In this document: in pieces, positions 1 to 64,000 of the stretch
How the letters are laid out: the number at the start of each line of letters is the position of its first letter
Position numbering within the stretch: the first letter of the stretch is position 1
Assembly: GCA_029204225.1 (NCBI GenBank)
Contig: CM055097.1
Span: 27,125,039-27,189,038 of the forward strand
DNA: 64,000 nt
Direction: 5' to 3'
DNA from: Diphasiastrum complanatum
Lineage: Eukaryota > Streptophyta > Lycopodiopsida > Lycopodiales > Lycopodiaceae
Program-made: the position numbers and the translations under genes
The notes under the pieces: model-generated
Seen by the model: the letters and a program-made list of their open reading frames with translations, nothing else
Databases searched by the model: none
Told to the model about the DNA's origin: nothing

Positions 1-89
1 GACAACATGTTAATCCTCTTCATCTCCTTTGATGCTTGATGTGCTTGGATCTAGGGTTGAAGGTGGATAGGAAATACTTGCTACAATTT

Positions 90-107
90 TGGCGCCGTTG
101 CCGTGGA
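90..107 (+). other. Primer-binding site, tRNA-Asp type
   Basis: The sequence tggcgccgttgccgtgga starts four bases after the LTR end. It is one or two bases from the site widely seen in plant Athila/Tat gypsy elements, which matches the 3' end of tRNA-Asp. It fixes the orientation of the element as plus strand. Confidence 0.75.
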
Positions 108-282
108 GCTACGCCAATTTTTCATTTTCAGCAAGTTTATGATACATGTATGGTGGTTAGCTTGCATTTAGGCATCTTGGTTTTGGCATGTTAGGATTAG
201 CTTTGCATTATGGATGTGATTTGTGAGAGTTATGTCCAAAAACGTTCAAAAAATGAGTGGGAACTGTTTTTTGTTTTTTTAA

Positions 283-690
283 TTTTTCTGCCCTTTTCTA
301 TTCAATTTTTGCCCAACTTTCTATTCTCTGTAATTCGATCTGAATAGGTAGGATTGTAGAGCATTGAAAGGGCTTTCTAGCCATACTTTTTTTTTTGGAT
401 TCCGTTAAGTATTAAGCAAGTTACAAATTTTTTAAGTTGGCAACAAAATTCTGTAAACTTGTCAAAAACCAGAAATTTCCAGATTTTTTATTTTTCTGCC
501 CTGTTTGATCCATATTTTGCACTACCTTCTATTCTCTATAATTCGATCTGAATAGATATTGTAGAGCATTGAAAGGGCTTTCTAGAGATAAAATTTTTCT
601 TTTTCATTTCGTTAAGTATTAAGTTACAAATTTTTGAAATTGTCAAAAAAACAAAATTCTTTAACCTCGTCATTAGCTTCAACAATGTCA
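283..690 (+). repeat. Two diverged tandem copies inside the LTR element
   Basis: A unit beginning tttttctgccc at 283 recurs at 491, a period of about 208. Both copies carry the block attcgatctgaatag followed by gtagagcattgaaagggctt. The copies have diverged by small indels, so the duplication is not recent. Confidence 0.7.
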
Positions 691-893
691 TTGCTAGCCA
701 GCAGCAGCACCTATCTACAAGGATCAAAATCAACAAGCATTATCTTGTAATACTTTTTTGGATGGTGTCTACCCATTTGTCAATGAATAAGGTTATCATG
801 AATGGCCACCGGACCCATATGATTATTATTGAAAATTTGCATTCAAGCGCCGAGGTTGGTGTCATGGGACCTCCACCAATTTTGGTGGGGTAT

Positions 894-1602
894 TGTTGGA
901 GGGTTTGCTGATTCCAAAGCAACCCTAACCATAGCTAATAAGTGAAAGGGATTTGGTACCCTGCGTGTGTAAGTCCAACCCGATGATCACAAAATTATTT
1001 GATTAGTTAAAAGTTAATAAAAGGACTTTAGGCCTTTTTGCGGCAATTAAATATCGCAAGGCCTAATAGTCAAGTTAGTGAATAAAAAGGGCTCCCCCCA
1101 ATTTTCGAATTTCAAATAATAAGGGAGGTGGAGATTGGCCAATAGGATTTGAGGCCAAAGCCCTAAGATCCACTATATAGAGTGGTGGATTCAAGTTATT
1201 TTGTACATTCACTTTCATTTCAATAAAGCAAGTGGAACCTCTTTCGAATGAATATGGAATGTCCTTGCTCTTCTTCTCTCTTCCTCCATCTCTCATGTTT
1301 TCTTTGGATTTGCTAATTGTTGGATTTGATGCTTGTTGGAGTTTATCTTTTATTATACTGTTTGTGAGAGAGAAAAGTAAGATCTATAATTGCTTGAGTA
1401 GTGTTAATTGCTAGTGTTAATGGATCATAATGTTAATGTTTAGTGTTAGATGTGGATCATAAGCATGTGCTTGATTATGAATTATGCTATCGCTCTCATG
1501 GGAACAAATCTTTGCGTGATAACATGTTAATCCTCTTCATCTCCTTTGATGCTTGATGTACTTGGATCTGGGGTTGAAGGTGGATAGGAAATACCCACTA
1601 CA
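894..1602 (+). repeat. LTR of the coding-free element (3' LTR)
   Basis: The LTR starts tgttggagggtttgctg and ends cccactaca, about 709 bases, with a TATA-like actatatag near 1172. A G-rich stretch (ttttggtggggta) precedes it where a polypurine tract is expected. A related LTR on the opposite strand lies at about 24961-25652. They share blocks such as gtgtgtaagtccaaccc and agtcaagttag, and the same ccaccaattttggtgggg block lies just outside each LTR. Confidence 0.7.
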
Positions 1603-2890
1603 GTTAGTAATGTGCCAACTCCTCGTATTCCAACTGCGGGGCCTTTCCATGTACAATCTACCCTTCAATACCCCTTTCCTTATCCATCGTACCATGGGTC
1701 GGCTGATAAGGATATTAAACCGCCAAAGTATGCGAGTATGACTTAACAATGACGCATCGACTTTGTGGATTAGTGGTTTAATAAGTGGGAAAATTACTTT
1801 GAACTACGTTGAGCTTCAACTTATGAGGCTTGGTGGATTAAGAAAGGGGCCCTATCACCTCAATGATGTGGCTGATAGGTGGTGGCGCAAAGTACAACAT
1901 ACCCTTGGTTATCCAACAACATGGGCTAATTTCAAGGTCATTAAAAACCAAATGTCTCACCACACGAAGCATGTGAGGGCTATGTGCTCAAGATTGTTGA
2001 TCCCCAAAAGCCATTTCGTTTAGAAACATATGCTAGTGACATTGTCATAGGACCAATCCTCAGTGAGGCAGGGAGGACAATGGCTTTTGAAAGTAAAAAG
2101 CTAACTCCTGCTCAATAGAGATACCCAACACATAAGGAGGAATTATACGCCATCTTACATTCACTCAAAATGTGTTGACACTTTTATATGGTGCCAAATT
2201 TTATGTATATAATGACCAAAGTGTTCTTGAAGTATTTCTATATTCAGCCTAAGTTGAGAGGTCGCCGAGCTCATGCAGAGTTTCATTTAAAAATATTGTA
2301 CAAAAAAGGCCAAGAGAATGTGGTTGTTGATGCTTTATCTCTCATATAATGTATCAGATGTCTTTCACAATTGTTGAAAGTGAGCTTATCAATGAGATTA
2401 GGCAAGCTCGACAAAGATACAAGCATTGTAAGTGTGTGTGGCCTAGCACTCTTGAGATATCCCAAAGGCTCTAATGGTGAGTGGCTCTTCAAGGAAAACA
2501 CATTTTTGACATACCGTGTGCAAGCATGTATGTTGAAACGGAATGGTAAGTATTACATGCCAGACATGGATGGACTTCACGCTAATATCCTTCATGAATA
2601 CCATGATAGTTCCTATGCAGGGCATCCTGGAGCAGATAAGATATAGAACTAGTGAGCAGACACTATTTTTTACCACACATGCAACGACACGTGAAAAAGT
2701 ACATCCAACATTGCATCGCTTGTTAAGTGAACAAGGCAGAGAGAGTAAGCTCTCTAGTTTGCTCCACCCATTGGAGATTCCCCAAGGTAGATGGGAGAGT
2801 ATCTGAATGGATTTTATTGGACTACCTAGAACGCAATCTAAGTTTGAATACGTAATGGTAGTTGTAAGGTTCGCCAAGTGAAGATCTTCT
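1603..2890 (+). pseudogene. Ty3/gypsy gag-pol remnant
   Basis: Directly after the LTR lies decayed gypsy coding sequence. A gag-like piece reads DVADRWWRKVQ and TWANFK (about 1860-1960). It jumps to an RNase H region (about 2010-2340) with FESKKLTPAQ and a KKGQENVVVDALS ending, then an integrase zinc-binding region with YHDSSYAGHPGADK (about 2590-2640). Next comes the start of the integrase core, PQGRWESI, then a stop, then MDFIGLPRT (about 2780-2830). Stops fall inside the RNase H part and the usual TDAS motif reads TYAS. Protease and reverse transcriptase are missing, so an internal deletion joined gag to RNase H. No product is expected. Confidence 0.75.
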
Positions 2891-3000
2891 AGATCATGTT
2901 GCATGCACCAAAAGGACTATTGTGGAGCCAAACCACCCAACCAACTCAAAACCGAGAGTCAAACCCCAATCAGCTTCTCCCCCGAGCCACAGTGAAGGGA
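2880..3000 (+). repeat. Dispersed repeat, second copy near 53275
   Basis: The block with gttgcatgcaccaaaagg, aaaccacccaacca and aatcagcttc recurs in the same order near 53275-53390, with small differences. It follows gypsy sequence here and lies beside gypsy sequence there, so it may be an untranslated or terminal part of a gypsy family. I do not recognise it further. Confidence 0.55.
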
Positions 3001-5387
3001 GATAGTGTATCAACTCCATCACAATTTGCTACAATCATTCCTACTTCTACATTAATTTTTACCTCTTTTGTGTCTAAAGTGCTAGATCCTTAAGACAATG
3101 TTGTCCAAAGGTGATGATTGAAATCCACTAGAAGAGTTTTTGTTTCAAGCATAAGAGCCAAGACTGTTAGGGTGAAAATTAAATCCAGTCCCCTAGTGCC
3201 ACAGCCACTGTAAACATCCATGACGCCTATCATGCTAATTCTCATTACTATGTATAGATCATAAGGAGATGGCACATAGCTCTAGTGAAGACAAGAAGCA
3301 CTCATTCCTATATTATCACCCAAAGCCTTTTCCAAGTTCATGCTACTCAAATGAGAGCACCCCATGCATTACATGTGGAGGTTACAAACTCCAAAACTTT
3401 TCAAAGTACCAAAATGTTACGTGGTATTTGGTACCAAATTCAAGATTTTAGGGCACATACAAATCTTTACTCTCAAAGGCTTATGTCGTAGCTTTACTAT
3501 GTGTACCTCAAGAGCACAGTTGCCCATTCCGGAACGCAAATCTTTGTGGGAGATGGTATGAGCAACTCTTTGTTATGGTCGTGGGTGTTGCTCATACCAC
3601 GTTCTTTGTAAGAAATTGCTCTATAATCATCAATTACTGTCAATTTTTTTACATGTGATTTTTTTTTTGTGGATATGGTCACGATTGCGACCCTAAGGCC
3701 TCAAATGATTGTTCTTCCCTAGAAGAGATCAATATTTGGCGTGCACTGCATTCAGCCACTTGTTGAGCTAACTCTTCATCTTGAATGAGATTGCTTCTTA
3801 AAAAGAACGTAGAGTCTAGTTCTTGGGTATGGCATTGCATCCATGGGACCCTAGGCTTACTACAAGAAGAGATTTAGCTATGAATGTATCACGAAGTGGA
3901 GATAGTAATAGGTCATGATAGGATGATAATACAAGTAGCAGGAACGAGTGGTAATAAACAAAAGGACAAAGCAAGAGTCGGAGACAAAAGTAGTGAAGTA
4001 GTGCTTGTAGTGTGAAAAAGTAGGCTGAGCAAACAAAAAGTGAATCTTTAAGCTAGTAAACTACAAGAAAGGATTGTGTAAGGCGTTATTGAGATCGATG
4101 TGAAATTCACTTTGGATGCCACATGAGATCTAACATCATGCCATTACACTTGTGTTTGGGTCTCCTCCATCTTGGAATTGAGTAGGTGTCTCGTTTATTG
4201 AGTACATTTGAGTGGATTGTGTGGATGCCCTAGTGCATTCAGAGTGGAGAAGCATTTGCTTCTTCATCGAGTGATTAATTGATTGATTGAGAGAAAGCAA
4301 TTTCAACAATAGTTCGACATTTCAAATGTATAGAACCTAGAGTATGTCGTACAAGATTCCAAAGAAAACATTACATATGCATGAGACTAATATTAAGTGT
4401 TTTGAAGACGCTACAAATCCCGTGTCATCTTGCTGGAATTTGTCGCAGCATTGGAGACAATTTAACAATTTATGCCATATGATAAGGTTGCAGAATTGAT
4501 TCCTCGGTAGGACACAACAAACTGAAAACAATATTGCCATGTTATTGGTCAACATCTTCCAATACATGTGAAAAATGTCAACTAGTTTAGTTGGACTAAT
4601 TTGGCAATTTGGAGGCCAAAGTGAATTTTCAATTTAAGAGATACATTTTTTTATGTCAATAAGGACTAAAAATAATGTCCTTACTATTTTGAGCAAGTAT
4701 ATAGGTGGATTAGGTCGACTTTGAACTTACTCTAATTGGTTAGAAGAGGTACATTGAATCTAGTCAAGTTATCTAGCTTTTTGGAGAAGTTTCTAAAAAC
4801 TTCCATAAGTTGATAAGCTTGGGCAAAATGATCTAAATAGGTCAAGAGGCTGTTATAAATAGACATACAAGTGTGTGGGACAAATTCATCTCTCTCATTC
4901 GTCTCTCATTAATTCTTATGGAAGATATCTCTTTGGGTTTCTACATCCATTTTTGCATCTTGGTGGTGATATAGTGAATTTTTGTGTGTAGAATGTTGTT
5001 TTTTTAATGTGTATGGATCCACACGTGTGAGTATTGATATTGTACAGCTGTTGTACGGACAGGGACAATAGAATATCATATCTAAGTGTTTATGACAAGT
5101 TCTTATTGAGTTTTCATCTTCTATGTGTAGTTGATGCAGGATTTCTACATTTGTAATGAAACTAGATGTGCTCTCCAAAATACCTAAAGATCATGGGATA
5201 TAATTAGGTCATTGGGATCTGATTTTTTCACAATACATTCTTAGGATTTTAAGATACTTAATCATGACAATCAAAGATAACATCAAGCTCAGTGAGAGAA
5301 TATACCAATTCAAGGAAGAGCACTATCATTTTGAAATAGTTTTCATGTTGACAACATTTATTAAACTTGCTTGCTTTTTAACCAAAT
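3001..5387. other. No gene recognised; possible LTR promoter near 4856
   Basis: Short frames only, with no domain motif and no splice-joined coding series that I could find. At 4854-4864 the sequence ttataaatag is followed about 30 bases on by a CT-rich leader (ctctctcattcgtctctc), which resembles a retrotransposon LTR promoter. No partner LTR was found, so this is a weak call. Confidence 0.3.
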
Positions 5388-5610
5388 AGGACGCGGACGT
5401 GCCAGGGGTGCATCCGGGGGTCCGGACGCGTCCGATTCTTTTTTTAATTTTTTTAAAAAAAGAATTAGTGTATTTAGGCTTAAAAAACTAAAAATAAGAA
5501 ATAAAAAATAAATTGGACGCGCTCGGCCCCGCATCCGGGGGTCGGACGCGTCCGGGTCCAGACGCAGACGGGGATTGCCCACGTCCGGCCCGGACCCTCA
5601 TGTCTGAACC
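5388..5610. repeat. GC-rich palindromic repeat island
   Basis: Two GC-rich blocks in AT-rich DNA share gcatccgggggtc and ggacgcgtccg (near 5410-5434 and 5533-5556). They flank an AT-rich centre that can itself fold (gattctttttttaa with ttaaaaaaagaatt). The outer parts carry a partial inverted match (ggacgtg and cacgtcc). It resembles a small foldback or MITE-type insertion. No target duplication could be fixed. Confidence 0.45.
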
Positions 5611-6198
5611 AAATAAATCTAAATTTTTGCCATAAAAGAACTCAAGCGCATAAAACACATTACTGGACAAGACTTCCGTTCTATATTTACCATGCTTTTG
5701 AACTTCAGTAATGATACATAATTGCTTCAAATCAAATACTTGAGCAAAATAGTATTCTGCTCAGGTACAGTCATGCGATGCAGAACACCGATCTAACATC
5801 TTCTGAGATTTTATGGGTGCATTTAGGTTGCACATGAACTTTCGTAGACAAAATCGATTCTTTTCAGCAATTGCCAATTGTTATTTGCTAATAGCTTTTG
5901 TTCCTAACAGCATGTGGATGTAAGTAATGTTCCAAATTGCTTTAAGCTTTTTACACAATTTTAGGCATGCTGTAAATACAACTGTTGGGGTTTAACACGC
6001 ATGCACGCATAAAAACAAAGCACATAAGCGAGGATACTATGATTCTAAACTTTAAGAGGGGTACTCAAAGAAAGGGGGAAGACTAAGCAGAGCGTTAATG
6101 TGGAGACAACTACAAAATATCGAACATCACTTCAAGTACATATTTGAACTCTATCAAAGGAAGAAATTGCTGCATTTGCTGCAACCCTTTCTTATGTT

Positions 6199-7230
6199 TC
6201 ACTTACCTCTTGTCGTTGATGCTGATACATTACTCGTGGCCTTTTTAACTTTTGCTCTTGTAACGGCCTTGACCATCTGCAGTTGCATTTGTGTCCGCTT
6301 CAGCTCCAAGCCAACCAGTAATTCTGTCCGTTTTAGCTCCATCTCGCACCTTAGACGCTCATTATCTTTTTGCAATTCCATCTTGTGCTGCTCAATTCTT
6401 AAAATCCCATCCATAAAACACTTGAGAGCTGGCAAAAAGCTATTCGCCTTGCGACGCTTAGCAATAGCCTTAGCTGCAAGGTTCACCTTAGTCGTTGCTA
6501 CTCCATGATTCTCTGTTCCAATGCCACGCGGAGCCCTTTGAGAAGGCGAAGTGAAGGATGCATCATCTCTTTCATTCTTTGCAGCAGGTGCCGAATCTGC
6601 AGCATTCACATTAACTCTGACCTCAGTATCCATATTATACTGTGACCTTAACCCTAATGGCATACCTTCCACCCCATTCCAAGTTGCAAAACGGTCGAGA
6701 GCATCTGCAGCTGCAGTTTTTCTGGCAATTTCATTACAGGCCAAAAGTTCACACTCCTTGGGCTTATTATCACCAAGCATTCCTTCAAACTTGTCATACC
6801 ATATCCATTTGGAAGGGCCGAAGCAAAGCCGGTCTCTCAGAGATTTTTCCTCTCTATATTTCCTCCTCAGTTTCTCCATTTTGTGCCTACATTGCTCCCC
6901 TGTTCTTGACACACCGCAGCGTAGATTCACTTCCCCTGCCACCTCTTCCCAATTACTGCACCTCAAATTTCCCCGACGCAATGCGATCCACTTCTCCTCG
7001 AATGCTTCCAGCAGACAGGCTGTGGCTATGTCGCTCCATATACTATCCTTGCGATCGCATTGGTGCTTTCCAGAAGCCTCATTGTCTGTTCCTTTCGGTA
7101 GTCTTCCGAAGTCGTCATGCATCATCATCATCGTGTTTGAGGAGCCATTGGCAGCAGCTGCAGTGGCAAGAGTAGGCGGGGAGCAAGATGCATTTGGCGA
7201 ATGTGAGGGTGTGGGATCGGATGAATACAT
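6199..7230 (-). CDS. Trihelix (Myb/SANT-like) transcription factor
   Basis: A nuclear DNA-binding protein of the plant trihelix family, closest in layout to the ASIL/ENAP-type members. From the ATG at 7230 the frame gives 343 residues. After a low-complexity Ala/Ser/Met-rich start (1-62), the trihelix domain covers about 63-145, with the spaced tryptophans in DSIWSDIATACLLEAF, WIALRRGNLR and NWEEVAGEVN, and the closing SKWIWYDKFEGML. A Glu/Lys/Arg-rich coiled coil, which such proteins use to dimerise, covers about 255-325. The frame ends in AAG AG|GTAAGTGA, a perfect splice-donor consensus just before the stop. A tttgtag acceptor at about 6110 would add about 20 residues ending near 6045. So the gene may have a second exon, or the stop may be real. 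Family members are often single-exon. The upstream leader contains a (CT)n tract. Targets are unknown. Confidence 0.88.
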   Translation of the reverse strand: MYSSDPTPSHSPNASCSPPTLATAAAANGSSNTMMMMHDDFGRLPKGTDNEASGKHQCDRKDSIWSDIATACLLEAFEEKWIALRRGNLRCSNWEEVAGEVNLRCGVSRTGEQCRHKMEKLRRKYREEKSLRDRLCFGPSKWIWYDKFEGMLGDNKPKECELLACNEIARKTAAADALDRFATWNGVEGMPLGLRSQYNMDTEVRVNVNAADSAPAAKNERDDASFTSPSQRAPRGIGTENHGVATTKVNLAAKAIAKRRKANSFLPALKCFMDGILRIEQHKMELQKDNERLRCEMELKRTELLVGLELKRTQMQLQMVKAVTRAKVKKATSNVSASTTRGK

Positions 7231-7322
7231 CACACTTCTTCAAAAGGAAAGAGATCTTCCGTTCGAGAAAAGCATGAAAAAAGTAAAGAAAAAAGAGAGA
7301 GAAAAGCATGAAAAAAGTAAAG

Positions 7323-7327
<5 letters not shown>

Positions 7328-7358
<31 letters not shown>
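7328..7358 (+). repeat. (GA)n microsatellite in trihelix 5' leader
   Basis: About 15 GA units lie roughly 100 bases upstream of the trihelix start codon, read as CT on the gene's strand. CT-rich leaders near start sites are common in plant promoters. Confidence 0.9.
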
Positions 7359-7359
<1 letters not shown>

Positions 7360-7361
<2 letters not shown>

Positions 7362-8690
7362 CAGAAGACAAGAGGAGAGAACTAAATGATAGAATATCTT
7401 ATGCAAGATTGTTTCACCTTGTGTTGATCAAGCCCTTAGGGTTATGCTATTTTTATGGGGAAGATGGGATGCCACAAGTCTTATTTTGGAAGCGACACGA
7501 GAGGCGGCCTCAGGTTAACAGCCTACGGAAATGAGGGAGCCAACCACATGCTGGATATAGCACTTACCTCCCACATGTTATGAAAGGAGCACATTAGAGT
7601 GGTCGGAGGCAAGAACATGGGCAAGTAGGAGGCATCCTCAGGAGGTTGATTTTTTTAACCTCTTCCTATTTTTCGAGGTTATGGCCTATCCATGGAGGCA
7701 AGAGGGAACCTAGGGTGAATATACCCTCCATCATGTGGCCCTGCCTAGAGGCTCCATGTGCGAGCTCCGCTACACTAGGGCAAAAAAGGGCTCCAGAGCT
7801 CCCACTACACCAGGGCATAAGGCTTGAGGGTAAAGAGGGACTCCCCTGGCACAATGCCACGTCTGAATTTTTCTTTTAAACCTTTTTTTTTAATTAATTT
7901 TTTTTTTTAATAGAGGTTTTCACATTTTGTGCAAAATTTTTGACAAGGCATTGCAAAGGCAATATTATGTGTTCATCGATGGAGTTTTTTGGAAAAGTCA
8001 ACATTAAAGTCCATGTCTTAATTCATTTATAAGGGTATGTGTGCACAAACAACTTTGTCACATCGCTAAGGACTTTATTTCAAGAACTTGGTCCTTCAAC
8101 TGGACCTCCATCTGGAAATCATATGCTCATGCTTCAGATGCGCCTTTTATATACAACTCATAAATAGCAAAAGGTCCTTTCTTTTTCTTTTTCTTGCATG
8201 TTTTCCCCAAGCTCTCTTACATGACGCACCAACATTATCATCAACAATAAAGATTATCTAAGGCAGGTTTCATACTACAATGCTCCTCCCATTGGTTCAG
8301 GGAAGAAAAATGGGTCTCCACCCTTTCAAACTTAACCTAAGTTGTCATCATGTGGCAAATGAGGTGGCATGGGACTCATGCTACATAGGTGCAACTCAAG
8401 CCCATTTTTGGGGCCTAGGGACATTGCCTGGAATGTTGAGTTGCCAAGGACAATTTCACAAAAGACCAATCAAATCATAGGGGTTCAAATTGGCCAATCA
8501 AATTATGGCCCTTCATTTGACAATTGTTAGCCAAGTCTAAAAGGAAGATGGTCCATTGCCCATCAACTCAACCCAAATTCAAAAAATGGGTGGCAAGTCA
8601 AAGGGCCAAGCAAAGGGACATGCGACTAATCTGAAACCACTCTAATTGCATTCAAAATCATTTCATGTATTTTATTTTTTTGTTGCCATA
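7360..8690. other. No gene recognised
   Basis: AT-rich spacer upstream of the trihelix gene. A moderately GC-rich patch (7640-7860) gives overlapping short frames on both strands with no family resemblance. Confidence 0.5.
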
Positions 8691-8700
8691 TTTCTACTCA

Positions 8701-8790
8701 TACACAATCTTTGAGTGAGAGTTCAACCTTTGAAGTAAGAAAACTAAATGCTAACCATTATGCCACCATGCTCAGACAACTAGGATTTGA
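8701..8790 (-). repeat. tRNA-like SINE head (candidate)
   Basis: On the minus strand the block reads like RNA polymerase III internal promoters: an A-box-like tggcataatgg followed about 37 bases later by a B-box-like ggttgaactctc. The fold of a functional tRNA is not convincing, so a tRNA-derived SINE or pseudo-tRNA is more likely. No poly-A or poly-T tail or target duplication was pinned down. Confidence 0.4.
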
Positions 8791-9287
8791 AAATAACGAA
8801 TCACCTTGCATCTAATCTTAAACAGTCACACTTATTATTCAAGACATTTGTGGAAATGCCTTTGTGGTATACCACAACATTCTTGTTTTTTTTCCTCATT
8901 TTTTTTTTACATAAGGTGCATGTGGACAACCGATGACAAGCTATCACATAGCACATGCACAATTTGTCAGAATGTGCTTGTGCTATGTGGTAGTCTATCA
9001 TTGGATGTCTACATCCACGTTCCATCAAACTTTTCATGTGTTATGTGTCAAATTTTTAATAGTTGTCCTCTTGAGAATTGAGATAAAAAAAACTCAAAAA
9101 AAAAATTGATTCTAAATTTGCATGAACATTTTGATTATGGTGCCTCCATAATACAAAGAAAAGTTGAGCACTTGGCATAATGTTTCATGAAGATCATTAT
9201 GTTTTTGCTAAGCTCTTATATGATGAAAGTTCATGAGCTAGATTATCTATATAGTTAACACTATTTTAGAGTGTGTGTGTGATCAAG

Positions 9288-9288
<1 letters not shown>

Positions 9289-9365
<77 letters not shown>

Positions 9366-9392
9366 GCGCGTGCACACACACACACACACACA
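9289..9392 (+). repeat. (CT)n then (CA)n compound microsatellite
   Basis: A perfect (CT)36 tract runs 9289-9360. After a short gcatcgcgcgtg bridge a (CA)n tract runs about 9373-9392. Confidence 0.95.
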
Positions 9393-9556
9393 GACCCCCC
9401 ATCGGCAAGCACACTTCGCTAGTAATAAAATGTGTTCCTTGTCAACAATAGTGGGACCAGTTGGGTGGGAATAAATTCACGTGAGGAAGAAGGGAAATCA
9501 TCAACTTCATCAATTGAAAAATAGAGCCTTGATAATATATCAAGCACTAAGTTGAT

Positions 9557-10259
9557 AAGAGTCAGAAGAACCATATCATTCTCCACATTTTGTCGGCTAC
9601 AATGTGACACAAAAGCAATGTACGTGAATGCAACAAGGGTCTTGTTTTTGGAGCAAAATCTTCTCACAATGTGAATGGATGAGTCACAACCTTCTTGACA
9701 AGAATCAAGTATTTGTGGGATCAATTGGGAATCATCAATGAAACCATTTGTGAAATCAACATAATAAGTATTATGATGAATGCATTGTCATCTTCATATT
9801 GATATCTCGTTACAACACTGATGGTACAAGAGAAGATGACCATATTTGAGGGATTCTCAAGGGACATACCAAAGACTCAAAGAATAATGATCCAAAGTAC
9901 TGAAAGGGCTAATTTGAGTGATTGTTGTCAAACAATTTTGAAGCCGTTTTGGGCATTTTTGGTGAAAGAATTAAAAAATCTTAGTAGTGCACCAAAAAGC
10001 AAATGCCATAGCTCATTGAAGAGCATCTCCTAGGGCCACTCAAATGAAGGTAAATTGTGGAATTATGACCAGTTAAAATTTTCACATCTTCTTATTTTCC
10101 AGCTTACTGAAAAAACTATTGTGCACATCAATGGAGGAGATTTTTTATGTTGTAAATATTTCAATGGGGTGAATTTGGATCACAACTAGGCAACATCAAA
10201 TATCTAAATATATAATTACATTTCAAAAGAGAAATCCTCCTTGGAAGCTTTTGACCTCC

Positions 10260-10339
<80 letters not shown>

Positions 10340-10504
10340 GGGTAGTACCTAATTTTATGGCACCCCCTCTTGCTTTTTATTGTCTAAGTTAGTGGCATAC
10401 CCCCAAATGTTGTGAACTTTTTGGTGGGAGTTTTGTTTTCTCAAATTTCCTCTTAAATGAAAGGTTTTTTTCATGAAGCTCCAGGAGGACGTTTTACTTT
10501 TGTT
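9557..10504 (+). repeat. Segmental tandem duplication, copy 1
   Basis: This block recurs immediately downstream as copy 2. Shared landmarks in order are gtcggctacaatg, gagtcacaaccttcttgac, catcaaatatct, the (CT)n array, catgggtagta and gctccaggaggacg. No coding sequence was recognised. Copy 1 contains about 335 bases (around 9855-10185) that copy 2 lacks, so the array was trimmed after it formed. Confidence 0.85.
10265..10337 (+). repeat. (CT)n microsatellite, copy 1
   Basis: A perfect CT tract of about 73 bases, at the same place as the longer tract in copy 2 of the segmental duplication. Confidence 0.95.
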
Positions 10505-10898
10505 ATTCTCCACATTTTATCGGCTACAATGTTACACAAAAGCAATGTACGAAGCAGTGAATGCAACAAGGGTCTTATTTTTGGAGCAAAATCTTCTCAC
10601 AATGTGAATGGATGAGTCACAACCTTCTTGACAAGAATCAAATATTTGTGGGATCAATTGGGAATCGTCAATGAAACCATTTGTGAAATCAACATAATAA
10701 GTATTATGATGAATGCATTGTCATCTTCATATTGATATCTCATTACAGGACTGATGGTACAAGAGAAGATGACCATATTTGAGAAATTCTCAACAATTTT
10801 ATTGTAGAAAAAGACATCACAACTAGGCAACATCAAATATCTGAATATATAATTACATTTCAAAAGAGAAATCCTCCTTGGAGGCTTCTGACCTCCAT

Positions 10899-10992
<94 letters not shown>

Positions 10993-11162
10993 GGGTAGTA
11001 TTTTATTTTATGGCACCCCCTCTTGCTTTTTATTGTCTAAGTTAGTGGCATACCCCCAAATGGTGTGAACTTTTTGGTGGGAGTTTTGTTTTTTCAAATT
11101 TCCTCTTAAATGAAAGGTTTTTTCCATGAAGCTCCAGGAGGACGTTTTACTTTTGTTATTCT
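10505..11162 (+). repeat. Segmental tandem duplication, copy 2
   Basis: The second, shorter copy of the block at 9557-10504, starting at the shared attctccacatttt. Single-base differences are scattered, and a small insertion (gaagca) interrupts the aatgtac block near 10550. Its CT tract is longer than that of copy 1. Confidence 0.85.
10900..10990 (+). repeat. (CT)n microsatellite, copy 2
   Basis: A perfect CT tract of about 91 bases, roughly nine units longer than its duplicate at 10265-10337. Confidence 0.95.
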
Positions 11163-12470
11163 ACACTTAATTGAAGATATTATAAGGAATGGTTTTTTAC
11201 TTATGACTAATCTTTTGTTAAACATAGTCATCTCTTGCTTACTTTGTTACATGATGATTGAACTGATCCAAGGCATAAATTTGTACCTGTCTTTGGCTTA
11301 CAATACTCTTGGATCGCATGAGTTGCGCAAGCCAAAGACTGTTTCTACCCGTTTCTCAAATATGGCAGCTTAAATAAATTCGTAAATTTTGTATATACCC
11401 TTTCAAGTTCACACTAGTAATTAAACTAGTAATCGAGCTTGAATACCCTTTGAAAAACATGGATATGCTCAGGGTGGGTTTGAACTATTACACGACTCTT
11501 TTATGGGTCCACGGGTTAGCATGGCATGGATTTTTCCTGATACTATTATACGTGTGTCCATGCTCAACTCATAAATCTTTTCATGAAAATATTTTGCACA
11601 TGTTTAACATGCATCCTTTCATGTATTTTATTTATAATAAAAGTAATCACTGATATGGCCTGTTACATTGGTCAGCATGGTCTTTGCCCTGATACGGTAA
11701 TATGACAGCTTAGCCTATCGCTAAAATTCGAAAGCGAATGGGAAGATTGGACTATATATATATATTTTGTAACCAAGCTGTTAAGTAGCAATGCTTATTT
11801 TGTACATGGATAACAACTGACATTCTGCGTTGACACAATTTTTGACACATCAATTTTCAATGCCCATCATTTGGATGATGAGGATTCTATTGATAAAGTT
11901 ACTCTTTCTGTTGATGATGCATGTTCTATTGGTGAAAGTTCTACTACTTAGTCTTCTACACATTTGCAGCCACGTGATGAGCATAAGTTATCTTGTTCTA
12001 TTATTTCTATAAGGCATCCAAAATAATACTTTAAGGCAAAAGTGGGATAGTGTTGCTGCTGGAGTGGAGAATCCTGGGAGCGTGATGGGGATGCTTTCTA
12101 GAGTTGTGTGATCTTACAAAGAGACGTGGGGGGCGGACATGCACATTTCACCGAAGAGAGGAGAGAAAACGTGCATTCCACCGGAGAGAGGAGAAAGAAT
12201 AACAGATTCGTAAGAGAGAAAAAATTGGATGAACATTATGCTCATTGAGGTGGTCCCAAAATACAAAAAGGACACATGAGCACAATGCATTGGGTGCTCT
12301 TTATTCATCTATTTCGTGTCTTTTTCTCTTTCACAAAGGACTGTGCTTTTCATCACATCCTTTCATTTGGTGCGACCTGCTTTGGAAGCCTCTTCCCCCT
12401 TTTATAGAGGACTGTGTTTTTCAACACATTCTCACATTTGAGCTTGTTTTCTTCATTTGCTCCGGGTGAT
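11163..12470. other. No gene recognised
   Basis: AT-rich spacer. A frame near 11860-12020 has an acidic, coding-like composition (DDEDSIDKVTLSVDDACS) but is short and stops soon. A purine-rich segment at 12139-12198 repeats a cca/cc-gagagaggaga unit twice. I see no gene. Confidence 0.45.
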
Positions 12471-12475
12471 CACCC

Positions 12476-13440
12476 TTGGTTTGTTTACTCCTGATACGAC
12501 CTATCTCTCTCAAAAGCATGGCAAGGCAGCTCTACCTTCTTCTTCAAATCGGTCCCCATGCTTTGCTCTCAGTCTTGACAAGATGGACGATCAGTGCGCC
12601 TAACAATTTCTCGCTTAATCCTAGAGGAATTCTTCCTCTTCCGACTTCCATCCATCCTTCTCTTAGTTACTTAGAAGCTCTCAAACTCATTCCCTGTTCT
12701 TATTATCTCCTTCCCCCCTTTGTGGACAAATGGGCGATCATGAAGAAGGTGAATATTTCTGTTGAATCCAAAAAGACTTTAGATGGTAATCTCTCTGTCT
12801 CCTTTTTGCAGGATCTTGAAACCCTTAATGTTTGCAAGCTTCTCTATTTGATACTTCTGTTGTCATCTTCTTAAATGCTCTTCTTCTTGATCCTGCTAAT
12901 CTATCAACCTTTCCATTGCTCCTTACTTCAAATTCTTTGTTGATTTCGAGTCGTTGGGGGCTAATTGTTTCCTGCTTCACTTTGGATCTAAAACGGACGT
13001 CCATGAGCTCCTTCTTTCCTCTACTTTCAGATTCAAAAATTCCATTGTTTCAGCTTTTAAGTTTAGCAAGAACTTCAACCGTCAGAATGCTGAATCTATT
13101 TTTCTTCTTGTCCACTTGTCGCTCCCTCTCTTTCCTGTTGGGTTCAAATGCCTCCTTTTTTGTTTGCTCTCTTGTTTAGGAGAAGTTTAGACATTGTCGT
13201 TGATCTTGACTCTCATTTCTGGCCTCACGTTAAAGCGTGCATCCTTTGGAAACTGGCAGATGACTTCTTTCTCTTATTGGCATTTTCAATGGTCAAGTTT
13301 ATTTCAATCAACCTATTCACTTAGATTCTATGTCTGCTTTCTGCAAATCTTGCCTTAGTTTCACTCAGTGCTCATCCTTTGGAGTACGCTCCCCCCTTTC
13401 TGCTGAACAAACGAAGTGTTTCTTTTGGAGAAAGCTAACA
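12476..13440 (+). pseudogene. LINE ORF1 remnant
   Basis: A broken plus-strand region just upstream of a recognisable LINE ORF2. Frames shift several times. The part FNRQNAESIFLLVHLSLPLF (about 13073-13135) resembles the central region of plant LINE ORF1 proteins. A later piece around 13330-13375 (FCKSCLSFTQC) resembles a degraded zinc knuckle. ORF1 proteins bind the element's RNA. The call rests on weak motifs plus position, so it is tentative. The interval 13441-14390 has no recognised coding sequence and may be the rest of the same element. Confidence 0.45.
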
Positions 13441-14394
13441 AGGATCATGTAAGCACCACTGTTGTCCCAAACATGAATGTCGAAGAGCACTAGAGTTATC
13501 AGCAGATGTGACAATAGAGATACAAATTGTGCATCCTTCTTCTCAATTAGCATACCTAGCAACTTGCACTGCTATAGACGCAAGATAGTCAGAGTAGACT
13601 ACACACTCTATCACTGATGGAGCAGCGAACCTACAGAAAACTCTCTGTTTTTCTCTTATGGCAAACTCTGCTGACTTTATCGCCGCTGCCGCAGACCAGA
13701 ATATAGTGCGATTTCCTTCCTCAGGAAAGAGTCCCTCAGACCATCAACATATTCGTGCGACTAATCAAATCATCGTAGGTCAGAATTACCTAGACATTGG
13801 CAGTAATGAAGCTGTCTTGACCGCAGATTTTTTTACACAGATTGCAATCAAATATCCCTTGCCGGAAAAGACACTTCTACTAAGCTTTTAAAAAAGAGAT
13901 ACTTATAGAAGCGATGATCCACAACAGCAAACTCTACTTCCTTGCTCAATGTTAAAGACAACCCAAATCTGAGAGACTTTCAGACTGCTTTCACAGAAGC
14001 ACTCCCAGAATACATGCCGACTACTCACAACCCAACTGAAATTTACTATGGGAAAGAGATTTGAATTAATGGGTAAGACGTTTTAAGAGATTCTGTTGTC
14101 TAATAGCTCTCTAGACAATGCTTCATCATATTCAGAACCACGAAAATCTAGAGCTTTCTCCAATGGTGAAAGGAAAAACCTTTCGACGAACTCTCATGAG
14201 AGCCTTTGACAACTACTCTTGCTCCCTCTGCTCAATTATGGTGGCCTCCTTCTGAAATGGGACAGAATCAAATCAACAAGATTTTTACCGAAGCTCGCTC
14301 AAGGCGTCGGCACCCACTAAAGCCCAGGATTCATACGTTGTGCATGCTTAGATCGAGTGCGAAGACGGAACTTCCTCGCAGGTTACTACTCTTC

Positions 14395-14738
14395 CGTAAT
14401 GGATTTTTGGTGACTATTTTGCCCATTTCTGAACAGATTAAAAAGCAAAATAGTCACCTTTTTTTTTAAAAAAAAAATTAGTGCATATTCTGCCTACGTC
14501 TACCACGTGGCAGCATCGGATTGGTGTCAATTTTGTTTAGTGCTGATTCTGCTTGTGCCTGCCACGTGGCAGCAAAGGATTGATTTAAAAAGGGTCCAAA
14601 AATCCATTACGCAATGAAAGGGGTCGGGCAGAGGCCATTTTGCCCGGTTCGGATTTCCAAAAAAATTTAGGCTCGGCCCATTTGGGCCTCGCCTAAAAAA
14701 ATTCTGGAAATCCTTACCGGGCAGAATGGCCTCTGCCC
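14395..14738. repeat. Nested inverted repeats (foldback/MITE-like)
   Basis: Three inverted pairs lie together: cgtaatggatttttgg at 14395-14410 against 14596-14611 (perfect, 16 bases); ggtgactattttgc at 14409-14422 against 14445-14458 (perfect); and a long hairpin, 14626-14658 against 14705-14738, with an inner stem through ctcggcccatttgggcctcg. A ccacgtggcagc block also occurs twice between them, at about 14503 and 14563. The region separates the decayed LINE halves. It could fold over most of its length and could give rise to small RNAs. Confidence 0.75.
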
Positions 14739-14804
14739 AGCTCCTTCCATAATACGTTTTGTACTCTTAGTGGACATGCTTTCACTACTTCTTGTACCTT
14801 GCTT

Positions 14805-16495
14805 ATGAATGTGATTTATTGGAATGTTAGAGGTCTCAATTCCCCTATTCGCTACTCTCTACTCTTTCACTATCGCTTACCAAATCGTTTGTCTGCAATT
14901 TCAATTACTCCTATACTTCTGCTGACGGTACCTGTGGCAGCTTGGTGACCCTTGTTTCTAGAGACTGGAAGTTGGCTTCTCACTTTTCCCTTCCTGGTGG
15001 TCGTGTTAATATTTGCACTATTTCTGAATGTGGTTTCTCCTTCAATATTTTCAACGTTTAAGCCCCTAACTCTCCCAACGCTCGTGTTGACCTTTGGAAT
15101 GCCATCTCTACATTCAACTCCTTACCTTGGATCATTACGTGAAACTTCAACATGTATCTACACCCTCTTGACAGCCCTAATCGTATCTCGTATGTGGAGA
15201 GGCTAGCCTGGAGAATATTTTAGCTATTCTGATGCCCTTACACTACAATTTCCCTCGTTTTTATTCTTGGACTAATGGACGTTCCCCTTCTTTCTTTGCT
15301 TCTGCTAGACTTGACAGATTCTATCTCTCCAATAAAGGGGACCTACACCACCATCCCCTCTTTTCTTCTTTCAGATCACCTCTCTGTTAACCTCCACTTT
15401 AGACTCTTCCCTGTCAAAACCTCCAAACGTCACTCGGTCTATATCATGAACAATTCACTTATCTAGAATAAAGAGTCCTTCAATTCTGTCCTTTCCATTA
15501 AGATTTCTTCTGTTTTGGATTTGGGAAATATCATTGACTGCTCGCGATCCTACATCCGCTAGCAAGGAAAACTCACCAGAAGTTCCACCTCTCTCCTCGA
15601 ATCCTCCCTCAAGTAAACTCTTTCCTCCCTCTCTCTAGTTAGGGCCTATGTTGTTGACCCGTCCCTTCATGCAAGTGAATACCTTACAACCTCCAACCAA
15701 CTTAAAATTCTCAATCACTCCAAAGTTGCTATTTTGCGCAAGAGAACTCACCTTAATGGGAAGCAGACCTTCCATCCGTCTTCTTCTTCAAGAAACTTCA
15801 ATCCTAGCACGGAAGACAAGACTTTTGTGGCCATTTTGTTAACGGTTCATCTCTTTCCCCTCCTCTCTTTCGATTATGACTCTGTTTCTCTCTCTACTCT
15901 TTTTTTCTTAGAAGAGCTTCACTCTCCACTCAAAATTGTCAACAAAGACAAAACTCATGGCTCTGACGATGTCACTTCTAACTTTTTTCTGGCAAATTGG
16001 GATTTGGTCGATCCCTCTCTCCTCCTTGCCACCAATTTTGTGTTATCTTCGGGATCCTTCCCTTCCTTCTCATAGGGGCTCATTAACCTTGTCCCTAAAA
16101 CTGAGTCCTCCTCCACGTTTTCTGATTATCGACAGCTCACCATGCTCAATACCTCATACAAAATCTTGGCGAAAGCTATTGCTAGAAGGGTTGCCCCGCT
16201 CCTCCCTTCCCATCTTTCCAAGAGCCAATCTGGTTTTATTAAAGGCAAATCCCTTTTCGATAACATTCTAAATGTCTGGTTTGCTATCGACTCCTCTCTC
16301 TAGTTCAGCTACTCGGCCCTTGTGATAAAGATTGATTTCGACAAAGCCTTTGACTACATTAGCTGGAATTACCTCCTCACATGCTACCCTACATTCGTTT
16401 TTTTCGACTATCTCATCAAACTTATCCGTGCTCTTTTTTCCTTTGCCTCGTCTTCTATTCTTTTCAGGAATTCCTTTCTTCCTGAAGAAACTTAA
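14805..16495 (+). pseudogene. LINE ORF2 (endonuclease - reverse transcriptase), truncated
   Basis: This encodes the non-LTR retrotransposon enzyme that nicks target DNA and copies RNA into it. The start at 14805 gives MNVIYWNVRGLNSP, the canonical beginning of the apurinic-type endonuclease domain. Further endonuclease motifs follow in other frames: FNVYAPNSPNARVDLW, WIITGNFNM, FYSWTNGRSP and ARLDRFYLS. Reverse transcriptase motifs follow: KTHGSDDVTSNFF, LINLVPKT, SDYRQLTMLNTSYKILAKA, KSQSGFIKGKSLFDNIL and VIKIDFDKAFD. The frame is broken by many indels and stops, and the sequence ends before the catalytic FADD-type motif, where a copia LTR begins. It is an old, dead copy. Confidence 0.88.
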
Positions 16496-16533
16496 TGTTT
16501 CTAGCCACAAAGCTTTGATAGCTTTCGAGTTCG

Positions 16534-17475
16534 TGTCTGCAGAAATGCACGAAAAGGACCAACAGGTCTTTGTATCTGCAGAAATACAAAGGAGCCACTC
16601 ACAGGCAGAAACCGCCCCAGACAATAATCGCCTACATAACGGTTTCAACGAAGGCCAAAACCTGAAGACACGAAGGTCAAATGAACGAGGACTCGAAGGC
16701 AAAGACCCGAAGTAGGACCTCGAAGGGGAAGCCGAAGGCTGAAGGAAGACACAAAGCCACAAAGCTCGAAACACCCGAAGATCGAAAGACGGTGGATCTT
16801 CACGCTCCAAGTACAAAGGAGATTAAGCAAAGTACTAGGAGGAGAACCACCTCCACAGACAATTTCGATGGCAAACTGAGTGTCATTAGAACGTGCTTAA
16901 CCAGTCGTTCTTGTAATCAATGATTAGACTAAACCATTTCTCTCAATCTGTATATAAACACGACGAACACGAGAGAATTGGTTGAACATCATAATTGTTA
17001 GCCCATGTCCAAGAGTTTGCTGGTAAGCGAGACTGTCTGATAAAATTCATGAGAGACATAGTATCTCTTGCACCGATGTGCTGGGTGGGTTTGTCACACA
17101 GTGCTCAAGAAAAGATCATTGATTATACAACAGGCATAATGCACATGTTTTTTTTTCTTTATCTTGAATGATATCGAATATTTTAATGTCTGATCGTTGT
17201 TAGTACATGTTCAGCTATTTATTCTTATTCTGCACACTGGCTCATTCTTGTTGAATGCTTAAACAAATTAAAAACATAGGTCAACAGTGTCTGTCTACAC
17301 TCTATAAAATTGTAGATCTGATCGAGCATTTTATCCAAGTACAGTGAACCCGTTGTTCGTGTTAAGATACACATTAGTTGTATCAGAGCAATCGAGGTTC
17401 CAAGAAAAGAAAGTGCAAATGCGAATCCCTTCGGTTTCGTTTCATGCAACAATTGCCAATCGACCTTTCTCAACA
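16534..17475 (+). repeat. 5' LTR of copia element A
   Basis: Starts tgtctgcagaaatgcacg and probably ends ctttctcaaca, followed by an initiator-tRNA primer site. A TATA-like ctgtatataaacacg lies at about 16950. The right border is uncertain because an alternative tgtatcagagc site lies at about 17380. Confidence 0.6.
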
Positions 17476-17476
17476 G

Positions 17477-17490
17477 TGGTATCAGAGTTG
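17477..17490 (+). other. Primer-binding site of copia A
   Basis: The sequence tggtatcagagttg matches the initiator-methionine tRNA site used by most plant copia elements. It sets element A on the plus strand. Element D is inserted 12 bases further on. Confidence 0.7.
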
Positions 17491-17501
17491 ATAACAGTTT
17501 C

Positions 17502-18072
17502 TGATGCAAATAATTTCGGATGGAGTTCAGATATCATTGTTGGTCACTTCCAGCTACATCATTCCTACAATCCTCCAAAATGTAGACAGACACTGTTGTA
17601 CTACGTTAACAAATTAATGTAGCATTCAACGAAATTCAAACCAAGGTGCAGAATCAAATGAACAAGTGAATCAGACACACGAATAGTAGCAGACATTCAA
17701 GATCAGACAGGACAAGAAATCATCTATTGATTCTTCTGATTCTTCAAGCACTACATGCAGATCCACGTAGTGCGTTGGCGTGAGAGAAATACAGTTCTCC
17801 CATGAGTGATGTCTCACTTACTAGCAGACTTGTGGATCTTCAGATCCTATTCAAAATTGTCTTGCACGTAGGAGGACATGTATTCTGTGTTTTCGTCTTC
17901 TTGCTTACTAGCATCAGACTACTTCATGTGTGTATCAAGTATCATCCAATAAGTATATAGTCGCCCTGTGTAACTTCTATTAGAGTGATCAAACATGTAT
18001 AGCTAATCACGAAATTACAAGAGTGACAGATTAGCCATGACCTAGGGTGTATCTGCTAACATCATGCTATCA
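17502..18072 (-). repeat. 3' LTR of element D
   Basis: Same sequence as 19281-19863 with scattered substitutions and small indels. The divergence between the two copies would date the insertion. Confidence 0.85.
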
Positions 18073-18269
18073 TATTCGTCTTGATGTCACGAAGTGTGAG
18101 GTGGCTCCTGAATCTAGGATCACCTCATGTGTGTTAGATGTAGACGCTGCACACACGTCTTCACAAATGTAGGCGGTCGAACAATTTATGTTCGATCTCT
18201 CTTTGCCCATTTTTTAGCTCTCAAGCTCCTGACATAGGATGAACTGCTATTGTTCTCTTGTCTATTCTA

Positions 18270-19170
18270 TGTTGATTTGTTCCTCGGGTTCAGGCAACAA
18301 TCGATGGTTGCATGACCCTTCTTGTGGTAGTAGATACACTCAATCTTTGGATTGAGCCAACATGATCAACCGTGTGCCCATTTCGTCTGCATCTTACGCA
18401 AGTCTTCTTGTCTCCACCTTGTTGCTTCGACCTCCCTTTGCTCTTCCAGTTGCTTTTGCTAGTCCCCTCTGTTTGTTGATCACGATCCTGCCTTTGATTC
18501 GACTCCCTCTTAGGCTTGAATTGTTTCTTGGATTTTTTTTTGTTGCCGTAGAGGGCCTAGTCAGAACCATCCTTGTGATCAAGGTGTTCTCTAGCCTCGA
18601 CTTCCTCTCGAATCTCGACAATTGCCTTTTCGAGGGTCATGGTAGGATCTTTCGCGAGCAGGGTTCTGGTTGTCTGGAAAAATCTGGGTAAGGCGCTCAA
18701 CAGGTAAGTGAGCTGCTTCTCAACTAACATTGTGTTCTCTGCTCCAGAGTTATGTAGTGATAGAAATAGATCCTTCATCTTCCTTACAAAAGAAGTGAAG
18801 TCCTTCCCAACCCACTATAGATTTGTCAACTGATCTTCCAGCATCATTATTTGACTTCTTGATTTTGTTTGAAATCTCATGAGCAGTGCATCCAACATCT
18901 CCTTAGCTTTGGAGAGTGTAGCCAGGTCAAGCGTGAGACTATCTTCGATGAATGAAGATAGCAAGGCTACTGCCTTGTCATTTTTCTCCCTCCACTCGCG
19001 TAGCTCTTTGCCTGATGTCGTAGGAATCTCTTCTGTGCCATCCACCCAGGGGAATAGACCTTCACCCTTGAGTATCAATGATGTCTTAACTTTTTGCAGG
19101 CTAGAAAGTTAGATCCTGAAGAATCTAGAACTGTACAGATCTTGCTCTGTATGATGCTGATTGAAGCCAT
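18270..19170 (-). pseudogene. Copia gag of element D, broken
   Basis: The start at 19170 gives MASISIIQSKICTVLDSSG, the same beginning as the gag of element A. After a frameshift it continues as KGEGLFPWVDGTEEIPT, SLTLDLATLSKAKEM, RFQTKSRSQIMMLEDQLTNL (about 19080-18820), VRKMKDLFLSLHNSG and QTTRTLLAKDPTMTLEKA. It ends with a lysine/arginine-rich stretch and a CCHC-like knuckle, CIYYHKKGHATIDC (about 18340-18290). Gag proteins build the particle that packages element RNA. Stops and frameshifts make this copy non-functional. Confidence 0.82.
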
Positions 19171-19265
19171 TGCTTCTGAAGTCTGTTCACTTGTTGATGG
19201 TTGATTGTTTGAATGTTTGGCCTCCTGGATCTGATAGCCTTTGGCTATGTCAGATTATGACAAGG

Positions 19266-19280
19266 TAGCTCTGATACCAC
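19266..19280 (-). other. Primer-binding site of element D
   Basis: On the minus strand gtggtatcagagcta directly follows the end of the 5' LTR. This is the initiator-tRNA site and fixes the element's orientation. Confidence 0.85.
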
Positions 19281-19863
19281 TGATGCGAATAATTTTGGAT
19301 GGAGTTCAGATATGATTGCTGGTCACTGCCAAATGCATCATTCCTACAGTACTCCAGAATATAGACAGACACTATTGTACTATGTTAACAAATTAATGCA
19401 GCATTCAACGAAATTCAAACCAAGGTGCGGAATTAAATGAACAAGTGAATTAGACACATGAATAGTAGCAGACTAAAATTACATTCAATATCAGACAGGA
19501 CAAGAAATCATCTATTGATTCTTTTGATTCTTCAAGCACTGCATGCAGATCCACGTAGTGCATTGGCATGAGAGAAATACAGTTCTCCCACGAGTGATGT
19601 CTCGCTTACTAGCGGACTTGTGGATCTTCAGATCCTATTTAGAATTGTCTCGCACGCAGGCGAACATGTATTCTGTGTTTTCGTCTTCTTGCTTACTAAC
19701 ATCAAACTACTTCATGTGTGTATCAATTATCATCCGTTGTAAGTATATAGTCGCCTGTGTAACTTCTAGATTAGAGTGATTAAACATTTATAGCTAATCA
19801 CGAAATTACAAGAGTGACAGATTAGCCACGACCTAGGGTGTATCTGCTGACGTCATGCTATCA
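19281..19863 (-). repeat. 5' LTR of element D
   Basis: Partner of 17502-18072, bounded by tgatagcatga and gcatca on the minus strand. Confidence 0.85.
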
Positions 19864-20295
19864 GATCAGATATCTGTACTTCTGGGTACTTGCATGATCT
19901 TCTTGATCTTTTTAGAGCATGAGGAAAAAAAAGGTGTCGCGACGATTTTCGTGTCGCTTCGAGTCGTTTGACTTTCTCGTCGTCTGACTTTCTCCTGCTG
20001 CATCACAAAAGATTCTCTTTCACGAATCTTTCGCATTTGTGTCTTCTCATCAGGTTGTTCGCGAACATTTTCGCTTCGTGTCTTTTGACTTTCGCGTTCG
20101 CAAACATTTTCGTCAGGAAGAGGGTTGAAAGCTAGCAAAGCTTTGGTAATAGAAACGCTTTGTTTCTTCAGTTTCAAAGACAATTGGAGCTTCTTACAAC
20201 AAGAGCCTATTAGATCTCTGAAGGCTATCAGATCCAAGAGATCATACATTCAAAACAAAGAGCTAGAAACAAGCTGAAAAACATAGTTCACAACA

Positions 20296-20640
20296 ATGGC
20301 GTCTATAAACAACATACAATCGAAGATCTGCACCATCCTCGACTCATCTGGGCCTAACTTCCTAGCATGAAAGAAGATAAAGACTTCTCTCATCTTGAAG
20401 GGAGAAAGCTTAGGGCCCTGGGTGGACGGCATCGAAGAGATGCCTACGGCCATCGGTAGAGAGCTACAAGAGTGGAGAGAACGGAACGACAAGGCAATAG
20501 TCGTCTTATCCTCCTCCATCGACGAAGATAGCCTAACGCTTGACCTCGCGACACTCTCTAACGCAAGAGAGATGTGGGATGCATTACTGACCAGGTTCCA
20601 GACAAAATCACGCAGTCAGATAATGCTTCTCGAACACTAG
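20296..20640 (+). pseudogene. Copia A gag, N-terminal part
   Basis: The start at 20296 gives MASINNIQSKICTILDSSGP. An early stop (FLA*KK) follows, then ILKGESLGPWVDGIEEMPT, SLTLDLATLSNAREMWD and RFQTKSRSQIMLLEH, ending at a stop at 20638-20640. It is the same gag type as element D on the opposite strand. The zinc knuckle, protease and integrase are missing. A deletion joins this gag to the reverse transcriptase piece at 20660. Confidence 0.8.
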
Positions 20641-20659
20641 CTGACCAACCTACGATGGG

Positions 20660-21063
20660 ATGACAATTCATGCCAGGCAGCTCGGCTTCGACATCTGAAG
20701 AGTTCCGTGGATTCAACGGCGAACCGCAAACCTATGAGAAAGTCATCGACATTCCATACAAAGACAAAGTGGTGCAAGCCATGAGGAGATCGAATCCATG
20801 AAGAAGAACAAGGTATGGACGTTGCAACCAGTTACAGATAAGCAAAAAACCGTGCAATGCAAATGGGTATACAAATTGAAGTACGAACCGAATGGAAATG
20901 TGTCTAGATACAAGGCCAGACTTGTAGTCAAGGGTTTCTCTCAGAAGTACGGTATCGATTGCACTGAGACCTTCTCTCCAGTAGTCAAGCATGTGTCCCT
21001 ACGTACTCTATCTGCATATGCAGCCGCTTATGACCTCATGATCCACATAGGGGATGAGAAAAC
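20660..21063 (+). pseudogene. Copia A reverse transcriptase fragment
   Basis: Reads GEPQTYEKVIDIPYKDKVV, then KKNKVWTLQPVTDKQK, CKWVYKLKYEPNGNVSRYKA, RLVVKGFSQKYGIDCTETF and SPVVKHVSLRTLSAYAAAYD. This is the N-terminal half of the copia reverse transcriptase, before the catalytic YVDD motif. It stops abruptly at 21063, where minus-strand LTR B begins, so the rest was cut off or displaced by that insertion. Confidence 0.85.
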
Positions 21064-21497
21064 TGTTGGAAAGAGCTGTGTAATATATAGGTCTAAAAGA
21101 ATAGAATAAAAATAATTCGAACGACAAGAAAGAAAACTTATCGTGCGCAGCGGAATAAAGTATCTTCCTCTTTCTTCATGCATGACTACGCCTATCAATT
21201 TCGAACAACACTATAGTGATAAAAATCCTGTTTAATCCTATAGTAACTAGCTTTGAAATCATCAGTACTACAGTGATTACGTAGCCAAACATTTAAAGCA
21301 TTGAATTATCAGACAAATAATTTATCATGAAGAATTATAGAAACGCATACATTCTGAGACAAACCTGAACGCAATAAAAGATGGTATTGATTCAGTATGA
21401 AACGAAACAGAAGTAAATGAGCACAACAAGTTTGCAGATTGAAGCCGCGTACTCTAAGCTATTTCTAAGCGACTAAATAAAAGTCTGAATTAAGCAT
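21064..21497 (-). repeat. LTR B, lower part (interrupted by element C)
   Basis: On the minus strand this matches the LTR at 35357-35907: the shared blocks are ctgcgc-cgataagt, gcgtagtcatgca, gattacgtagccaaaca (reversed) and the end ctttccaaca. It abuts the copia A reverse transcriptase. Its upper part resumes beyond element C at about 24370. Confidence 0.7.
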
Positions 21498-21888
21498 TGT
21501 AGAAAAAATAGTAATAATTCTTCCACAGAGAACACGATGAAAGTTTGAATAAATCAAACTAATATCAGTGTCTTTAATCGGGTTTGTTTCTGATCTATGT
21601 ATTAATAGAACAGTATTTACCTTGATTAAATTTGCGTGTGAAAATAATATGAGGAATTAAGAGACAACTTAAGACAATTTTAAACAAACAGAACCTACTT
21701 ATAATTCTGAATCTGAATCAGTATACATCTTTTGTTGTCTTATCTCGTTGTTGTGTCTCTGATTGATTGAGTCTGTGAGTCTCTTCAGTTTGAGAGTGTG
21801 TGAGTGTTTTTACAACGAGTAGTGCACATGTATTTATATTGCTATAGGACAGGTCTTTTGGCCTTTTAATTACAGGTCTTGTGCCACA
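21498..21888 (-). repeat. 3' LTR of element C
   Basis: Homologous to 23477-23891 over nearly its full length and about 24 bases shorter. Confidence 0.8.
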
Positions 21889-21984
21889 GTATATCTGTCA
21901 ATTCTTGAGTTTTATTGGCTTGTTCGATTCGAGTTTGAACGTTCAAGTGATACAAATTTCTTTCTCTGTTGCCTTTAGCAACTA

Positions 21985-23303
21985 GGTATCAGAATCTTCC
22001 TTGAACAGTTTATAAGAGTTCTTTGTGAAGGTTACTGGCATGCCTATATCGACTATCTTTGCTACGGATAGAAGATCTTTGTCAAGAGTAGGGACATAGA
22101 GAACTTCCTCCAGTTTCTTGTCACCCTGATTCGTGTCCAGCCATAGTACACCAGTTCCATCAACCACGTGCTTAGAACCGTCTCCAAGTATAATGGATCT
22201 CGAATAGTTCATCTTCTTGTGCTCAGACAATATTTGTTTTGAGAAACCAAAATGTGAGATAGATCTCGAATCAAGTACTACTTCTCGAATTTTAGAATCT
22301 GTAGAACAGCATAGATCAACACTAACATAAGCTACTGAGTTCCTTGTTGTCATGTCTTCTGCTGCTCTGCAGCATTCTGCTTTGTCCTTGACATAGTTTG
22401 AATATGAAGGTTCGCTTCGATTCTGCTCCTTTTTGTTTCTAGGATTCTGATAACAGTCTACTGTTGCATGACCCCATTCATGACAATGAATGTATTCAAT
22501 CTTTGAATTTAACCAACGCTTATCTTTTGTGTGACCTGATCTTTTGCATCTATTGCAAATCTTCTTATCACCAAAATTTTTCTGTTGTTTTCCTTATTGT
22601 TGATCATTTGTCTTAGACTCATTCTTTTTAGATGACACTCTCTTAAATTTAGACTTCTTAGAAGATTTATTCTTCTGAGTAAATAGAGCATTTTCAAAAT
22701 CACCATTGTCGTCATAGCATTCACAAGCTTCTATTTCCTCTTTAACTCCGTCTATTGTCTTTTGAAGTGTCATTGTCGCATCTTTCGCCACTAAGATTCG
22801 AGTTGTGTGGAATGATCTGGGTAGGGCTCGAAGAAAATAACTAAGCTGTTTTTCCTTTGAAATTGCATTTTCCATGCCAGAATTCTGCAAAGAAATAAAC
22901 AAATCTTTAATCTTTCGTACGAATGTGTTCAGGTCTTTGTCGTCCCGCTGTAGGTAAGTTAATTGGTCTTCCAAGAATATGATCTGATTACGAGATCAAG
23001 TCTCATTCTTGGTTTGCAATTCTTCCCATGAATCTTTTGCGTTTGAAATTGATGTAAGATCTAGTATTATATTGTCATGCACTGAAGACACAATAATTGC
23101 TATAGCTTTGTCATTTCTCGAACTCCATTCTCGAAGTTCTTTGCCAGGAGTAGTTATTGGCTTCTCCTCTATTGGTTCTACCCATTGTAATAGACCTTCG
23201 CCTTCAATATGAGTGAAATCTTTAATTTCCAAATCAAATAGTTTGAGCCTTCTAGATCCAAGATCGTAGTGATCTTAGCTTGAATATTGTTGATCGACGA
23301 CAT
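21985..23303 (-). pseudogene. Copia gag-protease of element C, broken
   Basis: The start at 23303 gives MSSINNIQAKITTILDLEGS, then after a frameshift EGEGLLQWVEPIEEKPI and SNAKDSWEEL. The middle part (22974-22594) has LTYLQRDDKDLNTFVRKIKD, LFISLQNSGMENAISKE and RILVAKDATMTLQKTIDG. A knuckle-like region follows near 22560. The last frame (22353-21985) is the protease and pre-integrase region: the catalytic DSGAS appears as DSRSI, with IILGDGSKHVVDGTG and LDKDLLSVAKI after it. The lost glycine and several frame breaks make it inactive. Confidence 0.82.
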
Positions 23304-23463
23304 CTTCTATTTTCTGAATAACTCTAGACGCGGCTTGCTGATGGATGTATGAAAAATGCTGAGAGGGATGCGAAGATACCACTGTATCGACTCTGACTTG
23401 CTGTGATACCACTATATCAGTTCCAAAAGCTCTGATACCACTGTATCAGCTCTAATTTTGTAT

Positions 23464-23475
23464 GCTCTGATACCA
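23464..23475 (-). other. Primer-binding site of element C
   Basis: On the minus strand tggtatcagagc follows the LTR end (ttgtaca) by one base. Further cctctgatacc-like copies occur just below it, near 23380-23450. Confidence 0.8.
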
Positions 23476-23476
23476 T

Positions 23477-23891
23477 TGTACAAAAAATAATAAAAATTCT
23501 TCCACAGAGAACACAATGAAAGTTTGAATGAATCAAACTAATATGGGTGTCTTTAATCGGGTTTATTCCTTATCTATGTATTAATAGAACAATGTTTACC
23601 TTGATTGAATTTGCGTGCGGAAATAATATGTGGAATTAAGAGACAACTTAAGACAATTTTAGACAAATAGAAACTATTGATCAAAAACAAATTTATAATT
23701 CTGAATCAGAATCAGTATACATCTCTTGTTGTCTTATCTCGTTGTTGTGTCTCTGATTGAATGACCCTTGTGAGTCTCTTCAGTTTGAGAGTGTGTGAGT
23801 GTTTTTACAACGAGTAGTGCACATGTATTTATATTGCTATAGGACAGGTCTTTTGGCCTTTTAATTACAGGTCTTGTTTAATTCTGTAACA
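23477..23891 (-). repeat. 5' LTR of element C
   Basis: Starts tgttacagaattaaac on the minus strand and ends ttgtaca beside the primer site. Confidence 0.8.
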
Positions 23892-24370
23892 GTAGATCTA
23901 ACCGTTTACGACGGTGGATATTCAAATAAACGCTCTGTTTCCAAGGTCGAATAGTTTATGTTCGCGAATATTTCGCGACAGTCTGTCTCTTCGTCACAGC
24001 TTCGTGTTTTGTGAATTATTTGCGACACTTGTCTCTTCGCGACATTTTCGTGTTTTGCGAATTGTTCACGATAGACGAAAGTTTTTGAGCTTGAAGAAGA
24101 ATCCAAAATATTTTGCGAATTGTACGTGAAAATTTCGCGACATCTGAGGTTTGAACAAGAAATAAAATCTTTCGCGACAAGATTCTGTTCGCGAATATTT
24201 CATCCTTCAACAAAAAACCATAAGCTTTTACAAGAAACTGTTTCGCGAATTTTTCGAGTTGGTTGCAACTTATATTTTGCAAATCCTGCGAGGTTGATCA
24301 CGAATCGAAATGTTTCGAGTTCTCATTCGTTCTTTTCTCATCCTTTGTCAAGTAAACTACGCACTTTGTT
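23892..24370. repeat. TTCGCGAA-rich tract
   Basis: The palindromic core tcgcga, usually as ttcgcgaa or tttcgcgac, occurs about ten times in under 500 bases. Similar but weaker tracts lie at 19930-20110 and 61340-61460, each inside or next to copia elements. It is absent from the related LTR at 35357-35907, so it may be an insertion or belong to another LTR. Confidence 0.6.
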
Positions 24371-24960
24371 AGTAGAATCGCGATCTGTCTGATCAGGTGT
24401 TCTACAAGCGCAACTACTAATAAGCAGTAAGCGCAATAGCAATCTCTAATCAACTTCTAAAAACTGAGCTAGAATGCTCAAGAGTGTTCAAGCTCGCAGG
24501 CTTGAGAGAGAGCTAACTATTCAATACTTGATCTTTGAATTGATCTGATTTGATGTTGAAATATGAACAACTATTTATACTAAGTTATTAGGTCATCAAA
24601 TGTGGCTGCCAGCTGGCTGGAGTCTGCTGGCATTCATCCAGTTCTTCTCAGAAGTTGCTTGTTCATAAGCGGTGACATTTGGCCGTAAACAGCTTGTCTG
24701 CATAAATGAACGTAACTATCACTCTGCAGAAATGAACGTAAACTATCATCAGAAAAAACGACAGTGTCGGCTTTTTGCGAAAAATGTGACTGTCGCAAAA
24801 TCTCATTTCCTGAATATTGGGGTAGCCCCACACTTTGCCGAAGTCATTTTCTTAACATTTGAGGCACTTTGAAAAAATGCGAAAATGCGACTCTGCATTT
24901 TTGCTCAGAATTCCTGACAGGCGAAAAATGCGAAAAACGTGACACTGCATTTTTCTAGAT
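24371..24960 (-). repeat. LTR B, upper part (promoter side)
   Basis: Minus-strand matches to the LTR at 35357-35907 include gaacactcttgagcattctag and gcgcttact-cttatta. A TATA-like gtataaatag lies at about 24575. Beyond it the U3 carries short tandem repeats (aatgaacgtaactatc twice, and aaaatgcga..ctgcattttt twice). The upper border is uncertain. Confidence 0.6.
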
Positions 24961-25652
24961 CCATACAATGACAATGCAAATAGGTTCCTATCATGCGATA
25001 GTTCGATCCCAAGGAAAAAAGCCTATTTTCAAGACGTAATGCAAGCTTACAATGAATCCCTAACTATTAATAGGCATTAATTCTAAATCAATCACAAATC
25101 AATCTTAATTTTTCCTCTCTCTCTTTTGTCTCATAGAGATAGAAATAACAACAAAATTTAACAAATGCAAAATTCGATAAACATCAAACTACAATAAACA
25201 TGAGAGAGATTGGGAAGGAGAAGCGAAGAAAAAACTTCTTGTTTTCATTGATAAAAGATGGGAAAACCCATCGGACTACAAAAGAATGCATGTAGAAGCA
25301 CAAAAATTTAATGCCAAAATGGTAGACTCTCCACCTTTCTTTGACCCACTAATTATAGTGGAGAATGAGGCATTTGGCCGTATTGGCTATTGGCAAATTT
25401 TTACCTCTTTACATATTTGAATTTCAAAATAGGTAAAAAACACCATTTATTCATCTAACTTGACTTTTAGGCCACTAATTGTTTTAATTTTGCAATGGCA
25501 TTGAAAGTGCTATTATTTCTAACTATCAAATGAAATAAGGATGTGCTCATTGGGTTGGACTTACACACACAGGGTGCCAGAGCCCTATACTTATTCTTCT
25601 ATCTATTATGTGCTATTTACATGGTGTACCACCAAATGCCAACAGTATCCCC
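24961..25652 (-). repeat. LTR of the coding-free gypsy-like family
   Basis: Minus-strand copy related to the LTR at 894-1602: it begins tgttggcatttggtgg and carries gtgtgtaagtccaaccc and aaaagtcaagttaga. The ccaccaaaattggtgacggc block precedes it, as in the first copy. The end near 24961 is less certain. Confidence 0.65.
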
Positions 25653-27050
25653 ACCAAAATTGGTGACGGCCCCATGACACCTATAAAAATAACATTGCTA
25701 AGCTACGTTATTCTTGCCTATGCTTGGTGAGGTATGATGTCACTCATTTCATAAAGATGAGATGTGGAATGTGGCAAGAACAAGGAATATACAGCCTCTA
25801 GCCATCGAGTAGTTGTCCAGGTAACAAAAATTTTCTCCCACGATCCACCAAGCATCGTTGCTCTATAGTATAGCCTTGCCATCAAATATTGTTTTGAATT
25901 CTCCCATGATTTGAATGGCAAATTGGGATCAAATGCCAATGTAAAAATCATCTCACTTCGTCTTTATTTTTGCCAGGTATGCCAAATCATGGGCAAATGT
26001 TGCAGCTTCACTAATGCTCGGATCTAGAGAATCTCTATATTGTTGCACAAACAATCATTTTTAAAACTCTAACATGAAAGACAATTGACAATTGATTGCC
26101 ATTGTAGCTAGAAGTGTTGTCTCATGTGTCAAAATTGTGTCAGCAAGCTTTTATGACATCAACTCCTAATAAATGAATATTTGTTTATTTCGCTAATAGT
26201 GGCACAAGTAAGATAGTCCAAGTACTACCATTGATCTAGCTTTGTAGTCGTTGGCATTTTGTTTATAACTTATCAAATGCTTCTACCATGCATACAACTT
26301 GGTCAAATTTTTTGATTTCAATTAGATAGTTTCAACTTAACTCATTCAACCATCCTCCATTGTAGCCGAGCTGGATCAGAATTGCTATTGTGTTCAATAT
26401 AACACAAGCTCAAATCCCAATTGTTGCAAAGTAGGGATATTTTAGAGCCTTACGCTCCAAATTTGGCTAGGACTCCTCATAGATGCATGATGAAGATATG
26501 TGCCTAAATTGATGCTAATGCAAGTAACTACTATGAGGATATTGGCTATTGTTGCAATCCACGACAACTTGATTGGAGGACCAAGTGTGTACTAGCTACA
26601 ACATATCCACAATTTACCATCCTAATAATCCTAACAAGTAGCTTGTGCTTTGGTACGTCTACGTCATCAATGGAACACTTACCAAAAGTGTTATTGTTCT
26701 TTCCCATTTTTCAAAGTTCTACATCTACCTTGGAACTCTAATATTCCTTCCCATGCACACAAGTGGATTAGCCCTCTAGACCTCAAGGTAAACAAAGTTG
26801 TTAACCATTAAGCATAACTCAAAGAACAAACTTTAAATGGCAAAAGTTCTCTTAAATTAATTACTACAATTTTGGTTCCCTAAGTACGGTTGCTTGACCT
26901 TCACTACGAGGATCCTTTCACGTGATGTAGAAAACCAATGCTACCCATTGAGATTATCATAAATAATATTTATAATATTCCAAGATCAAAGTGTACCTGA
27001 AGAACTAGCTTATGTTTTCAGCTCATAATCAGAAAGTTCACCACATGCGT
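25653..27050. other. No gene recognised; probable element interior
   Basis: Short frames only. The position next to the LTR at 24961-25652 suggests the coding-poor interior of that element, reading minus, but no second LTR or primer site was found. Confidence 0.4.
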
Positions 27051-27051
27051 G

Positions 27052-27054
<3 letters not shown>

Positions 27055-27132
<78 letters not shown>
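27055..27132 (+). repeat. (GA)n microsatellite
   Basis: A perfect GA tract of about 78 bases, roughly 480 bases downstream of the end of the SdpI-like gene. Confidence 0.95.
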
Positions 27133-27135
<3 letters not shown>

Positions 27136-27612
27136 TGTACACATGGATATACACGGTAGGAATCACATTTCTTTACTTCAAATGTTTTGAGGAGCACCAA
27201 ACAAAGGTGGTACTATCGTCTCTGATCTTTCACCCTCATAGACAGCAAAAGCTTGAAGAATTATAGTCAATGATCCTAGAAGGTAACTAAGTGAATTTTT
27301 TTATGTCTACACCTAGATTTTTGTTAGATTGGAGCATGAATAGGTCGTGGTATTAGACAAATTCAAATTATTCTTTTTCTTACAATGTACTACAATCCTT
27401 GTATCATGGCATCTATAGATGAGCACAGTGAATTTATTCTTTGTATTCAAAGTTGCAAATTCATTGCTTATAAAGTAGATAACAATGTAACAAGGTGAAC
27501 CATGAGTTACCAACAACAATATCAAAGGCTTCATGTAGCATAGGAGATTTGATAGAGAAACGACTGCCCAAGTCAAGTCCAATGCACTATAGTTTGACCA
27601 TTATCTAAGATA

Positions 27613-30600
27613 TCAACCAAGTAAAGGCTCGCTCAACTCATCTCTTGACAAAAGAGATGAATAGATAAAGATGTATGCATAAGGAACCAGCCATAAAATG
27701 AGGGTCCCAATAAAGAATCCAATGCCAAGTTGAGCGACCACAGAAACCACAAGCAAAACTATCCCGAATATAGGAAACACCCAACCTGCAACAGCACTTC
27801 AAAGAATCGGCTGTGTTAAGAGATTAAGCTGGAGCCAAAGAGGGCACTGCCCAGAAGATGCAATGGTCCCCGAGTGAACAAATGAAGTGAAAGCTGAAAA
27901 CATTCACATTAGCATATTTTAAATGATGGCTACACCACAAGTTCAACCTTTGTGTTAGAAGTAAGAGAGTAAGCCTTTTGTTGCAGCAAAAACAAAGTAA
28001 TCAATGAAACCTTAGGGAGTAAAACAAGTGTGTTACGAGTGGTAGAAGAGACACACCAGCATGTGCATGAGTTTTCTGCCAATTAGTTTTGCTTGCTAGT
28101 GTCCAAGGAGTCAATATTCCAATTGTGTGATTCGGCTCCACATACTGTAGTTTTCAAACAAGTCAGCTTTGTAAGAATTATCAAGCATGTAAAGTTGAAA
28201 AAGAATTTACCAAACAAGCTCTTGCTTAAAAGCTGAAAGGATTCATAGCAGGTACTCCAACTTCCTTTGCAAGTAAACTTTATATGGACTTTCTTGATCA
28301 AGAATGAGGTTAGTACCTGTAAATTGTATCCTAACCAGATGAGTAACCAGATAGAGATACTTGCTGTAAGAACTCGGGGATGAAAGTCATGGCTACTGCT
28401 AGTGGCTGCATCCAGCAGACTGAAGTTTTGGACGAAGAATAGAAACAATGCCGGCAGCACAATTATGTGGGTTGCTGCATGTTTAGAACCACCTCTATGA
28501 TCACATACGAAACATGTTAGTATGTACAAGTTGCTAGCAAAACAACTCGACATGACACACATAGAAAGAACACTACAGATGTAAAGAGTAATCAAATACA
28601 AAACAATGGTTGAGTAATAATTCCCTGGAGTATATTCTTTGATTTACTGAATGTAATCTGAAGCTATGCTAGGCTAATCTCAAGCTACTCTTCAACACAA
28701 GAAGCTAGTCTCCAGAAAATCAGCCAAGCGTAATGATGCCTTGGAAGGTACTTAAATCGTTGAGGCCCAATTTAAGGGTTATGACCTCCAAGTTAGATTT
28801 TGAGGACAATAATGATCTTTGTCACTAACCAGAAATACTGGAACATGACCGAATTTTGCAAATTCTAAATCATGCATTAGGAATGCCAGCCAAATGAAGG
28901 CATCAATATGAGCCCAACAACAGCCATATACAATAAGAACTATGCTGCATAGAAAATAATACCATGTCGGTCTACACTCTAATGGAGAATGCCACGTAAA
29001 GGTAGGAATATGAAGTACGACTAAAGCATGACCCCTACCACATGCTACTATGCCAATTGTATAGATCAAAAGTGTCACATGAAAATAACAGTAAATGACA
29101 CAATTTAAACGAGTATACTTTAGCCAGCCTGATAGACAAAAAATTCCAAGTCATATGATCTGACACATATGAATAGATCCCAAGCTAGTTGTAAGCACGA
29201 AAATGCCAACTAAAAATAGCAGAAGATGGCTTAGAGCCCTATTCATTTATATAGAGATCAAACCTATGATGTCAAAACAACAATAACTGACTCACGCACA
29301 AATGCAACCCAATCCAACCAAGTAGACCACAAAGAAGATTCATGTGGAAGGGTGCAGAGCATCCAAAATTGTGGGCCAAGATTGTATTTAAAATGGATTG
29401 TAATAGTGAATCAATTGTGATACAAATGTAATGGCCAATGGCCATAAAAGAGCACGTAAGGATGGCTCAACCAAGGAAGAGTGAGAACCATATAAGATGG
29501 AAATAATAGAGTAGCAGATAACAGGGGTTTTATAACAAGAAAACAATCATAATTAGTGAGAAGAAGAGAACCGAACATGTAGAACGAACTTTGCCGCATA
29601 TAATGAGATCACAAGCCAACCTGCTAGACAATGAGGGCTAATTTTTACACGAGACAACAATGTTAAAATAGAAACTCAAAGCCAACCCTCTAGGAGTGCC
29701 AGCCAATGGTACTATCCCAAGCTATTCGAAGGATCATGAATGGGCGCTTCAACGAATGACTCAAAGAATGCTAATAAGCCCAACCATGAAAACCATGAAG
29801 ATCATGCATGTGCCATGAACAGCGATTGCCAAATCCAAGTCTAAACTTGATGCGACACTGATAACCATAAGTGTTGAATGATTATAGAAGTAGACCCCTC
29901 GATGTCAAAGGATGCATAGTTGCCCACATCATATATCAAAGAACAACTGTAACTGGAGTGGTCACACTGCATGAGAAGCTCCTGCAAAATGACTAGAACA
30001 ATGTCACATATAAAAACCACTATAGGAATACGTGTCTCTACCGGAGGTATTCAAGATGAACTGGCTCTGCAAAAAGAAAAAGTCTGTTGCAAATGTTTGG
30101 AGTTCTAAACCACTCTTTGATGCAATTACAAAGCAGAGTAGTAAGGCTTCTTACTCACCCTCAATCTCATTATGTTAGACAAAAATCAGTGCACGGGAGT
30201 AGCTGAAACTATCAAAAACCCTTGATTGAAGATTCTTGAAACTTTAGATCCAAACAGAGAAATCTTTTATTTTACTCCTTTTCAAAGTCATACCAAACTC
30301 TAAAGCCAGCATTCCAATATCTGAGCAAATGCTCTATTCAAAGTCATACAAAATGGAGCCAAGCTCTCTCCAGTTATAAGCAAATGCTAGATTGTCTCTG
30401 CACATGCATGCATAGGAGTGGCACTCTACTTGCAAAGGTATGAAGAGCATACTAAAAGAAGCCCATAATCGTGATTGCCATATGATTTTCCAGAAAAAAT
30501 GGATGTCTGCCAAGTAGCAATCTATTTCCAAATCAGAAAACATGTGAGATTGTCTCTAGCATCTTGAAGCTTTAGAAGATTTGACCTAAGAAGAGGTCAT

Positions 30601-31835
30601 AACTTATTTGATTGAGTACATGTCAAAAAACATTTAATGCGAATAACTCAGAGAAATGACCAAGTTTCACAAAGCAAGAATGCTGGTGTTGAATGTCATC
30701 AGTGCCCAATTCTGTAAGGTCAGGAACCACTAAATAATACAGTTGCAGACGAACATTTTCAAAAGTGGTTTCCGCTACCTAATTTCCAGGAGTTCAGATG
30801 GAGATGTCGCAAGTTGTGAGGTCGATATGTAAGGATAATGGGGTGCCCTGACCCAAAGGGACCTATGAGGTGCTTACATGATCTGAGCTCAAAGCAGTCC
30901 TAAAGGATACATGTGGCACTATTTATTCTTGAAGTGCATTATATTCTGAGAGATTGACATTTCTGAGGGATTTACAGGCTGCAACGAGATTCGGCAGATT
31001 CTGTGGACTTCTGAGACCATAAAAAAGACGTGAACCATGGCATGATTTTGAATGTAACATGCCTGCAGAATCCAGATTATGAATTTGAAGTGCATAGGTA
31101 TTTTGCAAAAACAGTTTACAGTGAATAAAAAATCTGAGGAAATCGGAGGAGGATATTATAGCCTCCTATATAAAATCAAAAAGTGTGCGCCATAAAAGAT
31201 TCAGCCATAAACTAAAATGCTTTGCCAATATTTTACCCTTAAGAAAGGAATTTCTAGTGAGCTTGGATTGGATCTGACGGCCGTTCTTGGTCTAATGGCA
31301 TCGCGAATATTTTACAGCCATTTTACCAAATGGAAAGGTCACTAGATTCTCCAATGAATAAGGAGATAAATGCTGCCCAGTTTTGTTGAAAAGGTGGCCA
31401 AGTGAACTCTGCCATCCTAAATACCAGCAGGCTCAAATGCAATCTTGCATGCAATAACCACTCAAGAGCAAGGCGTATATGTAAGAAAAATGTAAAGCTT
31501 ACCCTTGCCTGCCCAGTTCCTTATCTCGTACAACAAAGAAACACACAATGAAAGGGATCAAGAGCTGCAACACTGGCAGCAAGAAGAGACCCAACCATTT
31601 GGGCACCCACAATGACGGATTCCCTGCATATTCACAATGCAAAGGCCACGCATTTGTAATGCTGCTACCTACAAATTCTTCACTCCAGGAACTGTGCATC
31701 AAGAGGATTGAAATACCACTCACCGCTAAAATCCCACCACAGCGGCACCTTGTCTGGCGTCGCTGCATACTTGAGAGCTGCAAAGACGGCACTGGAGAAG
31801 GCAAGAAGAGTTGCCAAAAGGATGGTGCTACCCAT
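27613..31835 (-). CDS. SdpI/DUF1648-family integral membrane protein
   Basis: Five exons on the minus strand: 31835-31724, 31623-31503, 28494-28317, 28144-28057 and 27785-27613. Every intron has GT-AG ends and the phases match, giving 223 residues and a TGA stop. Residues 24-50 carry the DUF1648 pattern TPDKVPLWWDFSGNPSLW, with a further KW. Residues 138-168 carry the SdpI signature EPNHTIGILTPWTLA..NWQKTHAHAGW, where bacterial proteins typically have PNYFIGIRTPWTL and W.KTH. About six membrane segments fit (near 3-21, 47-68, 86-102, 117-135, 168-187, 188-208). Length is close to the bacterial protein, about 207 residues. In Bacillus, SdpI protects cells from the SDP killing peptide and holds the repressor SdpR at the membrane. 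The role in a plant is unknown. Intron 2 is about 3 kb with no recognised gene. The 5' leader is purine-rich (gagaagagaagagaag). The gene model is inferred without transcripts. Confidence 0.85.
28495..31502 (-). other. Large intron 2 of the SdpI-like gene
   Basis: About 3 kb between donor ggGTAAGC and acceptor tcatAG. Reading both strands I see only short frames and no transposon protein motif. An open frame at 28779-29078 is hydrophobic, but it has no matching splice phase and would interrupt the domain, so I treat it as intronic. Confidence 0.65.
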
Positions 31836-33000
31836 AATGATTAATCTCTTCTCTTCTCTTCTCTGAATGCTCCCACCTCTCTGTCTGTGTCTGTCTGTGA
31901 TTAATTTGCGTGGATCAAAGAAAGAAGAAGAAGGATTTTTGATGATCTAACACTTTGACTTCTGCACAAGGCGCTCCCTTTTGTTGAGGACTCTCTGTTT
32001 TTTTTGTGCTTCTTTAGGAGAAAAGTTGCTTCAATGCTTTTACAATTTTTTTTTTTTCAAATAGATTTCTTGTACGTAGCTTTCCTTCTTTCTTCTCCTT
32101 GTTTTTTTTTTAATAAAAAAACTTCATGGGCACCTTTCAATTTTTTCTGATTTTTTTAATAAAAAAATTCATGGCACCTTTAGGCTAAAAGTGAGTATAA
32201 AATCACTAAATTTTGTTTAAGTGCATCTTTTGAAAATCTCAAGATGCACAAAAAAAAAAAGCAATAAGTTCATTGATTTAGATAAGGAAGGCCGATCCAT
32301 TGTATTTTTGAAAAAGGTAAAAAATGATCTTACGAAGGGTGAACCTCTAATGTGTCTCAACTCCTCATCTTTTCTTTATGATCGGGGACCATGGAGATCC
32401 CCATGAACCTCTAATGTGTCTCAACTTCTCATCTTTTCTTTATGATCGGGGACCATGGAGATCCCCATTATGCATGAAATGTATCATATTTAGCTCTGAA
32501 AATCTAGGGCTTCTCATGGAAGGTAGGGCCCCAGTCCAAGGGCCTTCCAAGCTAGGAAGGCCTTTGCCCAAGGGCAAGACACAAGCAGCGCAGAAGGTCA
32601 AGTTCTCCTGCATAATGCATAGGTGCCAAGGTTTTTTTGAGAATTTTTGTCCAATATATTTTTTGTGAGTTTTTTTTACGACTTTTTGATTTTTATTGCC
32701 ATCTTCCCGTAATGATCAAGTGTGATTTTCTTTTTTACAATCTTAAAAAAATTGATGTAGGCCAAATGTGCATGTGGACAGCCAATGACAAGCATGGCAA
32801 TTCGATTAATCATGAAGACACTAGTTCTCACAAAATCGAAGACAAAGGAACAATCACCAGTAGATTTATTGGTGGTTCATCTCAGTAGAATTGTTAATCA
32901 AGGCACAAATTACAATTCAAGAGTCAAAAGTTTAAAGTAAAAGCAATGATATGCCACTATCATCTATGTTGAGCAGTGAGTCCCCCCCCCCATCTAGGCT
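31836..33000. other. Upstream region of the SdpI-like gene; no second gene
   Basis: Contains the gene's leader and promoter on the minus strand, several poly-T runs and the 64-base duplication at 32341-32468. No coding sequence was recognised. Confidence 0.5.
32341..32468 (+). repeat. 64-base perfect-length tandem duplication
   Basis: The unit from gaacctctaatgtgtctcaa to ggagatccccat occurs twice head to tail, with one base difference (ctcc against ttct region). Confidence 0.95.
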
Positions 33001-33867
33001 CTAGCCTCTAGCTGTCCGCCTCCGACGTTGTCGTCGTGGAGGCACTGGCATGTCCTCAAGCTCAATGTCATCCTCCCCATCATCAGAGTCACCCTCATCC
33101 TCCTCATCTGATCCCTCACCCTCAGTGGCAGATTTCTCATCTAAGTCAGAGCCAGAGGGACTCTCAGAGGTGTCTGAGACTGCTGCATGGCTCGAGCCCT
33201 CTCCTGCGCTCCTGGTCCTGCGTGCTGCAGCTCAAGTGGTTGGCCTTGCGCAATGCACACAAGGAAATTGGAATCGGGACTTAGGCTCGACATGTCACAT
33301 TACTTTTAACTTACAATTTACAAGTTACAATCTAGTAATCTACTAACTACTATCTAGTATATCTACAAAACTTCAAAGTACTAAAAGCCTACTAATATAA
33401 TGCAGTGAATTGGAAAATCGGGCATCAAAATCAACCTGTAGCTGCTAAAGCCTCCCGATGGAGTATCCTCCTCCTCTTGTGATCTTGGTGGCAAGTCTGG
33501 AACCTTTGCCACATCGATCTCATCGAGATTAACCTACAAAAATTTTAATTAAACCAAGATTTCGATTCTCAATAGTAAGTACTAGTGAACGATTTCAAAT
33601 AAAATAACAAATTTGAAATGTAAACGTTGAAAGTTGAAACTTGAAGCCTGAAGGTTCTTAGTGTAGACTCTACTATCTAGACAAACCATGGTAGATACTA
33701 GACTCTATAGAATTCAGATTAATCATTACCTGTATGGGCTCCCCGGTCTCTCTTAGCTTCTTCACCGTAGATTGGCATGTACATACACCAACCTCTCCAG
33801 CTGCGCTATAGAAAGTCTGTTTCTCCTCTTCGTATGAATAAGAGAGAACACACTCCAATTTCTCTCA
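33001..33867 (-). pseudogene. hAT transposase C-terminal end, cut by a gypsy LTR
   Basis: Three exons remain: 33867-33730, 33533-33436 and 33217-33001. The first starts CERNWSVFSLIHTKRRNRLS and continues AQLERLVYVHANLR, the hAT dimerisation region needed for assembly of the transposase. A one-base loss after NLR shifts the frame before KKLRETGEPIQ. The second reads LDEIDVAKVPDLPPRSQEE. The third encodes an acidic tail (EGSDEEDEGDSDDGEDD) followed by basic PPRRQRRRR and a stop. Splice phases agree across both introns. Everything upstream of the cysteine is replaced by the chromovirus LTR ending at 33868, so the DNA-binding and catalytic parts are absent. Confidence 0.85.
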
Positions 33868-34464
33868 CATGCAACTTATTACAAAGCTATCTGAATACAC
33901 TCAAAGCACACCAAAGTAGGCTCCGAAATATCCACTTTAATTGATTTCTCTTCAAAGTACATGGCAAACTATCCACATAAACACATAAGAGCACTGCTAC
34001 TAAGTCTCCTCCCAGCTTGCATAGATTATGATGAGAAATGCCTCTCTCTAGGCTCACTTATACACAATCCTCAAGCACCCACTTAACCCTGACCCTTTCC
34101 TAACATCGACACATAGCGAACCCCATGCACATCGACACTTGCCACTTGGCAGTACCCTGACACATTGGCAAGTGAGTAGGAGGATCGTCCGACCCGTGTC
34201 ACTCATGCACTGGACCAAGTGTCTCAATGATCATATGACATGTGTCCCATTGACCGGTCAACTCTTCTACTTTTTAGGAGGTCAATCCAGCAGCCTCTAA
34301 ATTAAGACCCAGTACCCTATAACAAATATAAATAGGACAACAAGTTACCAGAAAACTGCTATTTACATTTTTACAAAACACCACAGGCCGGTTTGAGCGA
34401 TTAATATTTACAAATTTACAAGTTTGACATGTTCACTCTGAGGCAGGAATATAAATACATAACA
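33868..34464 (-). repeat. 3' LTR of chromovirus, inserted in the hAT gene
   Basis: On the minus strand it begins tgttatgtatttatattcc right after the purine tract gaggagggaagg and ends aataagttgca. The next base belongs to the hAT exon. A TATA-like tgtgtataagtg lies near 34070. Length is about 597 bases. Confidence 0.78.
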
Positions 34465-34476
34465 TTCCTTCCCTCC

Positions 34477-35356
34477 TCAAGGAACATCATCTGCAATCAT
34501 GGTAAAAGAAGGGTATTGTGCATGCAAAGCGTGCGCGGTCTCCTAGGTAGCATCAATGAAAGGCCTATTGTGCCACGCAACCAAGTACTCACGGATCAGA
34601 CAGTTTCTAAGCCATCTCTCTCTCCGGTCCAATACTTTGTCAGGTCCATGCATCACCTCTCCATGCTCCTAAAACAATACAAGTCCATTGGTTAGCAGGT
34701 TATCACCCTCATGTAAAACCCTCTTTAAGCGTGAAACATGAAAAACATGATGAACTTTACAATCATGAGGTAACGCTAGTTTATAAGCAAGATCATTAAG
34801 CTTTTTAACTATTTTCTAGGGTCCACAATAATGCGTAGATAACTTGTAACACTTCCCTGTCTTAAGAGAAGTTGAGTCCTAAGGAATCGGGAGAAACACC
34901 ATGTCTCCTTCCTCGAACTCTCTTGGTGTGCGATCCTAGCAAATGTCTTTGCGCGATCCATCTCTTGTTTCACATTTTTTTTGGCTAACTCAAGCATCTG
35001 TACCATGTGAGTTAGAAAGTCAACAACACTAGGCACTCTATGAGGTATCCCTATCGTAATTGGACTATTTGGCCTAAAACCATAATTCAATTCAAAAGAC
35101 TCATCTTAGTTGAAGCATTTCTTTTATCATTATAAGCAAACTCCAACAATGGCAAATATTTCTCTCATTGCGTTTGTTTAACACTTGCGTACACCCTAAG
35201 CATGTCCTCCATGGTTTGGTTAACTATCTCAGTTTGACCATCCGATGATGGTAACCCATGAAGTTTGAATACATGCTGTATAAATAGATCAGCTATCCCA
35301 GGTGCATCAATCTTAATATGGGTTGGAATGAAATGAGCCATACTGGACTTGCCACA
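34477..35356 (-). pseudogene. Chromovirus (Ty3/gypsy) integrase C-terminus with chromodomain
   Basis: Minus-strand frames give MAHFIPTHIKIDAPGIADLF, HGLPSSDGQTEIVNQTMEDM, YLPLLEFAYND, LNYGFRPNSP and a C-terminal region with CKVHHVFHVSRLKRVL, VLDRRERWLRNCLIREYLVA and ATWE, then MIADDVP and a stop at 34477. The last part is the chromodomain that targets integration to chromatin. The stretch holding the second catalytic Asp (normally between HGLP and SSDGQTE) is deleted, and frameshifts occur. A copia LTR cuts off the rest at about 35357. Confidence 0.88.
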
Positions 35357-35907
35357 TTTTTGCTTAGTATAGATAGTTGATCACACTTCTATTATTTTTG
35401 ATCAAGTAGTAGCTCTCTCAAGCTTTCAAGCTTGAACACTCTTGAGCATTCTAGCTCAATTCTTTAGAGTTTTTCTATTAGCGCTTACTTATTATCAGCG
35501 GAAGTGCAAATTCAGACAGAGATCTTCAGTTACTCATAGATAGCTTAGAGTATGCGGTTTCTATCCGCAATTGTCTTGTGCTCATTATCATCTATTTCAT
35601 GCTGAATCAATCTATCCTTTATTGTGTTCAGTATTATATCAAAATGTATGCATCTCTGTGATAGTTTTGTAGCTGATAAATATCATATTGCTTTTGTCTG
35701 ATAATTCATTGTTTGGCTACGTCATCATTGTAGTACTGACGATTTCAAAGTTAGTTACTATAAGATTGAACGTGACTTCTGTCATTATGTTTTGTTCAAT
35801 ATTGATAGGCGTAGTCATGCATTAGGAAAGCAGGCTCCATTCCGCTGCGCTCGATAAGTCGTTCACTACCTTTGACTTGTCGTTATTGCTATCACCTCTT
35901 TCCAACA
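35357..35907 (+). repeat. 5' LTR (partial) of copia element E
   Basis: Matches minus-strand LTR B at 21064-21497 and 24371-24600. It ends ctctttccaaca directly before a primer site. The promoter side appears truncated where the chromovirus remnant meets it. Confidence 0.75.
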
Positions 35908-35919
35908 TGGTATCATAGC
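35908..35919 (+). other. Primer-binding site of copia E
   Basis: The sequence tggtatcatagc is one base off the usual initiator-tRNA site tggtatcagagc. Two more atatcag/tatcag variants follow. Confidence 0.7.
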
Positions 35920-36333
35920 TTCTAATATATAATATTAGAGCATACCTTCATGATATCAGAGCGATCTGTTATACCAGGGCTCTAATACTTGATATCTTTC
36001 GTAATATCAAATCGATATCATATTCTTTGACAACATGGAGAAATATATCTCTACCGAATTCAAGGAGTACTACCTTAACAACGACATCGAGCAACAATAC
36101 ATTACCTCCTATTCGCCTCAATCCGATCCTACACACCTACGCTCAAAGCTTCAAGCTTCCGCTGTCGATCATACCCACATTTTTACGACATGGTATGAGA
36201 GCAGGCATTTCAATAATCTGCATTTCTACTGTGGATTATCAGTCTTGTTTCTACTAAGACGGCTCTCTAGCAAACACGCAGCCAACAGTATTCCAACAAT
36301 CGTTGTTTCTACCAATAATCTCGTTCAACCAGA

Positions 36334-37245
36334 ATGGATCCATCATCTAGTTCATCTCTCATTGACAAACTCCATGGAGATAACTATCATCTCTGAAAAT
36401 TCAACATGAAGGTTATACTTCTAGCCAAAGAACTGTGGGACATCGTTGATGGCACAAAGTTCAAACCATAGGGTGATGCAACCAGCATCACCAAGTGGAG
36501 ACTAAGAGATGGCAAAGCATTTGCCATGATCACCTTTAACATCAAGGATACTCAGATCAGCCACATATGTGTTGCTCAGACCGCTAATAATGCATGGGAC
36601 ATCTTAGCAACTCTCTACGATATCAAGGATGTTACACTTGAGGAAGAAAATTTTCACCCTGAGGATGTCTGACGTTGAAAGTGTTTCGAGTCATCTCAAC
36701 ACGTTCAAAAATCTTATGGAACAGATGACTGCAACTGGCTCAGTCATAGAATATTTCGATGCACTCATGACTCCATTATCGAGTCTACCTAAAGCCTACA
36801 AAAATTGGGTACTGGCAATTTCTACCCAGGAGCACCTCACTCTATCAAGAGTAATATCAATGCTTCTAGAAGAGGAGATCAGAAGATCAGCATCCTCCTC
36901 GGGATCAGGATCGGATCCTCAAGCTCTATATTCCAAAAATCAAAATTCTAGATCCAAGAGACCTACAAAGTCAAGTTATACTGACAAGAAGAGCAACATG
37001 CAGACTGGACCAAATTTCGGTTCAGGATCGAATTCAAGTTCTTCATCATTCCAACCAGTGCAGAAACTATTCTGCAGATATTGTAAGAGGGCTGGCCACG
37101 AAATCAAGGACTGCCAAGAAGAGCAACATGCAGACTGGACCAAATTTCGGTTCAGGATCGAATTCAAGTTCTTCATCATCCCAACCAGTGCAGAAACTAT
37201 TTTGTAGATATTGTAAGAGGGCTGGCCACGAAATCAAGGACTGCC
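36334..37245 (+). pseudogene. Copia E gag with duplicated zinc knuckle
   Basis: The start at 36334 gives MDPSSSSSLIDKLHGDNYHL, then stops in place of Trp and Gln (YHL*KF, FKP*GD). It continues LRDGKAFAMITFNIKDTQIS and NNAWDILATLYD, then after a frameshift at about 36630 DVESVSSHLNTFKNLMEQM, LPKAYKNWVLAISTQEHLTL and a Ser-rich linker. The knuckle CRYCKRAGHEIKDC occurs twice because a 130-base segment is tandemly duplicated (36986-37115 and 37116-37245). As 130 is not a multiple of three, the duplication breaks the frame. Confidence 0.85.
36986..37245 (+). repeat. 130-base tandem duplication in copia E gag
   Basis: Two nearly identical head-to-tail units start aagaagagcaacatgcagac at 36986 and 37116. 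The junction shares the short word ccaagaa/acaagaa. Near-identity implies a recent event. Confidence 0.95.
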
Positions 37246-37349
37246 AAACTTTGAAGTACAACAACAAAAAGAAGAAGCAGTTCCAACAACAAGCACACAG
37301 TGCTACAACCAGTCACTCAATTCATCAACAAGAAAAAGATGAAGCAACT

Positions 37350-38835
37350 TTCATGACCAAAGTCGGAAAACAACATGATATCAATTCCTGGTATCTAGAT
37401 TCTGGAGCAACTCAACACATGACTCACCATCGCGACTAGTTCATGGACTACAAGTCATTCACCTGTACAAGAGCTGTGTAACTTGGAGACAACTCATCAC
37501 ATTCAATCGAAGGTGAATGAATAGTCAGAGTCGAATTCCAGAAAGGTGAAGTGTTGTCCAACATTCTCCACGTTCCAAATCTGACCAAGAATCTGCTCTC
37601 AGTTAGTAGAATTATCGATTCTGGTTGGAGGGTCGAATTTGATATAGAAGGCTGCACAATTCTTGCCAAATTTCGGAATGTTCTAGCCTACGGAAGAAAA
37701 ATTGGCTATCTTTACAAACTCAACCATTGCTACTCTTCTAACAGTCAAGCTCTTCACACAGCCACTTTCGAATCAACTGATATGTTGTGGCATTTCAGAC
37801 TTGGCCATCTTAATTTCAACAATATTCAGCAAATGTCTGCTCAAGGTCTAGTACAAGATCTATCTTTTGTCAGCAAGCCAGCTTCTCCATGTGAAAGTTG
37901 TATTATCAGCAAGCATGCAAGAAGTCCCTTCATTTCAGATTCAGTTCATACTTCCAAAAGCTTGCTTGACCTTGTACACAATGACATTTGTGGCCTGATG
38001 CAGATTGCTTCAACAGGGGAAGCTCTCTATTTCCTAACTTTCATTGATGACTTCTCTCGAAGGACTGCTACTTACTTTATGAAGAACAAATCCGAAGCGT
38101 TCAAGTTCTTCAAGCAGTTCAAGGCGTCTGCTAAAAACCAGACCCAAAGGAAGATCAAGGCTCTACGCACAGATGGAGGGGGAGAGTATATCTCCACATA
38201 ATTCAAGGAGTTCTGCAAGGCCAGTGGAATACATCAACAATTTACAACCAGCTATTCACCTCAGTCCAATGGTATAGCTGAACGGAAGAATAGGACACTC
38301 ATCGAAAGTGCCAAGAGCATGCTGGCCCATGCCTCTCTTCCAAAGAAATTCTGGACAAAAGCTGTTACTACAATTGCCTATTTGTAGAATCGATCCATTA
38401 CCAAAGCCCTAAGGGCCAGACACCTTATGAGATGTGGACATGATCAAAACCATCACTCAAAAATATTCCAGTGTTTGGATGCATTGCTTTCGCCCAAATT
38501 CCTGAAGATCTAAGGAGAAAATTGGACCACAAAAACAGGGAAAACGATTTTCATCGGCTATTTCCCAGATCACAAGGCTTAAAAGCTCTACAATTTGGAT
38601 AGGAATTTCAACTACAAAAAGCGACGCTGACTCAGACAATGAGTCGGAACCTCAATGAGTCAACCCACATCAAAGGACCAAAGCTCAACCCAGAAGGTCG
38701 AACAGGTCCAGATAGCATCCATCCATATTTATGGATGATCCAGCCTACTACTTTATCCAAGAACCAACCACCGTTTGTCAAGTTGATGGTGACGCTCAAT
38801 ATTTTGATGATGATAGCCGAATAGTTGATGATTAA
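37350..38835 (+). pseudogene. Copia E protease - integrase, truncated before reverse transcriptase
   Basis: The protease region keeps WYLDSGATQHMTHH. After stops, the pre-integrase region gives ILHVPNLTKNLLSVSRIIDS and MLWHFRLGHLNFNNI, with the zinc-binding His and Cys residues (C..CIISKHARSPF). The integrase core is clear: LVHNDICG, LTFIDDFSRR, IKALRTDGGGEYIS and SPQSNGIAERKNRTLIESAK provide the DDE triad. The frame 37551-38201 is open, then stops occur at Glu and Asn positions. The end (about 38640-38835) is a linker reading MDDPAYYFIQEP before it is lost. The reverse transcriptase is missing. Confidence 0.9.
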
Positions 38836-38900
38836 TTTTGAATAGATGACAATACACAATTCCATAGTTCGGTAGTGTCGACAGTGTGAAAAATTGCCTG

Positions 38901-39573
38901 TGTTGGCAAATCTAGCCATGTAGTATATTGTAAATTATGTGCATATGTGGGTCCCACACGTCTGAGACCAAGGTTCCACCTGGAAAACCACTCCTAATGT
39001 AGGGTGGGTAGATTCTAAAGGGTTTGTCATGCCAGTTTGGTAGTGATTCCTACATTATAGGACCTACACCTAAATTTATGATGAGATTTTAACCAACTAG
39101 CCACGTATTTGGCATGACTCTAGGAAAGAGGCTGGGGTTGCAAATTAGGTCAAGAAAGCCAAGTTAACTTCCTTATTACATGTTGGAAATTCACCTAAAT
39201 TTACAGAGGAAGTGACTTTCACTATGTATTCCATCTCTTCCATAGTGAGAAGATCGATTGTTTTTGGAGCTCATTAGCAATCTCGAGCTACTCCACTATT
39301 GTAATGTGATTTTGTGATTCTAATTGCAACCAAAGTGATTCAGCCTTCCATCTCTATTTACAGGCCGTATATTAGGCCTCATTTCACATGTGTGAACTTG
39401 GATCCATCATTGATCAATGCCATTTGATTGTTCTTGCTTGTTGTTTGTCAAATTGCCAATCTAGATCGACTTTTTTGTGTCTAGTTTTTTGATAGATTGT
39501 TAAGCAAGCATCCAATCACTCTTGTGGATATTTTTAAGATCCATTTATGGTCCTAAAGTACATTACTTTCACA
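38901..39573 (+). repeat. 5' LTR of copia family F
   Basis: Starts tgttggcaaatctagccatg and ends cattactttcaca beside a primer site, about 673 bases. A related but truncated LTR lies inverted at 41172-41583. Confidence 0.8.
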
Positions 39574-39586
39574 TGGTATCAGAGCC
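39574..39586 (+). other. Primer-binding site of copia F
   Basis: The sequence tggtatcagagcc is the exact standard initiator-tRNA site of plant copia elements. Confidence 0.9.
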
Positions 39587-39765
39587 AATTACAAGGGCTT
39601 AACCATTGAGATCAAAAGCAAATCCATTTTTAGCAAGTTTTGGTGCTAAAACCTAGTATTGAGAGGGCGAGCTAGAATCTCAACTTCAGTGAGGGGATTT
39701 GATTCCAAACTTTGTAGGGATCAAATCCATATTTTCCACACGTGTGGGAACCTTTGAACCTGAAT

Positions 39766-40119
39766 TTAATACACAATATTCATTTGATCCATAAAAATCC
39801 ATTCTATGTGTTCTTGATTTGTTGGAGCAGGCTTTTTGAGACCAATGTCAGACAATAGATTCCTCAACCAAATTGTCTCTTTAGTAGCTTGAGAGGCTAC
39901 AATGTACTCTAACTCTATCGAAGACCTTTTGATAGAGGTCTGCTTTAGATTGTTCCAAGATATTGGACCATTGTTGAATTGGACCATTGTCAACATTGCC
40001 TTCCCAATTCGCATTTGTGTATCCATCAAGTGTATGGATATCGAATGGATCAACCTCTCCATAGCATATGCATAGGTCTATAGTAGCTAGTACATATCTG
40101 ATTACTTTTAGGAGAGCTT
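39766..40119 (-). pseudogene. Copia RNase H fragment
   Basis: Minus-strand frames read ALLKVIRYVLATIDLCICYG, DIHTLDGYTNANWEGNVDN, NNGPISWNNLKQTSI and IELEYIVASQATKETIWLRN with LLSDIGLKK. These are the order and motifs of the C-terminal copia RNase H. Frames alternate between two registers. At about 40119 it meets plus-strand reverse transcriptase sequence head to head. Confidence 0.85.
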
Positions 40120-41290
40120 TCATGGATGTAAAATCTACTTCTCTTAATGAAGTGTTAGATGAAGAGGTATACATGATACAACCTCAAGGATCTGTTGAGC
40201 CCATAAAAGAAGATATTGTTTGCAAGAAAAGCTATTTATAAATTAAAGCAAGCACCATGAACGTGGTAATCTTATATCAATAAATACTTTATACAAAGGT
40301 CAATGGTAAACTTCTAATCTCTACATTCTACAACATGATTCTAGTTATGTGTTAATTGTTCTATATGTTGATCATTTGATCAATACTAGAAACAATCAAT
40401 TTTTTATATATTAGATCAAATCAGAGTTGTCCAATGCTTTCGAAATGCGTGACTTTAGGGTTGATAATAGCATTAAAAGTGGCAACAAAAAAATGTTATT
40501 TTTCTTAAGCAAAGCAAATATGCACAAGATTTGCTTCACATGTTCAATATGTAGAATTGCAATCATTGAGCACACCAATGGATGTCAACACTAAGCTAAT
40601 TGCATATGATGAGTTTGAAAAAGTGAATTTCTGTTTGTATAGACATCTGGTGGGTAGTTTGATATATTTGTCACATACATGTCCTAATACCAAATACGTT
40701 GTTGGCGTTGTTAGTCAATTTAAATAAGACCCAAGATGAACACACAAGAAATTTTCCAAGTAAATTTTTTGGTATATTCATAGAACACTTAACTATGGGT
40801 TGAATTGTGATCAACATGAAGTATTGATGTTGGTAGGTTATATTAGTGTAGATTGACCAAGTAATATTGTTACCACTAGTTATACTTTCAATATTTTTAG
40901 GTAGATTCATGGAATGCTTAACTATGGGGTGAATTGTGATCAACGTGAAGTATTGATGTTGGTACGCTATATTAGTGTAGATTGACCAAGTAATATTGTT
41001 ATCACTAGTTATACTTTCAATATTGGTATAGTTGTAGTTTCATAGAGTAGCAAAAAACAACCTACAATAGTTCTATCCTTTCCAAATATTGAGTATCATG
41101 CTCTCAATAGTGCCACACAAGAAGCGATTTAATTGCATGGATTTCTTGATGACTCAGGCCAACCATAGATGGGTGAAACCATTGTATCAGTGGAGTAACT
41201 CGAGATTGCCAATGAACTCCAAAAATAATCTATCTTCTCACTATGGGAGAGATGGAATACATAGTGAAAGTCACTTCCTTTGTAATGTTA
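40120..41290 (+). pseudogene. Copia reverse transcriptase - RNase H fragment with internal duplication
   Basis: Starts MDVKSTSLNEVLDEEVYMIQ and QPQGSV (normally MDVKSAFLNG..EEVYM). The catalytic region reads LIVLYVDHLI, with YVDD changed to YVDH. It continues IKSELSNAFEMRDF, STPMDVNTKLIAYDE and YRHLVGSLIYLSHTCPNTKY. The RNase H part, LNYGLNCDQHEVLMLVGYIS, is tandemly duplicated (period 129). A late EYHALNSATQEAI piece follows. Many stops are present. Confidence 0.85.
40770..41027 (+). repeat. 129-base tandem duplication in copia RNase H
   Basis: Two head-to-tail copies around aactatggg-tgaattgtgatcaa (40791 and 40920). The 129-base period is 43 codons, so it preserves the frame. Confidence 0.92.
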
Positions 41291-41583
41291 GGTGAATCTC
41301 CCACATGTAATAAGGAGGTTAACTTGGCTTTCTTGCCCTGATTTGCAACCCTAGCCTCTTTCCTAGAGTCATGCCAAGTAGGTGGCTATTTGGTCAAAAT
41401 CTCATCATAAATTTAGGTGTAGGTCCTATAATGTAGGAATCACTACCAAATTGACATGACCAACCCTTTAGACTTGACCTAACCTACATTAGGAGTGGTT
41501 TATCATGTGGCATCTTGCCTCACACGTATGGGACCCACTTATGTACATAATTTACAACATACTACATGGCTAGATTGCCAACA
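41172..41583 (-). repeat. LTR of copia family F, inverted and truncated
   Basis: On the minus strand it begins tgttggcaatctagccatg after a purine-rich tract (gaggaggag) and follows the LTR at 38901-39573 for about 400 bases, to ctcgagttactccact. It then switches to plus-strand RNase H sequence. The LTR end beyond that point is missing. Confidence 0.82.
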
Positions 41584-41674
41584 TAGGCAATTTTTCACAC
41601 TCCTCCTCAAATCTAGCCTTGGAAATTATGATACTCTCATCAATTACTCCAATTGAAGATCTTATTTTGACAAA

Positions 41675-42110
41675 TCAATTCTTAGGTAAGGATTTAGTGA
41701 ATAGATCAGCTAAGCAATTCGATGAATGCACGTGTTGGAGCTTGATCTCTTTGGCTTGCACTTTCTCCCTCACAAAATGATGAGCAATCTCGATGTGCTT
41801 GCTCTTTGCATGGAATGTAGGATTAGTAGCAAGTGATTGGGTTGATTGGTTGTCACAATAGATGATAGGAACCTCCTCCTCAATGACATGAAGCTCCACC
41901 AATAGCCTCTTGAGCCATAAGACCTCCTTGCATGTTGTTGTCAAGGCCTTGTACTCGGATTCTGTGGAAGAAAAGGAAATTGTATCTTGCTTTTTGGAAA
42001 TCCATGATACTATTCCATCAAATAATAATGTGGCAAATGCACTTATTGACTTTCGATCCAATTTGTCACCTACAAAATCCGAGTCACTATAGGCTCTTAA
42101 GCCAAGATTA
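41675..42110 (-). pseudogene. Copia F RNase H
   Basis: Reads YSDSDFVGDKLDRKSISAFA, LLFDGIVSWISKKQDTISFS, STESEYKALTTTCKEVLWLK, IIYCDNQSTQSLATNPTFHA, KSKHIEIAHHFVREKVQ and NCLADLFTKSLP. The catalytic pattern is present (DSD, E in ESEY, CDNQS) and the frame 42061-41675 is open. It is joined directly to a protease piece by deletion of integrase and reverse transcriptase, so it is a fragment. It precedes the inverted LTR of family F as a pol 3' end should. Confidence 0.9.
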
Positions 42111-42159
42111 GTCCCTCTATAAGATAGATCTTTTTACATCATTATAAGAGAGTAAAGTG

Positions 42160-43031
42160 GAGAAATAGTCCTTTTGGAAAGTCATGTGGGAGCTAGCCCT
42201 ACTATCAATCCACCAAGAATCATTGGTGTTGCACTTGGATGATGGTGATGAGTTGGAAACCATTAGGGATGATTCTTATTCATCCTCCTCCTCTTGATGC
42301 AATGTTGCTTTGCTTGTTCTCTTGTGCCTTCTTCTTCTTGAGACATTCTGATGCAAAATGCCCTTTCTTGCCACAAAAAAAGCATTTGAACTTTGATTTG
42401 TCCTTCTTGCCCTTTGAGCTTGATCCTTCGTCCTCTTCTTTGGCCTCCTTTGGATGTCTCTTCTTTGCTCCATTGGTCTTCTTTTTGCCCTGGCTTTCTC
42501 ATCTCCATCCTGCAAAGACAATGACCTCATTCTTACTTTGGTGTGGAGCCTCCTACACTCTTCAAGCTCTCCATAATGAATCTTATCTTCAATGGAAGCT
42601 AACTCCCTATTAAGAGACTTGATTCTAAGCATATAGTCTTGTGCACTCTCCTCACTTCTTCTCATGCTTTGTAAAGTTTGATTTCTAATCATGTGAATTC
42701 TTGAAGTGTTACTTGATTCATAGATTGATTTCAAAGAATCTCAAGCCTCTTTAGCTCTAGTACAAGATGATACTTCTCTCAAAAGATCATTACTTACATT
42801 CATTTTTATACAATGAAGTGCTAGTTTAGATCTTTTCTTGTCTCTAACTAACTCTTGTGCACCAAGAGATTCATTTTCTTCTTCAATCAGGAATTTATAA
42901 AGGTCTTGGAGCACCATTAGTGCATATATCCTAAACTTCCAAATGGCATAATTTGTAGAGTTCAATCCCTTACTAGCTTCTAGAAGGAAAGCTCCAATAG
43001 ATCCCATCTTACTAGTGAATTCTACAAACAA
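42160..43031 (-). pseudogene. Copia F gag and protease start
   Basis: The frame at 43031-42741 gives SKGLNSTNYAIWKFRIYALM and DLYKFLIEEENESLG, the usual start region of copia gag. After a stop (KEA*DSLKSIYESSN) come QTLQSMRRSEESAQDYMLRI and NRELASIEDKI, then a knuckle in another register (CFFCGKKGHFASEC). The protease beginning reads NDSWWIDSRASSHMTF, with the catalytic DSGAS changed to DSRAS. At about 42160-42110 it jumps to RNase H. Confidence 0.85.
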
Positions 43032-43435
43032 GAAATTGATTTGATTGATTCTAGAAACTCACAAAGGCCTCTCTTGTAGTGATTCACTCAAATTAGATTT
43101 CTAATCCAACAAATGGACTTATGATCTCTGTTCTAGAACTCCCTCACAAAGATGGCATGAAGATTAGATGAGTTGCAATTTACTTACAATCAAATCAAGC
43201 CAATTTTGGCTATTTTTGGACAAAATAATGACTCAATCTCCCTCACACTTTTTGATGTACTTTCAAGATCTGTAAATCACTTTTAAAGGACTTGATTTCA
43301 GCCTAGATTAATAGATCTCATGAACCAAAGTCAAATCTAATTAATGGCACTCAATCTTGGTAGCTTCAGAGTGCTATAGCATTATCGATCAATCCTAGAT
43401 TTCACTCTAGAAGCAAGTACCACTATATCAAGAGC

Positions 43436-43890
43436 ATGATACTCATCAAGGAGGTGAGGATGAAGTTTTGCATAATCCAGTACATGGCAGCTGATATTTT
43501 TACAAAAGGATTAACTCAAGAAGCACACAAATTTTTTTTATCCTATCTTCAATTTAAAAATCAAGGCATTCATGGATCCAAATTAAGGGGAGGTGTTGGA
43601 TTTCTATCCTCTCCATCCCTTATATCATGGCTAATCTAGATTATTGACAAGACTACATTGTCAAGTTTCTCTCTCTAGTTACAATTGTGATTTATATGTC
43701 CATAGTCAAGTAGTAGTACATGAAAGAAGTGTACATATTATCATGGATGTGATCTTTAAGATGTACTAAACTCAAGTTATCAATCTTGTGTGGATCCATT
43801 ATGCCTTTTGAAGATAGATCTTGATGCATTATTATTTGGGTAATCACTTCTATCTAGTAAGTGTGTTTCAGAGACCTACATCCCACAACA
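43436..43890 (+). pseudogene. 3' end of another copia element with LTR
   Basis: The plus-strand frame gives AADIFTKGLTQEAHKFFLSY, the end of copia RNase H (usually VADIFTKAL). The purine tract aattaaggggagg follows, then an LTR at 43594-43890 that starts tgttggatttctatcc and ends cccacaaca, about 297 bases. The rest of the element upstream is absent. It lies where the 5' LTR of the minus-strand family F element should be. Confidence 0.82.
43594..43890 (+). repeat. 3' LTR, short copia family
   Basis: Immediately follows a polypurine tract. Bounded by tgttgg and caaca. No second copy was found in the window. Confidence 0.7.
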
Positions 43891-44468
43891 ACATAAGTTA
43901 TTGATTAACTAAATAAAGGAAAGCAACCCATCAACAAAAATAATGAACACTATGTGATGTCAAAACATGAGCATATTTGGTTAACTTTTTCTATTTTGTT
44001 TGGTTCCTTAAAATATATCTCTTTCACAATTATTGGTGTATTGATTGAGAGATATCTACATTTTAGGTCTGTGAATCTGATTGAATAACTTAAGTCCCCT
44101 CTCAATTAGTTGCCCCATTCTTCCCCTTTTAGCCACATGCCCTATTTTTTAACTGGAAAAGCTCATAGAACCCATATTTCATTACTTGCAAATAGGTATT
44201 ATCCTCATGTTCATGTACTTGAATTTGTTTGAGATGCAATTTTAGCCAAAGTGAACACTTCTTTAGTTTGCTTGAGTAGGGCACAATTGGCATTATGAAC
44301 ATAAAAGCCCGACAAGTAGTCAAAGGAACCTTACATATTCATAAGTTTCCTTTCAAGTGATTCTCAAGCAAGTTGTTTTTTGTCAGATATTTGTGCCTCC
44401 CACTATTAGGCCTTCCTTGTTTTGAGATACCCTAGAGCTATAAAAAAGAATTGCTTTGAAAAGGCAAA
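43891..44468. other. No gene recognised
   Basis: AT-rich, short frames only. It may include decayed gypsy sequence continuing from the fragment at 44469-44867. Confidence 0.4.
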
Positions 44469-44867
44469 TTAGACTATCTTGCCTCTCTCTAAGAAAGATC
44501 TCAAGGAGAAAAATGTTTGAGGGCAAGTTGGAGAAGCCTTTGAAAATGGGAACTTGATTTTGATGCGAGATGTTGGTGGGCTAGCCCAATGCGAGATGTT
44601 CAAGAACATGGCTACCAAAAGCTTCAAGTACCTTGAGACCTTGCTTAGAGAGAGGCAAAATAGCTGGCCTTGGGCAAAGTGAACACCACCCATGCCTTCA
44701 TGCGAAATCAAAATGTTGGTGGTCTCATGTGGAAGAATACACCTCCGAAGAATACCATCTGGTCCCCTTCCGTACAGTTGGCTGGCAATCAGCTGATATG
44801 GTCTAGCTTTTATAATCAATTTCCATTGTTCCGCCTTAGGTAAGGTCTTATCTGATTGGCCCCGCAT
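44469..44867 (-). pseudogene. Ty3/gypsy integrase N-terminal fragment
   Basis: Reads AEQWKLIIKARPYQLIASQL, YGRGPDGILRRCILPHETTN and HEGMGGVHFA. This resembles the region before and at the integrase zinc finger in the gypsy element at 54616-55650 (LKAAPFQLIAGQLYKRGIDG and HEGIGGGHFSAEATT). The zinc-finger cysteines are not convincingly kept. About 250 bases of spacer without a gene follow up to the CACTA-like element. Confidence 0.72.
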
Positions 44868-45122
44868 TAAATATTCAAGTATATTGGTGACCCACTCAGG
44901 TACAATGCCTATTTGATCTTAGAAGCAAATTGCTAAGTATTTTGTCTTTGTGGAGATTTGTCCATTCACTCTTGGCCTAGATCTCAGCTTTCAATCAGTT
45001 TTGGATCTTTAAAATTCACATAAAAAAAGTGAAATCACCGACTTTTCAACAACGATCACCCCAACTTTTATAAACCTAAATTGGTTGCCCATGCCATGCA
45101 ACCCCATCCTTGTCACAAAAAT

Positions 45123-45627
45123 CACTACAACACTTGCCGCGATTTGCGACATGAATCGCGAGCTTCTTCTTCTTTTAATTCGTCGTGGACATCGGAAAAA
45201 CACGTCGCAATGAGGTCGTCAGAATACGACGAGAATAAAACACGTCTAAATCCGACATTCATAAGTTGTCGGCTTCCCGTACCTTAGGTCACGGTGATTG
45301 ACGTCGGGTCAAACCTCTGAACTCGCCGGTGGACGTCAAATACCTTGTCGTTCGTTTTAGATTGATGACATGGATGTCGGAATCCGACGGTCCATGTCAA
45401 CAGACACGTATTTTTGTTTATTTTATGTATATTACATGTCATATCCACATTTGCATGTCAGAATCCGTCATGTCGGATTCCGACGTATCACGATTTCCTG
45501 GTGCCGGATGTCCAGATTTGGTATTTTTGCTTAGATGTCGGATTCCGACACGTCGAATTGCGACGGATTATGAAATTTCCGAAAATCCGTCAGACGCCCA
45601 CATCGAAATCCGCGATATGTTATTGTG
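45123..45627. mobile_element. Small CACTA-like (En/Spm) element, non-autonomous
   Basis: The left end reads cactacaacacttgccgcga. The right end, reversed, reads cacaataacatatcgcgga, so both start with the CAC(T/A)A-type terminus. The three bases aat flank both sides (45120-45122 and 45628-45630), the 3-bp target duplication typical of this superfamily. Inside, the palindromic words gtcggattccgac and gtcggaatccgac recur, as subterminal transposase-binding repeats do. At 505 bases with no transposase it would need an autonomous partner. The mismatches between the ends mean it is not young. Confidence 0.75.
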
Positions 45628-46916
45628 AATATTCCAATGGTTGAGTTCATATTATTAAAGTGTGGATGTATACATTGATTGCCTATCTTGAATATATCGA
45701 TTGGGGCCCACCTAACTCCTCCTTGTAATTGTCATGGCCTATCTTGAAAGGTTGTACATTCTAGATACTACAAAATTTGGTTTCTTTTCTTGGCAAAAAA
45801 TGAAGGAGTTGTGACGCTTGTTTCAAGAATAAGGGCTAGATATGAAATTTATAGCATAAAGAATAATTACATTCAACCTCTCTACTTAGCATAATGTAAA
45901 ACTCGATGAAATAGAACTAGATTGTAATATATGTTATTTTGTTAGGCATTAAAGTTTGATGTGTCTCTCATCATGTGCATGTACCACAAAATCTAGACCC
46001 ACCACAATACTTGTCAGGTTTTGCCACTATCGTTCATACATCAAGTGGAAGCATGCATCAAGTACATCCATGTTATGCCACAATTATACATAGATCAAGT
46101 GGGAGCTTACATCAAGTACATCCATAAGATTCATTTTTTGATAATGACATACTATGATTTAATGCAAATAGATCCAAGTACGTTCGAAACATGGCCCTCA
46201 ATAAAGTTATGTAGTATCTTGCCTTTTTTTTTTTTTTTTGAGAGAGAGACACAAGGCAAGGAGGCCACAACTAGTAACTTTGAACTAGCATTATTTACAC
46301 AGAGGTCAAAGCTGATAAAATCTCGTAGCTTGGTAGCATGTAAATTATGTAGATTGGTAACTTGGTACATAATTATGTTCTATCTATATGTCACAATTGC
46401 CAATCCCAATCCACTTGAAGTTTCTTGTTTGCATCACCTCCAACATGGGAAAGAGCATCAAAGGGCAATAATAAACTACCCATAGGACCCCACAAGTGCA
46501 AATAAGTGTGCAAACTTCCCCTAACCTTGACATATAGTGAAAGTAACATGTGATTTTCCAAAAGCTCAAGATTGATCTCATCTCAGATTTGCTAAATTTC
46601 TCAAACTTTCAAAGTTTTAGCAAGTGATTGGGAGGATACCTACATAGTGTTAATTCAAAAAGAATATCTAGGACAACTGAGCTCTATATGTGGACATGAT
46701 GTACCTAGCTACCAACAGATTTCAGATGAGGATGGTGATACATGAAGCCTGAGGACTTTTGTTCTCCCAGAATAGTGACCTAAGGGCTAAAAGATGTGAA
46801 ACATAGGACCCGGCCATTCTTGGATATAAGGTTGGCTATTCTATAATGCTTTTTATATGTTCACTTTTATCAGATAAGAAAAAGGGTGTACATGGACAAA
46901 GATGGCAATTGCTATA
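45628..46916. other. No gene recognised; downstream flank of the sugar transporter
   Basis: AT-rich spacer. A 20-base T run with gagagagagac lies at about 46225-46250. A short direct repeat (catcaagtggaagc / gatcaagtgggagc, then ttacatcaagtacatccat) lies at 46035-46125. The transporter's 3' untranslated region must lie at the right-hand end. Confidence 0.5.
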
Positions 46917-47452
46917 TTATATAGCATTCTCTGCTAGCTGGAGTGTGTGCAAGGGGTCTTCAAAGTGATTTTCTGTATCTGGTTTAACATCATCATCATC
47001 CTCAGCAGGAACAATGTGCCTCCAAAACCAGTGCTCTCTCCAAAGACTTGACATTTCTTCTATAGGGACATTTCTGGTCTCAGGAAGGAACAAGTAGACA
47101 TATATTGTCATGGTAGCTTCCCACCCAGCAAAAAACAGAAATATTCCCCACTTGAATTTACACAGCATGGCGAGAAATGCTTGTGCAATGGCAAACGTGA
47201 ACAAAAGGTTAACTGAAACTGTGATGCTTTGGCCAGCAGAACGAGTTTCAAGGGCAAATATTTCACTGGGAACTAGCCATCCCAAACCAGCCCAAGACCA
47301 TCCGAAGCCAGCCACAAACACACAGATGAACACCACAACCAGAGCTGAATAACTCTTTTCAAGTGAGACTTGATGTGGTCCATATTTAGCTTGCAGTACA
47401 ATAGCTATGACCACCTGCACAAACAGGTAAGGTTAGTGAAAACAAAGTTTGT

Positions 47453-47531
<79 letters not shown>

Positions 47532-50105
47532 TGGAGTAAATTTGCGTTGTGATCATTGTTTACATCTCGCATCTGCATGTGACATCGTCCACATTGATAA
47601 ACTCTTACAAAAGACCTATCAAATTTTAGCAGCACATAACCAACTGCACAATGATTTTCAGAAACTGCAATAGTTAAAGGTGACTGTACAGGAAGGAAAA
47701 CTCAAGCCCAGAAAAAGCAATTACACGAATTACTCACTGCCTTTTGCCACAGATAGTCAAGTTCTGCTTTTGTAAGGTTTTCTACCGTAAAGGCCATAAG
47801 GTGGCACACAGTAAGAGATGCATCCATCACAGGAGATCGCCAGGATTAAGCATGGCAATTGGAATTTATCTGGGTCATACATATAAGAGGTCACGTATAG
47901 ATTGGTATGTGGTGAATACTGAAATGGGTACATAAGCAGACTGTTATATACTCTACAAGATTAAAACAAAGAAAGATGAATAATTCAAGCACGTGTACGT
48001 GTTAGTGCAAGAGAATTATGTTTCTCGATTCTCGATCAAATAATGAATGCTGAATACTTTAAACAACCCAGTTCAAGACAGGCACCTGACAAAGCTTCGT
48101 GTTTTAAGTCAAACCTCAACTATGTTCTGTTGTTGGGCCATATGGCTTTGTTTCACCTCGTTCATAAACAATTTCTTCAAATGTGAATCGTAATTTCTTT
48201 GCACTGTGGAATTTTGACTGTTCTAGCGTACTGTTCATCGTGAAGAATTGTTTAAGGTCCTTGTTACAAAGGCAGGAAGCCATAGCTGGCAGCATAAAAT
48301 TTGGTGTAGTAGCTTATGTCGAACTTCAAAGTGGCTATCCTAGTGCAATATATTCCTAATTGCTTGTGTGACAATTGAACCCAAGCAGCTCCCTCAATTT
48401 AAGATGAGAAAACACTTTTTTATGTTTACACTTGAGTTAGTAAGTTACCTGACTCAATACCATCTGTATGCCACCAACCATAAAGAGAAATCTCCTTCCC
48501 CATCTGTCAACAGTGGCAATAGTGACTAAGGCCCCCACCACCATCACAGCTCCTGTTATGACAGATGAATAAAGAGAAGCATTTGTTCCAAAACCCAAAC
48601 TATTGAAGAGTACTGGGGCATAAAATAGGATTGAGTTGATCCCGGTCAAAAGCTGAAAGGCAGGAATCAGGATTGCCATGACCAACTGAGGCCGATTTCG
48701 TCTCTTGAGAATGTTTCTGAAGGGATGCTCAACTCTACTGGCAATGTCACTTGCTTGTACAAGATCTTCAAACTCTAGAGCTACATTGGTTGTGCCTCTT
48801 ATCTTCTCCAGCACTTTTCTTCCTTGTTCCAAGTAGCCTCTTTCAACAAGGCTGTTTGGAGTTTCAGGAAGAAAAAGCCCACCAAAGGTCATCAAAGATG
48901 CAGGCACAGCAGCTAGTCCCAACGACAGCCGCCATCCCCATGGTGTCAATCGTTGAGTCCCATAATTGACAAGATTTGCAGAAAGTATACCAATAGTAGT
49001 GGCAAGCTGGAACAGCATGTTTAAACCTCCCCGCAAATTAGCAGGTGCCATTTCTGATAAATATACTGGTACAGCCTGCAATTGAGATCACATACTCAAA
49101 ATGGCTGCGATGGATCTCTGGTGAATCAAAAGCATCTTTGCTGCAGTATTGAGATGAAAACAAGTTGGCGCAGGATGCTCAGAAAGGGCAAGTTTACATC
49201 TTCGTATACTACTCTGAACAAGATCTTGTAGTTAATCTTGAGCTGGAAGAGAGGCCAATTAATGGAAAAGGCAGTTTAAGGTGAGCGTTGCAAAACCAAG
49301 CTGCAGTTTAAATAACACTGCAGCTTTTTCTCTGGAAAATTTCAATTGGCAAAAACTCAACCAAAAGCTCAATTGCAGTAATCTCTCAAAGTATGAAGAC
49401 GCACAAGCAGTGGTGAACTAACCTGATTACCAAAACCAACGCCTATACCAAGCATGATTCGACCACAAATAAGCGTCGGCAAGTTCATTGCTACTGCATT
49501 AAGACCAGCTCCAACCAGAAAAGAGAATCCACCGATCAAAATCGTTGGTCTTCGTCCCCATATTCTTGTTGTATAAGAGGCTCCGAAGGTGGCAATCAGG
49601 CCAGCAATATACAACGATGAGGTGAAAGCCGCAAGGCCCTGGTTATCATACTTGCAGTAATTATTGTATTGGGAATTCGGCTCCTTCTTTTTCCTTTCCA
49701 CTACTGGGAAGAATTTTTGCAAGAAGTCATCCATGGATGTTACTCCGCCTTTAGGCCGGTACAACATCAGCTGGTTTAGTTTGATCGTTCAAAATCTTCC
49801 AAGCAAGTAATATATGGATTAAGGAACAGAAAGAAAACATGAATCGGCAAAAAAAAACTCCGGTTTATGATACTGATAGGTAGGATTGAGTGATTCAAAG
49901 TGTTTATTGCAAAAGCAGCATAATCAAAGACCTTCGGTTGAAGCAAGAAAAGAAAAGAATTAACTTCACCTGAGATTCCAATATCATATCCAAAGAGTAG
50001 ACCTGCGCTAGCAGCCACAGTACAAGCCAGCACAACATAAGCAGTGGGACGTCCATCATACTGCCTGGACTGATCTCTTCTCACTGCAAAAACACCCCCT
50101 GCCAT
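46917..50105 (-). CDS. STP-type monosaccharide/H+ symporter
   Basis: Plasma-membrane hexose uptake protein of the plant STP (major facilitator) family. Four exons, 50105-49970, 49748-49423, 49075-48449 and 47414-46917, have GT-AG introns and join in frame to 528 residues, the usual STP length. The start MAGGVFAVRR is typical. Markers: GLLFGYDIGISGGVTSMDDF (about 36-55), whose Asp is the proton site in STP10; NNYCKYDNQGL, the lid cysteine region; GRRPTILIGG; GRIMLGIGVGFGNQ; VPVYLSEMAP; FLPETPNSL; QLLTGINSILFYAPVL near 285, which binds sugar; VDRWGRRFLF; LVPSEIFALETR; LCKFKWG, the partner cysteine; FLPETRNVPIEEM; and HWFW near the end. All diagnostic residues seen are intact, so a working gene is likely. 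Intron 3 holds a CT/GA microsatellite. The exact sugar preference cannot be read. Confidence 0.95.
47457..47527 (+). repeat. (CT)n microsatellite in STP intron 3
   Basis: About 35 CT units, read as GA on the gene's strand, roughly 45 bases upstream of the exon 4 acceptor on that strand. Confidence 0.95.
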
Positions 50106-50177
50106 TATCACTTCCAAGGCTTAAAGCCTAAGCCTTCGTCTTTACTGATTCCCACACCACAATACTGTCGATCACTG

Positions 50178-50318
50178 TCATACACAATTGATCTTACAAC
50201 CATGACCTCGGCTTTCACAGCTTGAGCAGTGCCTTGTGATGTCTCCCTCTCTATTCATGGCTGCTATGCTCAGAAAAGAACTACCTGTGCTGAGATCGAG
50301 ATGGTGAGGTACACGCAT
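50178..50318 (-). other. Possible upstream ORF in STP leader
   Basis: An ATG at 50318 opens a 46-codon frame that ends at 50178, about 70 bases before the transporter start. It begins MRVPHHLDLS and ends SRGHGCKINCV. If the leader starts near the TATA-like site at about 50430, ribosomes would meet this frame first. No homology is recognised, so function is unproven. Confidence 0.3.
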
Positions 50319-50425
50319 TGATCTGTGTGGAGAACATGAGCTCAACGTATCCGCCAAAATAACGAAACCCCAGAAGATGAATCGGCTTACTGTTTTGATG
50401 GGCCCTCTGTCGCTTTTAAAGCAAT

Positions 50426-50434
50426 TATAAAAAG
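50426..50434 (-). promoter_or_regulatory. TATA-like element of the STP gene
   Basis: The minus strand reads tttttataattgc about 325 bases upstream of the start codon. It is the best TATA-like word in the region, but no transcript start is known. Confidence 0.3.
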
Positions 50435-50459
50435 CACGCATATGTCAACAGCGAAATAG

Positions 50460-51550
50460 ACAGTCAATTAACACATACAAGTGGGTTATGCACACATACT
50501 CAGACTTCAGAGAATGTGAGTGTAATTCTTGCTGTGGGCTACGGGCAGACTGCAGCTTAGAATTCCTGTTGACAGCACGTCATGCATAGGAATTGCTGAC
50601 GACATGCTTTTGTGTGTTCAAACCGCGCATCATTCGTGTTCCTTCTTCACGAGTTTAACTAATATTAAGCGTCTGAAGGTCTGAACGTTTTTGCCGGTAA
50701 TGATCCTAAATACATGCATAACATAATTTCTCATGATGTATACTGGTCAGTGCTTGTACAGCAATCGTAGGTCGGTCTGGACGCTGTGGCCGGTGATCCC
50801 AAATATACGATGAAGATATTTCTCATGTATACTGCTCTCGGTGCTTGCACAGCAAACAAAACGTCACCAATTCTTCCTGTTTAATATTGGCCTTGAGCAT
50901 GCTTTGGCGTGAATTATTTCAGATAATCCTCGTCTCTATGAATAGATCCTGCAAAGTCACAGAGCTATTATAAGGAATTGCTTGATATTTTGCAGTCGCT
51001 TGAATTTCTGCAATTCTTCATTATCCAGTCACCTTGACCACGCCGTGGAGCTCATTATCAACAAGGGGATGACGACTAATTTGTACACAGTCTAAAAACT
51101 TTTTGATCGTCAAATCCTTGACTTTGCTGAAAAATCGTATGGACAGGAGAACCGATCGTTTAAAATCTCTGCATTTTATTGGTTTTCTAGTGATAAAGTG
51201 CTTTTTTCCCCCTCTTGCATTGCTTTTTTCCCCCTCATACGGTGCTTTTCATTCTTGAAAATCAACCCATATTCTTAGATACTCGTAGATGCATGAATCC
51301 ACGGAGATTCTATATTCAATGGAAAATAGTTGCTGTTGCTGCTGGTGCATGCATGACACCATTTCGAGTGGGGCCAGTGGAGTAGGCCACCCAACTCATC
51401 TTCTCCAGCCACGTGAGCTACTGTGATTCCAATCAATGAAACAAAATCATATCAAGGTCTCCATCAACAAGGACTTCATCAACAAGCACTAATGACCTGG
51501 GGTTGGAGTTTGCCACCTACTGGAACTCCAGTTCCAACTCTTGTACGCCA
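50460..51550. other. No gene recognised; STP upstream region
   Basis: Short frames only. The blocks gtaatgatcctaaatacatgca and gtgatcccaaatatacgatga with atttctcatgtatactg recur loosely near 50695-50760 and 50790-50845, a diverged local repeat of about 100 bases. Confidence 0.45.
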
Positions 51551-51553
51551 AAC

Positions 51554-51765
51554 CGCAATTCCCACCATAAATCTAAGGGTGGATTTAGATTGATCCAAGT
51601 TGGCTCGATTGGTTACCTTGGCATCCAAAGTTTCTTTGATCCCAGATTCCCACCATAAATCTAAGGGTGGATTGAGATTGATCTAAGTTGGCTCGATTGG
51701 TTACTTTGGCATCCAAAGTTTCTTTGATCCCAGATTCAAGTCCCGCTTGGAAACTAAGATGCACT
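51554..51765 (+). repeat. tRNA-like SINE with duplicated 88-base head
   Basis: The unit from cccaccataaatctaagggt to tttctttgatcccagattc occurs twice with an 88-base period (51561 and 51649). Each copy has an A-box-like tggctcgattgg. After the second copy comes a B-box-like gattcaagtcccgc, about 46 bases from the A-box, the spacing of RNA polymerase III internal promoters. It looks like a tRNA-derived SINE whose head was duplicated. Confidence 0.55.
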
Positions 51766-51911
51766 TTTTAAGCATAGTGTAAGGTTCATGTGCAATGGAT
51801 TCACCCGATGTGATGGTCCAAAACTTTTCGTTCAAATACTTTATAATTCCTTACCCAAGCCATAATGCCCTACCTGAAGAGTTGTCGATCAAGTTTCCAC
51901 CCATTAAGAGG

Positions 51912-52183
51912 ACGTAAATACCTACAGATTTTTTTTCAAGTGTATTTGAAAGTTGCCTTAAATGGCAAAATTTTGTACTTTTGAAAAGTATGAGCAATAA
52001 ATACCTTACAGATTTGTAAGGTACTTTTGCTATTTTTAGAAAGTCTAAGAATCACATTAGATTTTTGTAATGTTCAATTGCTATTTTTAGAAAGTCAGAT
52101 GAAATATGAATTTGCTATTTTTGAAAATCGACTTTCTAAAAATAGAAAAAAAAAATTTAAAAAAAATCTACTGGCATTTACGT
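51912..52183. mobile_element. MITE-like element with 24-base inverted termini
   Basis: The left end acgtaaatacctacagattt and the reversed right end acgtaaatgccagtagattt match at about 20 of 24 positions. The interior (about 272 bases in total) is AT-rich and carries gctatttttagaaagtc several times in both orientations. No protein is encoded. A clear target duplication was not found. Confidence 0.6.
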
Positions 52184-53785
52184 AGGGGAAGTAAGTGAGA
52201 TGATCATCGACCCTCCAAACTTGCCAGCTTGATTAGTCCATTTTCTTTAACATGGTGGGCAATGTCCCAAGGCACAAAGAACCACTTTCACTTGTACCTA
52301 TGTCACAAAGGCCACCTACTAACACCTCATGTGCCATGTGGTGGCAATTAAAACTAAGCCTCAAAGAGGGGGAGGCCCCTTTTTTCCCAATGGACCAATC
52401 TTATGCCTCCATTTTAAATAAGGGACTTGTCCAACAACCTATTTTCAAAACCACCTTAATATCAAACAACAACTTTTTGGTCTTCCACTCCTAGTTCTAC
52501 TTAGTTGAGTTAGATCATCATGAAAAAATAGTCTTAGAAGACCCAAATTCTCATGGTGCATGAGTAAACATGTTTGGGCAAGTGTACTCCTAGCAAGGAA
52601 ATGCATTTTTTCATTGCTGTGACTAAATAACCTTACCTATGTGTAACTCTCCACAACACTTATAGTCTATCACTCATGTGTCATGTGTCTTATTCAAAAT
52701 AATAACAACCATAATTTTATTATTTACAAAATGAATCCATTTTGGACATCCTCGTACATCCCACATAGAACATACCATACGGAATGTGGGAACTTTCATA
52801 TGGAACATAAGAACCTTGTAGAAAGAATAGATTGAAGCACTTTGTCATTGAATAATCCAACTTTCTCTTGACAGCAAAGATGGATCTGAACAATAAGTCA
52901 ACGTGAAAGCTTTCACAACTACAAAACCATGGATCTCAACAATTTTTAGAGGCGTGTCATGCTTATTGGATTATGGATAAAATATTAGCCTTTTGTGGTC
53001 TTAAAATACTAGCTTTGATCACAATAATGCTTGCCAATTAAACATGCATATGTTGATTCTTATTGAGGTGCAACATAACACGAATAAAGAACATATGGCA
53101 TGGGGACAATATCAATGGTCATGTAATAAATGTGTAGCCAAAATCAAAATGTGACCCCACAAGTTACACTTATTCATGTTATCTACATTATCACACTCAA
53201 AGGCTTACTTTGCATTTTCGATTTTTCAAACTATTATTTGAGTTTTTCAAAGAGCATATCTATAAAGATTACCAGGTGTAGATCCTTAAGACCCCGTTGC
53301 ATACACCAAAAGGGGTTGTGCAGCGAAACCACCCAACCAAAAAGAAATTGATGATCAAACCTCAATCAGCTTCGTGGTGACTGAACACAAGAGAGGAGAG
53401 GTTTCTAGCAACTAAATACTGAAATCTGAAAGTGAAGCAGGGTATGCTTGAGATACCAGTGAGACATAGATGAGGTGGCTAAAGAGTGAGAATCATTTCT
53501 GATGGTGTAGCATATCATTTGTTGACCTAGAACATCCATGACCCAGGAATATGTACATGAAGAAGAGAATGCATAGAAAGTACGTAAGTAATGGTATGAA
53601 GTATAAACAAGGAATGAGGTGAAAAATAGGCATGGAAAACTAGAACTACAAGCAAGATCATAAGAAAAATAGAAAGAAAGAAATAAAAAATGTAAAATTT
53701 ATACTAGGGAGAAGATGTTAAATTGGGTCAACAAAAAACAACTCTTCGTAATACCGCCTTAGACGACCACCGTTTATGACAGTGT
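52184..53785. other. No gene recognised; includes a dispersed repeat
   Basis: AT-rich spacer. The stretch 53275-53390 matches 2880-3000. Its right end should hold the 3' untranslated part and LTR of the gypsy element, but I could not define an LTR there. Confidence 0.4.
53275..53390 (+). repeat. Dispersed repeat, second copy of 2880-3000
   Basis: Shares gttgcatacaccaaaagg, gaaaccacccaacca and cctcaatcagcttc with the first copy, in the same order. Confidence 0.55.
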
Positions 53786-54610
53786 CTAGGAGGATTCTGT
53801 CAAGTGTTTGCAATTGGACTGCACCATTATGAAAGATTTTATTAATAAATAAAGCCTCTCACTTCTGAATTTCAATTTGTCGGGGTGCTTCCTGGATGTA
53901 TAAAGAAGCACCTGGTCACCTAAATGTAGATCTTTATTGTGTAGGTGACGGTCATGCCAGGCCTTTTGGCGTCGTTTATTAACAAGTTGTGCATGGTAAG
54001 ATATAAGTCTTGTCTCGCATAATTGGGTTAACGTAAATAGCCTGGTTTTGAGTTGTTGTTCGATTGCAACTTTTTCACAGAGATCTGTTAAAAAAGCTTC
54101 CATGACTCGTAATGATGGAACTAAGAATTCTACTGGCATTACCGCCTCTTGACCATATACTAAGTGGAAAGCGGTAACCCACCCAGTGGCTTTCTTCGGG
54201 GTGGTGCTGTAAGCCCAAACAGCTGAGAAACATTTTGTTTCCCAATCAGAACGACTGGTTTCAACTATCTTGGTCAAAATTTTACATATCGTCTTGTTAG
54301 TTGATTCAGCCTGGCCATTACATCTAGGGTAGTACGGGGTACTTTTTCTGTGAACAACAGGGTAATGGCGTAGGAGGTTATCAATGACAACATTTAAAAA
54401 ATGTGTGCCACGATCACTAACTAACTCAATGGGACAGCCAAAACGTGTAATAATGTTTTCATAAAGAAAAAAAACGCGCGAATGTTTTTGCATTGACGTC
54501 CTTTGTTGCTCGAGCCTCCACCCACTTAGTGGCGTAATCTGTGGCTATGAGGATGTAACGAGCTTGAGTATGTTTTGCTGCTGGACTAATTGGTCCAACA
54601 AAGTCAATTT
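53786..54610 (-). pseudogene. Ty3/gypsy integrase core and C-terminus
   Basis: Part of the large minus-strand gypsy element. In frame pieces it reads EIDFVGPISPAAKHTQARYI (after a stop where Trp is expected), ATDYATKWVEARATKD, ENIITRFGCPIELVSDRGTH, STPYYPRCNGQAESTNKTIC and VYGQEAVMPVEFLVPS, giving all three DDE residues. The C-terminus continues with HDRHLHNKDLHLGDQVLLYT and no chromodomain. The frame 54493-53786 is open for 235 codons. The enzyme joins element DNA to the chromosome, but the frame break at its start makes this copy inactive. Confidence 0.9.
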
Positions 54611-54615
54611 CTCAC

Positions 54616-56928
54616 TTATGGAAGGCTTCGCCTTCTATAATGGGAGTCAATGGCGTGAAATGCTTTGGTATTTTTCTTGGCTCGTTGACAAACATCACAT
54701 GCTTTAATGACAACAAACATGTCCTTAAACAAAGATGGCCACCACAGTCCTGCTCGAAGGATAATCTTTGTTGTGGCTTCAGCAGAAAAGTGGCCACCTC
54801 CAATGCCCTCATGAGCCTGAGATATGATAGGTCGTATCTCATATTCATAAGCACATCGGCGAATGATACCGTCAATGCCCCTTTTGTAAAGTTGTCCCGC
54901 AATTAACTGAAAGGGCGCTGCTTTTAGCAAAAAATTTCTTTTTGCCGCCGCACTCAGGCCTTCTTTGAGTCTGTCTGTTGTGAGGAACTGGGTGATCTCC
55001 TCAGCCCATAAGGGTGTAACATCGATCTGAAAAAGGCATACATCAGAGAGATCATCGTTGACTGGTGCAGCTGCTTTTTTAGCACTTGGTAGTCTGGAAA
55101 GGTGGTCCGCCATGAAATGTTGGGTCCCTTTTCGAACGACTATGCGAAAATTAAATTCCTCTAAAATCAACAGCCATCGAGCTATACGTCCCGTTTTACA
55201 GGATTTATTAGCGATATAATGAAGGGCTTGATGGTCTGTGTAGAACGCAAAGGTCTGGCCTAATAAATAATGTCTTAGTTGTTGCACAACATAGACCATC
55301 GCCAATGCTTTTCTCTCGGTGGTTGTATAGTTTACTTCAGCACGCACCAATTGCCTGCTCAAGAAACGTATTGGGAAGTCTTTGCCATACTCGTCCGATT
55401 GTGCAAGAAGACCTCCAATGGCATACTTACTTGCGTCAGTATGTACATGGAACTCTTTCGTGTAATCTGGCGAGCGGAGTATGGGAGCCGTGGTGAGGGC
55501 TGTTTTCAACTCGTCAAAGGCCTTAATTTGTTCTTTGGTCCAACGAGGATCTACCACAACTAAATAAACGAGGCGTGCCTTGCCGGGATAGTCGATTATA
55601 AGTTTGCGATAATAATTGGTATGACCAAGGAAGACATATACTTCCTTCACTGTTCAAGGTAAGGGCATGTCCACTATAACTTTGATTTTTGACGGGTCGG
55701 TAGAAATACCGTCCTTTGAAATTATATGCCCGAGTACGACCCCATGGGTGACCCATATTTGGCATTTATCAGGGTTTAGTGAGATTCCAAATCTACGACA
55801 ACGAATGAAGATTTTCTCCAGGGTGTCAAGGTGTGTAGCCGCGGAGGAATGTACACCTAGATTATCGAGATAAATCTCCACAATTCGATGTAACAGATCT
55901 TGAAAGGCCAATTGCATGACCCTTTGGAACGTTGAAGGGGCGTTGCATAAGCCAAAAGGCATAACGTTATAAGCATAAACCTTGTTCTCTGTTGCAAAGG
56001 CCGTTTTATGTTTATCTTCTAGGGCTATTTGAACAAGAAAATACCCAATGAATCCATCTAAGAAGCTAAAAACTTCAGCTCCTGCCATTTCCTCTAGGAT
56101 TTGAGTCGTTAAAGACAAGGGAAAATGGTCTTTCTTCGTAACCACATTAAGGTTTTTGAGATCGACACAGATACGAAGCTTGCCATTTTTCTTGGGTACA
56201 ACCACAATGGGTGATACCCAATTAGTATGTTGAACTTCATAAATGAAGCCAGCATCCAACAATTTCTTAATATCTTCGTCGATCCTCTCACGATAGACAG
56301 GGTTAGATCGATAGAGTTTAGCCCTAATAGGCTTAGCATTGTCTTCTAAAAGAATCCTATGGACGACTATTTCAGGTGAAATTCCTTTAATTTTTGTATA
56401 ATTCCATGCAAATACATCCCTGTATTTGCGAAGTAATGTTTCCAGATCAGCAAGTTGGATTGATGACAAATGTGCACCAACATGAACTATTCGATCTATC
56501 TCCTCGGCAGGATCTTTAAGGTTGAGTGGAATGGTCTTAGAAGGTCCTTCAAAGGAGTTGAAATTTGGTGTAGGCTCCCGATGTGGCTGTGGTAACTGGA
56601 TAACAACTTCATCCAATGTAAAGTCTTTGAACTTCTGTGGAAGATCAAAAGGTGGGTCGACAAAAGGTTCGGGAACTTTGGGAATCATCTGAGGCGATTC
56701 ACTACCATACGTGGAAGCTTGGTCGGATTGTTTGGTTTCTGTCCCTTTTGACAAGGGCTTGATCGGCTGTTTAAGCTTCTCACGCATCTGTTTTTGACGT
56801 TCGGTTAGTTTTGTATCAATAACTTTAGCTTTTTGTAACCGAGGTTTTTGCTGTTTTTGAGTGGGCGGTGTTGGTGCCTCACTTATCAGATCGTCGTCGA
56901 TTGTATCCCAGACTTCGTCGGGATACAC
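54616..56928 (-). pseudogene. Ty3/gypsy reverse transcriptase - RNase H - integrase zinc finger
   Basis: Two long frames separated by one stop near 55651. The first (56928-55654) has HRILLEDNAKPIRAKLYRSN, WVSPIVVVPKKNGKLRICVD, HFPLSLTTQILEEMAGAEVF and MPFGLCNAPSTFQRVM. The catalytic motif reads IYLDNLGVHS: the second Asp of Y-DD is Asn, which should abolish polymerase activity. The second (55650-54616) has QIKAFDELKTALTTAPIL, FHVHTDASKYAIGGLLAQSD, TERKALAMVYVVQQLRHYLL, TDHQALHYI and an RNase H ending HFMADHLSRLP, then the HHCC region H..HFSAEATTKI with CDVCQRAKK. The layout is pol order RT-RNH-IN as in all gypsy elements. The lack of a chromodomain points to a non-chromovirus lineage. Confidence 0.92.
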
Positions 56929-57020
56929 ATTTCATGTATATACTTTGGGTTTGGGCTTGTATGTTTGTGTGTTGGGTACCTTGGATGTCAGTTGGACGTG
57001 AGCCAACGGTCCTGGTGTCG

Positions 57021-58723
57021 TTATCTCTTAGGAATTGATTTTGGCGGATAAGGTTGTGCATCTAGATATAGGAGTACATGTTCATCTGTCATGTCTACAT
57101 CATCCATGGAAAGAATACCTTCTTCCGAAACATGGGCGGTAGAGACACTAGGTTCTCCTGGGCACCACACTATAGAAATCAGGTCAATCATCATAAGTGG
57201 GATGATGGGTGTGTCAATGTCTGTAGAGGATGGGAGAATATCCACATCTGCTGCAGCAGTTTTGATACGACATCGATTGGAATCAGTACAGTTCACAGTG
57301 GCTAGTGCGTGACCCCAATTGATTATGTCCGTGGATCTCGTATAGTGACCTTTTTGTTGGATCGGGACGCTATCTGATTCGTCATATGTTGTGGATGACC
57401 AATCATCGTATACCTTGGCGGGCTTGACATGGCCTGTTGAGTCAACCGTGACTCGTTTATCGTGGTTACCAAAGGTAATTTTGCTATGCTTCCAATCTTG
57501 GACAACACCTGCCATCTGGAGCCAGGGTGTACCAAGAAGGAGTTTATATGTATTGTTATCTTCTGGTAAATCTAAGATGACACAATCTAGCACAAATTTG
57601 ACACCTGCTATGTGAACTTTTATATTTGATAAATGACCAGCAGGTCAGTAACTCGTTGATCAACCATGCAAAGTTTATATCGTGGTTGACCGAGGGTATG
57701 AAAGCCCCATGACTTTGCTAATGACAAAGCCATGATATTAATGCCTGATCCGCTATCTAGGATAGCAAATATTGCGGGATAGTCTTTATAGGACAAAGGT
57801 AGGGTGATGTTAGTCCCCTTAGCAACACCTATATTCAACAGATTCATAGGAATCTGGAGAATTTCAAGAATATCTTCTATTTCCTGCTGTTCATCAGGAA
57901 TAGTAGGCAGCTGAAAATTTCGATGGATATAACGTTGAAGCCCAGTGAAGGATTTTATTGCGGTATGAAACGACATGGTGAGTTGAGTTTGTAGGAGGTT
58001 AGAAAATACTTCAAGTCCTTGTAGAGATTTCTCCTTTTCGGGGATATGAGTTGAGAGCAGACTTTCTGTATGTTCTTCCTCTCGCAAAAACTCAGCTCGA
58101 AACTCATTGTATTGTCGTTGTTCCACCTTTGGGTATGGGTAATCTTTTGGTAATGTGGAAGTCGTCAAGTGGCTTCCCTGCGGGTCAGCTGATTTGGCAT
58201 TATTTTGATGTTGTTCTTGTTGTTGGCGTTGTGCTCTAGTGAGAACTCTAATAGGTTCGGATGAGATATGACGTGCTGGAAGAATCTTGTTAGGTTGTTT
58301 AGGACAATCCTTGAAACTGTATTTACGGACACAGTCGGGAGATTTCACATGGTATTGGTTTTTAACTTTACAGTCAGCCATGAAATGTCCCATTTCACCA
58401 CAAATAAAGCAGCGGTTGCTCATTGGGCCTGTGGAAATAGCATAACCATCTTGGATGGCTAGTTGTGCTGGATTTTTTGGTGGTATTGAATACTTATCTC
58501 GTTTGCACGAGCACGAGTTGTCGGTTTGATAATGTTGAGAACTAGCAGATGGAAGTGTTGTATCTTGATGATAGGACTGATCGTAGGAGTTTTCGACAAG
58601 ATGTGTTTGTGTAGACTCTCGAGGATTTCTATGTTTTTGTGGTCCTAGATCTGGTTGTCCTCTTGGAGGTGGTCCTAAGAGTGCCAACTGTGGTTGAGAT
58701 TCATGTCTAGGTTGTCTGGGCAA
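57021..58723 (-). pseudogene. Ty3/gypsy gag end and aspartic protease
   Basis: Frame 58723-57620 has a CCHC knuckle CFICGEMGHFMADC, a charged linker and the protease active site FAILDSGSGINIMALSLAKS, then a stop near 57620. Frame 57593-57021 resumes with VILDLPEDNNTYKLLLGTPW, the ILGTPWL-type conserved protease end, followed by an acidic linker toward the reverse transcriptase. The catalytic DSG is intact, but the protein is split by the stop. The protease normally cuts the polyprotein into working parts. Confidence 0.88.
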
Positions 58724-58739
58724 CTCTTGTATATGGACT

Positions 58740-59665
58740 TGGTTGTTTCGTGGTTGGTAGTGCGTGTGTTGGTTTTGTGAAGCAAACGGTTGTCAAGGAG
58801 GTTGATTATGTCCTCCTGACTGGTTGTGAGGTTGGTTCCTCGGGTTATAATAGCAATAAAGAGAGGTATGCCCCATAAAGTCGCAGATGTCACATTTGAT
58901 CAAGGAAGTATCTGGGACCGGTTGGTATGAGGTGCACTCATTGCTAGTGTGTGCACCTCGACAGTGAGGGCACCACGTGTTCTGTTGTCTATGGTGGATT
59001 TGGCCAGTGGGTAACTGACCCGACATCAAACTCTGGATAGACTTAAGAGTGTTTTGAAACTCTTTCATGAGTTTCTCCATCTGTTGTTGGTGTTGCTGGT
59101 TAAGAAACTCCATCTGTGTTTTCCACAACTGTTCTCGAGTTTTGTCGTTGGTCGAGCTTCTTGGACAGCACGATGTGCTCTCTGTTCACATGGTTCATCG
59201 ACATCAGAGCCCTCGTCTTCCTCTCGAATGGCGTCAGACATGGCTTGTTTCAATGATGTATATTCATCATTGGAACAAAGTTCACGACTTATCCATCGTG
59301 GGAGTCCAACGAGGAACCAGATTATGAGCATAGACTTAGTGGGTTGTTCTTGTACCTGACTTTTTAATCTTTTAAATCGTTCAATATAGTCACTTACTTT
59401 CTCGTCTTTTGTTATTTTGATGTTACTTAGCTTGACAAAAGGACTTTCTATCAAGCGGAATGGCTTGAAGCGTTTGATAAAGGCCTCCTTCAAGAGTGAC
59501 TAGTCACGTTTATCTTCACGATCAAGGTTTAAAAACCACTCTCGTGCTCGATCGATCATGGACATCGAAAAGAGCTCTACCATGGCTTCCGGTGATGTCT
59601 CACCATAGATGTCACATGCGTTCTCAAAGACTTGAAGAAATCTTTGAGAATCAGGGAGCAGTCCT
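58740..59665 (-). pseudogene. Ty3/gypsy gag
   Basis: In three registers: FENACDIYGETSPEAMVELF, SMIDRAREWFLNLDRED, then a stop (KRD*SLLKEAFIKRFKP), then FVKLSNIKITKDEKVSDYIE, RFKRLKSQVQEQP and SMLIIWFLVGLPRWISREL (59493-59065). A Gln-rich coiled coil (LNQQHQQQMEKLMKEF) and two knuckles follow: CPHCRGAHTSNEC and CDICDFMGHTSLYC. Coding similarity stops at about 59665, near a probable LTR. Gag would form the particle shell. Confidence 0.85.
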
Positions 59666-59679
59666 ACCACTATCTACTA

Positions 59680-60510
59680 GTTTAGAAAACAATCAAGAAC
59701 AAGATTAACTACTAAAACAGGAATGAGAAACAAGAAACTAGATTCCTAGCAGCATTTTAATAGTCCAAGAATCAAGAAACATTCATTTCTTGATGCTTAG
59801 ATTGCCCAAGAACAATCAAGAACTGGAATGTAAGAAAGTATGCAAGATCTACACCACAAACCAGCCTATTTAGTTTACTTGCATGCTGATTCCTACCTTA
59901 TTCCGCAAACAAGAAATAAATCCTAATCCACAACTAAGTAAGAAACAAGAAAACAAGATCCTAGTTAATCCACAATACAAGAAAATCAAGCATACTCATA
60001 GAAACTTCACTCAAGAACATTGTCATAAACAAGGAGCTTAGCAATTATCAAGAACTCGTGGAGGATCCTCTTTATTTGCTCACGGGAGCTTGACAATACA
60101 TTCAAAGCTCTCTCACAAGAGAGGGGAGCCCTTAAATAAGCAAGAAGACTGCCCATGTGGAGCCCAAGTGGCAATTCCACCAAATTAGAAATTACATGTG
60201 GAATTTTTCCTTCCACTAAAGGTCACCATCAAAAGGTGGCTCACTCTAACTAATTTATGGGGGGTCTACATCTATTTACAAGGCCTAGGAAATATGACTA
60301 GCTCCTACATGGTCGTTCCTTCTCTGAGATACACCATGTAGGCTCACATAGATATTTCACTATCATCCTAGCTAGTAATTTCTCGGCTCTCATGCTCGGC
60401 TCTCAGCTTCTTCTGCTCTCCTCCTTCTGAGACCTCCTCGGTCATGGGTGAGAGGTATTCTATGTCTTCGGCTTGGCTCGGCATCTGGGGATTCTCTGAA
60501 ATCTACTAAC
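59680..60510 (-). repeat. Probable 5' LTR or leader of the gypsy element
   Basis: On the minus strand it begins tgttagtagatttcagag and carries a TATA-like cttatttaagg at about 60133, followed by a leader with ctctcttgtgagagag. It ends close to gag at about 59670. No matching 3' LTR was found below 53786, so the call rests on position and promoter-like sequence only. Confidence 0.35.
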
Positions 60511-61487
60511 ATTAATTCTGCCAACAACATGCACAAAGACATTGACGCTTTATTAGTCTATCAATATTTTTCATTGGACAATGCCATAGCGGGAGAATGT
60601 AAAATTGTGACCTTAGAAGTAATGTCTCAATATTTCAGAATATGTCTTTTCAATATCATTACTTTTATTTTCTATACACATTTCTAACATATTAATTCTA
60701 CTCTAGACTCCATGTCGCGGAAGCTTTTTCTTGTTTCGTGTTCGTCCTCTCTTCTAATTCGTGAACAATTTTCTATCTTTGAATTTTCTTTTCGTGCAGA
60801 AGCTCTTACGGGATCCCAGACACTCGACTACGCATCACAGAACATATTTTATTCTAGCAATCAAGAGACACAGCACAAGGCCAAGAGATACACGAAATAG
60901 AACGACTATATTGTCAGTTTGGTTTTAGAGCGAGATCGTCAGTGTCTCGCTCGTTGGCGGAATGACTCTCTGCACTTTCGTTGTGTTCTGCCCGTTGGCA
61001 GACTTTCATGCACAACTATGGTATTTTTGCTTTCTTGCTCTATTCGCTACGTCTCTCTCTATTTCTTACAGATCTTTGTATTCCATATCTCTCTTCACAC
61101 AGTTATAATCCTGAGAAGATTGTTTGTACCTCCACTATGTGGAGTTTACAAGATAGTTAAACGTAGAATCACAAGACTAGTCAATGCTAATCAACTAGTT
61201 ACTTAATCTCCGTCGTTGCTATTCGTTTCAGTTGGGCATGAAGCCCGTTGAGTTGCCAGCTGGTAGCGCGTAAGATTTCTCTTCGTGTGTTTTCGTTCTT
61301 TTTGTTTCTTTTTGTAGTTTTCATTTTTCGTCCATTTTGCACTTTGCGGTCCTGGAGGTGTGTTTACAATTCACGAATCGTTCGTGCTTCGAGTCAAAGG
61401 CACGTTGACTGTCGCGAATTGTTCTCATTCGACCTTCGTCTTTTGTTCGTGTTGCGACAAAGTTGCAGGAGTTCACCATTTCTGACA
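60511..61487 (-). repeat. Probable 3' LTR of copia element G
   Basis: On the minus strand tgtcagaaatggtg follows the purine tract aagagggag just after the RNase H end, as a 3' LTR should. The first 150 bases are rich in ttcg/cgaa words (gcgacagtcaacg, gaacgattcgtgaattg). The lower border is not clear. A tgttagaaatg at about 60695 may mark another LTR start. Confidence 0.5.
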
Positions 61488-61499
61488 CTCCCTCTTGAA

Positions 61500-64000
61500 C
61501 CTTGCAACTTTGTTCGTTCAATCCAATTGCCTCTCTTTGCTTGGTAAAGAGTGGCTTGTCGAGTAGTTTCGTGAGGAGATCTACAATCATACTTTGTGAT
61601 TTTATGAACTGGACCTAGAGCTCTTCTTTTGAGATCAAATCTCGAATGTGATGGTACTTCAGAGGAATGTGCTTCGTCTTTGAATGGAAGACAAGATTCT
61701 GAGACAGATAGATGGCACTCTGAGAGTCCATCATCATCATGCTTGGCCCCTCTTGTGGTATCTCGATTGCCTCCAACATCATCCGCAGCCACACTACCTC
61801 ATTCGCCACTTTCAAGGCTGCGACATACTCAGCTTCGCAAGAGGATTGAGCTACCAGGGTTTGCTTTTTGCATATCCATCTGATTGCAGCTCCGCACGCT
61901 ATTGTACATCCTCCAGTAATGTACTTGTTGTCATCCTTGCAGCTCGCCCAGCTTGCATCACTATAGTGATGCAGCTCAAATTTTTTCTTCTCGTTTCTAG
62001 CTCTGTAGGTTAATCCAATATTCTGGTTTCTCTTCAGATACTGTAGGATTCATTTGGCCATTTGCCAATGTGCTAGACCAGCATTGGAACAGAATCGGCT
62101 CATAGTGTAAACAGATAAGGCTAGATCCGGTCTGGTACAAATTGTCAAGTACATCAGACTCTTCATTAAGTTCTGGTAGGGTATACCTGCCATCTTCTGT
62201 TCTTCCACTTATGTTTTTGGGCAATCCTGTTTCGTGAGCTTGGCTCCACCTATCATTGGTGTGGCTTTTTCTTTGCAGTCCATCATGTGGTACTACTTCA
62301 GCACTTTTCTGACGTATTCTGACTGACTCAAGTGCATTTTCCCATTTGTTCGATCTCTTCTGATCTCCAGCCCTAGGCATTTTGTTGTTTCTCCAAGATT
62401 TGTGATTTCGTAGCTTTCAGAAATATGACTCTTCATGTCTTTGATAAGCATCAAGGAATTTCCTATCATCAGCAAATCATCCACAAAAATGGTTAGTATC
62501 ACAAAATCATTTCCTACTCTTTTGATGTAGACATTACAGTCTGGTTGAGTAGGGTTGAAGTCTAAAACTTCAGAAGACCATCAAGCTTTTTGTACCAGGC
62601 CCATGATGCTTGTTTTTAGACCGTAGATGCATCTCTGCAATCGACAGACATATTGTCTGTTGTCGAGGTCTTCATAGCCTTTAAATTGCTTCATGAAGAT
62701 TTCCTCCTCTAGATCTCCATGGAGAAAGGCTGTTTCCACATCAATCTGGTAAATTTCCAAATTGTACTGTGTGGCGTATGCAAGGAGTAGCCTTATGCTT
62801 GTCATCTTCACCATGGACGAATATGTGTCGAAATAGTCGACACCATATCTCTGTGTGTAGCCCTTTACGACAAGCCTTGCCTTGTAGCGGCCAATAGTGC
62901 CATCTGATTTTAGCTTTACAGCCACTTGCAATCGACTATTTTTTTATTTTTAGGCAGTGGCTTTAATGTCCATGCCTCGTTTTGCCTCATCGACTCGATC
63001 TCCTCTGACATTCCCTGCTTCCAAAATTCTCTTTTGGACTCTAGATAGCTTCTTGGTATGTTGCTGGCTCTTCTGTGAAGCTGTAGTACTCGAACTGCAT
63101 GATCTCGCTCCATTGAAGATTGTCAGAATAGTGGTCTGGAGCTCTTCTTTGTCTTGTTGACCTTCGACGTTCGTTTCGTCGCTACTCGAACATTTCTTGT
63201 TTGTGGGGTCAATCCTCTGCTTCCTGCTGCTCTGGAATCTGGGGCTCTGTATTTTGATTTGATGTATGTCCTTGATCTCCCTCTTGAATAGGCAGTATTG
63301 TGAAGATCTCATGGCCTCTTTCGTCTTTCAGTCCAGGGAATGTGGACTCGTCAAACTTCACATCTCTGTTCGAAACAACCTTCTTCGTGATTGGATCATG
63401 TTTGTACACATGTTCCATTCGAGTAGCCGACCATGATTGTCTGCTTGGATTTGTTTTTCTTTTTTTCTTTGGAATGTGCTTGTATGTTGCACATCCAAAC
63501 ACTCGTACGTATGACAGATCAGGCTTTCTGTCTGTCCACATTTCGTATGGTATTTTGTTTTCCAGCGCTGTCGTTGTAAATCTGTTTTGCAGGTGTATAG
63601 CTACAGCTATTGCCTCGACCGAGAATTGACCTGACAATTGAGCCTGTGCCATCATGCATCTGGCTCCTTTGACTGGCGTTCTGTTTTTTTCTTTCTGCCA
63701 CACCATTGTATTCTAGTGTGTATGCAGGAGTGAACTGGTGTTCGATTCCCTATACTTCGCAGAATCTTGAGAATTCTATGCTTTTGTATTCACCTCTATT
63801 GTCAGATCTAAGGATCTGTATCTTTTCTGAGGTGTGTCGCTCTGCAAATGCCACGAACTTCTTGAAAGAATCAAATACTTCAGATTTTTTCTTCAAGTAG
63901 TAGAACGTGGTCATTCGGTTGTAATCATCTATGAACGTTAGAAAATATCTCGAACCTGAGAGCAAATCTATTTTCATCGGTCCACACACATCAGAGTGGA
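61500..64000 (-). pseudogene. Copia G integrase - reverse transcriptase - RNase H, running off the window
   Basis: From the window end: integrase core YFLTFIDDYNRMTTFYYLKK and IQILRSDNRGEYKSIEFSRF, then FTPAYTLEYNGVAERK, giving the catalytic Asp and Glu. The C-terminal half has NKIPYEMWTDRKPDLSYVRV and FGCATYKHIPKKK. Reverse transcriptase: NEAWTLKPLPKNKKIVDCKW, IGRYKARLVVKGYTQRYGVD, IYQIDVETAFLHGDLEEEIF, CRLQRCIYGLKTS and the catalytic LTIFVDDLLMIGNS, which keeps both Asp residues. RNase H: VANEVVWLRMMLEAIEI, MMDSQSAIYLSQN, HIPLKYHHIRDLI and QSMIVDLLTKLLDKP, ending near 61530. Frames are broken in at least five places. It is younger-looking than the other copia copies because motifs are mostly intact. 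Confidence 0.9.

Follow-up and report, generated by a model that had tools for sequence, protein, structure and literature searches.

A divergent land-plant branch of the SdpI/DUF1648 membrane-protein family in the clubmoss Diphasiastrum complanatum

In Bacillus subtilis, the membrane protein SdpI makes the cell immune to the SdpC toxin and sequesters the repressor SdpR at the membrane (PMC1626106). YfhL is described as a paralogue of SdpI, and YfhLM as also protective (PMC8144471). SdpI is reported to give no protection against the related YIT toxin, whose antitoxin is YitQ (PMC6818787). SdpC binding is ascribed to helices 1-3 and SdpR binding to helices 4-6 in PMC11995493, which names SdpI as the sole family member characterised so far and predicts an N-out, C-in orientation for a three-helix relative that matches SdpI helices 4-6. 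In a paper of 2026, SdpI is termed a lipoprotein (PMC13343845), a label that does not fit the six-helix description of the protein. Another family member, TrpP of Corynebacterium glutamicum, has three helices, matches only the C-terminal, SdpR-binding half of SdpI and is described as living without SdpR or SdpC (PMC11995493).

Here, we analysed a window of 64,000 nucleotides from the clubmoss Diphasiastrum complanatum (C6:27125039-27189038, on a contig of 75.6 Mb in an assembly of 1.74 Gb), in which a sequence-only reading had noticed a spliced gene of this family. Judged from its sequence, the encoded protein is a member of a divergent land-plant branch of the known membrane-protein family. 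It has both Pfam domains of SdpI and YfhL in the same order, six predicted transmembrane helices where TrpP has three, and most of the GIxTPWTL..W.KTH signature. It differs from SdpI and YfhL in that its gene contains introns, the residues His33, Asp/Asn41 and Arg148 are replaced, and its C-terminal motif is unseen in 117 prokaryotic relatives, an aligned set that does not include B. subtilis SdpI itself. Like TrpP, the plant protein appears to exist without SdpR.

The window gene and its copies in the clubmoss genome

The gene occupies positions 31835-27613 on the minus strand, where five exons of 112, 121, 178, 88 and 173 bases join into an open reading frame of 223 residues plus a stop codon, with GT-AG borders at all four introns and cumulative phases of 1, 2, 0 and 1. 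According to the splice model, Pfam and AlphaFold2, exon 1 (31724..31835, start codon at 31835) encodes TM1 and the first half of the DUF1648 hairpin (TPDKVPLWWDFSG), exon 2 (31503..31623) encodes the second half of the hairpin and TM2, and exon 4 (28057..28144) encodes the SdpI signature loop IGILTPWTL..W.KTH, the linker of TM4 and TM5. Exon 3 (28317..28494) contributes TM3 and TM4 (splice model and AlphaFold2), and exon 5 (27613..27785) contributes TM5, TM6, the C-terminal EPLLG and the stop (splice model, AlphaFold2 and motif count); all lie on the minus strand. Intron 2 (28495..31502, minus strand) measures 3,008 bases, compared with 367-701 bases in four paralogues.

The window protein is identical to the public entry P0001, O6H91_06G055600 of D. 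complanatum, listed as hypothetical. Because this entry is an annotation of the same species' genome, it is no independent proof of the gene model. The gene model is independently supported by four further loci with the same exon 1-4 lengths and the same phases, and by a Selaginella protein with 55% identity over its full length. The five exons, GT-AG borders, matching phases and 223 residues of the sequence-only reading are thus borne out by the joined frame and the paralogous loci, and the gene is a real, intact five-exon member of the SdpI/DUF1648 family in the nuclear genome of the plant.

Pfam matched PF07853 (DUF1648) at residues 10-58 with 43.9 bits (cut-off 28.7) and PF13630 (SdpI) at residues 140-204 with 52.3 bits (cut-off 28.2). 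An intron interrupts both matches, that of PF07853 between exons 1 and 2 and that of PF13630 between exons 4 and 5. For the relatives P0002-P0004, the scores were 46.5-50.8 for PF13630 and 32.8-42.3 for PF07853; the Riccia protein P0011 scored 45.7 for PF13630 and 20.5, below the cut-off, for PF07853, and the fern protein P0012 scored 23.4, below the cut-off, for PF13630 and 32.0 for PF07853. AlphaFold2, with 76 aligned sequences, predicted six long helices (2-21, 46-70, 79-109, 117-136, 156-183 and 188-217), a short extra helix (72-76) and a strand pair (29-34 with 40-45) in the DUF1648 hairpin, at a mean pLDDT of 94.6. The window protein therefore carries PF13630, PF07853 and six predicted transmembrane helices, and the Pfam matches and the predicted helices agree with the earlier description of a six-helix protein bearing both hallmarks of the family.

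Ten other open reading frames of the window were scanned for domains; one was Myb/SANT-like, two were of the sugar transporter type, four were retroelement frames and three were blank. The retroelement domains (Copia-type gag, gag-pre-integrase with integrase, RNase H and SH3_retrovirus) all lie beyond 36.6 kb, and the three frames scanned below the gene gave one Myb-type match and two without a match. Plant transposons, which had been placed on both sides of the gene, were therefore found above it and not below it in the ten frames scanned.

PF13630 was found at six places in the Diphasiastrum genome: C1, C2, C6 (the window), C8 twice and C15. Five of these loci are intact, namely the window, C2, both C8 copies and C15; they share the exon 1-4 lengths 112/121/178/88 and the phases, and all donors are GT, in paralogue splice chains built by a script that used known plant proteins as a guide and selected acceptors with a terminal AG. 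The C1 place holds exon 4 alone within the 9.9 kb fetched. A protein search of the genome added partial places: a second one on C2 (exon 3, with residues 89-137 identical to the C2 protein), two on C7 (exon 2) and one on C17 (exons 1 and 2). These five partial places, which were left out of the gene count, could be remnants, or else genes whose introns are long. The two C8 copies have identical coding sequences and 99.55% identity over 9.86 kb, and lie about 186 kb apart in opposite orientation, which fits a recent duplication and an assembly artefact alike. The dN/dS ratio was 0.156 for C2 versus C8 (dS 0.45) and 0.11-0.13 for C2-C15, C8-C15 and C15-window, at a dS of 1.95-2.65 that is near saturation; between the window gene and C2 or C8, synonymous change is saturated (pS 0.77-0.78, pN 0.24). 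The five-locus gene set is clearly under purifying selection.

Prokaryotic neighbourhoods and residue changes in the plant branch

Prokaryotic loci were the best 80 of at least 573 confirmed; as their selection rested on similarity to the query alignment, shares among them are no census. A same-strand open reading frame lay just upstream in 56 of the 79 loci examined, and 55 of these frames were scanned (the 954-codon frame of locus L064 and 51 downstream frames were left out). The SdpR autorepressor family (NCBIfam, E 1e-5 or better) was directly upstream in 31 of the 79 loci: 31 of 39 outside a clade of archaea, Patescibacteria and Chloroflexota in the 135-row tree described below, and 0 of 40 inside it (phmmer; the unscanned L064 frame falls inside). 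Eight upstream neighbours were Band_7/HflK-like. Members of this clade, such as P0005 from Diapherotrites, have the same domains as the window protein; P0005 is 23-25% identical to it, and the grouping of the branch with plants is not supported (55/38). Since 40 of the 79 prokaryotic loci belong to a clade with no SdpR found upstream, the absence of SdpR alone does not imply a new function. HTH_20 (PF12840), the repressor domain, had no match in the Diphasiastrum genome, in a search that was positive in 14 of 14 control genomes; compared with the SdpC-SdpI-SdpR system, no SdpR-type repressor was found in the clubmoss by this domain.

Residues were counted in 19 plant proteins (18 retrieved and the C8 copy) and 117 prokaryotic proteins. 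His occupies position 33 in 116 of the 117 prokaryotic proteins, and Trp stands there in 18 of the 19 plant proteins. At position 41, all but one of the 117 prokaryotes have Asp or Asn; 1 of 19 plants does so, most of the others having hydrophobic residues there. Arg or Lys stands at position 148 in all 117 prokaryotes and in none of the 19 plants (Leu in 10, Pro in 8, Ile in 1), Pro being the fern replacement. The window protein has W33, S41 and L148 at these positions, which are near-invariant in the prokaryotic relatives fetched and lie outside any published family definition that we met. Other residues are kept in plants: W34 and G133 in all 19, S209 in 18, and N142, G146, W159 and H163 in 17 each. 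Because the pattern behind 79 of the prokaryotic rows fixes G146, P150, W151 and T152, those residues are uninformative in these rows; the pattern allowed R or L at 148 and did not extend to 33 and 41.

TPWT occurs in 109 of 117 prokaryotes (79 of those rows were found by the pattern that fixes P150, W151 and T152) and in 9 of 19 plants, namely in all 5 lycophyte proteins, in 4 of the 6 from Riccia and in none of the 8 from ferns. Its loss from all eight fern-clade rows and two of the six Riccia rows means that one common plant function is not assured. Close to the C-terminus, [EQR][PA][LF][LVIT], a pattern chosen after viewing the plant sequences, was present in 16 of 19 plants and in none of the 117 prokaryotes. 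Three plant proteins are exceptions, among them P0045, a prematurely ending record of 185 residues.

Possible functions of the plant protein

The best explanation overall, which we consider reasonably probable, is that the gene belongs to a land-plant SdpI/DUF1648 clade that was once transferred from a prokaryote, and that its scaffold has been repurposed. On the sequence data, the repurposed scaffold would probably serve as a receptor or anchor in the membrane and work with a new partner. A mechanism can be proposed tentatively, and its details are rather doubtful: the SdpI scaffold would sense a hydrophobic ligand or buffer the membrane, with a new cytosolic partner and a role for the C-terminal motif. 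The plant protein would keep the six-helix scaffold: the aromatic DUF1648 hairpin that joins TM1 and TM2 would lie on the side opposite the cytosol, and the TPWT loop that connects TM4 with TM5 would face the cytosol. The protein would no longer be partnered by the SdpR repressor. A peptide or lipid may be sensed or bound on the outer face, or the membrane may be buffered against it; the outer-face event would be coupled to a different cytosolic partner, and the C-terminal motif may serve sorting or partner binding. This sidedness is inferred from the N-out, C-in prediction given for the three-helix relative in PMC11995493, and loop charges leave the topology unsettled.

A repurposed sensor or anchor is our best guess for the plant protein, with a transport or lipid role and a kept peptide tolerance as its main rivals. 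The plant protein might be a transport or lipid-handling protein unrelated to peptide sensing, SdpI immunity being one bacterial use of an old scaffold. The prokaryotic clade without upstream SdpR (0/40 loci) and the eight Band_7/HflK-like neighbours are in keeping with such a role, as is the description of SdpI as the only family member characterised so far (PMC11995493); however, the sequence of the window protein itself offers no positive evidence of transport or lipid handling, and we regard this possibility as unlikely, if worth keeping in view.

Alternatively, the protein may have kept the job of SdpI and give tolerance of membrane-active peptides, the plant's own or those of soil bacteria, with no need of SdpR. 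Protection against the SdpC toxin is reported for both SdpI and YfhL (PMC1626106, PMC8144471), and seven residues from W34 to S209 (W34, G133, N142, G146, W159, H163 and S209) are retained in 17-19 of the 19 plants. However, plants have other residues in place of H33, D/N41 and R148, which hardly vary among prokaryotes, and the protection given by SdpI can be narrow, extending to SDP but not to the related YIT peptide in the account of PMC6818787; we consider kept tolerance improbable. SDP-type peptide immunity with repressor capture, which the sequence-only reading had named as the established role of the family, was not supported for the plant protein: the case for it is weak because HTH_20 has no match in the genome and the three near-invariant residues are replaced.

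Distribution and origin of the plant branch

A search with the single window protein retrieved 10 proteins, of which three belong to Diphasiastrum and one to Selaginella moellendorffii; the remaining six include one from a Diapherotrites archaeon. A profile of four plant proteins retrieved 35 proteins among the best 7,996 candidates and added Riccia sorocarpa and Adiantum nelumboides. With six plant proteins in the profile, the search retrieved 31 among the best 7,998 candidates, 18 of them of plant type: three from Diphasiastrum, one from Selaginella, six from Riccia, three from Adiantum, two from Ceratopteris and three placed among ferns by the tree. Riccia is a liverwort, and Adiantum and Ceratopteris are ferns; the divergence of liverworts from vascular plants dates back to the crown of the land plants. 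The matches listed, from a set that includes EukProt, named no seed plant, moss, hornwort or alga, nor any other eukaryote; the three protein searches need shared five-residue words, and these absences are provisional. The C8 protein was itself absent from the matches listed in all three. P0031, from the four-plant profile search, combines ArsR-type domains and an SdpI domain in a single chain. Among the matches listed in the open-licence PubMed Central literature, there was no report of a characterised plant SdpI protein, consistent with the sequence-only reading, which knew of none.

In a quick tree of 135 rows, the 18 plant rows formed one clade (SH-aLRT 100) on a stem of 1.78 changes per column, in which the six Riccia rows (96) are separated from a group of lycophytes and ferns (87, drawn open). 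A careful tree of 71 of 136 rows, which omits the plant rows P0045-P0048, P0012 and P0040 and many prokaryotic rows, also placed its 13 plant rows in one clade (100/100, stem 1.51). It grouped the ferns (100/100), Riccia (98/96) and three Diphasiastrum copies (92/85), and did not resolve the order of lycophytes, ferns and Riccia. L011 (truncated at a contig end, 165 aa), P0008, P0031 and P0032 are in neither tree. A single origin of the plant clade is well supported by these sequences.

One long-branch plant clade at 100/100 favours one old acquisition from a prokaryote, and transfer is the simplest reading because no other eukaryote was found among the matches listed. Early land plants thus probably acquired the gene once, and parts conserved in bacteria have changed since. 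The best supported inference is one transfer in or before the ancestor shared by liverworts and vascular plants, followed by intron gain and vertical descent in the spore-bearing lineages sampled; elsewhere, the family would have been lost or escaped detection in the searches made. As for the donor, plants join the archaea/Patescibacteria/Chloroflexota clade at a support of only 55/38 in the careful tree. Profile scores favour this clade only slightly (median 66 versus 59 bits elsewhere, p 0.012); the top scorer lies outside it and the best scores are scattered across several prokaryotic groups, with no one group standing out as the donor. The source that had been proposed as bacterial is therefore better described as prokaryotic, since the scores of relatives from archaea, Patescibacteria and Chloroflexota are similar to those from other bacteria. 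Likewise, the choice previously offered between an old acquisition and a neglected eukaryotic family proved right on both sides in part: the plant clade is of apparent prokaryotic origin and spans a liverwort, lycophytes and ferns.

If the family were instead old in eukaryotes and lost nearly everywhere, no transfer would be needed, and the long plant stem and missing donor group would fit such an age. However, very many losses would be required, and no non-plant eukaryote was named among the matches listed by the word-based searches, EukProt included; we think this quite improbable. Contamination, against which the sequence-only reading had also argued, or a gene-model artefact has a negligible chance: four GT-AG introns are common to five intact loci, which already excluded contamination, both domain matches straddle introns and are thus unlike an unspliced prokaryotic contaminant, the gene lies on a 75.6-Mb contig and relatives occur in other plants.

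On the boldest reading, to which we give rather less than even chances, early land plants turned one prokaryotic SdpI-type gene into a new kind of membrane receptor or anchor. Polar residues that are near-invariant in prokaryotes would have been swapped, a C-terminal motif added and TPWT lost in ferns. The gene would have multiplied in spore-bearing plants, with five intact loci in the clubmoss and six or more proteins in Riccia, and been lost towards seed plants, which apparently have no such family member. This uncharacterised land-plant branch of a prokaryotic immunity and signalling family would add a membrane protein to the genes of early land plants that apparently came from microbes. 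The natural variants at His33, Asp41 and Arg148, and the ferns without TPWT, would be useful to work out which parts of SdpI do what, and the plant SdpI branch is directly testable in Ceratopteris or Riccia.

Further family members in the Diphasiastrum genome

Contig C8 of the Diphasiastrum complanatum assembly carries two full family copies, L089 and L090, which lie at about 49.48 and 49.67 Mb and are mutually inverted. Their coding sequences are identical, and the two loci share 99.55% identity across 9.86 kb, representing either a recent duplication or an assembly artefact. The protein they encode was absent among the Diphasiastrum proteins listed in our protein and profile searches.

The assembly also contains five partial family members, around each of which 9.9 kb was fetched: a lone exon 4 on C1 (L087:4904-5002), an exon 3 piece on C2 (L104:4812-4958), exon 2 twice on C7 (L105 and L107), and exons 1-2 on C17 (L106).

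Other features of the window

A GA dinucleotide run of ~80 bases occupies window positions 27054-27132, ~480 bases past the stop codon of the SdpI-family gene. A domain scan of open frames revealed a minus-strand frame with a Myb/SANT-like domain (6199-7233) and two minus-strand frames with sugar transporter matches (46917-49081).

Family members in other plants and in prokaryotes

The TPWT signature was found in none of the eight fern-clade proteins (P0012, P0037, P0040-P0045), all of which carry V-P-V/I-F residues at that position. Four Riccia sorocarpa members (P0038, P0039, P0047 and P0048) have nearby locus numbers (R1sor_003685, 003692, 003717 and 003718) and sit on contigs of equal length, a combination that suggests a local array.

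Among the best 80 of 573 confirmed prokaryotic loci (L001-L080), Band_7/HflK-like proteins account for eight of the upstream neighbours. Within the same set, the family splits into two parts: one with the ArsR-type repressor SdpR directly upstream (31/39 loci), versus an archaea/Patescibacteria/Chloroflexota clade in which SdpR was found directly upstream in 0/40 loci.
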